From: a virus
Reading direction: 5' to 3' (one strand)
Virus record (IMG/VR): IMGVR_UViG_3300044608_000619
Span: 1-42,834 of that record
DNA: 42,834 nt
Shown here: positions 1-42,834 of the stretch, one piece after another
How the letters are laid out: each line of letters opens with the position of its first letter
Numbering within the stretch: the first letter of the stretch is position 1
Notes under the pieces: model-generated
The model's input: the letters and a program-made list of their open reading frames with translations, nothing else
Databases searched by the model: none
Told to the model about the DNA's origin: nothing
Position numbers and translations under genes: made by a program

Positions 1-200
1 GGCGGTGGTCAGAGCGGGTCCGCAAGGTGCGTCACGCCGTCGGTGAGCTCAAGGTGCGGCACGTAGTATCGCCCCGCGCGACCGTGAACGGTGCCCGCCT
101 GCTGGCCGCTGGCTGGTCTTGGGCCGACGCTGAGGACGCCGTGATCTGGAAAGGTCTCGACGCCGACACTAAGGGTAAGGTAACAGCCAAGGCTGCATGA
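1..200 (+). CDS. AAA+ ATPase (MoxR/CobS-like), C-terminal fragment
   Basis: The frame is open from the left edge to a TGA at 198-200 and encodes about 65 residues, so the gene starts outside the window. The tail contains VSPRATVNGARLLAAG followed by an acidic helix and IWKGLD. This arrangement (an SPRA sensor-2-like arginine with a following helical lid) is what I recall from the C-terminus of phage MoxR/CobS-type AAA+ ATPases. Such ATPases usually remodel partner proteins. The gene ends ten bases before the next ATG and the GAGGAGG ribosome site of that gene lies right at its stop, so the two are co-transcribed. The Walker motifs are not in the window, so the family call is an inference from a short tail. 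Confidence 0.5.
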   Translation, partial: RWSERVRKVRHAVGELKVRHVVSPRATVNGARLLAAGWSWADAEDAVIWKGLDADTKGKVTAKAA

Positions 201-210
201 GGAGGAAACA

Positions 211-1071
211 ATGGACCGTTTAAATCATCACTACTCGACTTTGGGTGAATTCGTCGCTGCCGCAGAGCGGGAGCCACTGAATGCCCTGAAATCCTCGCGC
301 GACACCAACTCAATCGCCGAAAAGTGGACCGGATGCGCGACCTTCGGGGATGCCGTGAAACTGGCCCGCGAAGGGTGGCCAGAGGGGCGGCGCAATCTGA
401 TGGCCGCGATTGCCGAGGCGCAGGCTGCACCTCGCATCTCCCCCGCGATCACGATGGACGTGGCGGGAGCCTACCCCATCGCGGCGCTGGCTGCCGCTGG
501 TGATCCATGCTCGATGGTGGACCTTTCGCCCGTCGAGGATCGGGTCCGCCCCATTGTGCGGCTGGTCATCCAGAGGGGCGGGTCATCCGCCTACTCGGCG
601 CAGGAATTCACCAACTATGGCGCTGCGGTGCTCTCCTATGTTGAGGGACTTGAGGGCGCGGGCTACCGCTGCGAGATAGTGGCCTCATTTGCCGCCGACC
701 TTACGAACCTGCGGCACATGCTCTCGGTAACAGTGAAGCGTGCCGAGGAACCCATCGAAATGGACAGGCTTGCCTATGTGCTGACGCACACTGCATTCTT
801 CCGCCGGATTGCCTTTGCGGTAAAGGAAAGCACTCCCGGAGTCGCCGAGGCCCTCGGCTCTTCATACGGGCACAGCAGGAGCCCGGAGGCGGGCGTCGAG
901 ACGGACCCCGACCAGATCATTATTCCGGGCGTGAACATCGCCAAACCCGGTAGCAATGAACTCAAGACGGCGAGGGCTGCCCTCGAAAAGCTCGGCCCCG
1001 TTATTGAGGAGCAACTCAAGAACAAGGGGATGAACCCGCCGCCGCTGGCCTTTGGGGGAGGGGAGAAGTGA
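211..1071 (+). CDS. DUF7192-like phage protein, partner of AAA+ ATPase
   Basis: This 286-residue protein starts at an ATG preceded by GAGGAGG at good spacing. Near residues 38-57 it has W-T-G-C-A-T-F-G-D-A and G-W-P-E-G, followed by a segment DVAGAYPIAALAAAGDPCSM; this pattern resembles a phage family I recall as DUF7192, which commonly sits next to a MoxR-type ATPase. The middle (about 115-180) looks like an alternating alpha/beta fold with R-x-G-like and YRCEIV strands. The C-terminus (about 240-286) is a charged helix and a Pro/Gly tail. No catalytic residues are evident. The tandem arrangement with the upstream ATPase suggests an ATPase-substrate or adaptor pair, but no function is established. 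Confidence 0.55.
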   Translation: MDRLNHHYSTLGEFVAAAEREPLNALKSSRDTNSIAEKWTGCATFGDAVKLAREGWPEGRRNLMAAIAEAQAAPRISPAITMDVAGAYPIAALAAAGDPCSMVDLSPVEDRVRPIVRLVIQRGGSSAYSAQEFTNYGAAVLSYVEGLEGAGYRCEIVASFAADLTNLRHMLSVTVKRAEEPIEMDRLAYVLTHTAFFRRIAFAVKESTPGVAEALGSSYGHSRSPEAGVETDPDQIIIPGVNIAKPGSNELKTARAALEKLGPVIEEQLKNKGMNPPPLAFGGGEK

Positions 1072-1178
1072 TCCTCCCCCTGCCGGGGGCTTCCGGGGTT
1101 TCAACCGGGGAACTCTCCCGCCGCATCGTTTACACGGTGCGGCGTGGGGGCAATCCCGCCCGAAAAAAGGAAAAGACA
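1072..1178 (+). promoter_or_regulatory. GC-rich hairpin leader between genes
   Basis: This 107-base gap holds two clear inverted repeats. A CCCC/GGGG pair lies at about 1076-1089. A 7-base perfect stem CGCCGCA (1119-1125) pairs with TGCGGCG (1138-1144) around the loop TCGTTTACACGG. No T-tract follows either hairpin, so a simple intrinsic terminator is unlikely. A short purine-rich stretch (AAAAAAGGAAAAGA) lies just before the ATG at 1179 and may be the ribosome site. The hairpins could be an RNA processing or translational control element for the small-gene string downstream; that is inference. Confidence 0.3.
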
Positions 1179-1382
1179 ATGTGGTACGTCCTGCCATACG
1201 ATAAACCCATCGCGGAAATGCTGGCACAATATCCCGGCGCATTTCCTACCTATCTTTCGGCAACAGAAAAGGCTGAGACCCTGCACGATATGACCGGGCA
1301 GCACTATCGCGTCGTGCGAATTGAGGCTGTTTGGTCAACCAAAACGGCATCATACTTTCACGAGGAAAGGAAAACAGCATGA
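1179..1382 (+). CDS. Small phage protein of unknown function
   Basis: The ATG at 1179 starts a 67-residue protein beginning MWYVLPYDKP. I chose it over an in-frame upstream GTG-like position because the upstream part overlaps the GC-rich hairpin and gives a low-complexity peptide. The protein has no motif I recognise; it is mixed aromatic and charged (H-x-Y-R-V-V-R core) and looks like a compact alpha/beta fold. Its TGA overlaps the next gene's start as ATGA, so translation is probably coupled. It is the first of a run of four very small genes. Confidence 0.55.
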   Translation: MWYVLPYDKPIAEMLAQYPGAFPTYLSATEKAETLHDMTGQHYRVVRIEAVWSTKTASYFHEERKTA

Positions 1383-1600
1383 ACCCGCGCACCTACTGGA
1401 ACGCCTGCCGCCTGCACAACTGGAACTATGAAGACGAAGATGACGAGGCACTGATGCGCGACGCGATAGCCGCGCATCACGAACTGTTGCGCCTCGCGCA
1501 GACGGACGCACGGCTCAAGGAAATCCGTCACGCTTGGGTGGAGCACAAATATTATTCCGGCCCCATGCCGCCGGAGCCCAAGATGGGGGACGAGCAATGA
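1379..1600 (+). CDS. Small acidic helical protein, unknown
   Basis: A 73-residue protein starting in the ATGA overlap with the gene before it. It begins MNPRTYWNACRLHNW and continues with an acidic stretch (YEDEDDEALMRD) and a predicted helix with repeated A/L heptad-like spacing. A GAGGAAAGG ribosome site lies inside the end of the previous gene. No domain is recognised. The acidic helical character and position in a tiny-gene array fit an accessory or host-takeover peptide, but nothing in the sequence proves a role. Confidence 0.5.
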   Translation: MNPRTYWNACRLHNWNYEDEDDEALMRDAIAAHHELLRLAQTDARLKEIRHAWVEHKYYSGPMPPEPKMGDEQ

Positions 1601-1770
1601 AACGCAACGCCCCCTGCGCACACATGCGGCCCGCCTATGACCGCATGGACGATGCCGCCTACATCGTTCGAGACCCTGAGACCGACGAGATCAGTTGGCC
1701 CCCAAGCAGGATAGCAGACGAGCTAGTCCGGCTTGGGCTGATCGACAAAACACTCGACCCCGACACATAG
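1597..1770 (+). CDS. 57-residue hypothetical protein
   Basis: Starts with the ATG of an ATGA overlap at 1597-1600 and ends with TAG. The sequence MKRNAPCAHMRPAYDR is followed by a Pro/Trp motif and a short helix IADELVRLGLID. The last part looks like a small helix-turn that could bind a partner, but no family is recognised. The consistent four-base overlaps on its left side support real translation. Confidence 0.45.
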   Translation: MKRNAPCAHMRPAYDRMDDAAYIVRDPETDEISWPPSRIADELVRLGLIDKTLDPDT

Positions 1771-1782
1771 ACGGGTGCCGAG

Positions 1783-1866
1783 ATGGATGCTATACTTTAC
1801 TTCGGCTTCATGGGGGCGATAGCCGTCGGGCTTTTGCTTTTAGTGGATGACCCTTACCGCAAATAG
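1783..1866 (+). CDS. 27-residue single-pass membrane peptide
   Basis: A 28-codon frame runs from ATG at 1783 to TAG at 1864-1866. Its product has a hydrophobic core of about 17 residues (AILYFGFMGAIAVGLLLL) flanked by an acidic N-side and the charged tail DDPYRK, as expected for a minimal single-span membrane peptide. The upstream GCCGAG is only a weak ribosome site, and the next gene's AGGAGG overlaps its stop. It fills the space between two well supported genes exactly, which favours a real gene, but a chance hydrophobic frame cannot be excluded. Confidence 0.4.
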   Translation: MDAILYFGFMGAIAVGLLLLVDDPYRK

Positions 1867-1875
1867 GAGGAACCA

Positions 1876-2238
1876 ATGCGCGGAATTCTTATCGACCCGT
1901 TTACACGTTCAATCAAGGAAGTCGAAACGACGGCTTCACTCGATCAGGTCTACGCCCTTCTGGGGGTGGACCTGATCACGGTTGTCACTTGGGACATGGA
2001 TCATGCCCTTTTTCTGGATGATGAGGGGCTTCTCAAATCAAACGAGGAGCAATCCTACTTTCACGTCGATGGGGCTAACCAACCCTTCGCAGGCAAGGGG
2101 CTAATCATCGGCGACAACTACGGAGACAACAGATCAGCAACCCTGACCGTCGAGGAGGTAATGGCACGGGTGACGTTTCTGGACAGTGCAGCAGTGGAAC
2201 CGACCGAATATCTCGGTTGGACCGTGACGGCTTTTTGA
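1876..2238 (+). CDS. DUF3846-like protein
   Basis: 120 residues with a strong AGGAGG site six bases before the ATG. The N-terminus MRGILIDPFTRSIKEVE (a strand that sets up an 'own-value' motif) and the central G-K-G-L-I-I-G-D-N-Y-G-D are what I recall from the DUF3846 family of small phage and plasmid proteins. The length is typical. The family has no assigned biochemical function; members are common in accessory regions of phages and conjugative plasmids. The gene is followed by another start 11 bases downstream and belongs to the same transcript. Confidence 0.6.
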   Translation: MRGILIDPFTRSIKEVETTASLDQVYALLGVDLITVVTWDMDHALFLDDEGLLKSNEEQSYFHVDGANQPFAGKGLIIGDNYGDNRSATLTVEEVMARVTFLDSAAVEPTEYLGWTVTAF

Positions 2239-2249
2239 GGAGAATAGCC

Positions 2250-2570
2250 ATGGACGATATCACGAAGAAACTTTCGGACACGCACACGGTGGAACTGCCC
2301 GGCGCGGTCCTGCTAGCCCTGATGGTACGCATGATGGATGAGATCGTGCGAACCGGGAAGTCCTCGCAGGTGATGACCGCCAAGGGGCTCGACGAGGAAA
2401 GTAAATCCGACCTCGCCTTGAGTTTAAACGCTTCCTACGTGATCGGCGTTTTACTTCTCAAGGAAGCGCGGCGGGTGTTTGGCGATCAGTTCATTGACGA
2501 TTTTTGTTCAGGAAAGGACGTCGTGCCGGAACCGCCTAACGTGTTTGCTGGCAGCACCAGCATCAACTGA
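2250..2570 (+). CDS. Hypothetical helical protein, last gene of left operon
   Basis: 106 residues from the ATG at 2250, which has GAGGAG eight bases upstream. It is mostly helical: residues 15-35 (VELPGAVLLALMVRMMDEIV) form an amphipathic helix and residues 62-85 a second one. The C-terminal 20 residues are Pro/Asn/Ser-rich and probably disordered. No family is recognised. An intrinsic terminator begins six bases after its stop, so this gene ends the left plus-strand transcript. Confidence 0.5.
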   Translation: MDDITKKLSDTHTVELPGAVLLALMVRMMDEIVRTGKSSQVMTAKGLDEESKSDLALSLNASYVIGVLLLKEARRVFGDQFIDDFCSGKDVVPEPPNVFAGSTSIN

Positions 2571-2575
2571 TAAGC

Positions 2576-2610
2576 AAAGGCCGGAGGGTGGGCATCCTCC
2601 GGCCTTTTTT
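2576..2610 (+). terminator. Intrinsic terminator
   Basis: A stem AAGGCCGGAGG pairs with CCTCCGGCCTT around a short loop and is followed by a run of T residues. It lies directly after the last plus-strand gene and faces the minus-strand operon ending at 2666. The T-run is on the plus side; the opposite side has only a short T-rich stretch, so it mainly stops rightward transcription. Confidence 0.85.
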
Positions 2611-2665
2611 GTTGCGTGCCATTTGGGTGAACGAAGCGCAACATCGCCCTACTACGCGGGCAGCG

Positions 2666-3043
2666 TCATCCGGCTTTTGCCGAATCCCTCTTCTGTATTT
2701 CAGCGGCCAGCGCCACATAGGCGACCGCATCAACATAAGAATCAGCGTGGCCCGGGCTTTCGACCAGCCGGGATATTTTCAACCATGCCATGCAGAGCGC
2801 GACCTCATGCGCCTTAACGTCGATCCCCAACACCTGCGACCAACCCGACGCGATCCTCTTGTGCATATCATACGCATCACCATAATCCCGCGCCCGATCC
2901 CCGTCGATCAGTTCCCCGGCGGTCTTTAGGACGGTCTGCCGGAGGCTTCCTATCATACAAGGCTCGTTCACCGCTTGTTCAGCGGCTTTCACCGGCTCTT
3001 CCCAAAATGCGTTCATCGTATCATTCAGCATCACGCTCTGCAT
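2666..3043 (-). CDS. DUF6378 family protein
   Basis: 125 residues. The motif R-A-R-D-Y-G-D-A-Y-D-M-H (about 50-61), the W-S-Q-V-L-G-I-D-V block, A-L-C-M-A-W-L-K-I-S-R-L (about 82-94) and H-A-D-S-Y-V-D-A-V-A-Y (about 99-109) are the conserved elements I recall from DUF6378, a phage family sometimes compared with all-alpha NTP pyrophosphatases (MazG-like). The acidic residues in the D-S-Y-V-D helix would fit metal binding but catalysis is unproven. The start is uncertain: GGAGG sits only one base before the first ATG, and a second in-frame ATG lies four codons later. It overlaps the upstream gene by 23 bases. Confidence 0.7.
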   Translation of the reverse strand: MQSVMLNDTMNAFWEEPVKAAEQAVNEPCMIGSLRQTVLKTAGELIDGDRARDYGDAYDMHKRIASGWSQVLGIDVKAHEVALCMAWLKISRLVESPGHADSYVDAVAYVALAAEIQKRDSAKAG

Positions 3044-3344
3044 CCCTCCGGTATTCCAAATGCCACACGATCATGGCGATGTACCTAGCCACCTTCAATA
3101 CTACCTTCTCCATCATCCAAGGGCAAGCTAAATGTAATGCCTCGTGGATAATTGTTTCAAGCCGCGCTCGGCCTTGCAGCCGCGAATCAATCTCAAGCAT
3201 GGGCTGTGATGGCGGGGTTTCAGCAGGCTCGGTATGGAGCAACTGTGTTGCCATACCATCGGCGGCATGACGCATCAGCGGCCTCTCGACAATGAGAGGC
3301 AGCTTACGTAGATCGACGCTGCCATCCTTTCTGAACCCCGGCAC
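3021..3344 (-). CDS. Small HExxH protein, putative metallopeptidase
   Basis: 107 residues starting with GTG four bases after the stop of the preceding gene. Residues 67-71 read HEALH within ETIIHEALHLACPW, a classic HExxH zinc-binding helix. Residues 47-60 carry a strand-like segment (QPMLEIDSRLQG) that precedes the helix, as in many small phage zincin-like proteins. No clear third metal ligand is visible; E79 or a distal glutamate could serve. It is shorter than typical SprT or ImmA proteins. It lies downstream of the primase gene in the same operon. Function as an actual protease is inference. Confidence 0.5.
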   Translation of the reverse strand: MPGFRKDGSVDLRKLPLIVERPLMRHAADGMATQLLHTEPAETPPSQPMLEIDSRLQGRARLETIIHEALHLACPWMMEKVVLKVARYIAMIVWHLEYRRDAERDAE

Positions 3345-3347
3345 AGA

Positions 3348-3584
3348 TCAGTTCCGCTTCTCATCCAAGAATACATTCAAACGATGCTGGATGCGGGTGA
3401 CGTGATACAGGGTCTCGGGCACGCCCGTTGTAGACACGCACTCGTAAACATGCGTGTCCTTAGTCCGCCCGATCAGGATAAGCTCTGAGTACCTGTCCTT
3501 CGCCGCCTCCATGATCTTCTCCGGCGTGATCTCATCCTTCTCTGGATGGCTCATGCCGGGGAAGTTGACTACGTTGTCGCTCAT
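3348..3584 (-). CDS. Small hypothetical protein downstream of primase
   Basis: 78 residues beginning MSDNVVNFPGMSHPEKDEIT. The ATG overlaps the primase stop as ATGA at 3581-3584, which sets the start even though the frame stays open further upstream. The N-terminal VNFPG element followed by 'I-T-P-E-K-I-M-E-A-A-K' is a pattern I recall from small proteins of alphaproteobacteria and their phages, without known function. The C-terminal half alternates strands (ELILIGRTKDTHVYECVS). Translation is probably coupled to the helicase. Confidence 0.55.
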   Translation of the reverse strand: MSDNVVNFPGMSHPEKDEITPEKIMEAAKDRYSELILIGRTKDTHVYECVSTTGVPETLYHVTRIQHRLNVFLDEKRN

Positions 3585-5308
3585 ATATCGAAGCCTCCGT
3601 CCTCTTGCCCTTGCTGCATCTCTTGATACTGCGTCGTGCCGACATTGTAAAACAGATTTGTCTGGCCCTGCTTGCCTACCCATGAGAACCGGCACTTCCA
3701 GACATGGATTTGAGCAACCGCCGGAGCATCCTTCTCGCGGTGGACTGTAAGCCCGCAATCAGCCTTCGCAAACCACGCCGCTGATCCGCTAATATCAAAT
3801 CCGCCGGGCGGAGGAATGCGGCCATCAGCGCCGCGCTGCATTTTCGTTGGATGAGCGACAAACCAGATGTGTACACCATGGCCCATTGCAAAAGCCTTGA
3901 CCTTCGTGAGCATGTTCGAGATCCATTCCGTCTCGCTCGTGTCCCGGTTATCACGGCTAATGAAATTGTAGGGATCAATAACAGCCCCACGAATGCCAAA
4001 ACGAAGGATAGCAATGCGCAGCCGGTCCAGAATGCTATCAAGGTCAGCAAGGCTGCCGTCGTCCTGATGTACGAAGGAGAAATGGCTGTTGATGTGGTCG
4101 AATGCGGCATTGGCTTCTTCCCTGTTCATGCGCCTGTGGTAGCCCTCAAAGAAGTGAACCCCGGACCTCTTCGACATGAGCTTGGCGATATGTAAACGGG
4201 GTTCGTTCTCAAAAGAACAAATGCCGAACTTCCAACCCTTCGATGTGGAAAGGTTGATCATGATCTGGTCGATGAACTCGGACTTGCCGCTCGAAGGAAT
4301 GCCCGTGACGATTGTCACCTGCCCGGGCACTACCGTGTATAGCTCATCCACCGATTCATAGCCCGTAGACTCGCCCCTGCCTACGCCCTTGTCGTATAGC
4401 TCCCATACAAGATCCCGAAACCGCTCGGCATCGTAGAGACCTTGGACCGGCCACGGGGTCGGCTCGGATACTGCTTTCCGAAGACCTTCCGCGCCATGTT
4501 TAAGAAGCACATCGTTCGAATCTTTTGAACCTTCGGGGAAGCCGACTCGCCAGCAGCGCTCTTTGCCAACACGCCGCGCAATCTCTTCAGCGAGTGCTTC
4601 TCCCGGAGCATCTGCGTCCGTCGCAATAACAATCCTCTTGGCGGCATCGACATACTCCTTCGCGTCCCAAAGGAACTTAAACTTCCGGTCTTCCGTCGGG
4701 TCGATCCTACCCTCTGTGACCTTGAGGTTAGCCCCGTTCGGCACAGATATGGCGTTTACACCAACCTCTGCCATGGCGAGGACATCCATCTCTCCTTCGA
4801 CAATGATCAGGTCATCGCCAACCTTGATTCGGTCCAGTCCGAAGAATGTGCCGGGGCCGTTGGTGCAAGCAAATCCCTTGCCCTCAAGTTTGCGGTGCTT
4901 GATAGCATCAAGGCTGCCCTTCTTGTCGAAGTATGGGAACCCGAGTGCCGGGGTTCCATTGTAGTCATCGCCGATCAGCCGGAACTTGGCTGCCGTTGCT
5001 GCGGATATGCCGCGCGAGGACAGGAATTCATAGTGCCGCTCATCAAGGCTGTCGTATTCGTTGACCGCCTTGAGCCGCTTCCGCTCTTCCATTTTTGCAT
5101 ACCCCTTATGCGTTTCTTGCAGCCACACAGCCCCGGCAACCCCGCAGTCGCCGTGGTAGCAACTGTACATGATGGCGTCGTAGCCCCTGTTGACCGAGAG
5201 GCAGGTGTCGTGCTTCTTTTTTCGAGATGAAGAACACCACGGACAGGTGTATCTGTGCTGTCCGACCTTGGTGTTATTGATCAGCCATTCCTCTTGGGGG
5301 GACGGCAT
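3581..5308 (-). CDS. T7 gp4/Twinkle-type DNA primase-helicase
   Basis: 575 residues. The N-terminal zinc-binding module has C22-P-W-C25 and C50/H52/C55. A TOPRIM domain follows with the glutamate motif VEGEMD (E171, E173) and the D-A-D motif at 231-233. The C-terminal RecA-like helicase has a Walker A GIPSSGKS at 336-343 and a late WFVAHP motif typical of DnaB/gp4 H4-type motifs. The protein would prime and unwind DNA at the phage fork. The start is peculiar: the ATG at 5308 directly follows an in-frame TAG, has no good ribosome site of its own, and a strong AAGGAGG lies about 45 bases upstream in front of a 12-13 codon frame in the same register. Three small genes follow with overlaps. Confidence 0.93.
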   Translation of the reverse strand: MPSPQEEWLINNTKVGQHRYTCPWCSSSRKKKHDTCLSVNRGYDAIMYSCYHGDCGVAGAVWLQETHKGYAKMEERKRLKAVNEYDSLDERHYEFLSSRGISAATAAKFRLIGDDYNGTPALGFPYFDKKGSLDAIKHRKLEGKGFACTNGPGTFFGLDRIKVGDDLIIVEGEMDVLAMAEVGVNAISVPNGANLKVTEGRIDPTEDRKFKFLWDAKEYVDAAKRIVIATDADAPGEALAEEIARRVGKERCWRVGFPEGSKDSNDVLLKHGAEGLRKAVSEPTPWPVQGLYDAERFRDLVWELYDKGVGRGESTGYESVDELYTVVPGQVTIVTGIPSSGKSEFIDQIMINLSTSKGWKFGICSFENEPRLHIAKLMSKRSGVHFFEGYHRRMNREEANAAFDHINSHFSFVHQDDGSLADLDSILDRLRIAILRFGIRGAVIDPYNFISRDNRDTSETEWISNMLTKVKAFAMGHGVHIWFVAHPTKMQRGADGRIPPPGGFDISGSAAWFAKADCGLTVHREKDAPAVAQIHVWKCRFSWVGKQGQTNLFYNVGTTQYQEMQQGQEDGGFDI

Positions 5309-5359
5309 CTAGCACACCCACTTCGGGGTTCCAGTTGTCGTAGTCATCATGTCCTCCTT
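5309..5359 (-). promoter_or_regulatory. Strong ribosome site and 13-codon in-frame leader ending in TAG before primase
   Basis: Read on the minus strand, AAGGAGG (5359-5353) is followed by two adjacent ATG codons (5350-5348 and 5347-5345), the codons for MMTTTTGTPKWVC, then TAG (5311-5309), then the primase ATG. The leader is in the same reading frame as primase. Either a terminated leader peptide delivers ribosomes to the primase start by re-initiation, or the amber codon is sometimes read through to give an N-terminally extended primase, or the base is a mutation or assembly error. TAG is used as an ordinary stop elsewhere in this window (for example integrase). Confidence 0.6.
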
Positions 5360-5409
5360 AAAGACCGCCAACCATACCACGTACCGGATATACCATCAAG
5401 CCCTATTTC

Positions 5410-5444
5410 CTATACCCTTGAGTTCAGATCGTTAGATCTTTGGG
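5410..5444 (-). repeat. 35-base direct repeat, copy 1, with AGATC/GATCT hairpin
   Basis: On the plus strand this begins CTATACCC-TTGAG and ends with a G-run. It contains a 5-base perfect hairpin AGATC-GTTA-GATCT at 5426-5439. It matches the copy at 5503-5538 over most of its length. Read on the minus strand both copies have ACGA, then eleven variable bases, then AAGGGTATAG, so they could be phage promoters facing the primase, or protein-binding iterons. Confidence 0.55.
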
Positions 5445-5459
5445 CTAGGACCAATAGGC

Positions 5460-5491
5460 GAAGAACCCCGGCATTCCTGCCAAGGTTCTTC
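5460..5491. other. Long imperfect hairpin between the direct repeats
   Basis: GAAGAACC (5460-5467) pairs perfectly with GGTTCTTC (5484-5491). Inside, after a 2x2 internal loop, GGCA pairs with TGCC around the loop TTCC. It lies midway between the two 35-base repeats. There is no T-tract on either strand, so it is not an obvious terminator. Confidence 0.55.
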
Positions 5492-5502
5492 CGCCCGGTC
5501 AA

Positions 5503-5538
5503 CTATACCCTTTGAGACGAGTCGTTGAGTCTCGGGGT
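5503..5538 (-). repeat. 35-base direct repeat, copy 2, with GAGAC/GTCTC hairpin
   Basis: Second copy, starting CTATACCC-TTTGAG, 93 bases from the first. The hairpin at the same position is kept with different bases (GAGAC at 5514-5518 with GTCTC at 5529-5533), so the stem seems to be preserved by compensating changes while the sequence differs. The shared CTATACCC and CGTT blocks are unchanged. Confidence 0.55.
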
Positions 5539-5731
5539 CTGACTTAGGCACCTAGCCAGACTTTGCAGCCACTTCCAAGCGCATGTGCCGCGCCAGCCGT
5601 CCCCGCTTCTGCATTACGGACTGCGGTTGCCTCTGTGGACGATCCCCGTGGTAGAGGCAGGCTGATCGTACCCCACCGTGATTTCTCCGTCGGTACGACC
5701 AGATCTTCAGGCTAGCACAAGGCGGGGTGCT
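5537..5731 (-). ncRNA. Candidate structured RNA
   Basis: This gene-free stretch holds a row of stems: AGCAC/GTGCT (5714-5718 with 5727-5731), an 11-base stem (5662-5672 with 5692-5702), TGCCTCT/AGAGGCA (5628-5634 with 5653-5659), CCGC/GCGG (5603-5606 with 5623-5626) and GTCTG/CAGAC (5537-5541 with 5557-5561) with an inner TAG/CTA. In the 11-base stem the only non-Watson-Crick position is G-U when read on the minus strand but A-C on the plus strand, which points to a minus-strand RNA, the same direction as the flanking genes. I recognise no known RNA family and no tRNA. It could be a processed RNA, a primase leader, or an origin or attachment region with DNA hairpins. Confidence 0.35.
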
Positions 5732-5734
5732 TTC

Positions 5735-6082
5735 TCAAGCCCCCCTTTTCTTGTCTACATCGCCTGTGTGTGACTCGACGTAGGTACGCACTAAGAACCT
5801 GAATTCCATGGCCTTTTTAAACGCTCGCTTGCGGTTCCGATCCTTGAGCAATGCAGAAATTGCATACCTGATATGCGCAGGATCGAGGCCAGCCATGCCG
5901 CACACGATCTCGAAGTCTTCGTGGGCGATCCAGTCGGATACCTCCTTCCGAATCTCCCGATCTCTTGACGTAGCGTCAATAACAGCCTGCGCCATGACGT
6001 GCAGCCACAGCACCCGCTCCGGTTGAAGAGTGGGGTCAGGGAGCGTCATCAAAAACGCATAGCTGCTCTGACTATTCTGCAT
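5735..6082 (-). CDS. Phage protein of unknown function, possibly helical DNA-associated
   Basis: 115 residues. The block R-V-L-W-L-H-V-M-A-Q-A-V-I-D-A (about 23-37), then W-I-A-H-E-D-F-E-I-V-C-G-M-A-G-L-D-P (about 51-68) is a pattern I recall from small phage and prophage proteins near replication genes, without assigned function. The C-terminus is strongly basic (KDRNRKRAFKKAM). Its ATG lies inside the end of the upstream HNH gene (11-base overlap). It is the last gene before the structured gap. Confidence 0.5.
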   Translation of the reverse strand: MQNSQSSYAFLMTLPDPTLQPERVLWLHVMAQAVIDATSRDREIRKEVSDWIAHEDFEIVCGMAGLDPAHIRYAISALLKDRNRKRAFKKAMEFRFLVRTYVESHTGDVDKKRGA

Positions 6083-6656
6083 GGCAGGCTGGCAGCCCCA
6101 TCTTCAGCCGATCCTCGACCGCCTTGACCGCAGCGGCGATCTTGAAGAGTTCCTCGGAGGTGGCGTTGCTCTTGATGCGGTTCGCCCGGTAGGAGACCAC
6201 CCACACGTTCCCCGGCACATAGCCCTTTGACGGGTCGATGCGGTCGAGTGTCGGCGAATCATCTGAGATTTTGCTGGCCCTGAAGTTGAGGATGACCCCG
6301 CTGATGGGGCATGTCTCACGCCGCGCAATTTCATCCTTCGTGATATTGAACTCGATGCCCTTGCTCTTGCAGCGATTCTTTGCAGAAGTGAGCATAAGGG
6401 CAAGCCTGTTCTCGAAGGATCCGAATCGGTTTTTCTCGTAGTAGAGTTGGGAGCGGGTCTTGCCGCCCTCAATGGTTTCGCTCATGTACCGCCTCATGCG
6501 CGCCCTCATTTTTTCACGGTTGTTCTCGTACCAGAGGCGAGCCTTTTCCCGATTCCGTTGCTTCTTTTTGTTGATCTCGTCCAGTTGGGCGGTAAGTTCC
6601 CCCAACTGCTGACGGAGGGCTTCTTCATTTGAGGTAGTCAGAGTTTCGGTGAGCAT
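6072..6656 (-). CDS. HNH-type endonuclease (homing-like)
   Basis: 194 residues from the ATG at 6656, which overlaps the RusA stop as TGATG. Residues about 20-60 are a basic coiled-coil-like helix (many K/R/E). The C-terminal half has C-P-I-S-G-V-I-L followed by T-L-D-R-I-D-P-S-K-G-Y-V-P-G-N-V-W-V-V, the core I recall from phage HNH-like nucleases in which the catalytic histidine position is replaced or displaced by D-R-I-D. A second gene with the same architecture lies at 39894-40409. Such free-standing nucleases typically behave as mobile (homing) genes; here it sits cleanly between RusA and an unknown gene. Confidence 0.65.
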   Translation of the reverse strand: MLTETLTTSNEEALRQQLGELTAQLDEINKKKQRNREKARLWYENNREKMRARMRRYMSETIEGGKTRSQLYYEKNRFGSFENRLALMLTSAKNRCKSKGIEFNITKDEIARRETCPISGVILNFRASKISDDSPTLDRIDPSKGYVPGNVWVVSYRANRIKSNATSEELFKIAAAVKAVEDRLKMGLPACHAE

Positions 6657-7009
6657 CAAAGCTTCTCCACGGTTATCTCTGCCCGAGGGTTGAGTTTGTC
6701 GAGCGCCCAGTAAAGGTGCTGCTCTTTGACTTGCCGATCATTCACGTAAATGCGCTCCTGCATCAGGTCGAAGATCAGCGATGCGTCGAGGTCGGGCCGC
6801 CTCGAAGCATAGTGGATTCGGATTTTTACGCGCAGGTCCCCGTCCATCAGCGGGTCGAGGACTGGACACTGCTTGGCGAATTCCTTGGCGTAGTTCAGAG
6901 CCTTCTCGCTCTTGATGAAGAACTTGCCGGTCCATCTGCGGGAGTTGGCCTTCGAGGCTGGTTCGCCGAGGACAACGAAATTAACAGTTGACGGTGCTTC
7001 AAGGTTCAT
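6656..7009 (-). CDS. RusA-family Holliday junction resolvase
   Basis: 117 residues from the ATG at 7009. The N-terminal strand FVVLGEPASKANSRR, the R-V-K-I-R-I-H-Y strand, and S-R-R-P-D-L-D-A-S-L-I-F-D-L-M-Q with a later N-D-R-Q-V-K-E match RusA: the conserved aspartates D72/D74-like (RRPDLD) and the N-D-R-Q-V segment form the metal site. RusA cuts four-way junctions formed during phage recombination and before packaging. Upstream in-frame codons lie across the divergent start region; I chose the ATG that keeps the standard N-terminus. The next gene on the other strand starts 15 bases away. Confidence 0.88.
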   Translation of the reverse strand: MNLEAPSTVNFVVLGEPASKANSRRWTGKFFIKSEKALNYAKEFAKQCPVLDPLMDGDLRVKIRIHYASRRPDLDASLIFDLMQERIYVNDRQVKEQHLYWALDKLNPRAEITVEKL

Positions 7010-7024
7010 GTATTGCGAACGTCC

Positions 7025-7936
7025 ATGAAGCTGACAAACAAGCACGGCGTCCCAGAGACAATCGTTCGAGCGGTGGCTGACGACGAGTATGACAAAGGCG
7101 ACTCCGTGCTATCGGTGACGCAAATCATCTCGCCACCACGGATAGTTGTACTTCAAAATCTAAACAAGGACAACCTAGAGTCGGATGTTATCGACAGGGT
7201 GCCGTCTTTGCTCGGCACAGCGGTCCACAAGATCATCGAGAAGGGGTCGAAGGACATACCGGGGCATATCGTCGAGGAGCGTCTGTACGCGGACGTTCTC
7301 GGATGGAGGATCTCTGGGGCCGTGGATTTGCAGATTGACAATTATGACGGAACATGGGCCATTAGAGATTATAAGGTCACCTCCGTCTACTCAGTCTTGA
7401 GCGATAAACCTGAATGGGAACAACAACTTAACTGTTATGCCTATCTGGCTGGCAAGTCCCATGGCCGCAATGTAACCAGCCTCAAGATTGTCGCAATCCT
7501 GCGGGATTGGCAACGCAAGCAAGCCGAAATCAAGGCAGACTATCCGCAGTCTCAGATCGTGATGGTTGACATCCCGGTGTGGACCCCGGAGGGGCAAGAG
7601 GCATATATCACCGAGCGCGTCGGGCTGCATCAGGCGGCACAAAAAGCTGTTGACACGGGTGAGCCGGTCGCATATTGTACGGATCAGGAGCGCTGGGTTC
7701 GTGGCGAATCATGGGCTCTCATGAAGGAGGGGCGCAAGAGCGCCGTAAAGCTATATGACAGCGAAGTCGAAGCAAACGAAGCCTTACGTGCCGCTGGAGA
7801 ATGTGGATCTGGACACTCTGTCGAACACAGACCCGGTTCAGCAATACGTTGCAAAGGAAATTACTGCCTCGTGTCAATGTGGTGCAGGCAATGGCAGGAA
7901 GAGCTTGGCGACAGCACTGGCGAAAGCACAGGCTGA
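7025..7936 (+). CDS. Cas4/RecB-like PD-(D/E)XK exonuclease with Cys cluster
   Basis: 303 residues from ATG 7025 (an in-frame TTG at 7013 is less likely because the family starts MKLTNKHG). Counting from that TTG, G-T-A-V-H at 68-72 is the helix motif with the active-site histidine, S-G-A-V-D105 and I-R-D119-Y-K121 are the nuclease acid and lysine. Cysteines at 222, 280, 285 and 291 (R-C-K-G-N-Y-C-x5-C) look like the 4Fe-4S cluster of Cas4/AddB-type nucleases. The enzyme would resect DNA ends to give single strands for the ERF annealing protein encoded next. The last 182 bases, which encode the cysteine cluster, overlap the ERF gene in another frame. Confidence 0.8.
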   Translation: MKLTNKHGVPETIVRAVADDEYDKGDSVLSVTQIISPPRIVVLQNLNKDNLESDVIDRVPSLLGTAVHKIIEKGSKDIPGHIVEERLYADVLGWRISGAVDLQIDNYDGTWAIRDYKVTSVYSVLSDKPEWEQQLNCYAYLAGKSHGRNVTSLKIVAILRDWQRKQAEIKADYPQSQIVMVDIPVWTPEGQEAYITERVGLHQAAQKAVDTGEPVAYCTDQERWVRGESWALMKEGRKSAVKLYDSEVEANEALRAAGECGSGHSVEHRPGSAIRCKGNYCLVSMWCRQWQEELGDSTGESTG

Positions 7937-8366
7937 GTGCCAGAACGTCACGATGAACAAGATCAACCCGCATTTTCGCAGCAAGTACGCGGATCTTGCG
8001 GCTGTGCGTGATGCGATCATCCCCGTGTTTAACAAGCACGGCCTCTCAATCATCCAAGCCCCGACAAGCGATCTCGTCGGCGGGTTTACACTTGAGACGC
8101 GGGTCATACACTCGTCTGGCTCGGAGATTATCTGGAACTTCCCCCTGCCGCCGGACACGTCGAAGATGCAGTCAATCGGATCTGCAATCTCGTATGCCCG
8201 GCGCTACACGCTGAGCGCCATTGCTGGTATCGCAAGTGAGGAGGACGACGATGGCAACGCGGCGACGAATACCAATGGTCGGGGATACTCCGGTGGTAAC
8301 AGTGCCGGTGGACAATCCCAAGGTAGAGGTGGACCTTCAAGCGAGACGGGAGGTATCACCCTCTGA
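7755..8366 (+). CDS. ERF-family single-strand annealing recombinase
   Basis: 203 residues. S-L-A-T-A-L-A-K-A-Q-A-E (about 50-61), I-N-P-H-F-R-S-K-Y-A-D-L-A-A-V (about 69-83), K-H-G-L-S-I-I-Q (about 93-100) and G-S-A-I-S-Y-A-R-R-Y-T-L (about 141-152) followed by E-E-D-D-D-G-N are hallmark ERF blocks. ERF proteins anneal complementary single strands in phage recombination. The tail (about 170-203) is Gly/Ser/Asn-rich and probably flexible. The start is uncertain: ATG 7755 lies deep in the nuclease gene with AAGGAGG rather far upstream; a GTG at 7803 with GGAG before it is an alternative. Either way the conserved core begins before the nuclease stop, so overlap is real. Confidence 0.85.
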   Translation: MTAKSKQTKPYVPLENVDLDTLSNTDPVQQYVAKEITASCQCGAGNGRKSLATALAKAQAECQNVTMNKINPHFRSKYADLAAVRDAIIPVFNKHGLSIIQAPTSDLVGGFTLETRVIHSSGSEIIWNFPLPPDTSKMQSIGSAISYARRYTLSAIAGIASEEDDDGNAATNTNGRGYSGGNSAGGQSQGRGGPSSETGGITL

Positions 8367-8571
8367 TTCGGGATTCGATTGGGACGCATGGTCGGGCCTT
8401 ATGATTGCCGCCCTGATCGTGCCGCGCTCGACGGATCATCTGGTGGACTACTGGAAGGCCAACGTCAATCTGCTTGATTGGGCCAAGAAGGTGAAGCCGG
8501 ATGTTTTTGAACGGATAAGGGCAGCGTTTTCTGCCCGGAAACTTGAACTCGAAGGAGGCCAAGATGGCTGA
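8251..8571 (+). CDS. Hypothetical protein overlapping ERF gene
   Basis: 106 residues from ATG 8251, which has GAGGAGG seven bases upstream inside the ERF codons for Glu-Glu-Asp. The N-terminal 40 residues (overlapping the ERF tail out of frame for 116 bases) are basic and Val/Pro-rich and look disordered. The C-terminal 60 residues are compact and helical (W-D-A-W-S-G-L, D-H-L-V-D-Y-W-K-A-N-V-N-L-L-D-W, ending in R-A-A-F-S-A-R-K-L-E-L). I recall similar small proteins beside ERF genes, without function. It may assist recombination. Confidence 0.55.
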   Translation: MATRRRIPMVGDTPVVTVPVDNPKVEVDLQARREVSPSDSGFDWDAWSGLMIAALIVPRSTDHLVDYWKANVNLLDWAKKVKPDVFERIRAAFSARKLELEGGQDG

Positions 8572-8824
8572 TTACGACAACAGGAACCGCTTCACGCTGT
8601 TCCGGAATAACCGAAAGCGAGACGGCAAGAAGGACCCGGACTTCAACGGCACCTTTACCGACGATAACAACGTCGAATACTGGATCAGTGCTTGGAGTAC
8701 GGCACCTAAGAACGGAGGAGAGAAGTTCCTCTCCGGCCTTGTCAAGCGCAAGGAGGCTGGTGGCACAGCCACGCGCCCAAAGGCAGCAGCAAACGCCGGG
8801 ATGGATGACGAAGTCCCGTTCTAA
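8564..8824 (+). CDS. DUF736-like small protein with SSB-type acidic tail
   Basis: 86 residues from ATG 8564, with GGAGG upstream inside the previous gene (8-base overlap). N-terminal blocks N-R-F-T-L-F-R-N-N-R-K and Y-W-I-S-A-W, and G-E-K-F-L-S-G-L-V-K resemble DUF736-like small beta proteins found near phage recombination genes. The last residues, MDDEVPF, match the acidic Asp/Phe tip of bacterial SSB proteins that recruits replication and repair enzymes. A single-stranded-DNA binding OB-like role alongside ERF and the nuclease is therefore likely but not proven. Confidence 0.6.
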   Translation: MADYDNRNRFTLFRNNRKRDGKKDPDFNGTFTDDNNVEYWISAWSTAPKNGGEKFLSGLVKRKEAGGTATRPKAAANAGMDDEVPF

Positions 8825-9007
8825 CGACTAGCTGCCGAACGGCAGAGCCGGTGGGGTTTCCTCCTTTCTCCCGCGACCGGCACCCCGATACGACCTCAGT
8901 GGAAGAACAGGAGAGGCTATAGTGGTAGTTGATTCTGTGTGGAGCCCCGCAATCTGAGGCGCTGCCCGCCCATAACGTGACGGCGGGCTTTTATTTTGGA
9001 GGAAGAT
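8825..9007 (+). promoter_or_regulatory. Structured intergenic leader before 9008 gene
   Basis: 183 gene-free bases with several stems: CTGCCG-AA-CGGCAG (8832-8845), GCCGGT with ACCGGC (8847-8852 with 8876-8881), CCTCAG with CTGAGG (8894-8899 with 8954-8959), then the terminator at 8964-8997 and the ribosome site GGAGGA just before ATG 9008. Hairpins followed by a terminator that ends only about ten bases before a ribosome site is the layout of an attenuator or riboswitch. It may equally be a plain terminator for the recombination genes plus a new promoter. I recognise no known riboswitch. Confidence 0.35.
8964..8997 (+). terminator. Intrinsic terminator or attenuator
   Basis: Perfect 7-base stem GCCCGCC (8964-8970) with GGCGGGC (8982-8988), 11-base loop, then CTTTTATTTT. 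It follows the ERF-SSB-like group and sits directly before the ribosome site of the 9008 gene. Confidence 0.8.
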
Positions 9008-9580
9008 ATGAAACTGGAACCACGCCTCGATCCTGATGAGATCGAGTTCTTCAAGAACTTCATGGCCGAGACAATGGCAGCCGACCCCGAAACGCAGATG
9101 ACAGAATGGGGCAGCGGCGGATCGACCTTGATGTTCCTGCCGTACTTTAACACCGGCAAGCTGGTGTCAATTGAACACAACCCCGACTGGTACGACAACG
9201 TATCTAAAGCCGTTGGCGAATCGGAGTTGCCCGAAGCCGTGCTGAACAACTTCACCTACTGCTACGAGCCTCCGATGGTGGACAAGCGGTTCTACGGTTA
9301 CGGGGTTCCATTCGAGGAGAACCCGTGCTTCGCGGCACGATACATCGACCCCGGCCTAAAATATACTAAGGTCTTCGAGTCAGACATATATTTTGTTGAC
9401 GGCATCTGCCGTGGCGCGGTGCTTGCCACCATCCAAGCGAAGGCCATGAAGCGAGACGCCGCAATCTTCATCCACGACTACTACGGCTACGAGGAACGTA
9501 TCCCATGGTACAAGTGGGCCTCCAACCTGTACAGCAGGGTGGTACAGGTCGGATCTACGCTTGCAAGGCTATATCTGTGA
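9008..9580 (+). CDS. Class I methyltransferase-like protein
   Basis: 190 residues from ATG 9008 with GGAGGA six bases upstream. E-W-G-S-G-G-S-T-L-M-F-L (about 35-47) resembles a glycine-rich cofactor loop, followed by L-V-S-I-E-H-N-P-D-W-Y (a strand ending in an acidic ribose-binding residue), Y-F-V-D-G-I-C-R-G-A (about 135-144) and A-I-F-I-H-D-Y-Y (about 156-163). This order fits a Rossmann-fold SAM-dependent methyltransferase, of a divergent type I recall from phage and cell-surface polysaccharide loci. The substrate is unknown. Its last base pair overlaps the next start as GTGA. Confidence 0.5.
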   Translation: MKLEPRLDPDEIEFFKNFMAETMAADPETQMTEWGSGGSTLMFLPYFNTGKLVSIEHNPDWYDNVSKAVGESELPEAVLNNFTYCYEPPMVDKRFYGYGVPFEENPCFAARYIDPGLKYTKVFESDIYFVDGICRGAVLATIQAKAMKRDAAIFIHDYYGYEERIPWYKWASNLYSRVVQVGSTLARLYL

Positions 9581-9825
9581 CTTGGGGTGATCACGATATC
9601 GAGATCGAGGCCATCGTTGAGAACAGCGATGGCAGCCTCACGGTGACGCTTAACATGGGCTTAGAGGCGCTAAAGACCTTCGCGGCACTCGGCGTTTACA
9701 CGACACTTCTGGACAAGGCTAAGGAGGCCGTGGCCGATGGATATCTTAACCCCAAAGGGGCAGAAGACAAGGGAACAGGAGAGGGAGGCGCTGACCCTCT
9801 TTCTGGAGACTTTCCCACGGTATAG
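9577..9825 (+). CDS. Small acidic protein, GTG start
   Basis: 82 residues from the GTG at 9577, which overlaps the previous TGA; AAGG lies nine bases upstream. The product begins as TWGDHDIEIEAIVENSDG, a strand-rich segment, then N-M-G-L-E-A-L-K-T-F-A-A-L-G-V and a helix. The pattern 'short beta hairpin, then L-x-M-x-x-E-A-L' is one I recall in small phage proteins without function. The C-terminal 25 residues are Gly/Asp-rich and overlap the next gene for 89 bases in another frame. Confidence 0.45.
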   Translation: MTWGDHDIEIEAIVENSDGSLTVTLNMGLEALKTFAALGVYTTLLDKAKEAVADGYLNPKGAEDKGTGEGGADPLSGDFPTV

Positions 9826-10219
9826 CTTCGTTGAGACCCCGAAGGACAAACCCTCAGACCTTGATGGGTTCGTGACAAGGGATGGCGTGATCATCTCCGG
9901 CGTCGAGGTTAAGTGCCGCAACATGACGGCGTCAGAGCTTCGCAACAAGTTTGACAACAGATGGTTGATCACCGCAGACAAGCTGGATAGGTGTGTAAAC
10001 ATCTGCCGATCCCTCTGTATTGACTTCCGGGGTTTTCTATATCTGGTGCCCGACAAGATGCTGATCGTGGTGCCGATCTTCTCCCACGAGAAAGGCTGGC
10101 TTACAGAGCCGATCTACGACTGGACTGAGACACAGGCCACTGTGAACGGCGGGATTGCCGAGCGCCTTAACGCCTACGTGGATGTCGGACATGCCACTTC
10201 AATCGTCGCGGCTGCGTAG
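9737..10219 (+). CDS. PD-(D/E)XK-like nuclease
   Basis: 160 residues. P-S-D-L-D-G-F (40-45), then G-V-E-V-K (55-59) within a strand pair, is the acidic and E-x-K core of PD-(D/E)XK nucleases. The following basic helix (ELRNKFDNRWLITADKLDRC) fits the helix that completes the active site. Length and fold order resemble small phage or Holliday-junction-type nucleases. AAGGAGG lies about nine bases before the ATG, inside the previous gene. It precedes an HNH protein, so the cluster may process recombination or packaging intermediates. Function is inference. Confidence 0.55.
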   Translation: MDILTPKGQKTREQEREALTLFLETFPRYSFVETPKDKPSDLDGFVTRDGVIISGVEVKCRNMTASELRNKFDNRWLITADKLDRCVNICRSLCIDFRGFLYLVPDKMLIVVPIFSHEKGWLTEPIYDWTETQATVNGGIAERLNAYVDVGHATSIVAAA

Positions 10220-10478
10220 CAAGAAACATCTCGCCCACGTTCGGAGCTTCGGGTGCTGCATCTGCAAGAACCCCGCAGCAGACGCCCACCACCTGAGATC
10301 CGAGGGCCATCTGGCTTCTGCGGCACTCAAGAACGGTGACGACTTCACGATACCCTTGTGCCGGAAACACCACGACGAGCTTCACGCTTTCGGGGACGAG
10401 AAATTATTTCTTGACTTGCACGGGATTGATGCTAAGGTGGTTCTCGCTCAAATGAAGGAGGGCAAAGATGACGTTTAA
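10191..10478 (+). CDS. HNH-type nuclease domain protein (DUF968-like)
   Basis: 95 residues from ATG 10191 (29-base overlap with the nuclease gene). C22/C25 in G-C-C-I-C, then A-D-A-H-H (31-34), K-N-G-D-D-F-T-I-P-L-C (48-57) and R-K-H-H-D-E-L-H-A-F-G (59-69) are the zinc and HNH elements of DUF968/NinG-like recombination nucleases, which cut branched DNA or act at packaging. All key Cys and His positions appear present. Its stop overlaps the start of the HD gene. Confidence 0.72.
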   Translation: MPLQSSRLRSKKHLAHVRSFGCCICKNPAADAHHLRSEGHLASAALKNGDDFTIPLCRKHHDELHAFGDEKLFLDLHGIDAKVVLAQMKEGKDDV

Positions 10479-11022
10479 GGTAAAGCTTCGAGAGAAGATT
10501 GAGTACGACGCCGCCGGGTCGTTCGCGCTGGAGCGGCACGGTGAGCAGGAGCATGGCTGCCTCAAGATCGGGGACCATCTTCGTGACGTTGTGGCCAACG
10601 TCCGCAAGCACTACGACCCGCATGTAAACAGCCGCAGCCCCGAGGAACTGATAGCTGCTGCTTGGCTGCACGACATCGTCGAGGACACCAGCACGGACCC
10701 CGAAGAGATCGCCAAGAGGTTCGGCGACTCGGTGGAGGAGGTCGTGTCCCTACTGACGGACAAGGCTGGCCGCAACCGGATGGAGCGTCACCTTCGCACG
10801 TACCACATGATCCGCCGCGACCCGGATGCCACGCTGATCAAGCTGTGTGATCGGCGGCACAATCACGAGAGGTCCATAAAGCACGGCGAACGCTACGCAG
10901 TTATGTACCGGGACGAATACGTTTACTTCAAGTTCGCCCTCTGGACGCCCCACAAGTTCAAGGCACTGTGGGAGGAACTGGACGATCAATACGAGCAGAT
11001 GAAGAGGATGCTGTCATGGTGA
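10468..11022 (+). CDS. HD-domain phosphohydrolase, MESH1/SpoT-like
   Basis: 184 residues, strong AGGAGG before the ATG. H37, then A-A-W-L-H68-D69-I-V-E-D73 and L-I-K-L-C-D128-R-R-H-N (124-132) form the HD-domain metal site with the E-D motif found in RelA/SpoT hydrolase domains and the stand-alone MESH1 enzymes. Between them, I-A-K-R-F-G-D-S-V-E-E-V-V-S-L-L-T-D matches the helix of the family. Full-length SpoT synthetase parts are absent. The likely reaction is removal of pyrophosphate from an alarmone such as ppGpp or a related nucleotide, which could lower host stringent or defence signalling; the substrate is not shown by the sequence. Confidence 0.78.
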   Translation: MTFKVKLREKIEYDAAGSFALERHGEQEHGCLKIGDHLRDVVANVRKHYDPHVNSRSPEELIAAAWLHDIVEDTSTDPEEIAKRFGDSVEEVVSLLTDKAGRNRMERHLRTYHMIRRDPDATLIKLCDRRHNHERSIKHGERYAVMYRDEYVYFKFALWTPHKFKALWEELDDQYEQMKRMLSW

Positions 11023-11489
11023 TGACGTATCTCGACGGCGGCTTGGTAAAAGATGTGTCCGAGCAGATTGATGTAAGCATCTCAAGGGCGGCCAAGGCTG
11101 TTGAATTTGTCCTACGGGATGTGGCAAAGAGGTTGGAGAGTGTCTCCAATGAAGAGGACAACCCGATAAAATCATCCGCAATGAAGGATGTTGCAAGGGT
11201 AGTCAGGAAACACGCACGACACACAGTGAATATCTTTAAGGAAAATGAAATGGCAGACCGCAACTACAAAAAGGAATACGAGGAATTTCACGCGACCCCG
11301 GAGCAGAAGAAGCGCCGCGCTCAACGTAACACCGCCCGCAAGAAGGCCATGGCCGCTGGCAAGGTCAAGAAGGGCGACGGCAAGGAAGTGGATCACATCG
11401 GGGCACCCCGCAAGGGATCTCTGGATGGTGTGCCGACGCAGGTGATCTCGAAGGAGGCCAACCGCTCTAAGCAGCCAAAGAGGAGCTAA
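11016..11489 (+). CDS. Two-part basic protein, possible fusion or nested genes
   Basis: 157 residues if the ATG at 11016 (overlapping the HD gene end) is used. Residues 1-78 are an HTH-like helical segment (V-S-E-Q-I-D-V-S-I-S-R-A-A-K-A-V-E-F-V). From residue 79 the sequence M-A-D-R-N-Y-K-K-E-Y-E-E-F-H starts what I know as a separate small phage protein family: it continues with a highly basic helix (Q-K-K-R-R-A-Q-R-N-T-A-R-K-K) and K-G-D-G-K-E-V-D-H-I. AAGGA lies seven bases before that internal ATG at 11250, so an independent 79-residue product is plausible. Function unknown; a nucleic-acid-binding role is likely from charge. Confidence 0.5.
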   Translation: MVMTYLDGGLVKDVSEQIDVSISRAAKAVEFVLRDVAKRLESVSNEEDNPIKSSAMKDVARVVRKHARHTVNIFKENEMADRNYKKEYEEFHATPEQKKRRAQRNTARKKAMAAGKVKKGDGKEVDHIGAPRKGSLDGVPTQVISKEANRSKQPKRS

Positions 11490-11491
11490 TT

Positions 11492-11764
11492 ATGTCAAAG
11501 ACAGGATATGGATATCGCTTTGCAAACCCCCTTCTCAGGCGCATCGACGGCGAAAGAAAGGGCAAAATTATCGGCAAAATGTACGCAAGCTTTGCTGACG
11601 GCGAGGGTGATGTGACCTTAGATGTTGCGATAGACGATGAGTCAGCTTTGTGGCGTGTCGATGTCCTCGGCGATATCATCAACCTTCTTCAGGCTGAATA
11701 CAAAAAAGCTTACGAAGAGATGATGACCGGATTCAACAAGATTCGGGAGGAAACTGCAAGGTGA
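11492..11764 (+). CDS. Hypothetical protein
   Basis: 90 residues, GAGGAG eight bases before ATG. Starts MSKTGYGYRFANPLLRR. The middle has alternating strand pattern (F-A-D-G-E-G-D-V-T-L-D-V-A-I-D-D-E-S-A-L-W-R-V-D-V) and the end is a charged helix (E-Y-K-K-A-Y-E-E-M-M-T-G-F-N-K-I-R-E-E). No family recognised. It lies in the plus-strand operon with regular spacing. Confidence 0.5.
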   Translation: MSKTGYGYRFANPLLRRIDGERKGKIIGKMYASFADGEGDVTLDVAIDDESALWRVDVLGDIINLLQAEYKKAYEEMMTGFNKIREETAR

Positions 11765-11794
11765 GCAAGCACGAAGAGTTTGACGGAGACACCA

Positions 11795-12247
11795 ATGACT
11801 GAGTGGGCAGAGAAGAATACGCTCCAGTGCGAGGTGGTTAAGATCGCCATGTCACAGGACAAGAACGGCCACATCCTCAAGCTGGCCATCCATCCCAATG
11901 ATCTGCCGAAGGATCTGGTCCTCGATCCTCTCGGATCCCGTTACGTGATGGTGCTTGCGCGTCTAAACGATCAGGACGAAGTCGTCCAGCCAAAGGAGAA
12001 GAGCGAAGGTGATAAGGCGGTGGATATTGCCGGTCTTCTGTGCCGTAATCCTAGGTTCGTTTCTTGGCTTGCTGATCGCGGTTACAGTCGTGATGAATCT
12101 CAGGCTGCCGCAGCAGATGCCCTTAGAGAATTTTGTGCCGTCAAATCCAGAGCCGAGTTGGCCACCAACGAGGACGCACGTCGCAAGTTCAACGTCCTGA
12201 AAAACGAGTTCGAGCTTGCCGTGAAGAAGGGGGAAGTGCCGAAATGA
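11795..12247 (+). CDS. Conserved phage protein of unknown function
   Basis: 150 residues from ATG 11795 with GGAGA seven bases upstream; an in-frame TTG slightly earlier is less likely. Residues 5-60 (N-T-L-Q-C-E-V-V-K-I-A-M-S-Q-D-K-N-G-H-I-L-K-L-A-I-H-P-N-D-L and L-D-P-L-G-S-R-Y-V-M-V-L-A-R) form a beta-rich domain that I recall from replication regions of alphaproteobacterial phages, without known role. The second half is a helical region rich in Ala and Arg/Glu. Its TGA overlaps the integrase ATG. Confidence 0.55.
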   Translation: MTEWAEKNTLQCEVVKIAMSQDKNGHILKLAIHPNDLPKDLVLDPLGSRYVMVLARLNDQDEVVQPKEKSEGDKAVDIAGLLCRNPRFVSWLADRGYSRDESQAAAADALREFCAVKSRAELATNEDARRKFNVLKNEFELAVKKGEVPK

Positions 12248-13062
12248 ATTTCGCAAAGCTGTTCCGGCTATACGAGGCTTCGCCGGGGTTTGACAAATTG
12301 TCGCACCGCTCGAAGCAAGCCTACGTCTACTGCTCGAAGAGGCTTGAGGATGAACTTGGCAAGGAGGACGTATCCAACCTTCGCCGCTCCACGTTCCTCG
12401 CAATGCAAGCCCGTCTGCGTCACCGCCCGGCACTGGTCAACCTGATGACCCGCGTTGCCTCTGTTACGATGTCCTATGGCGTTGACATGGACATTATTCC
12501 GGCGAACCCCGTTGCGGGGCTCAAGTCCTTGAAGATTGGCTCTCACGTTCGTTGGGAACCCGACGAGGTCAGGAAGGTGATTGCCCTGAATGATAGGAAG
12601 ATCTCTACGGCGGTGGCAATCGCGTGGTACACCGGCCAACGCGAGTCCGACATCCTCGGTTTGCGCTGGTCCGACATCGACGATGGCTACCTGTGCATTA
12701 CGCAGCAGAAGACCAAGCGTGAGTTGAAGATCCGGCTTCACAAGGATCTGATCGACTATCTGGATGCCATTCGCAATGGAGACCCCGAAGACTACTTCAT
12801 CGTGTCTGGTAAGGTGCGTATGACGGACGGCGCTTTCCGTGCGGCATTCCGCAGGAAGATGGACGGGATCGGTATCGAGAAGACGTTCCACGGCATCCGC
12901 AAGGGCGTTGCTTCGTCTCTCGCGGAGAACGGAAGCTCTATAAACGAGATCGCCGCCATCCTTGGACACAAGTCCATACGAATGGCGGCGTACTACGCGG
13001 AACAGGCAAGCGGGAAGAAGCTGGTCGAGAATGCCGTGAGCAGTATCACGTCCTGCGTCTAG
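12244..13062 (+). CDS. int: Tyrosine recombinase / integrase
   Basis: 272 residues from the ATG that overlaps the previous stop as ATGA. The N-terminal 95 residues are an SAM-like DNA-binding domain. The catalytic domain shows R133 (G-Q-R-E-S-D-I-L-G-L-R-W), a beta-hairpin lysine near 156-158, H216-x-x-R219 (F-H-G-I-R), H242 (L-G-H-K-S) and the nucleophile tyrosine at 250 or 251 (A-A-Y-Y-A-E-Q). All tetrad positions look intact, so this phage could integrate into a host chromosome. No obvious attP core or excisionase-like gene is next to it: the gene ends in a CTAG shared with the convergent polyvalent gene. Confidence 0.9.
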   Translation: MNFAKLFRLYEASPGFDKLSHRSKQAYVYCSKRLEDELGKEDVSNLRRSTFLAMQARLRHRPALVNLMTRVASVTMSYGVDMDIIPANPVAGLKSLKIGSHVRWEPDEVRKVIALNDRKISTAVAIAWYTGQRESDILGLRWSDIDDGYLCITQQKTKRELKIRLHKDLIDYLDAIRNGDPEDYFIVSGKVRMTDGAFRAAFRRKMDGIGIEKTFHGIRKGVASSLAENGSSINEIAAILGHKSIRMAAYYAEQASGKKLVENAVSSITSCV

Positions 13063-16000
13063 CGGCCAAGGGCTGCATTGATCTCCGTGACCTTTGCGGC
13101 AAGCTTCATGCGCGTCTCGCGCAGCTTGGCCATGGCCTCGAACTTCTCTGCCCGCGTCATGGTCTGGTCGGACTCGATCCGACGCTCCTGTGCGCTCAGC
13201 TTGTTTAAACCATCGACAAGCTTGAAGACATATTTTTTGTAGGAGAGAATGTCACGATTTTCGTCGAGGTAGTCCTTGACCGCCTCGGCGTCACCAATCT
13301 GACGAAGCCTGCTGTACGACCTGTTGGCTTCATCCACGACCCGGAATAGTTCGTAGGCTTGGCTCACGACCTTCGGGTTTTTGTATTCAGAGTCAATGAA
13401 GAAGCGGCGAACGACCGGAAGCTGGCTCACGCTGCGCGGCAGACGCTCTGGACCGGCATCCACGCCCTCCATTGCTAGGGAAGCAGCCTGCACAATGTAT
13501 GTGCCGAACGGACCCGTGTATCCGCTGATCAAGTTGTCAATGACAATCGGGCTGACACCCTCAAACTTGCCTGTGGTGAAGTTGTAGGAGATCGGAACCT
13601 TCCCGAGCATCATGGCGAGGGAGGATGTGCCGGAGTTGTATTGAAGTTCCGGCGCAAGCCTTGCCTTGCCCTCGGAGATCAACGGGAGGCCGGTGTAGAA
13701 GTCGTGGTTGACGATCACCTCAAGGGGCGGCAGCATGAACTGTGGGATCGGGTTCACACCAAAGGTAGATGCAAACGATGAGAAGAACAGCGCCGCGTTC
13801 TCTCTTGTGGAAGCCTGCCCCGTTGCGGTCTTGTAGAACTGCTGCGGGAATGTGCTGAACAGGAGACCGGCCTCGAACGGCTTCGGCACAGCGATGAACT
13901 GACCCTTCAACCCAAAGCCCGCAAGCGGGATCAGGACGTTCGAGTTCTTGATGTAGTCGTCAAGCTGCTGGTAATCCTCGTCATCGTCGTTGAGCATCTC
14001 AAGGGCGACGGATATCGCAGCCAGCATGCCGCCACGGATGAGGAACTTCTTTCCCAGATCGGCGTCCCTCTGGCCCTGCTGCCTGCCGGTAACAATCTTT
14101 ACAGCGCCTTTGCCAGCCTGATACAGAACATCCAGACCTTGAATGCGGGCGTTCAAGAACGGCACCAGCTTGGTCAGGATCGAAAGCGTCTGGCTTGCGC
14201 CACGACGGCTGAAGTTCATGATCTCAAGGGCGCGGAAGGCTGCCTCGGCCTCGCTGAAGCCCTGCTTGATGGCGGAATCGTAGACCGCAATACGGGTGGC
14301 TGCGTCCGACATTTCAGACACGGCACCGAGCCTGTTCCAGAGAGAACCAACAACCCCGATTAGAGCGTCTGGGCTCGTGATGTTTGTTACGCCCTTCGGC
14401 TTTGTGGCACTGCGGATTCGCTTTGCAAGATCAGCGGGACCCAGCATCGCAAGATCGTAGGACCCGACAACGCCGCGCCCCTGAAGGGCTTGGAAGCTGG
14501 CCCCGTTCTTGTATGCGTTTGCGAAGCCCTTAACAGTGCCGATAAACGGCATGATATCTGCGCCGCTCGTGATCCACGCCGACAAGGTGTCTCGCATGAG
14601 GTTGGCGACCATAAACCCGGGGTCGCGTGTAATTGTTTCGCGCAGGACTTGGGTTGGCAAGCCAATCATTTCCCAGAACTTGCCGACATCAATGCGGTCG
14701 TCAGAGCCGAGCGCAGATACAAGAAGCGGATCGCTGACGGCGAACCTCTTGTCCACACCCTTGTCACGGAAGAACATGACCTGATCTTCCTCTCCGCGAC
14801 CACGGTCGGGGTCCTCTCCTGTGCCGAGAAGCCGGGCAACGCCCATCCTGCGGGCAAGCTCGAAGGACTTCCTTGCGGCGAGGTTCTTGGCGATGGCTTC
14901 AGTCCAGAACATCGAGTTCTGGAGCATCACCTGCATAGGATCATTCGCAAGCCCACCAAGCTCGGTTCCCTTGTAGGGGCGAAGGTTGAAACGGCCAGCC
15001 ACCTTCTTCGGCATCCCGGGGGCATACACCTCCTCGAACACCTCGTAATAGTAGCCGTAGTAGTCCATGTTCTTTGTCAGGTTGGCGAAGGACTCCGGCG
15101 TGATGAGTTCAGCATCGACCGCAGCCTTTAGAAGGCTACGGTTGAAGCGCTGGTACATCTTGTACGCTTCCACGATCTCCGGATAGCTCTGCTCGGTGAA
15201 GGAGATTGTGGTCTTGATGAAGTTGTCGTCCATCTCCTTCGGCACACGCTTTCCTTCCGCCTTCAGGCCAATAGCCCGCTTCGCTGTCGCGTATAAACGG
15301 AAGATCTCCCGCTTGTCGCGGGGCTCGTTTGTCGTCGGATCCGGAGGCCCCGGCTGAAGCATAAGCTCGAACACCTTCATAAGGTTGTCGGGGCTATCCT
15401 CAACCTTGAGGGTGGCAGACAGGATGTCGCCAGTCTTCAGCTTGTTCACGGCAATGTTGCCGCGAAGCATGGCGGCGGCAAAAAGGTGCGAGGCGCGGTC
15501 CTTGTTGAGGAGCGAGACAAGCGGCGAATAGTCCGCCGTGAGGCGAGACATATCCCCGGTCGTCAGAAGGTTCTCTTGCTTTTCGAGAAACTCGATCATG
15601 GCATTCCGGTCCACCGCTGCGGTGCGCCCGATGAGGGCTGCGCGGGTGAGAGCGGAGATTTTTGTCTGACCGTATTGAGTGGTAAGCAGCGTCTCCGTCG
15701 GGGCTTCGCCGAGGAAGAAATCAAAGATCATGTCCTTGAAGCTCTTCTTGGGTGCCGGGGCGAACAGGGCCTTGTTCTTCTGCTCAAGGATGCTCGGAAG
15801 CGGGGCAGCGGAGAACCTCACATCGCCGCCATCGCGTTTAACATACTTATCCGCGATGGACTTTGCGTCGGTTACGACTGGTTGGCGAACTCCTCCCCTC
15901 CGTCCGACGGCATTGACGGGTCCGGGTCCGGGGCTAGTGGCGTTATTTTTGCCAGCCTCCTGAACCCTCTTGCGAAAAGCTCGTCCGCGCTCAGCCCGGA

Positions 16001-19000
16001 ATTCTTCCGACTTGGCCCGGAGGTAGTTACGTAATTTTTGTTTGTCAACTTCCGGTCGATCATACCACGGTCCTTCTACGCTTGTGCTGACCTTAAATAT
16101 GGGGTCCCTGATGATGCCTGTCGAGCGCTTTTCATAGCCTTCTACAACTTTTTTCGCATACTCCGGGGTGAAGTAGTAATGCCGTCCAAGGCCGTCAGGA
16201 AGTCCGATGTAGGCTTCTCCTGCGTCGGTGTACCCGTACTTCATTCCGGAGTTGTACGTGTTGTACTTTCCTTCGCCCGTGTAAACGTCACGGTATGGGT
16301 CCACTTCTCCAACCGCATCTTTGAGCAGGCCGGATATTGATCCGTGATCGACTTCTTGTGCCGACGTTGCGACCCAACTTTCCCAATGATACCTTCCCAT
16401 TGAATATTGGTTGCCGCGATTAAGCATGCCGTATGCTTTTCGGATGGCCGGAGCCAGATCCCTTTCCAGAGCCTCGTAGTACATAAGACCGCGAATGCCG
16501 TCTCCGAGATGAGCTATTCCGCTCCCGGTGTCGGTCACGTTCTTTGTCTTGATTTCTCCGGTCTTGGTCCGCACTTCCTTCGGGATCTTTATGCCGTCAT
16601 ACAAATTGTAATCGTTGAATGTCCCGTCGTTGAACTGGTTACGCATCTGGACGCGATCAAGAACCATAACGTCGTCCCTGCCCGTGACAAGCAGAACAAA
16701 GGACAGGACCTTGTTGTTGATGCCAATGCCGGGGTTAACAGTGTGGAACAGACGGCGGATGTCCTTACCGCTCAGAGAGTAATCCTGAATTAGGTCGTGA
16801 AGATACTGGAGCAGTGTCCTGCCGTCGGGGACGCGCTGCTGAAGTTTGACAAGGGTTGTTTCGCCAAACGCCCCGAGGTTGTGCGTCGTTCCCGCGCCCG
16901 GCAGCCCGTCAATCTTGAGCGTTCCTACGTAATCCTTGTAAGCCTCAAGGTCGAATTCACCGTCAATTGCATCTTGGATAAACTGGTCTATGCCGCCCGC
17001 AAGCTTGCCAGTTCGGTTCGATATTCCAACTGGCTTCACGACATCCAAGAACATGCTCTCTTGAACAAACGGGCTTACGCCACGGGACAGTATGCCCCAA
17101 AGAATAAGCTTGGCCGTGTGTACCGGGGTGGCGGTTCCATCTTTGTAGGCTTGCTCAAATTCTTTCGCAGCCGAAAGCCCTTCTTCTGCCATCCTCAGTT
17201 GCCCGGGTGTCATGCGGCCAATCTGATCGGCAATGAGCCGTGGATTATTTGCGAACAAGACCGCCTTGTATGGCGCAAGGGGAACTCCGGTGCTTGGATC
17301 GGCTGACCTACCAAGCGCGTCGGCGGCGTAATCGGCCCAAGCATTGTCGCTTGCAAGGGTGTTCGGGTGATCCCTTAAAAGCTGATCCAAGTTTGCTATC
17401 TGGGCTGCGGCATTATTGGGATTGGTGGTTCCCGTGATCTTTGGCTTGTGATCGTAGTACCTGCTGGCGGCAGTTCTAAGGTAGGGATAGAGACCAAATT
17501 CCCTGCTTTCCTTGTCTTCTAAATTCCTAGACAACGGAGATCCACCGGGCAGGGGGCTGGCAGAAAAGCGCTGCCCAACCTCAACGGGGGCCACTTCTCT
17601 CTTTCCAACTTCGCCGGACTCAATACGCTTAAACACAGCCTCCTGCGCATTCGACTTCAGGGTGCGGAAGATCCTGCGGAAGAATTCCGTGATGCGGTTG
17701 AAGAGACCTGCGGTGTTCTTCGGGGCAGTCCGATTGATGACCCAATCCTTGTACATCTCCGCGACGGCTTCTTCGAGGAGAACTTCGGGGTCTGCATATT
17801 CGGGGGTTATCGGCTCGCCGTTGGGCGCATACACGGCCTCTGCCTTGTCGAGGTATGTGTACTTCTTCCCCGGCACCTTTGCGGAGCGGGCAGCCCTTGA
17901 GAGGATGTTCCACTCGGCAGGGCGGATCAGGCCCATGCGGCGGACAACGTGAATGATTTCGTGGTTCAAGGTCTCCATCAGGGCCTTGATGTTATCCTCG
18001 ACAGGGAGCCTCGGGTCGATGACGCCCTGCGCGATCTCGACGACGACCTTCATGTCGTTGGCTGTGCCGTCAGAGCGGACGAAGCCACGGACAAGGTATC
18101 CGGGCTGGGTGTCGATCACGTCCCGAACTTTCAGCGAAACCTCGGCGGGAACGATGGAGGACAGTCGCGTGCGAAGCTCCGAGTACACCTTCTGGTCGAG
18201 AGCCTTCTGCTCTGGGGTGTAGTCGCGCGGCGTGACGGTTTCGGCCTCGATTTGCCTGACCGGCTTTCTGGGTGCCGCAACTTCAGGTAGAGGCCCCGCA
18301 GACAAGCTCTGCTCGGTCGTGTCTACTGGGGTTGGTCCTGTGGCGGTGATTTCCTCGGAGACCGACGGAGGCTCCGGAATGGCCGCAATTCCTTCGCCAG
18401 AAGGCGCTGGAGCGGTTTCTGTGGCCCCGATGGTCTGGGATGGCTCCACGGCAGAAACGGCTTCTACGGGCTCCATAGAGGCTTCGGCAAGAGGCTCTGT
18501 TGGGGCGATTTTTAGGCCCTGAAGAGCCTTGATGCGATCCGGGCCAAGCTCGTCGCCGACCGGCTCCGATGGCGGGGTTGGCTGGGCATTAAATACAAAT
18601 GCCTCAAGCGGCTCGACCTCGCGGACAAGCTTGTCGAAGTTGTCTTGGGCCTTCTTCTGATATAACGGCTCGGAGACGCCAATCTTGCTGGCACCCTCCT
18701 TGATGCGGATCGGATCTGTGGCGAGGACCTTGGCAGCCTGAATACGAGAGATCAGGTTGTCGCGCTCCGTCCTGACGGCATCGAGGCTGTCGAACTTCTT
18801 CTTGCCAATCTTGACGGGAAAGATGTCGGGGATCTTGGCGGGCTCGCGGATCTCCACCTTCGCGCCAGTCTTGGCATTGTAGATGCCGACCGCCTCATTC
18901 AGGGAGTCGCGGTCAGCAAATTCACCAATCACGTTACCGGCAGGCGTCTTCAGAGAGAAGATCGGGACATTCTCGATCTCGTCCTCTACAACCTCCACGG

Positions 19001-20063
19001 GTCCGTCGATGTTGTATTGCCGCAGCTTTTCTGCGGCATCAGACACCAGACCTTGCCGGGCAGCAATGGCATTCTGCTGCTTCTCTGCCGCTATATCCTG
19101 CTGAAGCTGGCGAGCGCCACGAAGCTTACGGCCAGCGGCAAGCTGGATGACACCCTCAACGAAGGAGCCAGCAAATGCGCCAGTGCCCGCGTTGCTGAGA
19201 AGGTCCTGACCAAACTCCACGTCGGGGTTGTAAACGCCGTACTCAACAAGATCGTTGGCGATACCGGAGGCGGCTTCCTGCGCACCCTCCGCAACACCGG
19301 CTCTCGTGATCTTCGAGAGACGGCTCTTGACGATCCTTTCAACCAAGGGAGCCTTGGATGCGGGAACCTTGCTGAGTATCTGGGTGAGAGGCCCGAAGAA
19401 CCGCTCAAGCGGGGCCGCCTCGGCAATGCCAATAAGGGCGTCCAATCGCTGAGCGGCAAGCTGATCCTCCGGGGAAATCTCCATGCCGGAAGCAAGCTGC
19501 TGCTGAATTGTTTGTGTTCGCTGCGCGGCACCAAGGGCCACACCTTGTCCTGCCGCAGTTACGCTGCCAGCCAATCTGGCCGCCCTCTGTGCCGCAAGAG
19601 CATCTGCGGCGGCACCGGCAGCACCAGCAATTTTGGCACCCCGACCAGCAAGCGCCGCAATCTTCGCAGCGCCGGTTGCGGGTACAAGGAAGGAGCCGAC
19701 GCTACCAAGAGCCTCCGCAGCCTGTTGTGCCGCAGTCGGATCCTTGGTCGGGTCAATGCCGAATGTTTCCTGAAGGTATTTCCGGGCATCCTCTGAGAAG
19801 CGGCCCGCCGTTGTTTTTGCCACCTGTTCGGCTGGCATGGCAAGGGCGGCAATACCGCTTGGGATGTCCGTGAGGCCAGTTGCAAATCCGTATGCGGCAC
19901 GGCCAAGCAGAGTGGATTCATCGGGGCCGGTCGGCTGTTCGGTGGGAACAGCACCAACGCCACCGTAAACCCTGTCTACGTAGGCAACGATATCCTTCGG
20001 CGTAGCCTCATCGGGGAAGTCGATGATGCCACCGGCCTCTGGGACATATACGGATTTGACCAT
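13059..20063 (-). CDS. Giant polyvalent protein (metallopeptidase + LPD-type domains)
   Basis: 2334 residues, the last gene of the late region. An N-terminal segment (about 1-40) is beta-rich. Hydrophobic Ala/Gly helices follow (55-300). A Pro/Ser/Thr-rich linker spans about 500-610. A zinc-peptidase motif HEIIH lies at 701-705 with an E-E-A-V-A-E helix near 764-769 as possible third ligand. A region from about 850 to 1230 (W-E-S-W etc.) resembles the DUF7178 segment I recall from phage polyvalent proteins. The C-terminal third (about 1780-2170, F-M-V-A-N-L-M-R-D-T-L-S-A-W) resembles large polyvalent protein-associated domain 38. R-F-S-A-[SA]-P-L-P occurs twice, at 832 and 1416, at domain borders. 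Such proteins are thought to be packaged in the virion and delivered with DNA; that is established for only some members. Its TAG shares four bases with the integrase stop. Confidence 0.75.
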   Translation of the reverse strand: MVKSVYVPEAGGIIDFPDEATPKDIVAYVDRVYGGVGAVPTEQPTGPDESTLLGRAAYGFATGLTDIPSGIAALAMPAEQVAKTTAGRFSEDARKYLQETFGIDPTKDPTAAQQAAEALGSVGSFLVPATGAAKIAALAGRGAKIAGAAGAAADALAAQRAARLAGSVTAAGQGVALGAAQRTQTIQQQLASGMEISPEDQLAAQRLDALIGIAEAAPLERFFGPLTQILSKVPASKAPLVERIVKSRLSKITRAGVAEGAQEAASGIANDLVEYGVYNPDVEFGQDLLSNAGTGAFAGSFVEGVIQLAAGRKLRGARQLQQDIAAEKQQNAIAARQGLVSDAAEKLRQYNIDGPVEVVEDEIENVPIFSLKTPAGNVIGEFADRDSLNEAVGIYNAKTGAKVEIREPAKIPDIFPVKIGKKKFDSLDAVRTERDNLISRIQAAKVLATDPIRIKEGASKIGVSEPLYQKKAQDNFDKLVREVEPLEAFVFNAQPTPPSEPVGDELGPDRIKALQGLKIAPTEPLAEASMEPVEAVSAVEPSQTIGATETAPAPSGEGIAAIPEPPSVSEEITATGPTPVDTTEQSLSAGPLPEVAAPRKPVRQIEAETVTPRDYTPEQKALDQKVYSELRTRLSSIVPAEVSLKVRDVIDTQPGYLVRGFVRSDGTANDMKVVVEIAQGVIDPRLPVEDNIKALMETLNHEIIHVVRRMGLIRPAEWNILSRAARSAKVPGKKYTYLDKAEAVYAPNGEPITPEYADPEVLLEEAVAEMYKDWVINRTAPKNTAGLFNRITEFFRRIFRTLKSNAQEAVFKRIESGEVGKREVAPVEVGQRFSASPLPGGSPLSRNLEDKESREFGLYPYLRTAASRYYDHKPKITGTTNPNNAAAQIANLDQLLRDHPNTLASDNAWADYAADALGRSADPSTGVPLAPYKAVLFANNPRLIADQIGRMTPGQLRMAEEGLSAAKEFEQAYKDGTATPVHTAKLILWGILSRGVSPFVQESMFLDVVKPVGISNRTGKLAGGIDQFIQDAIDGEFDLEAYKDYVGTLKIDGLPGAGTTHNLGAFGETTLVKLQQRVPDGRTLLQYLHDLIQDYSLSGKDIRRLFHTVNPGIGINNKVLSFVLLVTGRDDVMVLDRVQMRNQFNDGTFNDYNLYDGIKIPKEVRTKTGEIKTKNVTDTGSGIAHLGDGIRGLMYYEALERDLAPAIRKAYGMLNRGNQYSMGRYHWESWVATSAQEVDHGSISGLLKDAVGEVDPYRDVYTGEGKYNTYNSGMKYGYTDAGEAYIGLPDGLGRHYYFTPEYAKKVVEGYEKRSTGIIRDPIFKVSTSVEGPWYDRPEVDKQKLRNYLRAKSEEFRAERGRAFRKRVQEAGKNNATSPGPGPVNAVGRRGGVRQPVVTDAKSIADKYVKRDGGDVRFSAAPLPSILEQKNKALFAPAPKKSFKDMIFDFFLGEAPTETLLTTQYGQTKISALTRAALIGRTAAVDRNAMIEFLEKQENLLTTGDMSRLTADYSPLVSLLNKDRASHLFAAAMLRGNIAVNKLKTGDILSATLKVEDSPDNLMKVFELMLQPGPPDPTTNEPRDKREIFRLYATAKRAIGLKAEGKRVPKEMDDNFIKTTISFTEQSYPEIVEAYKMYQRFNRSLLKAAVDAELITPESFANLTKNMDYYGYYYEVFEEVYAPGMPKKVAGRFNLRPYKGTELGGLANDPMQVMLQNSMFWTEAIAKNLAARKSFELARRMGVARLLGTGEDPDRGRGEEDQVMFFRDKGVDKRFAVSDPLLVSALGSDDRIDVGKFWEMIGLPTQVLRETITRDPGFMVANLMRDTLSAWITSGADIMPFIGTVKGFANAYKNGASFQALQGRGVVGSYDLAMLGPADLAKRIRSATKPKGVTNITSPDALIGVVGSLWNRLGAVSEMSDAATRIAVYDSAIKQGFSEAEAAFRALEIMNFSRRGASQTLSILTKLVPFLNARIQGLDVLYQAGKGAVKIVTGRQQGQRDADLGKKFLIRGGMLAAISVALEMLNDDDEDYQQLDDYIKNSNVLIPLAGFGLKGQFIAVPKPFEAGLLFSTFPQQFYKTATGQASTRENAALFFSSFASTFGVNPIPQFMLPPLEVIVNHDFYTGLPLISEGKARLAPELQYNSGTSSLAMMLGKVPISYNFTTGKFEGVSPIVIDNLISGYTGPFGTYIVQAASLAMEGVDAGPERLPRSVSQLPVVRRFFIDSEYKNPKVVSQAYELFRVVDEANRSYSRLRQIGDAEAVKDYLDENRDILSYKKYVFKLVDGLNKLSAQERRIESDQTMTRAEKFEAMAKLRETRMKLAAKVTEINAALGR

Positions 20064-20066
20064 TCG

Positions 20067-21299
20067 TTACTGTCCGGCAGCAAGTTGTCGCATTGTGTTC
20101 ATGTCGCTGACGCCACCAGCGCCGTAACCAACGCCTTTTCTTACGGTCGCAATTGCCGTCCTCAGTCCGTTCATTTCGCTAAGTATTTGCGCCCGCCTAT
20201 CTTCGCTCGGCGGTATGTCAGCGTTAAGCTCGGCATCCAAAAGCTTCAATTCCTCAACGTACCCCTTCACGGCGTCCGCCGGGCTCAGGATGTTCATCTT
20301 ATCAAGTTCGCGCCTATACGCAAGCGTATCTGCGGCAATTGCCGCCCTTTCTTTCCGGTCTGCGTCGTACTGAGACATATCCCATTCAAGCATAGCCTTC
20401 TCGCGGGCGATTAACGCCTCACGTTCCGCCGCCCTCTCTTCTGCGGCACCACCACCAAACGCAGCAAGAGCATTTATGGTAGCCTCCCAATTGCTCTGTC
20501 CCGGCCTGATTGCGGCCTGCGCAGCAGCAAACCACTTCTGAGCCTTCTCCCAATCAGACACACCAGTCTGGCCGTAGAGATCTTCAAGCCTTTTGCGAAG
20601 CGCGGCTTCTTGAGCGGATGATTGGTTTTCTTCGGACGTGTCTTCCTGACCAGAGGTTTCGTCGCGTGGCTTCTGGGCTGGCGCAGCAGGGCTGGACAGC
20701 GGCATGCCCCGCCTCTCTGCGGCGGTCATACCATACATTGTCGGTTCCCTCGTGCGGCCAGCATCAGCCTCGGCCTCGCGGCGTTGCGTTGATATCCGAG
20801 AGAGTTCTTCCACCGTCGGAGCGGAAAGTATATCGCCAGACGGCGCTGTCCCTTCACCGCCCGGGAAAAGGAAATTGTATATGCCGCTCGTCAAGCTTGT
20901 CTCCCCAACGCGCGTAATCGGAGCGCCAGCACCACGAGGACCGTAACGGTAATACCTTTCAACAAGGCTTCCGTCCTGATAACGCTGCACCATTCCACCA
21001 TCGCGCATGCCCGGCTGAAGAGCGCCAACGCCAGCCTGCATCTGAGGCGGCGGCATCTGGGGCGGCGTCTGCATCGGGGCTTCAATATTCTGCGGCACAC
21101 TCGCAAGCTGCTTAGTTAGTGTATCGACAACCGACTCCTGCGGACCACCGGAGAACTGCTCACGAATGGACTGACGGCGCTGTGCTTCTGCCGCGACAAG
21201 GAACGGCGGGATGTCACCCGTCGGGTTCTGCATGAGCATAGAGAGCCTAGCGTCTGGAAGGCCCTTGAGGAGATCCTGCTGTTCAATGATGTTGGGCAT
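20067..21299 (-). CDS. Virion-region protein with GG motif
   Basis: 410 residues. The start M-P-N-I-I-E-Q-Q-D-L-L-K-G-L-P and P-F-L-V-A-A-E-A-Q-R-R are elements I recall from a late-gene family of metagenomic marine phages. A Pro/Met/Gln-rich linker (about 75-95) is followed by G-M-R-D-G-G-M-V-Q-R-Y-Q-D-G-S (about 98-112). The C-terminal half is coiled-coil-like (E-E-R-A-A-E-R-E-A-L-I-A-R-E-K). Probably an internal or tail-associated structural protein; its three-base gap to the giant gene suggests co-production and possibly joint packaging. Confidence 0.55.
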   Translation of the reverse strand: MPNIIEQQDLLKGLPDARLSMLMQNPTGDIPPFLVAAEAQRRQSIREQFSGGPQESVVDTLTKQLASVPQNIEAPMQTPPQMPPPQMQAGVGALQPGMRDGGMVQRYQDGSLVERYYRYGPRGAGAPITRVGETSLTSGIYNFLFPGGEGTAPSGDILSAPTVEELSRISTQRREAEADAGRTREPTMYGMTAAERRGMPLSSPAAPAQKPRDETSGQEDTSEENQSSAQEAALRKRLEDLYGQTGVSDWEKAQKWFAAAQAAIRPGQSNWEATINALAAFGGGAAEERAAEREALIAREKAMLEWDMSQYDADRKERAAIAADTLAYRRELDKMNILSPADAVKGYVEELKLLDAELNADIPPSEDRRAQILSEMNGLRTAIATVRKGVGYGAGGVSDMNTMRQLAAGQ

Positions 21300-21302
21300 T
21301 TT

Positions 21303-22535
21303 TTAGCGCTCGTACTGATCGTAGTATTCGGGTTCAAGATCGGCGAGGCCACCACCGCGATAGACGACGCCACCCTTGCGGAAGCCACCAAAGCCCTGAA
21401 GAATTCCACCAACGGCGGATCCGAGGCCGATGGCATTTTGGAGCCAAGATGGCTTATCATTGCCCATTGATTTCACGGGCTGATAGCCGCCTGACATGCC
21501 GCCCAAGACGCCAGCCTGCATCTGCGAAACCTGAAGCGGATAATACCGCTGCGCCAAGTTGTACTGCTCTTGTAAATTTCCTCCAGCCTGAAGGGCCGCG
21601 AGGTTCGTAAGCTGCATGTTCTTCTTCTGCTCCGCAAGGAGCGCCTGCTCACGGGCAGAAGATGCGCGACCCTGAAGGGCGGCAAGCTCCGCTTCCTTTG
21701 CGGCGGCAATCTGACCAGCCTCGGCCTGACGTGCGCCCATAAGGCCCTGAAGCCCTTGAAACTGAGCCTGAGATGCAAACTGCCTTGAGGCTTCGCCAGC
21801 CTGACGGGCAGCCATAGCGCCCTGAAGCCCCTGAAGACCAAGGTTGGCACCAAACTGACGTGACTGTTCCTCGGCCTGCTGTGCCGCCATGTTGTCGGCG
21901 AACTCCTTGCCGTAGAGACCAACGGCAGATTCGTATGCGTTCTGGAGGCTCTGAGCGTTTACATCCGCCATCTGCTCCTGCATATTGCGGCGGGCTACCT
22001 CTTGGGCAACTGCCGCACCAGATCCACCAAAGGAACCCGCACGAGCAGCTTCAAGGGCGCGGCTTGATGCCGCCTCATCGTACTGCTTCTGAAGGCGGTC
22101 TGTTGCCCGCTTTGCGACAAGCTCCTCATAGGGAGACATGCGCTGCTTGATGTTTTTGGTGGTGTAGTCGGCTTCTGCGAAATCCGTAGGGCCGTATCTG
22201 CCCTGCCTGCGATACGCATCCTGTAGGTTGGCGTAGCTGGTCGGATCATACTCACCGGCCCGCTCGTACTTCCTGCCGATGTCGGCAAAATTTGTCATGT
22301 CGTACTGGCCAGCCTGACCATACTGGCGATACATATCGCCCATGCGACGAAGTGCTTCGCGCTGCTCGGCATCGCCATACTGGCCTAGCCCCGGGAGGCC
22401 ACGCAAGTACTCCATCGTGTATTTAGACAAGCCCGGATAGCCAGCCTCAATGGCCGCGCTTCCGCCACTTTGAGCCTGATCTAGTACGTTTTGTACGTAG
22501 TCGGCTACCGATTTACCTGTTTCTGTCTTTGCCAT
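21303..22535 (-). CDS. Ala/Gln-rich virion-region protein with repeats
   Basis: 410 residues. Residues 60-115 contain three Y-D-[MP]-T-[NS]-[FY]-A-type repeats (R-A-G-E-Y-D-P-T-S-Y-A and similar). From about 190 to 300 long Ala/Gln helices hold internal repeats of F-x-x-L-Q-G-L-[QM]-G-A-[MR]-x-A-R-Q-A. The C-terminus has a hydrophobic glycine-rich segment (S-A-V-G-G-I-L-Q-G-F-G-G) and F-R-K-G-G-V-V-Y-R-G-G-G-L, the shared GG motif. It looks like an internal virion protein or DNA-injection channel component as in podoviruses; identity is inferred from position and composition. Confidence 0.5.
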   Translation of the reverse strand: MAKTETGKSVADYVQNVLDQAQSGGSAAIEAGYPGLSKYTMEYLRGLPGLGQYGDAEQREALRRMGDMYRQYGQAGQYDMTNFADIGRKYERAGEYDPTSYANLQDAYRRQGRYGPTDFAEADYTTKNIKQRMSPYEELVAKRATDRLQKQYDEAASSRALEAARAGSFGGSGAAVAQEVARRNMQEQMADVNAQSLQNAYESAVGLYGKEFADNMAAQQAEEQSRQFGANLGLQGLQGAMAARQAGEASRQFASQAQFQGLQGLMGARQAEAGQIAAAKEAELAALQGRASSAREQALLAEQKKNMQLTNLAALQAGGNLQEQYNLAQRYYPLQVSQMQAGVLGGMSGGYQPVKSMGNDKPSWLQNAIGLGSAVGGILQGFGGFRKGGVVYRGGGLADLEPEYYDQYER

Positions 22536-22538
22536 TTT

Positions 22539-23234
22539 TTACGCCGGAAGAAATTCGCTGGGGTTGATGGGTTCAGATCCCTTGATAAGCTCGGATCCTT
22601 CTTCTCTCAGACGCGCGACCATGGCGTCTAGGACTTTTGCACCGGCCTCTGTCGAACCATCGCCAAGTGTGGCAACAGCCCACGCCGGAATAACATACTC
22701 GCCGCTCGCAATCCGGACATCCTCTCGGCCATCAATTGAACCGGGGACCAAATCTGCGACCCCGCTTCCGGGGCCGGACACAACGCCTCCATCTGCGTAG
22801 GCGCGGATAAGCTCTGCTGTGGCATCCCTGCCGAACATGCGATCATAGCGATCAAGTGCCTGACGCGGATTAGGGTGCTGCCCACGAAGGGCCGAAATGC
22901 CGCCAGCAACCACGCCACCCTTTTCGAGGGTCTGGTTAACAACCCCTCCACGCGCCATCGCCTGACCGGCCATTGGCTTGCTGTAGGACTGGAGCGGCAT
23001 AATTTGCCTACCGGCACCCCCTGTGGTGGAATTTACGCTTGAGCTTTGCTGCTGCGGAGGCTGACCAGAGCCGCCAATGTTTCCAAGCTGCGGCGGTGGC
23101 GACCACTGTGATTGCTGGTTTGACTGAATGCCGCTAATACCCTGATTATAACCGAAAACGGGCTTATTCATAAGGTCCTGCGGATTGTTGTATTGGGCCT
23201 GCCCAAACGCTGGTGGAATTCCGTTGAAATACAT
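22539..23234 (-). CDS. Virion-region protein with repeated GG-V motifs
   Basis: 231 residues. The first 90 are Gln/Pro/Asn-rich and low complexity. Three GG-V motifs follow (A-R-G-G-V-V, E-K-G-G-V-V, A-D-G-G-V-V). The C-terminal 60 residues, with S-G-P-G-S-G-V-A-D-L-V-P-G and A-S-G-E-Y-V-I-P-A-W-A-V-A-T-L-G, match a conserved block I recall from late genes of uncultured phages. It is co-translated with its neighbours (gaps of 1-4 bases). Likely structural, exact place in the virion unknown. Confidence 0.5.
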   Translation of the reverse strand: MYFNGIPPAFGQAQYNNPQDLMNKPVFGYNQGISGIQSNQQSQWSPPPQLGNIGGSGQPPQQQSSSVNSTTGGAGRQIMPLQSYSKPMAGQAMARGGVVNQTLEKGGVVAGGISALRGQHPNPRQALDRYDRMFGRDATAELIRAYADGGVVSGPGSGVADLVPGSIDGREDVRIASGEYVIPAWAVATLGDGSTEAGAKVLDAMVARLREEGSELIKGSEPINPSEFLPA

Positions 23235-23235
23235 A

Positions 23236-23496
23236 TTAGCTCACGATCTTCAAGATGCCGCCGTCTGACCAAACACTGCCAGACGGAAGGCCGGTTGAGG
23301 TTGTGGGTATGTTCTGGATTGTCAGGCCAGAAATGGGAAATGCCGCGACCTGATTTGTAAGGTCGGAAGCAACAGTTATCGGCCTGATTGCGTCGAGCTT
23401 CTGGAGGCTAATCTCAATCTGTTTGATAAGCCTGTTCATGTACTCTTGGCTGTAGTCCTTGGTGGCCAGCGGAAGAGCAGATTTTGTGCCCGTCAT
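23236..23496 (-). CDS. Small virion-region protein
   Basis: 86 residues. An N-terminal charged helix (D-Y-S-Q-E-Y-M-N-R-L-I-K-Q-I-E-I-S-L-Q-K-L-D-A-I) is followed by a beta-rich tail (P-I-S-G-L-T-I-Q-N-I-P-T-T-S-T-G-L-P-S-G-S-V-W). A helix plus strand-loop C-terminus is common in small tail chaperone or attachment proteins. Starts in the ATGA overlap with the stabilisation gene end. No family recognised with certainty. Confidence 0.45.
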   Translation of the reverse strand: MTGTKSALPLATKDYSQEYMNRLIKQIEISLQKLDAIRPITVASDLTNQVAAFPISGLTIQNIPTTSTGLPSGSVWSDGGILKIVS

Positions 23497-25688
23497 CGAC
23501 GACCATCCTCCCTCATGTCAAGGCGCGGCACCCCAAGACGCCAAGCGACATTGAGTTCATCGCTCTCTACCCGGAGAGCAACGGACCTTGCCCTGATGCG
23601 AGTAAACATCTGATCGGTAAACCTGTTAACGGCAAGGGTTGCCGAGGAACTCCTCTGGGCGTTTCGTTCATCACCAGCGCCAATTGCGGAACCCGGATAG
23701 TCCTGCGGCCTGATCGTGAATTTGACAATCGGCTCCACGTCGCCGTCATGCACTGTAGAGTTCTTGAACGTGAGGTCCGGTATAATGCGGTTCACGAACA
23801 TGAATTTCTGGCCCTCCCCGATCTCTACAGGGCTGGACTGGATGTATGCGTTGATCGGCGTTTCGGGGTTGGTGCTGCCATCGTTGAAGCCGGACTCTTG
23901 GGCGTACAGGTATCCGTCCACGCTTACGGCGCGGGGGGTAGTTCTGCCCGTCCGATCAATCCAAGCTGTGCGAGCAAGGCTTCCGTAATACCAAGCGTTT
24001 TCCGCGTAGTTGTAAACGACATAACGGTCAACCTCCACATCAGCCGGGGCAACCCCGTCCTCTGTGGACTGCGTCTTTGACGGGTAAAACCAGATGATCT
24101 CGTTGTTGCCGGAGTCGGCAGAACAGTAGACCTTGTCGCCGTTGTCGGTGTCCAGATCCAAGAACACGTAATCCCTGACCGTGCAGGGTAGCGGTTCAAT
24201 GCGTCCATTGTAGGAGTAGAAGTTGTTTGACCCCATCCAGAAGGCGGCTGAGCCAGCGACGATCTTTGCGTTCGGACCTATGATGTCAAAGGAAGACCCG
24301 ACATAGTTGAAGCCGTATCCATAAGGAGGACCGATGTAGGTCATCGTGTAAAGCGATGTTTCGGTCCAGATCAGGATTTCCTCTCTGTTCTGGACGGCTG
24401 TGACAATATACGACCCCGAAGAAAGCCTGTTGTCGCCAGCAGTTGTTGTGAGGTCTGCGGCATCCCAATTCGTTGGATCGGACGAATCAGACCAGCGAAT
24501 TGTCATCTTGTCCTGCGTCTGCGTAACGTCGTATGGATTGCAACCAAAAGCGATGATCTGCCTGTTCTGGTCGGAGACCAAAATCTCAGTTGCGACATAC
24601 GGCAAATACTTCTTGGAGTATACGGACCCAAGGTTGCTAAAGCTGACGGCGGGGCCGGCCGTGTCGGTGATGTCCCAATAGACGATGGATGATGTGTAAA
24701 CTTCGCATCCTGTGCCGCCAGACTCCGTCGTTGTGGCGTTGCTCGTTACGGTGAACGTGTACGCATTCGCGTTGACAACGGAAATTGTATGCGTTCCGTT
24801 CAGGGCGGAAACAGAGACGCCGCCAATGTCCACAGAAACATTACCGATGATTACTGCATTTCCATTCGAGAAGCCGTGGTTCAACTGCGTGACGGTCACG
24901 ACGTTGCTGCCGTTTGTCAGGTCAAGCGGATTTGATCCAAGGGTGTAATAGTTGGTGAGATCGCGCGGACAGGCGACCATGTCCTCGCCATAGTTGTCCA
25001 CCGTCCATAGGCCGCTGTAGTACGTTGAGAGGGTGCTGTCTGGGCCATATCCCCAGCCATAGGATCCAGATACACCACCCCACGGACCACTGCCCCAGCC
25101 TGCAAACGTAACATTGGTGGATATGCCGGGATGGAACTGATATTCTACCGATACGCTTGAACCGCCACCAGAACCAGTTGATGTTGCGGTGCCTGTCGTG
25201 GTAACGGTATAGGCGTTCGCGTTCACGACGTTCTGGACGATTAGCTCCGTATTGATGGCGGTGCTAAGTATACCGTTTACATTCGACGAGCCAGACACGG
25301 TTATATAGTCACCGGCAATCGCCCCGTGAGCAACGTCTGTGATTGTCACGTTGCTTGAACCGTTTACCGTCGCTATCGGATTTGAGCCAAGGTTTGATGT
25401 TCGCCGAAGGGGCGTGATGTCAACTATGGTCGAGGAATCATCAACGTAAAATTTGATGTTGGTCGGCATGGCAAGATAGTTGGTGCCGACAAGGCTAGAC
25501 CACCCATACAGCTTGCGGCACTTGCCGATCAGCGCTGTCTGGTTGGCATATATCTTCGTCCAGCCGCCAATTTTCTCCGGGAGGCCGTTCCTGAAGCGTA
25601 TGAAATCCGAGTCAAACCACCCGCCGCTATTGGCATAGCTCGTCGTGTCACGGTTGATGCCGGGCTGGAATTTGAGCTTGGAGAGCAT
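23493..25688 (-). CDS. Phage stabilisation/tail hub protein (P22 gp10-like)
   Basis: 731 residues beginning with F-Q-P-G-I-N-R-D-T-T-S-Y-A-N-S-G-G-W and F-R-N-G-L-P-E-K-I-G-G-W, a start typical of podoviral stabilisation/tail hub proteins. Two stretches (about 105-185 and 245-330) repeat Ig-like or Big-type strands (N-G-S-S-N-V-T-I-T, N-A-Y-T-V-T) that look like inserted modules. The C-terminal half resembles a beta-propeller (repeated I-x-x-W-x-D-S-S). The protein would close the portal and form the tail tube base. It overlaps the next gene by four bases. Confidence 0.7.
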   Translation of the reverse strand: MLSKLKFQPGINRDTTSYANSGGWFDSDFIRFRNGLPEKIGGWTKIYANQTALIGKCRKLYGWSSLVGTNYLAMPTNIKFYVDDSSTIVDITPLRRTSNLGSNPIATVNGSSNVTITDVAHGAIAGDYITVSGSSNVNGILSTAINTELIVQNVVNANAYTVTTTGTATSTGSGGGSSVSVEYQFHPGISTNVTFAGWGSGPWGGVSGSYGWGYGPDSTLSTYYSGLWTVDNYGEDMVACPRDLTNYYTLGSNPLDLTNGSNVVTVTQLNHGFSNGNAVIIGNVSVDIGGVSVSALNGTHTISVVNANAYTFTVTSNATTTESGGTGCEVYTSSIVYWDITDTAGPAVSFSNLGSVYSKKYLPYVATEILVSDQNRQIIAFGCNPYDVTQTQDKMTIRWSDSSDPTNWDAADLTTTAGDNRLSSGSYIVTAVQNREEILIWTETSLYTMTYIGPPYGYGFNYVGSSFDIIGPNAKIVAGSAAFWMGSNNFYSYNGRIEPLPCTVRDYVFLDLDTDNGDKVYCSADSGNNEIIWFYPSKTQSTEDGVAPADVEVDRYVVYNYAENAWYYGSLARTAWIDRTGRTTPRAVSVDGYLYAQESGFNDGSTNPETPINAYIQSSPVEIGEGQKFMFVNRIIPDLTFKNSTVHDGDVEPIVKFTIRPQDYPGSAIGAGDERNAQRSSSATLAVNRFTDQMFTRIRARSVALRVESDELNVAWRLGVPRLDMREDGRR

Positions 25689-25698
25689 CTAGAACGCC

Positions 25699-26055
25699 CT
25701 ATGAAAGGTTCTTCAGCTTGTATAGCGTGGAGAGGTATGTGCCGACGAGTTCGTCGATGATGTTCTCGATTGCGGGGACCCCGTGAGCAACCTTTGTGCG
25801 GCTCTTCGAGATCCAGTTTGCATCTTCCGTAAGGCACTTAATGATGTCCACGGATTCGTCCTTGCAGGAAAGATCAACGTGGCCGATGATGCCCTTCGAT
25901 CCCTGACAAGCCTCCACCAGCTTGTCAAGCGTGTCAATCACATCGTCGTAGAAAGACCCGAGTGCCTTATGCTCGGCATAGGACTTCGTTTTCCAGTGGG
26001 CCAGATGGGCCTGATTGCGGGTCTTGAAAACCCGGGCGACGAGTTCCTCAATCAT
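25699..26055 (-). CDS. Dps/ferritin-like protein (DUF5856-like)
   Basis: 118 residues. A-H-L-A-H-W-K-T-K-S-Y-A-E-H-K-A-L (about 16-32), G-S-F-Y-D-D-V-I-D-T-L-D-K-L-V-E (about 33-48) and H-V-D-L in the middle form a ferritin-like helical bundle with conserved His and Asp/Glu pairs, as in DUF5856 and Dps-like proteins. A di-iron or DNA-protective role is inferred from the family. Its presence inside the late region, between the stabilisation protein and fibre, suggests it is made late and possibly packaged, but this is not shown. Confidence 0.65.
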   Translation of the reverse strand: MIEELVARVFKTRNQAHLAHWKTKSYAEHKALGSFYDDVIDTLDKLVEACQGSKGIIGHVDLSCKDESVDIIKCLTEDANWISKSRTKVAHGVPAIENIIDELVGTYLSTLYKLKNLS

Positions 26056-26057
26056 TT

Positions 26058-26258
26058 TTACCAGCCCGCCATTTGCGTGTACTTGTTGGAACCAGCACCA
26101 CAGTCAGCCTCAAACTCTGCCTTCTGATCCTGACTGTAGTTGCGGCGCTGAACGGATTTCAACGAAACAACCTCGCCGTACTCGTTGACGACGGGCTCAA
26201 GCCAATTCGCCTCAAGCGTGTTGTGATTTAGGTCGTGGGTGACAAATGCAAGGTACAT
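26058..26258 (-). CDS. Small hypothetical protein next to fibre gene
   Basis: 66 residues. Starts MYLAFVTHDLNHNTLEANW, a beta-rich opening, then V-V-S-L-K-S-V-Q-R-R-N-Y-S-Q-D-Q. I recall similar small proteins next to Dps-like genes in marine phages. Gap of two bases to the Dps-like gene and nine bases to the fibre, so one transcript. Function unknown. Confidence 0.45.
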   Translation of the reverse strand: MYLAFVTHDLNHNTLEANWLEPVVNEYGEVVSLKSVQRRNYSQDQKAEFEADCGAGSNKYTQMAGW

Positions 26259-26267
26259 ATATTCCTC

Positions 26268-28697
26268 TTAGGTTATGGAGCCGCTGATAACAGCGAATGA
26301 GAATGTTGGCGTTTCCGTTGTCGTTCCGCCGGTAGTCCGGAAGGACAGCCTAAAGGATCCGGCAGAAACCGCCGTTACGTGGATTTCGTATAAGTCTGTT
26401 CCAGTCCTTTGGTTAACGACGATTAAGTCGCTTGTTCCAACGGTTGAGTTGGTCACGGTGAATGATGCAAAAGTCGGCGATCCAGCCGCGCTGACGAGCG
26501 TAATCCTTCCAACGGGGTTATTTATTGTAACGCCGGTTGTCCTGCTGGTGGCCTGTGTGACGCTGGAACCAGAGCCAGCGCCATAGCCAAGGAGGCTTGT
26601 TCCAATGACCAAGCAGTCGCCGCTGCTATCAATCTTGAACCTGTCCGTTACGCTTGACGCGCCATCGCTTGTAGTCGAGAATGTTATCGCGCCCGGAGCA
26701 TCACCAGAAGAAACGGCTGCGTCAACATTGAAGGTAATTTTTGCCGATGACCTCCAAGCGGCTCCGTCGTAGATGGAGCCGCGAATCGTAAGTATGTCAT
26801 CGCCGCTTGCGGCTGCGGTAATCGTGGTGGTGTCGCCGCCACGGGCTTTGTACCCCTCGTAGAATACACCACCTGTGCCAGTAGACTGGTTTCCGAGGCC
26901 AACTGCGGTCGCAGAGCCAGTCGCGCTCCACCCAATATACTGCGAGCCCGTCGCCCCGATGGCGGCATTGGCAACAGTCTTTGTGTTGGCGTTCTGGACG
27001 TTATATATGGCATTCGCGGTGGATTGAATTCCTCCGGTGAAGGTCTTGAGGCCCGCAAAAGTTTGGGCCGCAGTAAGCATTGCCACCGTGTCGCCTTCAA
27101 CCGCGATAACACCGGCAGACACGCGAGAGATAGTCGTGTCGGATACGTTACCAACCTCAAAGGTGGTCGCCTGTGCCGCTCCGCCTACATCCAAAAGATT
27201 TCCGGGCGCCTTAGTTCCTATGCCGACTTTGCCATCGGACGCGATACGCATGCGCTCAACAGCCTGTGTGCTGGCTGTATTGTCGGACGTTCCGAACAGC
27301 ATTGCTGTATCTGGAGTCAAGCTTTCGGAAATTGTAGCAATGTACCCCTTAACGCCAGCGCCGGGAGTGTCTGCATCTGATCCGTACCACTCAATACTGC
27401 CAATCGGCTGATTTGCGGCGAATGACGTGTCGGTATTAACGAAGCTAATCGTACTGTTTTTTGAAGCGGAAAAGTACATTGCCGTGCTGGCGACCGTGGC
27501 AGTGTTGTTGATCGTATAGGTGCCAACGCCGCCAGTGCCGGTGCCGAGGGCGGTTATGTATGTGTTGTAATCAAGGCCGGATGTCCCAAGGAACACTCGA
27601 TCACCAACCGAAATGGAGCCAGAGGATACGGATGTGATCGTGAGCGTGGTTCCGCTTATTGAACCAACCATAAGGGCAGTAATATTTGTGCTTCCGGTGA
27701 TCTGGAGGACATAACCGGGGTCGGCGGCATCGCCGATATTTACATTGCCTTTTGAGTTAATCCGCATACGCTCCGTAGGGATAGCAAGGCCATCTGATGT
27801 AGTAAGGAATGCAAGTCTCCCCGGCATATCTCCGGTCCCCGGAGTTCCATCAACGGCAGCACGAATGATTGCTCCAATGGAGGTTAGGTTTGTCCCGTCA
27901 TCACCAACAAAAGATATATCGCCAAGGCGATCATCTTGTATTACCGACCCTCTCGTTGACCAATCTGCTCCACGGCTTTTTACTAAGGTCACTATTGAGG
28001 TAAGCGTACTTGGAGCAGTATAACCAAACGCCGCAGCATAATAAGAGCCAGAACCAAGGAGATTCGCCCTGAACAGGTTGCCGCCGATTGCTGGTGCAGA
28101 TGTTGCGCCGCTCGTTACTACTCCAACACCGTTGATTACAAACGGAGTCGCGTCGGGGTTAGTCTCATCCTCTACCAGAATGGCATTACCTGTACCAAGC
28201 TGTGTAACGCGCAAGGCGGCATCGGTGTTGTCTGTGACAGAGATAATCTGGTTTTCGGTAAACGTGTTCGTGGCATTTGTGGACGCCACATTGCCGACGA
28301 TCTTATTGGCGTCAATGCCGTCTACATAAAGGAAGTACGTTTCGCCGTTAGGGATGGTAACGCCGGTCTGGCCAGACACCTTGAATGTCACGCTGAATCC
28401 GCCGGTCGTGGCGTTCTTCACCACGTATAGCTTTTCAATCGCGGGGCAGATCACATTGCGGGCGGCGGTAATGGTGCCGGTTAGATTGATGACCGCATTA
28501 CGGGACTGGTCGGCAGAGCCGTTGTTGGTGGAAAGGGTTGTGTCGCCGCTGTTGGAAACCGTAACAGAGACGTAACCGCCAATCGCCTCCTCAAGGAGGG
28601 TGCCAAGGTTGGTGTTCGTGGTTGTACCCCACGTACCCTGCTGCTCGCCGGTTCCAATGAGTTCAAGACGGAGATTGGGAGAGTATGTTGATGCCAT
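26268..28697 (-). CDS. Tail fibre / receptor-binding protein
   Basis: 809 residues. The N-terminus L-R-L-E-L-I-G-T-G-E-Q-Q-G-T-W-G with T-N-T-N-L-G-T-L-L-E-E-A-I-G-G-Y is the conserved virion-attachment domain of many podoviral and siphoviral fibres. The rest is Thr/Ser/Gly/Asn-rich beta-structure with repeated blocks such as E-R-M-R-I-x-S-x-G-x-V-x-I-G (seen at least twice, around 305 and 485, with a related F-K-I-D-S-S-G-D-C-L near 690), typical of repeating shaft modules. No C-terminal chaperone domain is obvious. It likely binds host surface glycans. Confidence 0.78.
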   Translation of the reverse strand: MASTYSPNLRLELIGTGEQQGTWGTTTNTNLGTLLEEAIGGYVSVTVSNSGDTTLSTNNGSADQSRNAVINLTGTITAARNVICPAIEKLYVVKNATTGGFSVTFKVSGQTGVTIPNGETYFLYVDGIDANKIVGNVASTNATNTFTENQIISVTDNTDAALRVTQLGTGNAILVEDETNPDATPFVINGVGVVTSGATSAPAIGGNLFRANLLGSGSYYAAAFGYTAPSTLTSIVTLVKSRGADWSTRGSVIQDDRLGDISFVGDDGTNLTSIGAIIRAAVDGTPGTGDMPGRLAFLTTSDGLAIPTERMRINSKGNVNIGDAADPGYVLQITGSTNITALMVGSISGTTLTITSVSSGSISVGDRVFLGTSGLDYNTYITALGTGTGGVGTYTINNTATVASTAMYFSASKNSTISFVNTDTSFAANQPIGSIEWYGSDADTPGAGVKGYIATISESLTPDTAMLFGTSDNTASTQAVERMRIASDGKVGIGTKAPGNLLDVGGAAQATTFEVGNVSDTTISRVSAGVIAVEGDTVAMLTAAQTFAGLKTFTGGIQSTANAIYNVQNANTKTVANAAIGATGSQYIGWSATGSATAVGLGNQSTGTGGVFYEGYKARGGDTTTITAAASGDDILTIRGSIYDGAAWRSSAKITFNVDAAVSSGDAPGAITFSTTSDGASSVTDRFKIDSSGDCLVIGTSLLGYGAGSGSSVTQATSRTTGVTINNPVGRITLVSAAGSPTFASFTVTNSTVGTSDLIVVNQRTGTDLYEIHVTAVSAGSFRLSFRTTGGTTTETPTFSFAVISGSIT

Positions 28698-28701
28698 GTG
28701 C

Positions 28702-29670
28702 CTACGCCGCTATTTGCGTCCAAGTGGTTGTTTGTGAGTCGCTCACCGGCCCCCAATCCGGGGTCTGAGAATCTGTAACCGGGGTCCACCCGGGAGTTTG
28801 CGGGGTGGATACAGAAGACCATCCGGGGCTTTGCCCATCAGAGATCGCCTGCCAATCTGGAGTCTGGTCTGTATCAACAAGACTCCAGATCAAAGCCACG
28901 TTGTTTACATATCCGGTGGCGGATACACCGACCAGATATACAGTCTTTCCGAGGTTTACGGTCACTTCCTCGGCATATCCATACGCCGTGGAACCCTCGA
29001 CCGTAACGCTTGAGTTCACCTTGATTATAACACTGCCGACGGCAGTAGTGCCAGAGACTCCGGTGACGCTAAGCACTTGGTCTGTCTGGATCTCTGGGGT
29101 GCCGACACCTCCTGTGGCAAGGCTACCGGAGACACTGACATTCGCGTCGGCAGAGACGGTTACAGAACCCGGGCTTCCGGTTGCCTCAACGCCGACCACG
29201 TATATGTAATTGACGCTGCGGACCGTTACCGTGCCTGCGGCACCAGTTGCCTGAGAGCCAGAAACACCGACATTTGCCGTGCCGGTTATAGTTACATTGC
29301 CGGAAGATCCGGTGGCAGAAAGGCCGGTAACGGGAACATTTGCCTTGCCAGAGACGGTCGGCGCTGTAGTCGCGCCCGTCGCGGATACGCCAGTTACCGG
29401 GACGTTTGCCTTGCCGGATACCGTTACGGATCCAACAGAACCCGTCGCCTGAAGGCCGCTGACGGGCACAAAGGCACTAGCGATTACCCCGACGCTACCA
29501 GCGCTGCCGGTCGCTGAGACACCGTTTACATTTACATTTGCCTTTCCAGATACAGTTACGCTACCGGGCGATCCTGTCGCTCCGGTGTCCAGTATCCCGG
29601 AATACCCCCAAGGGGCCTCGCCCCAGCCGAACGAGCCCCAGCCTTGGAATGGGACGATTGCGTCGGCCAT
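28702..29670 (-). CDS. 22-residue-repeat virion protein
   Basis: 322 residues. After an aromatic N-terminus (W-G-S-F-G-W-G-E-A-P-W-G) come ten consecutive 22-residue repeats (31-250), each beginning A-T-G and with a V-T-V-S-G-K-A-N-V-x-V-x-G-V core. A five-fold 11-residue repeat (267-321) of type D-S-Q-T-P-x-W-x-P-V-S follows. The regular spacing predicts a beta-solenoid or stacked beta-hairpin shaft. It lies between the fibre and a small structural gene, so a second fibre or tail spike component is likely. I recall related repeat proteins in uncultured marine phages, not their function. Confidence 0.6.
   Translation of the reverse strand: MADAIVPFQGWGSFGWGEAPWGYSGILDTGATGSPGSVTVSGKANVNVNGVSATGSAGSVGVIASAFVPVSGLQATGSVGSVTVSGKANVPVTGVSATGATTAPTVSGKANVPVTGLSATGSSGNVTITGTANVGVSGSQATGAAGTVTVRSVNYIYVVGVEATGSPGSVTVSADANVSVSGSLATGGVGTPEIQTDQVLSVTGVSGTTAVGSVIIKVNSSVTVEGSTAYGYAEEVTVNLGKTVYLVGVSATGYVNNVALIWSLVDTDQTPDWQAISDGQSPGWSSVSTPQTPGWTPVTDSQTPDWGPVSDSQTTTWTQIAA
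28708..28872 (-). repeat. Five 33-base (11-residue) repeats
   Basis: Encodes residues 267-321 of the repeat protein: five 11-residue units with invariant Q-[TS] and W spacing. The unit length is half of the upstream 22-residue unit. Confidence 0.75.
28921..29580 (-). repeat. Ten 66-base (22-residue) repeats
   Basis: Encodes residues 31-250 of the repeat protein without gaps or insertions. Units begin A-T-G (eight of ten) and share V-x-V and G-[VLS] positions. The last two units are more degenerate. Confidence 0.8.
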
Positions 29671-29682
29671 GGCGATACCTTA

Positions 29683-30111
29683 TTAGGCGATGCGGATGAT
29701 GGCGTCGGTCGCGTTGGCGGTGGGGAAAACGATCACGAAGTCGCCGTTGGACGAAGACTTGTCGGAACCAAATGCCAAGGTCACAACAGCCGCATTGGAT
29801 GAATTGGCGTTGTAGATCAGGGCACCGTTGGCGGTGATCGTGGAAGAAGACCAAGTCGTGTCGGCAAAGTCAACATAGGCCGTTGTGCCGGAGGTGGTCG
29901 GAGACACCGATGTTAGCGTGTTGCCGCCAGCACTGTAGCCTGTGCCGGTGATCTCGTTTGACGTGGAATACGCCGTCGTCGAAGCGCCAAGGGTGGCGGA
30001 CGAGGTATAGAGAGCGATCTTGAAGGTGTTGCCACCCGGGTTGTCGAAGTCGTGCAAGGCGGACATGAGTTCCGACTTGAACGATGTACACATAGCCGTG
30101 GAAATTGCCAC
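29683..30111 (-). CDS. Small beta-rich virion protein, GTG start
   Basis: 142 residues from a GTG at 30111 with a strong GGAGG upstream, overlapping the previous TAG. A helical start (A-M-C-T-S-F-K-S-E-L-M-S-A-L-H-D-F) leads into F-K-I-A-L-Y-T-S-S-A-T-L-G and a Thr/Ser/Gly-rich beta domain ending in V-F-P-T-A-N-A-T-D-A-I-I-R. This order is what I recall from a structural family of uncultured phages. Probably a tail or head decoration protein. Confidence 0.55.
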   Translation of the reverse strand: MAISTAMCTSFKSELMSALHDFDNPGGNTFKIALYTSSATLGASTTAYSTSNEITGTGYSAGGNTLTSVSPTTSGTTAYVDFADTTWSSSTITANGALIYNANSSNAAVVTLAFGSDKSSSNGDFVIVFPTANATDAIIRIA

Positions 30112-30395
30112 TAGAGCCTCCTGATGATTTCGGCCATGTCGTTATGGCCTTGCTTGCCTAGCTGCGCCGCCAGAGTTGTACGGTCTGACCTTACAGCTTG
30201 TTTCATGTAGTGAATGATCGCGGGACGGATACGGTCCTTGTACGCCATCGCCTGATCTCGTATTGCCGGGTGGGCCTCCGACGAAATGAACAAGAGCTTG
30301 TTCAGAAGGTCTTCGGCAATCTCTTCAACGGTAAAACCCCGCTCGTGCGTGGTCCGTACCTCAAATGCTCCTACGGAGCCAAATCCATTGTTCAT
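30111..30395 (-). CDS. Small helical virion-region protein
   Basis: 94 residues. F-E-V-R-T-T-H-E-R-G-F-T-V-E-E-I-A-E-D-L (about 11-30) and R-D-Q-A-M-A-Y-K-D-R-I-R-P-A-I-I-H-Y-M-K-Q-A-V-R-S-D-R-T-T (about 45-73) are conserved in a small family I recall near adaptor genes of marine phages. All helical. Four-base overlap with the adaptor gene. Could be a chaperone or connector component. Confidence 0.5.
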   Translation of the reverse strand: MNNGFGSVGAFEVRTTHERGFTVEEIAEDLLNKLLFISSEAHPAIRDQAMAYKDRIRPAIIHYMKQAVRSDRTTLAAQLGKQGHNDMAEIIRRL

Positions 30396-31039
30396 CAGTT
30401 CGGCGTGATGCGGGGTTCAGAATTTCTGTACGTGTCGGAACGGTTACGGCCTTCGCCAATGACCTTGAGCGCCTGTAGCGACTCCTTGTACTTCCCGGCG
30501 TAAAGGCCAATAAGATCCTGCTCGCCCTTGAGGTACGTGTACGCCTCAAATAGGCAGCCGTACAGTAGAGCATTTTCGGCGTTTTCGCTGAGCCATGTGC
30601 CGGTTGGCTGGTCAACAATTGAGTCCGGTTCGTAGAAGTAGTGAAGCTCGACTTCGTAGGCGGCGTTCGGGGGAGGAGCGATCAAAAAAGTATCGTTGTC
30701 GAAGATCGCGTAGTATCGGGGAACACCGGTCGTCGCGGTGGAGGGGTATGCTTCACGTAGAAACGCAACCTCCTTCGGGAGCAAATACTCGTATGTGCCG
30801 TTGTTGTTCACGGCAATGGAGTATGTCGCCAGATAGTCCGTCGGGGTCGTGAGATAGCGATTGTTCGCCGTCAGGTTGCCCGTCACGTTCTTCTTGAGGA
30901 CCGGGATCTGCACGTCATAGTAGATGCGCTGCTCGGCCTGCCGAATGATCGTGTCCATATCGGTAGTCGAGATACCATTCGAGTCTACCTGAAGGTAGCC
31001 GTGGATCGCATCTACAAGCTGTGCATACGTGAAGGCCAT
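30395..31039 (-). CDS. Head-tail adaptor (P22 gp4-like / tail tubular A-like)
   Basis: 214 residues. Y-A-Q-L-V-D-A-I-H-G-Y-L (about 4-15), D-T-I-I-R-Q-A-E-Q-R-I-Y-Y-D-V-Q-I-P (about 29-46) and a C-terminal helical pair (A-L-L-Y-G-C-L-F-E-A-Y-T-Y-L) are the hallmark order of podoviral adaptor proteins. The central part is beta-rich (residues 60-130). These rings extend the portal and receive the tail hub. The gene lies with the other late genes in the expected order. Confidence 0.72.
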   Translation of the reverse strand: MAFTYAQLVDAIHGYLQVDSNGISTTDMDTIIRQAEQRIYYDVQIPVLKKNVTGNLTANNRYLTTPTDYLATYSIAVNNNGTYEYLLPKEVAFLREAYPSTATTGVPRYYAIFDNDTFLIAPPPNAAYEVELHYFYEPDSIVDQPTGTWLSENAENALLYGCLFEAYTYLKGEQDLIGLYAGKYKESLQALKVIGEGRNRSDTYRNSEPRITPN

Positions 31040-31040
31040 A

Positions 31041-31208
31041 TCAGCCCTGCTTCTCCGAGATCCTCAGACCCTTCGTCGCGGCACCACCGCCGCGCATCTT
31101 CATGGGCTTCTTCAGGATCTTCATGTTCCCGACGTTTACACCGCGCCGCATGCCGCCTTCAACGGTGGCATCCGACGGGTCCTTGAGCCGTGCGTTCTGC
31201 TTCTGCAT
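31041..31208 (-). CDS. Short basic virion-region protein
   Basis: 55 residues from the ATG at 31208, next to the previous stop. Basic and Gly-rich (M-R-R-G-V-N-V-G-N-M-K-I-L-K-K-P-M-K-M-R-G-G-G-A). It fits the class of short Lys/Arg/Gly-rich proteins that cluster here. A DNA- or capsid-binding role is possible but unproven. Confidence 0.45.
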   Translation of the reverse strand: MQKQNARLKDPSDATVEGGMRRGVNVGNMKILKKPMKMRGGGAATKGLRISEKQG

Positions 31209-31209
31209 T

Positions 31210-31488
31210 TTAGCGACCCCGCTGGATTTTGGTCTTCTGAAGCCGACCGACACCGCTACCGGCACCAGCCCGCATGTCACGATGAGAGCGGGCGGGAGCA
31301 TTCACAATGCCGCCAGCAGCCATCTTCTTCTTGCTCTTCTTGATGATGGTGACAGAGCTACCGCCCGTCACATCACCGGCATAGGGATCGGCCATCTCCT
31401 CGATGAGGCGACGGAGACCCTTGCGCTCCTTGGCGGTGTAGCCAACCTTGCCACCTTCCGCCATCTTCTTCCTGTATGTGTACTTCAT
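31210..31488 (-). CDS. Basic virion-region protein with two GG motifs
   Basis: 92 residues from ATG 31488. M-A-E-G-G-K-V-G-Y-T-A-K-E-R-K-G (about 9-24) and M-A-A-G-G-I-V-N-A-P-A-R-S-H-R-D-M-R-A-G-A-G-S-G-V-G-R-L (about 57-84). The last block is one I recall as strongly conserved in small proteins of marine podoviruses. Strongly basic overall. Shares the x-GG-V motif with at least six other late proteins in the window. Confidence 0.5.
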   Translation of the reverse strand: MKYTYRKKMAEGGKVGYTAKERKGLRRLIEEMADPYAGDVTGGSSVTIIKKSKKKMAAGGIVNAPARSHRDMRAGAGSGVGRLQKTKIQRGR

Positions 31489-31492
31489 TTTC

Positions 31493-31894
31493 TCAAACCA
31501 TCCTTCCGCGACCGCGACCGCGTTCTGCCTTACCGGCACCACGGACAAGGCCACCGGCCTTCATTCCAGAAGCCTTCAATCTGCTGCCAACCTTTATCGG
31601 AAGGTCAACATCCTTGATCGGCTTGCCTGAAGGCTTTTCCTCATCATCCGATGAATCCCCGGGGGAGTACGGGGATTCGTAGTAATTCTGGCTTGTCGGC
31701 ACAAACTTGTTGCCAATCAGGACGCCTGTCTGGCCCTCCCTATTTGTACCGGCAACAGCAAGTCCTGTGCCGCCGAGAAGATCAACAAACCTTCCGGGGC
31801 TACGGGTGCCCATGCCCAAGCCCTGACTAAGCGCATAGATCATGTCTGCTGCGCCTGTCGCCGCCTCTTCTTTTGTGGGTTTGTCTTTTGCCAT
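31493..31894 (-). CDS. Paralog 3 of the Gly/Arg-tail trio
   Basis: 133 residues from ATG 31894. Starts M-A-K-D-K-P-T-K-E-E-A-A-T, as the next paralog starts M-A-K-N-K-A-T-K. The body (20-75) is a small helix-strand domain (A-A-D-M-I-Y-A-L-S-Q-G-L-G). The C-terminus (about 95-133) reads K-P-I-K-D-V-D-L-P-I, then S-G-M-K-A-G-G-L-V-R-G-A-G and R-G-R-G-R-M-V, matching the tail of the gene upstream. Ribosome binding is probably by GGAAAG inside the previous gene's final codons. Confidence 0.5.
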   Translation of the reverse strand: MAKDKPTKEEAATGAADMIYALSQGLGMGTRSPGRFVDLLGGTGLAVAGTNREGQTGVLIGNKFVPTSQNYYESPYSPGDSSDDEEKPSGKPIKDVDLPIKVGSRLKASGMKAGGLVRGAGKAERGRGRGRMV

Positions 31895-31895
31895 G

Positions 31896-33380
31896 TTATA
31901 CCATCTTTCCGCGACCAACACCGCGCATTGCGAGAGCCATTCCGACACCCTTACGGGCAAGACCGCTACCACGAACAACACCACCGGCCTTCATTATCGG
32001 AAGATCAAGATCAACATCCTTTATCGGACGGAAGTTGCGAACCATTGGAGCAGAATTGGCGTCGGATGTCATTCCACCGCCACGATTCACTGGAAGGGCA
32101 TTCACGGCCCCACCACGACCCGAGCGATCAATCTTGTCCATGAAGGATTTCTTCATGCCAGAGCCCCTAAGCGGGGGTGGCATACCGCCGACACTGATGC
32201 TCTGCCTGCCGCCACCCAAGCCACTGCCGCGACCCGGTAAAGACAGTGGCTTGGCATTCATAGCCAAACGACGAACAGGCGCATCTATTGGCCGAGCGTT
32301 CATAGCTACGCCACGACCCATCGGAACCGAATTTACGTCAGACGTCATTGCGCCCCCAAGGATGGAGCGACCGACAGCCGCACCACGAGCAGGAGCTGCC
32401 GGACGAGCAAAACTAGCTGGACGTGCAGGAGCTGCTGCCGGACGAACAGGAGCTGCTGCTGGACGAGCAGGAGCGGCTGCCGGACGGGCAGAGCTAGCTG
32501 GACGAGCAGGAGCTGCTGCTGGGCGTGCAGGAGCTGCTGCCGGACGGGCAGGAGTGGCTGCCGGACGAGAAGCACTAGCCGGACGAGCAACGCTAGCCGG
32601 ACGAGCAAAACTAGCTGGACGAGCAGGAGCGGCTGCCGGACGGGCAGGAGTGGCTGCCGGACGAGAAGCACTAGCCGGACGAGCAACGCTAGCCGGACGA
32701 GCAAAACTAGCTGGACGAGCAGGAGCGGCTGCCGGACGGGCAGGAGTGGCTGCCGGACGAGAAGCACTAGCCGGACGAGCAACGCTAGCCGGACGAGCAA
32801 AACTAGCTGGACGAACAGGAGCTGCTGCTGGACGTGCAGGAGCGGCTGCTGGACGAGAAGCACTAGCCGGGCGTGCAGCGCTAGCTGGGCGTGCAGGAGC
32901 TGCTGCCGGGCGTGCAGCGCTAGCTGGGCGTGCAGGAGCTGCTGCCGGGCGTGCAGCGCTAGCTGGGCGTGCAGGAGCTGCTGCCGGACGAACAGGAGCT
33001 GCTGCTGGACGTGCAGGAGCGGCTGCTGGACGAGAAGCACTAGCCGGGCGTGCAGCGCTAGCTGGGCGGGCAGGAGCGGCTGCTGGACGAGAAGCACTAG
33101 CTGGGCGAGCAGGAGCTGCTGCTGGACGAGCAGGAGCGGCTGCTGGACGAGCAAAACTAGCTGGACGAGCAGGAGCGGCTGAGCGAGCAGGAGTGGCTAC
33201 TGGACGAGCAGGAGTGGCTGGACGCGCAGCACTAGCTGGGCGAGCAGGAACGGTTTTTGGACGAGCAGCGTTGGCGGGACGAATGGGTCTAGCTACTGGA
33301 CGAGCAGGAACAGATGGACGAGCGGGACCGGCTGCTGGCTTAGCAGTTGCAGGCCCTTTAGTTGCCTTGTTTTTGGCCAT
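31896..33380 (-). CDS. Arg/Pro/Ala-repeat protein, paralog 2 of trio
   Basis: 494 residues from ATG 33380. Residues about 20-345 are a lysine-free repeat of R-P-A-[AS]-x(1-3)-A units with an arginine every six or seven residues; three near-identical 32-residue blocks and three 13-residue blocks are visible. The rest (about 350-494) is Gly/Met/Arg-rich with M-T-S-D-[VA]-N-S-[VA]-P-M (twice), P-I-K-D-V-D-L-D-L-P-I, M-K-A-G-G-V-V-R-G-S-G-L-A-R-K-G-V-G-M and G-R-G-K-M-V. The repeat resembles histone-H1-like or nucleoid tails by composition and would bind nucleic acid or form a flexible linker. Location among head-tail genes suggests it may be packaged. Confidence 0.6.
   Translation of the reverse strand: MAKNKATKGPATAKPAAGPARPSVPARPVARPIRPANAARPKTVPARPASAARPATPARPVATPARSAAPARPASFARPAAAPARPAAAPARPASASRPAAAPARPASAARPASASRPAAAPARPAAAPVRPAAAPARPASAARPAAAPARPASAARPAAAPARPASAARPASASRPAAAPARPAAAPVRPASFARPASVARPASASRPAATPARPAAAPARPASFARPASVARPASASRPAATPARPAAAPARPASFARPASVARPASASRPAATPARPAAAPARPAAAPARPASSARPAAAPARPAAAPVRPAAAPARPASFARPAAPARGAAVGRSILGGAMTSDVNSVPMGRGVAMNARPIDAPVRRLAMNAKPLSLPGRGSGLGGGRQSISVGGMPPPLRGSGMKKSFMDKIDRSGRGGAVNALPVNRGGGMTSDANSAPMVRNFRPIKDVDLDLPIMKAGGVVRGSGLARKGVGMALAMRGVGRGKMV
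32536..32815 (-). repeat. 96-base direct repeats within Ala/Pro/Arg gene
   Basis: Units start GCAAAACTAG at 32605, 32701 and 32797 (exactly 96 bases apart), with the 3-prime part of a further copy reaching back to about 32536. The first two full units appear identical. Encodes the 32-residue block repeated three times. Confidence 0.8.
32881..32997 (-). repeat. 39-base direct repeats within Ala/Pro/Arg gene
   Basis: Three units starting CTAGCTGGG at 32881, 32920 and 32959, exactly 39 bases apart, encoding a 13-residue block. Together with the 96-base repeats they show expansion by slippage or recombination at two periods. Confidence 0.8.
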
Positions 33381-33381
33381 G

Positions 33382-33825
33382 TTAGACAATCTTTCCGCGA
33401 CCAACGCCGCGCTTCGCGCAACCACCGGCACGCTTCGCAAGTCCACCCTTGGCGAGGGCCATGCCGACACCCTTACGGGCGAGACCACCACCACGCATAT
33501 TCTTCTTGGCCTTCACGGCACCGCCCTTGCGGAAGCCGCGACCCATCGGAACTGAGTCGGCATCGGATGTCATTCCGCCGCCAGCCTGATAGCCTGTGGC
33601 ACCACCAATAGAACCACTAAGACCCATCGGCTGAGCGCCGGAAGCAATAATGCCCCGAGAGATAGCGGATGGCATTGCGCCACCACGACCCGGGCGACCA
33701 ACAGGACGATACATGCCGGGACGCTGGTCGAGGCTTGCGGGCATACCGCCAAAGCTGGCGATACCGCCGTCCTGCATACGCTTGTGGGTCTTGCGGGCCT
33801 TTCCGCCGTGCTTCATCTTCTTCAT
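33382..33825 (-). CDS. Gly/Arg-rich virion-region protein, paralog 1 of trio
   Basis: 147 residues. Begins M-K-K-M-K-H-G-G-K-A-R-K-T-H-K-R. Contains M-Q-D-G-G-I, M-T-S-D-A-D-S-V-P-M-G-R-G-F-R-K-G-G-A-V (about 87-106) and ends with G-L-A-R-K-G-V-G-M-A-L-A-K-G and G-V-G-R-G-K-I-V. The same M-T-S-D, A-R-K-G-V-G-M-A-L-A and G-R-G-K-[IM]-V elements occur in the gene just downstream. Strongly basic, probably flexible. Its TAA-TG overlap joins it to the CxxC gene before it. Confidence 0.5.
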   Translation of the reverse strand: MKKMKHGGKARKTHKRMQDGGIASFGGMPASLDQRPGMYRPVGRPGRGGAMPSAISRGIIASGAQPMGLSGSIGGATGYQAGGGMTSDADSVPMGRGFRKGGAVKAKKNMRGGGLARKGVGMALAKGGLAKRAGGCAKRGVGRGKIV

Positions 33826-34181
33826 TATAGTTCTCCAGAGTAGGTGATGGGGCTCGGCACCCCGTTGAGATAGATGCCGATCACGCCAACCTGTCCGGTG
33901 CCGTAAACAGCGGGGTTTCCTACGGGGTTCCAGCCCCAGAGTTCGCGGCTGACAACCTGTGCAGTGTCAGGCCGGGGATTGTAGAGGGCTTGCGGATCGT
34001 TGATCGGCACACGCCCGACGAAATACTGAGGATGATCCTTGTCGAGGCAGTGGGGGCAGTTGCGTAGATTTGTGGCACGACCGGCTACGATTTGGACTTT
34101 CAGGTCTTTGAGATCGTATCTCTGACCACAATTATCACACATGCCAAAACTTAATTTACCTTTCGCATACGGCACGCTCAT
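33825..34181 (-). CDS. Virion-region protein with CxxC zinc motif
   Basis: 118 residues. C14-D-N-C17-G-Q-R-Y and C42-P-H-C45 form a likely zinc ribbon. Preceded by P-Y-A-K-G-K-L. The following H-P-Q-Y-F-V-G-R-V-P-I-N-D-P-Q-A-L-Y-N-P-R-P-D is a conserved proline-rich stretch I recall from small late proteins of marine phages. Probably a head-tail connection or assembly factor. The GIY-YIG gene overlaps its start by four bases. Confidence 0.55.
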   Translation of the reverse strand: MSVPYAKGKLSFGMCDNCGQRYDLKDLKVQIVAGRATNLRNCPHCLDKDHPQYFVGRVPINDPQALYNPRPDTAQVVSRELWGWNPVGNPAVYGTGQVGVIGIYLNGVPSPITYSGEL

Positions 34182-34813
34182 CCGTCAATCCTCCGAATGT
34201 GCCAACCTTTTATGCCCCTAGACTTTCTTGTGCACTTCCTTTTCATGTGGTTTACCACGTTTGGGAGATTAAGCCCTAGGGCTGCACAAGCCTCAGTCAC
34301 AGTTAGAAAGGTTAAAACAATTTCACCTTTTTTGCACTCAACGGCGGTCCCCCCAAGTGATCGAGATTTTTTAAGCCTAGCCTCAAGCGAGTACCTGCGA
34401 CCGACATTCCATTTGTTGCCGAGCTTACCGGCAGACATTTTGGCTCTCGTTTCTGGAGACCTAACAGCGCCAAGAGATTTTTTGTTGCCCATTTGGGCGC
34501 GGCTCATCTTGGCCCTTGTTTCCGGGGACCTGACGGCACCAGAAGCTCCATCTCCCCCTTCAGTTAAGTTTACAATGCCAACGCCCATTTTACGAAGCCT
34601 TTTTATCAGGCCCCGCTCAAGTTCGAAGGCGATATCCTCCGTCGAACACTCCATCTTTCCCACGAGGATCTTGTCCTCGCCGTACTTGTTCAGGATGTTC
34701 ATGTGATGGCGGTTGTGGTAACGCTTCTTGAACGACACCCGCGTCTCGTCGCCCTTGCCAACATAGAAAGGCGTTCCGTCGGGTTTACAGTGGATGTAGG
34801 CGTAGAACGACAT
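34178..34813 (-). CDS. GIY-YIG homing endonuclease with NUMOD3-type repeats
   Basis: 211 residues. N-terminal Y-A-Y-I-H-C-K-P-D-G-T-P-F-Y-V-G-K-G is the GIY-YIG core (Y-x-Y-I ... F-Y-V-G-K-G), then R-V-S-F-K-K-R. Two repeats S-P-E-T-R-A-K-M-S (about 94-104 and 117-127) are NUMOD3-like DNA-contact motifs. The C-terminus (L-T-V-T-E-A-C-A-A-L-G-L-N-L-P-N-V-V) is a helix-turn-helix. It overlaps both flanking late genes by four bases each. Likely a mobile nuclease inserted between virion genes. Confidence 0.82.
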   Translation of the reverse strand: MSFYAYIHCKPDGTPFYVGKGDETRVSFKKRYHNRHHMNILNKYGEDKILVGKMECSTEDIAFELERGLIKRLRKMGVGIVNLTEGGDGASGAVRSPETRAKMSRAQMGNKKSLGAVRSPETRAKMSAGKLGNKWNVGRRYSLEARLKKSRSLGGTAVECKKGEIVLTFLTVTEACAALGLNLPNVVNHMKRKCTRKSRGIKGWHIRRIDG

Positions 34814-35514
34814 CAGAAATCATATCCAACAAACGGGATGAACCTGTCGCTGGAGCGATCCCGGTCCTCGTCGGCGGCAAGCTGGAACGCCTCGTCCGCA
34901 AGATCTTTCAGCATGGAAACCCTATCGGAGGCTTCCGGCTTTTTCAAGGCAATATGATATGCCAGCCCGGCAACGAGAGCATTGTAGAACCGGAACGGGA
35001 TCTCAATCGTCTGGCTGACGGGGTTCGTCGCGTCGTCCATACGCTTCAGATACCAGTACGCGAGCGTGTAAACGGTGTTGGAGTCCGGAACCGGCCAGAG
35101 CGTAATCTGTGGCGAGTTTGTCGCCCTGTTTACATAGATCTGGTAGGGACGCCCAGTCTGGTCCTTGGTCGGGATGTTTGCGTATGTGGACACCGAGATC
35201 CTGTTCAGGGAAATATCGGTGTTGATTCCGGCGCTGCTCGTCCGGCACACATGCTCAATGTAGTCAATCGCGTCAGCCGGGAGCCCGTCGGCAGACGTGT
35301 AGGTCTTCTGACCGGCCACAAGAGTAATGGTGCCGGAACGAACAGTCCAGAGGTTCAGGCCCTTGTTGGCCCACTCCGCTAGGAGGAAGTTCATGCTGCG
35401 CCGAGCAGTCTTCAGGTCATACCCCGAACGCAGTTCAAGGCCAGCCCTCTCGTAGGCTTCCTCGACCAATTCCCCAATGTCGGGGTTCCAAGTTGTCGTT
35501 CCGCTCGTAGCCAT
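34813..35514 (-). CDS. Tail tube/adaptor-type virion protein
   Basis: 233 residues. I-G-E-L-V-E-E-A-Y-E-R-A-G-L-E-L-R-S-G-Y-D-L-K-T-A-R-R-S-M-N-F-L-L-A-E-W-A-N-K-G (about 12-51) is a conserved helical start of a protein I recall from the adaptor/tail region of uncultured marine phages. The centre is beta-rich (about 55-170). The C-terminus is helical and acidic. It resembles, in order and length, the second ring of podoviral connectors. Its ATGA overlap with the GIY-YIG gene is intact. Confidence 0.6.
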   Translation of the reverse strand: MATSGTTTWNPDIGELVEEAYERAGLELRSGYDLKTARRSMNFLLAEWANKGLNLWTVRSGTITLVAGQKTYTSADGLPADAIDYIEHVCRTSSAGINTDISLNRISVSTYANIPTKDQTGRPYQIYVNRATNSPQITLWPVPDSNTVYTLAYWYLKRMDDATNPVSQTIEIPFRFYNALVAGLAYHIALKKPEASDRVSMLKDLADEAFQLAADEDRDRSSDRFIPFVGYDF

Positions 35515-35601
35515 TTTCTATCCTAAGTGTGAGCCCCGCTCCAAGAGGCATACCGCCGATTACAGGAGCCGCCTGCCCAAATGCTCACGTTCCCCGCTAT
35601 C

Positions 35602-35745
35602 TTAGTGCTTGCCTCTGTCGCCCCTGTTGGGGTCCTTCGGGCCAAGCTTTTTGGAACCCCGCCTATGGACCGGCTTGCTGCGCCCCCGGCTCTTTTTGGT
35701 GAAGAGGGGGAGGCTATTCCCAATTGCGTCTTTCTTTTTTGCCAT
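35602..35745 (-). CDS. 47-residue basic protein
   Basis: ATG at 35745 lies one base after the TGA of the gene before it; the frame ends in TAA at 35602-35604. The product is strongly basic: M-A-K-K-K-D-A-I-G-N, then L-F-T-K-K-S-R-G-R-S-K-P-V-H-R-R-G-S-K-K and P-K-D-P-N-R-G-D-R-G. The net charge and position in a run of Lys/Arg/Gly-rich small proteins fit a virion-packaged or DNA-contact peptide. No alternative gene explains this gap, although a different minus-strand frame (35523-35723) is also open and less convincing. Confidence 0.45.
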   Translation of the reverse strand: MAKKKDAIGNSLPLFTKKSRGRSKPVHRRGSKKLGPKDPNRGDRGKH

Positions 35746-35746
35746 C

Positions 35747-37918
35747 TCAGGTCCTCGCGGACGGCTCGCGTCCAGCTAGATATTCCTGATAGTCATTATA
35801 GTCCGGGTCCCCCGGAGATGGAATTCCGACGCCAAGGTCCCAGAGGTAATACTGGTACGGCCTCCCGGTTGACTCTTCCGGTGCCGGGGTCGCGCCCGAC
35901 GGATAAGATGGGCTTGTGGGGTTGTATGCTGTTTCGTAGCTCTGTTTGCCGCCAAGTTCACGAATTGGAGCCCCACCCTGATACGCAGATCCACCATACC
36001 CCGGGATTGGCATACCCTTCGGGATTACCCCTGAAGCAATTCTCTGGTTTTGCCAGTCTTGCATGTTCTCGTCAGTTACGTCAACGCCAGCCTTCCGCGC
36101 GAAGGGCACAAGCTGCGGGTTGTCGGAAAGAATCTGCTGCCTCTCCTCATCAGTTCTTGCTTGCATAAGGGAGCGTCTGGCAGAGGATGCCGGATCGGTT
36201 ATTGTTTCACTGAAATCTCTGCCCGTGAAGTAGTCAAGACCTTTTTCAACACCGGAAAGAGCCAGCGAACCAAGACCTCCTGTAAAGGCTCCGACGACCC
36301 CCTTTGCCAAGCCAATACCACCGCCAACGACTTTGTCGTTTATTTTGTCGTAGCGGCGCATGACCTCTTGGATTTTTTGATCAACGTAAATTGGGCCATA
36401 CGGGACGGCGGGCCTTACCTGATTTACGATATCTTCCTCTTGGGACGGTATAGCGATTGATCCCGCTGGGGCCGCCGGAGCCTCCGGCGGCACATCCTCC
36501 ACCATAATTTCAGTGCCAAGATACTTTTCACGGTAGCCCGGCGGCAGCGAATCGCTTGCATATTTTGCAAACGGATTTGTTCTATCCCCGATTGCGGTTG
36601 GCCCAATCGGGCTGTCGTACTTACCAGCAACAAACCCAATCTTTCCGAAGTCTGGGCTTCCGTATGCTATATTCCTAAGTTCGAGATTAGTGAACGGGCT
36701 AATCTTTTGTGATTGTGCCGACCCCGTGGTCGCAGGCATACCAAGACCTCCGATAACGCTCATGCTGATGTCGTTCTTGACATCCGGAGATTTGTTTGCA
36801 ATTTCAAGAGAAGGAATACCACCAAGGCCAGCAACGCCGCCAGACGGAGTTTCCGGCGAAAAGTAGTTGCCAATTGCCTTGTAAGCATCCCCGATGGCCT
36901 GCTTGAGCGGTTCAATCCTGCTGAACCCGAGGGCGCTTATCCCGCCGGGCTCTGACATCCACATATTGCTCGGCTGCGTGTATGGGGAGAGATCAGGATC
37001 AGTAGGACGGCGTGAAGTAGGTGAAGATATGCGAGGCCCAAAAGACCCCTGCGGCGCGTCTGGATAATATGTTTTGATGGGGGATATCGGGCCAAAAGTC
37101 CCGGAAGGCGCATCAGGATATGAAGTCGGCAATTTTAAATCTGTACTGGATCCAAATCCGGGATACGACCCAAGCGGAGATATACGGGACGGACCAACAT
37201 TGCCAAATGCTTCTGTTCCGCTAGAAGGACCAACGGGCGAAAGAAGGCTGCTACGACGAGTATCAAGTGAACCAAAGCCGCCGCCCGCACCGGGGCTCGT
37301 CGGTGTAACCGGACGATAAGAATAGCTGGCAACCTCGGAAAGAGCGTCATGTATCTGACCGCCGCCAATCGCAACAGGCGTTTGCATCGGGCCAACATTG
37401 ATAGAAGAAATGCCTCCCCTTCTGGAGTCATCCATGAGGGCCGAGCTAAGCGAAGCTTCTTTGGCGTTGTTAACCTCTGCCGCGTTCTGTGCGGCTGTAT
37501 CGGGAGACTGCTGCTGAGACGGAGATGGCGATTCGGGTGATGCAGCCGTATCTCTGGACGACTGATATGCACCCGTGGATGACCCAGAATAGCTAGATCC
37601 ACCACCGCCATAGTCACTACCGCCATAGCCGCCGCCGCCACTTTCGCTACCGGCATCGCTATAGTTGTTTCCCGAAAATCCACCGTCACCGCCACCTTGA
37701 TACCCGCTGTACGGGCTTTCAGGTGGGCGCTCATTTCCCAAAGAAGATGCGCTGTCGTCAGCGAAAGAGGGAATACCCTTTGGACCACGGCGGGGTCCGT
37801 TACCATTCAAACGCTGAAGCGCCTGCATCTCCTGCCAATTGAGGTAGGCAAGATATTCCTTTGGATGGCCGGATCCGGGGTTGTATGTGGTGGGGGCAGT
37901 GACTTTCTTCTTGCTCAT
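35747..37918 (-). CDS. Large Gly/Ser/Pro-rich virion-region protein
   Basis: 723 residues. N-terminal Y-N-P-G-S-G-H-P-K-E-Y-L-A-Y-L-N-W-Q-E-M-Q is followed by a Gly/Ser/Tyr-rich tract (about 70-130) and long Pro/Ser/Gly-rich disordered stretches. A central part (about 320-470) has more ordered strands. Residues about 530-600 contain an amphipathic Gly/Leu segment (G-I-G-L-A-K-G-V-V-G-A-F-T-G-G-L-G) and a helix with R-K-A-G-V-D-V. Likely a virion or tail protein with long flexible regions. Family not recognised. Confidence 0.5.
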   Translation of the reverse strand: MSKKKVTAPTTYNPGSGHPKEYLAYLNWQEMQALQRLNGNGPRRGPKGIPSFADDSASSLGNERPPESPYSGYQGGGDGGFSGNNYSDAGSESGGGGYGGSDYGGGGSSYSGSSTGAYQSSRDTAASPESPSPSQQQSPDTAAQNAAEVNNAKEASLSSALMDDSRRGGISSINVGPMQTPVAIGGGQIHDALSEVASYSYRPVTPTSPGAGGGFGSLDTRRSSLLSPVGPSSGTEAFGNVGPSRISPLGSYPGFGSSTDLKLPTSYPDAPSGTFGPISPIKTYYPDAPQGSFGPRISSPTSRRPTDPDLSPYTQPSNMWMSEPGGISALGFSRIEPLKQAIGDAYKAIGNYFSPETPSGGVAGLGGIPSLEIANKSPDVKNDISMSVIGGLGMPATTGSAQSQKISPFTNLELRNIAYGSPDFGKIGFVAGKYDSPIGPTAIGDRTNPFAKYASDSLPPGYREKYLGTEIMVEDVPPEAPAAPAGSIAIPSQEEDIVNQVRPAVPYGPIYVDQKIQEVMRRYDKINDKVVGGGIGLAKGVVGAFTGGLGSLALSGVEKGLDYFTGRDFSETITDPASSARRSLMQARTDEERQQILSDNPQLVPFARKAGVDVTDENMQDWQNQRIASGVIPKGMPIPGYGGSAYQGGAPIRELGGKQSYETAYNPTSPSYPSGATPAPEESTGRPYQYYLWDLGVGIPSPGDPDYNDYQEYLAGREPSART

Positions 37919-38115
37919 TTCATCCTCTTGGGACGCCGAGGACGACGCTGCCGCCGAGCCTCTGACAAGGCGATAGCGACCGCCTGCTTCGGATTTGTCA
38001 CGCGCTGGCCCGAGCTAGACTTGAGGCTGCCGACCTTGAATTCGTGCATCACCTTCTTCACCTTGCCGGGGCGGGCAATCTGCTTGCCCATATTTCCGCG
38101 AGACATAGCCATCAT
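37915..38115 (-). CDS. DUF6496-like basic protein
   Basis: 66 residues. K-V-K-K-V-M-H-E-F-K-V-G-S-L-K-S-S-S-G-Q-R-V-T-N-P-K-Q-A-V-A-I-A-L-S-E-A matches the core I recall for DUF6496, a short phage family of unknown function. Very basic tail (R-R-Q-R-R-P-R-R-P-K-R). ATGA overlap with the membrane gene before it; alternative starts at the second or third Met. Confidence 0.62.
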   Translation of the reverse strand: MMAMSRGNMGKQIARPGKVKKVMHEFKVGSLKSSSGQRVTNPKQAVAIALSEARRQRRPRRPKRMK

Positions 38116-38333
38116 TCACACCGATTCTTACGATGGTTCCACTTGCCGTTGCGCTTTACGCAGTCACGCCAAGCCGCCTCCTGATCCGGAGGCATTCTTT
38201 TGGCGATGATTGGCATCATTTCCTTAGCGACATGCGTGATCAGCCCGAACCAGAAGTCCGGGCTTTTCGCCACGAAATATGTGCCAATCGCCAAACCCAA
38301 CACGCAGGCGATCAGTACGACCGCCTCCGACAT
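38112..38333 (-). CDS. Small membrane protein, lysis cassette
   Basis: 73 residues. Residues 2-22 (S-E-A-V-V-L-I-A-C-V-L-G-L-A-I-G-T-Y-F-V) are a clear membrane segment. The remainder is soluble and basic and ends in C-E. It follows the holin-like gene in an ATGA overlap, so it is a candidate spanin, antiholin or second holin. No lipobox is evident. Confidence 0.5.
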   Translation of the reverse strand: MSEAVVLIACVLGLAIGTYFVAKSPDFWFGLITHVAKEMMPIIAKRMPPDQEAAWRDCVKRNGKWNHRKNRCE

Positions 38334-38503
38334 CAGGCTTTCTTCTTCTTGTCAGCGACCGACCAGCCGAGACCGATCAACGTGATAACAGCGCCGATAG
38401 CCTCATTGACAACAGCCTGATCGACAATGCCCTTGGCCGCGACGTAACCACCACCGAACGTAAGCAGGTGGCGAACGAGACCGAGTACCATTTCCTTGTT
38501 CAT
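38333..38503 (-). CDS. Holin-like protein (Pam3-gp28-like)
   Basis: 56 residues beginning M-N-K-E-M-V-L-G-L-V-R-H-L-L-T-F-G-G-G-Y. It has two hydrophobic stretches (V-L-G-L-V-R-H-L-L-T-F-G-G-G-Y-V-A and A-V-I-T-L-I-G-L-G-W-S-V) with a short polar link and a Lys-rich end. This is the pattern of the Pam3-gp28 family of putative holins. It overlaps the next gene as ATGA and lies just after the endolysin in gene order, so the group forms a lysis cassette. Confidence 0.7.
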   Translation of the reverse strand: MNKEMVLGLVRHLLTFGGGYVAAKGIVDQAVVNEAIGAVITLIGLGWSVADKKKKA

Positions 38504-38512
38504 GCGAACTTC

Positions 38513-38923
38513 CTATTTTGTGCCGGGGTATGATTTCCACGGCAGTTGGTAGTGGGGGCCGTCTTTGAACGTAGTCCAGTCCCCGCCCCACTCAACGGGA
38601 ACCTTTTCTGCCTTGGCCGCAGCCTTCATGGCTGTGGCAATCTTTCCGTAAAGGGGCCAATCCCAGCGGACGGCACCATCAATGTACGCCACAACGTCAA
38701 TGGCGTGGCTGTAACCGTTGGCCGCAGGAATGTGGCGGCTCTTGAGCGTCTTGGAGGCACCCTTGCTCACAAGGATCTTCTGCTCCTCAAGTGTACGAAC
38801 CCCGCACGTAATGCCGAAGGTGAACTGCTTGTCCGTCCAGTCCTTCGCGCAACGGGTCACAACGCGCACCAAATCCGGATGTACGCCCTTGAGCCTCGAA
38901 AGCGATGTCTTGCTGAATTCCAT
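38513..38923 (-). CDS. M15-type endolysin (L-Ala-D-Glu peptidase-like)
   Basis: 136 residues from ATG 38923 overlapping the previous TGA. S-R-H64 and H73-A-I-D76 followed by D-G-P-H124-Y-Q-L match the M15 peptidase zinc site (variant of S-x-H-x-x-G-x-A-x-D with an extended loop, and the C-terminal histidine). The T5 endolysin has the same order. It would cleave peptidoglycan stem peptides and has no signal peptide. Upstream are secreted and coiled-coil membrane proteins, downstream the holin-like gene. Confidence 0.8.
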   Translation of the reverse strand: MEFSKTSLSRLKGVHPDLVRVVTRCAKDWTDKQFTFGITCGVRTLEEQKILVSKGASKTLKSRHIPAANGYSHAIDVVAYIDGAVRWDWPLYGKIATAMKAAAKAEKVPVEWGGDWTTFKDGPHYQLPWKSYPGTK

Positions 38924-39321
38924 CACGAACCCTGAATTACGGCGAAGTCTTCCTTGACGAGCTTCGCATCCTGCGCAAATCCCAGCCATTGATCAGCCGT
39001 GAGAATGACAACCGTTTCCGCGATTGCGCAGTTCTGCTTGTCAAACATTGCAACCCCGACAGAGATCGTGCCGTCGGGGTCCTGAAGAAGCATTACCATG
39101 AAGTTGCCGACATCAATCGGCTTCTTCCCGGCATTTGCCCTGTTGATGTTTACAACGCGAGCCGCCCGCTGAGCAGCCTCCGCTTTTGCAAGCATGATAA
39201 TCGCGCCGGTCTCACGAACGATGTCGGCGAACTCTGAAACGGGGACGCACTCCTGAGAGCGAGCAGGAGCGCTGAAAACCAGAAGGGCCGCGAGAGCCAG
39301 TATTACCGACCGAACGGCCAT
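38923..39321 (-). CDS. Secreted or periplasmic protein with signal peptide
   Basis: 132 residues from ATG 39321. Residues 1-23 (M-A-V-R-S-V-I-L-A-L-A-A-L-L-V-F-S-A-P-A-R-S) are a signal peptide with an A-R-S cleavage zone. The mature part has two cysteines (in Q-E-C-V and Q-N-C-A) that may form a disulfide, alternating helix and strand. A phage-encoded exported protein next to the endolysin could be a cell-envelope factor or lysis regulator. It overlaps the coiled-coil membrane gene by 19 bases. No family recognised. Confidence 0.55.
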   Translation of the reverse strand: MAVRSVILALAALLVFSAPARSQECVPVSEFADIVRETGAIIMLAKAEAAQRAARVVNINRANAGKKPIDVGNFMVMLLQDPDGTISVGVAMFDKQNCAIAETVVILTADQWLGFAQDAKLVKEDFAVIQGS

Positions 39322-39521
39322 GAGGACATTACCTTCGTGATAAGCGCGGCAATCGCAGCCGAAGCCCCGCCAACCATCATAAGCACTTTCCAACCGCCTG
39401 TGGCCTTGTCAAGGGTAGCGCGGATGGCTTTCACGTCATCCTTCACCTCGGCCACGTCTTTCTCAAGGCGTTCAACCTGCACTTCCATACGGGCAACCGA
39501 AATTTCAACCTTTGTGTCCAT
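39303..39521 (-). CDS. XhlA-like coiled-coil membrane protein
   Basis: 72 residues. Residues 1-42 are a heptad-like coiled coil (V-A-R-M-E-V-Q-V-E-R-L-E-K-D-V-A-E-V-K-D-D-V) and 46-63 a membrane span (V-L-M-M-V-G-G-A-S-A-A-I-A-A-L-I-T). This is the layout of haemolysin XhlA and many phage lysis-accessory proteins. It would help open the membrane or localise the endolysin. Family assignment is by layout only. Confidence 0.6.
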   Translation of the reverse strand: MDTKVEISVARMEVQVERLEKDVAEVKDDVKAIRATLDKATGGWKVLMMVGGASAAIAALITKVMSSWPFGR

Positions 39522-39526
39522 CTATG

Positions 39527-39910
39527 TCACCTGAACCGTGCCGTCTTCGCGGCGATTCTCTTTGGTTGAGGGACGAACTGCTTCCCGGATTTTGTCCCGG
39601 CACGTTTCGCCCGGGTTGTCGCTGCATATTCAGCGGATGTCAGTGCGGCACGGGCCTTCTTGGGGAGGTAGCGCTCTCCGGTCTTGCCGGATGGCTTTCC
39701 GCTCTTGGTTCCCCAATCTTCCTTCGTCCACTTGGACATGGACTTCTGTGCCGCAGTCTTCGGGCCGGTATATCCACCGCCGCGCTGCTTGTAGATCTTG
39801 CCAGCCAATTGAGCCTTACGGGCAGACCATTCGCCCGGATCTCCGCCCTTGGATCCAGCCTTCACGGAAGACTTGACCGAGGACCAAAGGCTTTCATTGG
39901 TTCGAGCCAT
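39527..39910 (-). CDS. DUF5872-like basic protein
   Basis: 127 residues, basic. K-W-T-K-E-D-W-G-T-K-S-G-K-P-S-G followed by G-E-R-Y-L-P-K-K-A-R-A-A-L-T-S-A-E-Y-A-A-T-T is the core I recall for DUF5872, a phage and bacterial family of unknown function. Two such modules are not seen. Overlaps the HNH gene by 17 bases. The strong positive charge suggests nucleic acid or capsid association. Confidence 0.68.
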   Translation of the reverse strand: MARTNESLWSSVKSSVKAGSKGGDPGEWSARKAQLAGKIYKQRGGGYTGPKTAAQKSMSKWTKEDWGTKSGKPSGKTGERYLPKKARAALTSAEYAATTRAKRAGTKSGKQFVPQPKRIAAKTARFR

Positions 39911-40409
39911 TGTCTATAACCTTTTTGCAAAGCAGAATAAAAGAATCCATCTCAAGGTCCTGCTTCACGTTGTTTACTTCCCAAGTGACAAGCTTAACAT
40001 TGCTTTTGATGTAACCCAAGCTTGAACTAACTCGATCAACAGAAAGTGTGGTTGGCAGACCAGCCTGAAGGCTGAGCTTGTCACCAGTGTACGCACAGTA
40101 GCCAAGCTGAAGATTGTAAAGCTCTTCAATAAATGCGGCGTCAATATCAAGCTCAATACCCTTGACCCTTGCACGACGCTTGATGTACCCAAAAACTCGG
40201 ATGCAAGCTCTTGTAAGATTCTCAGGGTCTCTGCGATATTTCTTGTTGCGCTCGTTGTTGCACGCCTTGCAATAGCACATATAACCGGATGGCTGATTGC
40301 GGCTCCTTGTGAATTGAATTTCTGGCTTTAAAACTCCGCATGTCGAGCAGATTTTAAGTGTCTGAGGTGGGCTTTCTTCGACCTCAATATCTTTCTCAAG
40401 GTCAAACAT
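39894..40409 (-). CDS. HNH-type endonuclease-like protein (homing-like)
   Basis: 171 residues. An N-terminal zinc-ribbon (C21-S-T-C24 and C45-Y-C-K-A-C50) is followed by a basic helix (N-N-E-R-N-K-K-Y-R-R). The C-terminal core Y-C-A-Y-T-G-D-K-L and L-S-V-D-R-V-S-S-S-L-G-Y-I-K-S-N-V-K-L-V-T matches the D-R-[IV]-D/S-type active-site core of the gene at 6072-6656. Free-standing mobile nuclease between two conserved small genes. The zinc ribbon is extra compared with its relative. Confidence 0.65.
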   Translation of the reverse strand: MFDLEKDIEVEESPPQTLKICSTCGVLKPEIQFTRSRNQPSGYMCYCKACNNERNKKYRRDPENLTRACIRVFGYIKRRARVKGIELDIDAAFIEELYNLQLGYCAYTGDKLSLQAGLPTTLSVDRVSSSLGYIKSNVKLVTWEVNNVKQDLEMDSFILLCKKVIDNGSNQ

Positions 40410-40410
40410 G

Positions 40411-40665
40411 TTAACAAGCCCAAGCCCGCAGGCTTTTGTTGATCCGGCTGTTCGGATCGCTGGCTGTCTTCGCGGATGTGAGCTTCTTCTTCATGCCCCT
40501 CATGCGGGCGCAGAACGAGTCACGACGAGGACCACCCTCCGGCTGAGGACGCTTGAGCCCCGGCTTCCCGGGGTTTGCACGATTGTAGGATGCGCGACCC
40601 TTGGCGTTAAGACCGCCCTTCGGGTTCTTACCTTCCTTCCGGGTCCAAGCGGGAGACTTAGCCAT
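40411..40665 (-). CDS. DUF6321-like protein
   Basis: 84 residues. A-W-T-R-K-E-G-K-N-P-K-G-G-L-N-A-K-G-R-A-S-Y-N (about 6-28) and R-R-D-S-F-C-A-R-M-R-G-M-K-K-K-L-T-S-A-K-T-A-S-D-P-N-S-R-I-N are the conserved blocks I recall for DUF6321, a phage family. Basic, with one conserved C-A-R-M motif. Next to capsid-proximal genes; a packaging or head role is inferred from position only. Confidence 0.7.
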   Translation of the reverse strand: MAKSPAWTRKEGKNPKGGLNAKGRASYNRANPGKPGLKRPQPEGGPRRDSFCARMRGMKKKLTSAKTASDPNSRINKSLRAWAC

Positions 40666-41437
40666 TCGAGTTCTTCACCAGCAGAAGGATGAACATCGAG
40701 GATGCGGCGTTGTTGTTCGCCGAGGCAAAAGCCTGCGCCTCAACAGTTGTCTTTTCGGGGATCACAATCGGGTACTCGAAGGCGTAGTCTGCGGCACCGT
40801 TGTTGAGAGTGACAATGGCAGCCGTGAGCCGGATGTTGTTAGTTCCGCGAGTCATGAGACGGCCAGTAACGGAAGTATTCCCAGACGATGACCCCGTAGA
40901 GAACAAACCCTGCTCAAGGTACGCCGTGTAGCCAGCGGGTACAGTGTAGCTACCCGTAAGCCGCCTGTTGTAGTCGTAAGCAATGATATCGTAGACGGTC
41001 GCTGGAACTCCCGCCGTAACAACGCCAGTACCGAAGTAGATGTCGCCCGCAGCGCCGTTCAGGGAACCGGCTGTAGCTACATAGGCATCGTTGATGTGCA
41101 GATACGAGTTGGTCGTCAGAACGGCGGTCTGGCCGTTAAGCGTAACGGTTTCCGTAACGGTGTTGTGGTTCGCATCAAGTCCAGAGATGTAAACGGTGCG
41201 AGCGCCAGTACCGGCAGCAGTATCGTTTGCGTTGGCCGAACTCACCTTCATCTGCAAGGCTGCGGACGGAAACGCCAAAATCCCACCATAGGGCCAGACA
41301 GTCTCAGAAGACGTGTCGATGTCGGAGTTATAGCCAAAGATAACAATTGGCTGATGCCATGCAACCTGACCGCGAGCAACCTGAAGGTTGAACGGTTCTG
41401 TTCTGCCGAAGCGAGAGATTGAGGAGATTTCCGACAT
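40658..41437 (-). CDS. Virion protein, beta-rich (head or decoration)
   Basis: 259 residues. After an opening F-G-R-T-E-P-F-N-L-Q-V-A-R-G-Q-V-A-W-H it is Thr/Asn/Gly-rich beta-structure (about 60-240). This layout and its place right after capsid-associated genes are typical of decoration or structural proteins of uncultured podoviruses, as I recall. Overlaps DUF6321 gene by eight bases. Confidence 0.55.
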   Translation of the reverse strand: MSEISSISRFGRTEPFNLQVARGQVAWHQPIVIFGYNSDIDTSSETVWPYGGILAFPSAALQMKVSSANANDTAAGTGARTVYISGLDANHNTVTETVTLNGQTAVLTTNSYLHINDAYVATAGSLNGAAGDIYFGTGVVTAGVPATVYDIIAYDYNRRLTGSYTVPAGYTAYLEQGLFSTGSSSGNTSVTGRLMTRGTNNIRLTAAIVTLNNGAADYAFEYPIVIPEKTTVEAQAFASANNNAASSMFILLLVKNSNG

Positions 41438-41446
41438 GCCGACTCC

Positions 41447-41728
41447 TTAGCCGTAGAAGACGGTTACGGACGCAAGATTGGTCATCGCAACATAGACGTT
41501 GGACGAGCAGAGGATCCCGTCACCGGGAACCGTAACATTGCCGTAACCGCTCGCCGGGGTCGCAATCGTGAGAACGGTTGTGCCGCCAGAGCCACCGTCC
41601 TTTACGACGATAGAGCCAGCAGAAGCATTTGCCGTGTAATAGATGCCACGAACGCGGGCGGGGCTGCCAACAACGGTGTTGCTGGATGTAGCCACATTGG
41701 CCTTAACGTCGCCGAGATAGAGAGCCAT
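41447..41728 (-). CDS. Small virion protein
   Basis: 93 residues. L-Y-L-G-D-V-K-A-N-V-A-T-S-S-N-T-V-V-G-S-P-A-R-V-R-G-I and V-K-D-G-G-S-G-G-T-T-V-L-T. A single beta-domain, conserved in capsid-proximal positions of related phages as I recall. GGAGG lies at good distance before ATG. Confidence 0.5.
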   Translation of the reverse strand: MALYLGDVKANVATSSNTVVGSPARVRGIYYTANASAGSIVVKDGGSGGTTVLTIATPASGYGNVTVPGDGILCSSNVYVAMTNLASVTVFYG

Positions 41729-41742
41729 ATCTGCCTCCTAAG

Positions 41743-41768
41743 TTAAAGGACGGGGCCGAAGCCCCGCC
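41743..41768 (-). terminator. UUCG-tetraloop hairpin, weak terminator
   Basis: Minus-strand RNA forms G-C-rich stem CGGGGC-UUCG-GCCCCG (41751-41766) followed by CCUUUAACUU. The U-tract is broken, so partial termination or an mRNA processing/stabilising hairpin between two structural genes is more likely than full termination. Confidence 0.5.
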
Positions 41769-41770
41769 TA

Positions 41771-41962
41771 TTACGAGGACGAGATAGCGCCCGCTGTGTC
41801 AACGCGCAGCCAAGCTGTGCCGTTCGAGAAGGCGATGATCGGAGCGCCGTTGCGGCCATTGCTCACGTAGATCATGCCGCCGGTGCTGAGTGTCGCATCC
41901 GGAACTGTGGCCACGGTGAAAGTTTCAGAAACCTTTACGGGGCCGGAAAAAGATGTCAACAT
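41771..41962 (-). CDS. Small virion protein
   Basis: 63 residues: S-F-S-G-P-V-K-V-S-E-T-F-T-V-A-T-V-P-D-A and G-M-I-Y-V-S-N-G-R-N-G-A-P-I-I-A-F-S-N-G-T-A-W-L-R-V-D. The second block is a typical beta-element of phage fibre-like head or tail proteins. Overlaps the GIY-YIG gene end by seven bases. Confidence 0.5.
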   Translation of the reverse strand: MLTSFSGPVKVSETFTVATVPDATLSTGGMIYVSNGRNGAPIIAFSNGTAWLRVDTAGAISSS

Positions 41963-42552
41963 TTGAACAATTCCTTCTTGTCTCTGTATTTGAGGTAAAG
42001 CCTGCGAACGGAACTGGTGTCTGAACCTAGAATCCTGCCACGCTCGGCGTATGTGAGATGGTCGTTTTCGAGGACAAAAAGCACTTTCTTCCGAAATGCC
42101 TCATCTTCGATAAAACGCCGCTGTTGACCGGAACGCAATTTTGCCCGCCACTCGGGTGAGGCATAATCAAATCCGGAATCCGCCATCGCTTTCCTTATTT
42201 TACAACGGGTTTCCTCAGAATGGAACTTCCCGCGCATTGGCGCTTTGGCAAAGTTTGCGACATTAAAAACCACCGGACTGTCGAATTTGGCTTCTCCATT
42301 TATGAAGCCTTCTTCAAGCATGTCTAGCTCGTGAAGGTCATCTACGACCACCTCCATTTCGCTGAAGAAGGAATCTGAGCCGTACTTGTTGTAGGAATTT
42401 TGAAGCCTTGGGTTCGGGTGCTTTTTCGACTCCAGTAGCCTGAAGTGCTCCCTTAGCCTTTTCTTAACGCGCTGGGACTGCCCAACGTAGCACTCGTTGG
42501 TTGCCCTGTTCACGATTCGATATATGCCGCAAAAATCCACAGCGTATGGCAC
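41956..42552 (-). CDS. GIY-YIG homing endonuclease
   Basis: 198 residues from a GTG at 42552 that has GGAGG six bases upstream; an ATG at 42582 in the same frame would add ten residues but has a poor ribosome site and lies right next to the terminator. F-C-G-I-Y-R-I-V-N-R and C-Y-V-G-Q-S-Q-R-V-K-K-R-L-R-E-H form the GIY-YIG catalytic core (Y..YVG, then R and later E in the helix). S-E-E-T-R-C-K-I-R-K-A-M and a C-terminal helix-turn-helix fit a DNA-targeting region. It is inserted directly after the capsid gene and its terminator. Confidence 0.8.
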   Translation of the reverse strand: MPYAVDFCGIYRIVNRATNECYVGQSQRVKKRLREHFRLLESKKHPNPRLQNSYNKYGSDSFFSEMEVVVDDLHELDMLEEGFINGEAKFDSPVVFNVANFAKAPMRGKFHSEETRCKIRKAMADSGFDYASPEWRAKLRSGQQRRFIEDEAFRKKVLFVLENDHLTYAERGRILGSDTSSVRRLYLKYRDKKELFKC

Positions 42553-42587
42553 AAACCACCTCCATAGACCATGGTACACCATATCTT

Positions 42588-42621
42588 GATAAAAACAAAA
42601 AGGCCCCCGAAGGGGCCTTTT
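42588..42621 (-). terminator. Intrinsic terminator after capsid gene
   Basis: On the minus strand, AAAAGGCCCC-UUCG-GGGGCCUUUUUGUUUUU: a 10-base stem with a UUCG tetraloop and a long U tract, about 20 bases after the capsid stop. It would end or reduce transcription of the capsid message before downstream structural genes. Confidence 0.9.
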
Positions 42622-42641
42622 CGCTAGATCGTTGTGTCGGA

Positions 42642-42834
42642 TTAAGCGCCGGGCGAACCCCAGATCCCGAGGGGATCCGAGACGCCATACGAGTAACGCT
42701 CGCGGCTCTTGTACCGCACGTTGCCCGTATCGAAGTCGCCGTCCATGCTGGTAGACAGCGGTGTACGGACGAAGTGCTTCATGCCGTTCGGCACATCCGT
42801 GATCAGGTAGTACGAGTCGGTGTCGGTCAGGTAG
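42642..42834 (-). CDS. Major capsid protein, C-terminal fragment
   Basis: Open frame of 63 residues ending in TAA; the gene continues beyond the right edge. The end reads L-I-T-D-V-P-N-G-M-K-H-F-V-R-T-P, D-F-D-T-G-N-V-R-Y-K-S-R-E-R-Y-S-Y-G-V-S-D-P and G-I-W-G-S-P-G-A. I recall this ending from capsid proteins of uncultured marine phages, with L-G-I-W-G near the stop. Its separate strong terminator fits a highly expressed structural gene. Confidence 0.65.
   Translation of the reverse strand, partial: YLTDTDSYYLITDVPNGMKHFVRTPLSTSMDGDFDTGNVRYKSRERYSYGVSDPLGIWGSPGA

What the first reader, a model, noticed from the sequence alone, without database searches (positions are those of the whole stretch)
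10468..11022. Stand-alone HD hydrolase of MESH1/SpoT type in a phage
All HD metal residues (H37, H68-D69, D128) and the E-D motif are present, without a synthetase part. A phage enzyme that removes alarmones could block stringent or toxic-nucleotide defence during infection.
Basis: established knowledge. Interest (0 to 1): 0.5.

Follow-up and report, generated by a model that had tools for sequence, protein, structure and literature searches.

The report
Phage small alarmone-type HD hydrolase
A phage gene encodes a small stand-alone enzyme of the family that removes bacterial stress-signal nucleotides; enzymes like it are already known in phages, but this branch has an altered base-reading motif, so what it really cuts is open.

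Summary
Window 10468-11022 (+) encodes a 184-aa HD protein with H37, H68-D69, D128 and E72-D73, without a synthetase part. Sequence, predicted fold (pLDDT 91; VIA-align Z about 20 to P. aeruginosa SAH and MESH1) and tree place it among RelA/SpoT-type small alarmone hydrolases (SAHs). dN/dS is 0.07-0.16 in the 5 of 10 pairs that could be scored. The gene is in 11 of 11 slots of close metagenomic relatives and 0 of 60 slots of farther ones.

The idea is not new: phage alarmone hydrolases were predicted as counter-defence in 2021, and phage SSU5 PaSpo is used against toxSAS toxins.

Fourteen other rows, all from viral records, carry Q-x-Y/H-G/A. A solved (p)ppApp hydrolase also lacks that arginine. 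So (p)ppGpp should not be assumed as substrate. My guess is a 3'-pyrophosphohydrolase, perhaps for adenosine 3'-pyrophosphates ((p)ppApp or toxSAS-modified tRNA ends). Substrate and counter-defence role are inferred, not shown.

The parts
10468..11022 (+). SAH-type HD hydrolase gene, 184 aa; metal ligands H37, H68, D69, D128; E72-D73; N132; variant HD1 QEHGCLKI (residues 27-34)
10155..10478 (+). HNH nuclease-like ORF (DUF968/HNHc_6) overlapping the HD start by 11 bases; an HNH homologue lies upstream of HD (not always adjacent) in the 11 of 11 exonuclease-found loci that reach the slot
9737..10219 (+). weakly PD-(D/E)XK-like ORF upstream (PF24579 below cut-off)
10968..11489 (+). downstream ORF of unknown function (phrog_4590); its listed start overlaps the HD gene, true start uncertain
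11780..12247 (+). downstream marker ORF (phrog_5358, unknown function) that closes the slot in related phages
12133..13062 (+). integrase (phrog_1, 1.4e-40); listed TTG start overlaps the previous ORF, true start probably inside
7013..8824 (+). exonuclease (7013-7936), Erf-like annealing protein (7755-8366) and SSB-like ORF (8543-8824) opening the slot

Best explanation
The gene encodes a metal-dependent small alarmone hydrolase of a phage-borne branch. The HD/ED active site would remove a phosphate or pyrophosphate from the 3' (or 2') ribose position of a nucleotide, as its characterised relatives do. Acquired by one group of these phages and kept under selection, it most likely protects phage replication by undoing a 3'-pyrophosphorylated product made by the host during infection. 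Because the HD1 arginine and its neighbour in SpoT, Rel and MESH1 are replaced by His-Gly (Tyr-Gly or Tyr-Ala in most phage relatives of this type), I favour adenosine 3'-pyrophosphates: (p)ppApp, or the pyrophosphorylated CCA end of tRNA made by toxSAS immunity proteins. (p)ppGpp is not excluded. Shown: family, predicted fold, intact catalytic residues, purifying selection, presence in one slot of close relatives only, variant HD1. Inferred: substrate, timing in infection, counter-defence role.
For: Fold: pLDDT 91, pTM 0.88; Foldseek best hit SAH 6z3n (1.3e-6), MESH1 3nr1 at 9.9e-6; VIA-align Z 20.5 to SAH 6yvc (rmsd 2.5, 169 aligned), 20.2 to MESH1 5vxa, 16.5 to (p)ppApp hydrolase 7smg, against 8.9 to DatZ 6zpa. 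Catalytic set kept in 51 of 51 and 9 of 9 rows (partly selected for). dN/dS 0.07-0.16 in the 5 of 10 pairs that could be scored. HD in 11 of 11 slots where the exonuclease is at least 54% identical, 0 of 60 slots where it is 48% or less. HD1: QxHGCLKI in 11 of 11 family rows; R-K in RelSeq, MESH1 and PaSpo and R-S in SpoT; D-K in the solved (p)ppApp hydrolase. Tree: the window family (SH-aLRT 98) lies in a group of 19 rows, all from viral records, support 84. Precedent: SAHs undo toxSAS products, including tRNA pyrophosphorylation (PMC9765508 introduction passage); phage SSU5 PaSpo neutralises toxSAS (PMC9712102 passage). Relatives precede NAD-rebuilding genes in two related records.
Against: I found no biochemical data for any member of this branch. 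HD1-R enzymes also act on adenosine products (MESH1 on (p)ppApp, PMC7644958 abstract; PaSpo on toxSAS), so losing the arginine does not prove a change of base. Viral rows with the HD1 arginine also exist (8 of the 26 viral rows outside the family). The slot holds no protein known to PADLOC (0 of 8). A Y-type relative in L007 lies between the ribonucleotide reductase subunit genes, which points to nucleotide metabolism instead. The 19-row viral group is not strongly supported (84, not starred), some Y/H-type rows (L007, L032, L173, L175) fall outside it, and one of its rows, L019, also occurs in a bacterial genome contig (L059). The base-stacking role of the HD1 arginine is recalled (Hogg 2004), not tested here.
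Confidence: 0.5

Rival explanations
1. A plain (p)ppGpp hydrolase that keeps host alarmone low during infection, so that host ribosomes and transcription stay active for the phage.
For: Nearest solved relatives by fold are SAH and MESH1 and by sequence include SpoT and Rel; a phage paper speculates on interference with (p)ppGpp signalling by a phage SAH (PMC12846349 passages).
Against: HD1 arginine and P-Y of the (p)ppGpp-cleaving enzymes SpoT, RelSeq and MESH1 are replaced in 11 of 11 family rows; an SAH with strong (p)ppApp but negligible (p)ppGpp activity exists (SAHMex, PMC7644958 abstract; its HD1 was not looked at).
Confidence: 0.25
2. Aph1-type immunity protein that protects the lysogen from a phage-borne MuF/Apk2 (p)ppApp-making toxin.
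For: Phages do carry such HD proteins: Mannheimia phage 1152AP2 and Aggregatibacter phage S1249 have MuF or minor head gene, small ORF, HD gene in a row, and the Mannheimia HD protein best matches the solved (p)ppApp hydrolase 7smg, 4.3e-23.
Against: Here the gene is in the recombination/integrase block, not beside head genes; no RelA_SpoT domain in the window or 15 related records (0 of 16; the records may be fragments and Apk2 domains may be too divergent for that model); the tree puts the Aph1-like rows elsewhere and their HD1 is Q-x-D-K.
Confidence: 0.06
3. A nucleotide-metabolism or cofactor enzyme, for example acting on NADP(H), PAPS or other 3'-/2'-phosphates, rather than on alarmones.
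For: Relatives lie beside NMN adenylyltransferase-NUDIX and NAMPT genes (L019 and phage Cp1R7A-A1) and between ribonucleotide reductase genes (L007); MESH1 structures with NADPH and PAPS exist.
Against: No such neighbour was seen in the annotated window genes (not every ORF was scanned); HDxxED and the K-L-x-D-R-x-x-N stretch of the RSH hydrolases are kept; NAD-rebuilding genes are themselves described as counter-defence in phages (PMC12846349 passage).
Confidence: 0.15

Closest known systems
PaSpo SAH of Salmonella phage SSU5 (taken here to be SSU5_099, by its annotation; 50001-53299 of the record was not opened)
   Same: Phage-encoded stand-alone RSH hydrolase domain; same catalytic residues; PaSpo is reported to neutralise toxSAS toxicity (PMC9712102 passage)
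   Different: 26% identity to the window protein; keeps HD1 R-K (QKRKYTGEDYINH); in another part of the tree
HD-alarmone phosphodiesterases of jumbo phages (e.g. BBI90576.1)
   Same: Predicted phage HD alarmone hydrolases proposed as counter-nucleotide defence (PMC7824862 passages)
   Different: That sequence was not fetched or compared here; the window is a 43-kb integrase-bearing virus record
P. aeruginosa SAH (6yvc/6z3n) and human MESH1 (3nr1/5vxa)
   Same: Same fold over 166-169 residues, Z about 20; MESH1 has the same metal and E-D residues
   Different: About 24% identity; MESH1's HD1 R-K and P-Y are replaced by H-G and K-I (the HD1 of the P. aeruginosa SAH was not printed)
Aph1 (p)ppApp hydrolases (7smg; Mannheimia phage 1152AP2 protein)
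   Same: HD hydrolases of the same superfamily without the HD1 arginine
   Different: Shorter, Q-x-D-K HD1; the phage ones sit beside MuF or head genes; separate in the tree
PHROG 990 metal-dependent phosphohydrolase
   Same: Best phage protein family, 1.7e-28
   Different: A broad label; the listing gives no tested function

Membership tests
RSH small alarmone hydrolase (SAH) | Metal-binding H...HD...D and HDxxED of the RSH hydrolase domain | tested here: met
   H37, H68-D69, D128, E72-D73; 51 of 51 rows
RSH small alarmone hydrolase (SAH) | Stand-alone: no synthetase domain | tested here: met
   184 aa with only HD families above cut-off; PF04607 in 0 of 16 records
RSH small alarmone hydrolase (SAH) | RSH hydrolase fold | tested here: met
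   predicted model: Z 20.5 to 6yvc, 20.2 to 5vxa
RSH small alarmone hydrolase (SAH) | Hydrolysis of (p)ppGpp or (p)ppApp | not testable with these tools
   needs purified enzyme
MESH1 subgroup | HD1 stretch Q-x-R-K...P-Y-x-x-H as in 3nr1 | tested here: not met
   QEHGCLKIGDH in window, QxHGCLKI in 11 of 11 family rows
MESH1 subgroup | Groups with MESH1 in a tree | tested here: not met
   Window family groups with viral rows (84); MESH1 lies in a starred group of 23 rows (95); quick tree, midpoint root
Aph1 (p)ppApp hydrolase immunity | Next to a MuF/Apk2 toxin gene | tested here: not met
   Gene lies between HNH-like and integrase genes; no PF04607
Aph1 (p)ppApp hydrolase immunity | (p)ppApp-hydrolysing activity | not testable with these tools
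   needs assay
DatZ/YfbR dNTP phosphohydrolase | Fold closer to DatZ than to SAH | tested here: not met
   DatZ 6zpa Z 8.9 against about 20 for SAH and MESH1
Phage counter-defence protein | Restores phage growth against a defence | not testable with these tools
   needs plating experiments

The most novel reading that the evidence does not exclude
This phage branch of SAH has rebuilt its base-reading HD1 motif to strip the 3'-pyrophosphate from the CCA end of tRNA (or from (p)ppApp) made by toxSAS immunity such as CapRel, making it a dedicated phage antidote to that defence rather than a stringent-response enzyme.
Probability: 0.2. Interest if true: 0.65.

Novelty: new variant of a known kind. 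Interest (0 to 1): 0.36.

Why it matters
If the altered HD1 motif marks a change of substrate, this branch would give a sequence rule for telling phage antidotes to adenosine 3'-pyrophosphate toxins from ordinary (p)ppGpp hydrolases, and would predict which phages resist toxSAS immunity. If it is just another (p)ppGpp hydrolase, it is an ordinary phage accessory gene of a kind found in 170 of 50,697 phage records at E 0.001.

Tried and rejected
DatZ-like dATPase: rejected on fold ranking (Z 8.9 against about 20); its partner genes were not searched for. RelA/SpoT toxin in the giant LPD38 protein of these phages: a homologue in Synechococcus phage MinM2 is labelled 'RelA/SpoT', but Pfam finds only LPD38 and a sub-cut-off ART hit, and PF04607 gives 0 of 16 records of the window's own group (MinM2 was not in that search). 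Defence-system label: PADLOC 0 of 8 slot proteins. Close isolates: megablast of window 18000-42834 found no phage record. Promoter- and terminator-like sites around the slot: 1 and 4 found, 2.2 and 3.8 expected. [quoted passage not shown] A rise in third-position GC of the HD gene (0.79 against 0.61-0.71 in six neighbours) fits an acquired gene but is weak.

Rows dropped: for the 51-row motif table I used 12 of the 25 viral loci (the other 13 repeat a used row or showed the same match values; L010, L013 and L014 were not translated), 20 of the 26 genome loci (L059, L077, L079, L080, L083, L084 left out as a duplicate, partial or odd), 7 loci, 8 phage proteins, SpoT, the window and 2 PDB segments. 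The tree left out L002 and L015 as near copies. One search found 170 phage records; I opened the region of 17 and used 16 of these proteins; L029 (unannotated; its motif, printed, is also Q-x-Y-G) was left out of the counts. SSU5 and MinM2 were opened for other reasons. One search kept the best 80 of 110 loci.

Papers: PMC12846349, PMC7824862, PMC11782079, PMC8118318, PMC9712102, PMC9765508, PMC7644958, PMC3153485, PMC13376610 and PMC11699363 were seen as passages; PMC12226406 as part 1 of 4 (abstract, introduction, start of methods); others only as listings. Jimmy 2020 and Ahmad 2023 were not held, and Hogg 2004 was not opened (recalled or cited through others). The searches behind 'not found in print' were made; they cover open-licence PMC papers only.

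Full report
What is there. Window 10468-11022 (+) is one ORF of 184 aa. It starts with ATG behind a good ribosome-binding site and overlaps the end of an HNH-like ORF by 11 bases. Pfam HD_4 and HD pass their cut-offs. PHROG 990 matches at 1.7e-28. The spoT_relA model matches over residues 59-133 only. PDB sequence hits are SpoT, MESH1, SAH and Rel chains. No synthetase domain is in the ORF, and PF04607 gives 0 of 16 records for the window and 15 related ones.

Fold. With a 28-row alignment AlphaFold2 gives pLDDT 91 and pTM 0.88. Foldseek ranks P. aeruginosa SAH first (6z3n, 1.3e-6), with MESH1 3nr1 at 9.9e-6. VIA-align gives Z 20.5 (6yvc), 20.2 (5vxa), 17.9 (SpoT 7qpr), 16.5 ((p)ppApp hydrolase 7smg), 13.3 (YpgQ) and 8.9 (DatZ). 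So it resembles RSH-type hydrolases much more than dNTPase-type HD proteins.

Selection and genome setting. The record is a 42.8-kb virus contig with primase-helicase, endonuclease VII-like, RusA, exonuclease, Erf, SSB, integrase, LPD38 giant protein, tail fibre and virion protein genes. I searched IMG/VR with the exonuclease, not with the HD gene; the best 80 of 110 loci were kept. Among 13 loci with exonuclease identity of 54% or more, 11 reach the slot's far marker and all 11 hold an HD orthologue; 2 are cut off before it. Among 67 loci at 48% or less, 60 reach the marker and none holds one. So the gene was gained in (or, less likely, lost outside) one group and is kept there. These loci show at most 9 kb on each side, so an HD gene elsewhere in those genomes is not excluded. 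dN/dS is 0.07-0.16 for the 5 of 10 pairs that could be scored; dS was saturated for the other 5.

In RelSeq, MESH1 and PaSpo the stretch before the first metal histidine holds R-K shortly after a conserved glutamine, and in SpoT R-S; SpoT, RelSeq and MESH1 also have P-Y there. HD1-6 are described as holding residues for base coordination, metal coordination and attack (PMC9765508 passage); the stacking role of the HD1 arginine is recalled from Hogg 2004. Here it reads Q-E-H-G-C-L-K-I-G-D-H, and QxHGCLKI is invariant in 11 of 11 family rows, the window and 10 orthologues, at 49-97% identity to the window in the pairs scored. Over 60 rows (51 and 9): 11 are the window family; 14 others have Y or H followed by G or A at that place and all 14 come from viral records (one of them, L019, also occurs in a bacterial genome contig, L059); 23 have arginine; 12 have something else. 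Of the 26 viral rows outside the family, 14 are of the Y/H type, 8 keep the arginine and 4 have something else, so the variant is common in phages but not universal. The 12 include the two head-gene-linked HD proteins, whose Q-x-D-K also occurs in the solved (p)ppApp hydrolase 7smg. The six catalytic residues are kept in all 60; N132 is kept in 57, with H in L019 and T in L068 and L071. Many rows were fetched with a WLHDIVE(D) pattern, so only the orthologues reached through the exonuclease test the HDxxED without bias; all 7 new ones keep it.

Tree. In a 58-row tree (quick method, SH-aLRT only, midpoint root) the window family is one group (98). It falls in a set of 19 rows, all from viral records (support 84, below the starred level). 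MESH1, SpoT, RelSeq, PaSpo and 13 of the 20 genome rows are in another group of 23 rows (95). The Aph1-like proteins lie elsewhere. Y/H-type rows L007, L032, L173 and L175 fall outside the 19, so the motif is not shown to have arisen once.

What it probably does. The chemistry is the safest part: a metal-dependent phosphohydrolase acting on a ribose-linked phosphate or pyrophosphate. The biological substrate is inferred. Known SAHs act on (p)ppGpp, (p)ppApp and pyrophosphorylated tRNA (PMC9765508 passages), and specificities differ strongly between SAHs (PMC7644958 abstract and passages). The replaced HD1 motif, and the lack of that arginine in a solved (p)ppApp hydrolase, make me favour adenosine 3'-pyrophosphates over (p)ppGpp. 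CapRel pyrophosphorylates tRNA after sensing a phage capsid protein (PMC9712102 and PMC11782079 passages), so counter-defence is a natural role. The window itself offers no supporting neighbour. Relatives give mixed hints. In phage Cp1R7A-A1 and in L019 (two related rows) the HD gene precedes NMN adenylyltransferase-NUDIX and NAMPT genes. In phage COT4 it is near an RNA ligase and a ribose-phosphate pyrophosphokinase-like gene. In L007 it lies between the two ribonucleotide reductase genes.

Relation to the literature. Phage HD-alarmone phosphodiesterases as counter-defence were proposed in PMC7824862. A phage SAH is discussed in PMC12846349, which says its nucleotide preference is hard to predict. 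Phage SSU5 PaSpo is reported to neutralise toxSAS toxins (PMC9712102). MuF toxins with Aph1 hydrolases are described in PMC12226406. The finding is therefore a member of a known kind. The variant HD1 in a viral branch is the part I did not find described in the searches listed, which covered only open-licence papers.

Noticed in passing
L007:3623-7680: A Y-type SAH gene sits between the ribonucleotide reductase large and small subunit genes of a viral contig; the same protein is in four other contigs (L008, L009, L011, L012, whose neighbours were not looked at). A possible link to nucleotide metabolism.
   Followed up: partly
L019:6001-9063 and L031:2992-6084: SAH gene followed by NMN adenylyltransferase-NUDIX and NAMPT genes, resembling a phage NAD-rebuilding module.
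   Followed up: partly
window:13059-20063: 2334-aa polyvalent protein with LPD38; weak sub-cut-off metallopeptidase-toxin match near residues 665-709 (E 0.033).
   Followed up: no
L171:2112-10523: Giant LPD38 protein of Synechococcus phage MinM2 is annotated RelA/SpoT, but Pfam finds no such domain at E up to 1: probably a wrong label.
   Followed up: partly
window:8996-9580: 194-aa ORF in the slot, conserved at 75-99% identity in L002-L004, with no PHROG, Pfam or PADLOC match at the limits used.
   Followed up: no
L172:2112-4405 and L179:1426-4339: Mannheimia and Aggregatibacter phages carry MuF (or minor head) gene, small ORF, Aph1-like HD gene in a row, like the published apk2-iapK-aph1 order.
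   Followed up: partly
L065, L066, L068, L072: Bacterial SAH-like domains at the start of long ORFs (443-513 codons stop to stop) with an unexamined C-terminal part.
   Followed up: no
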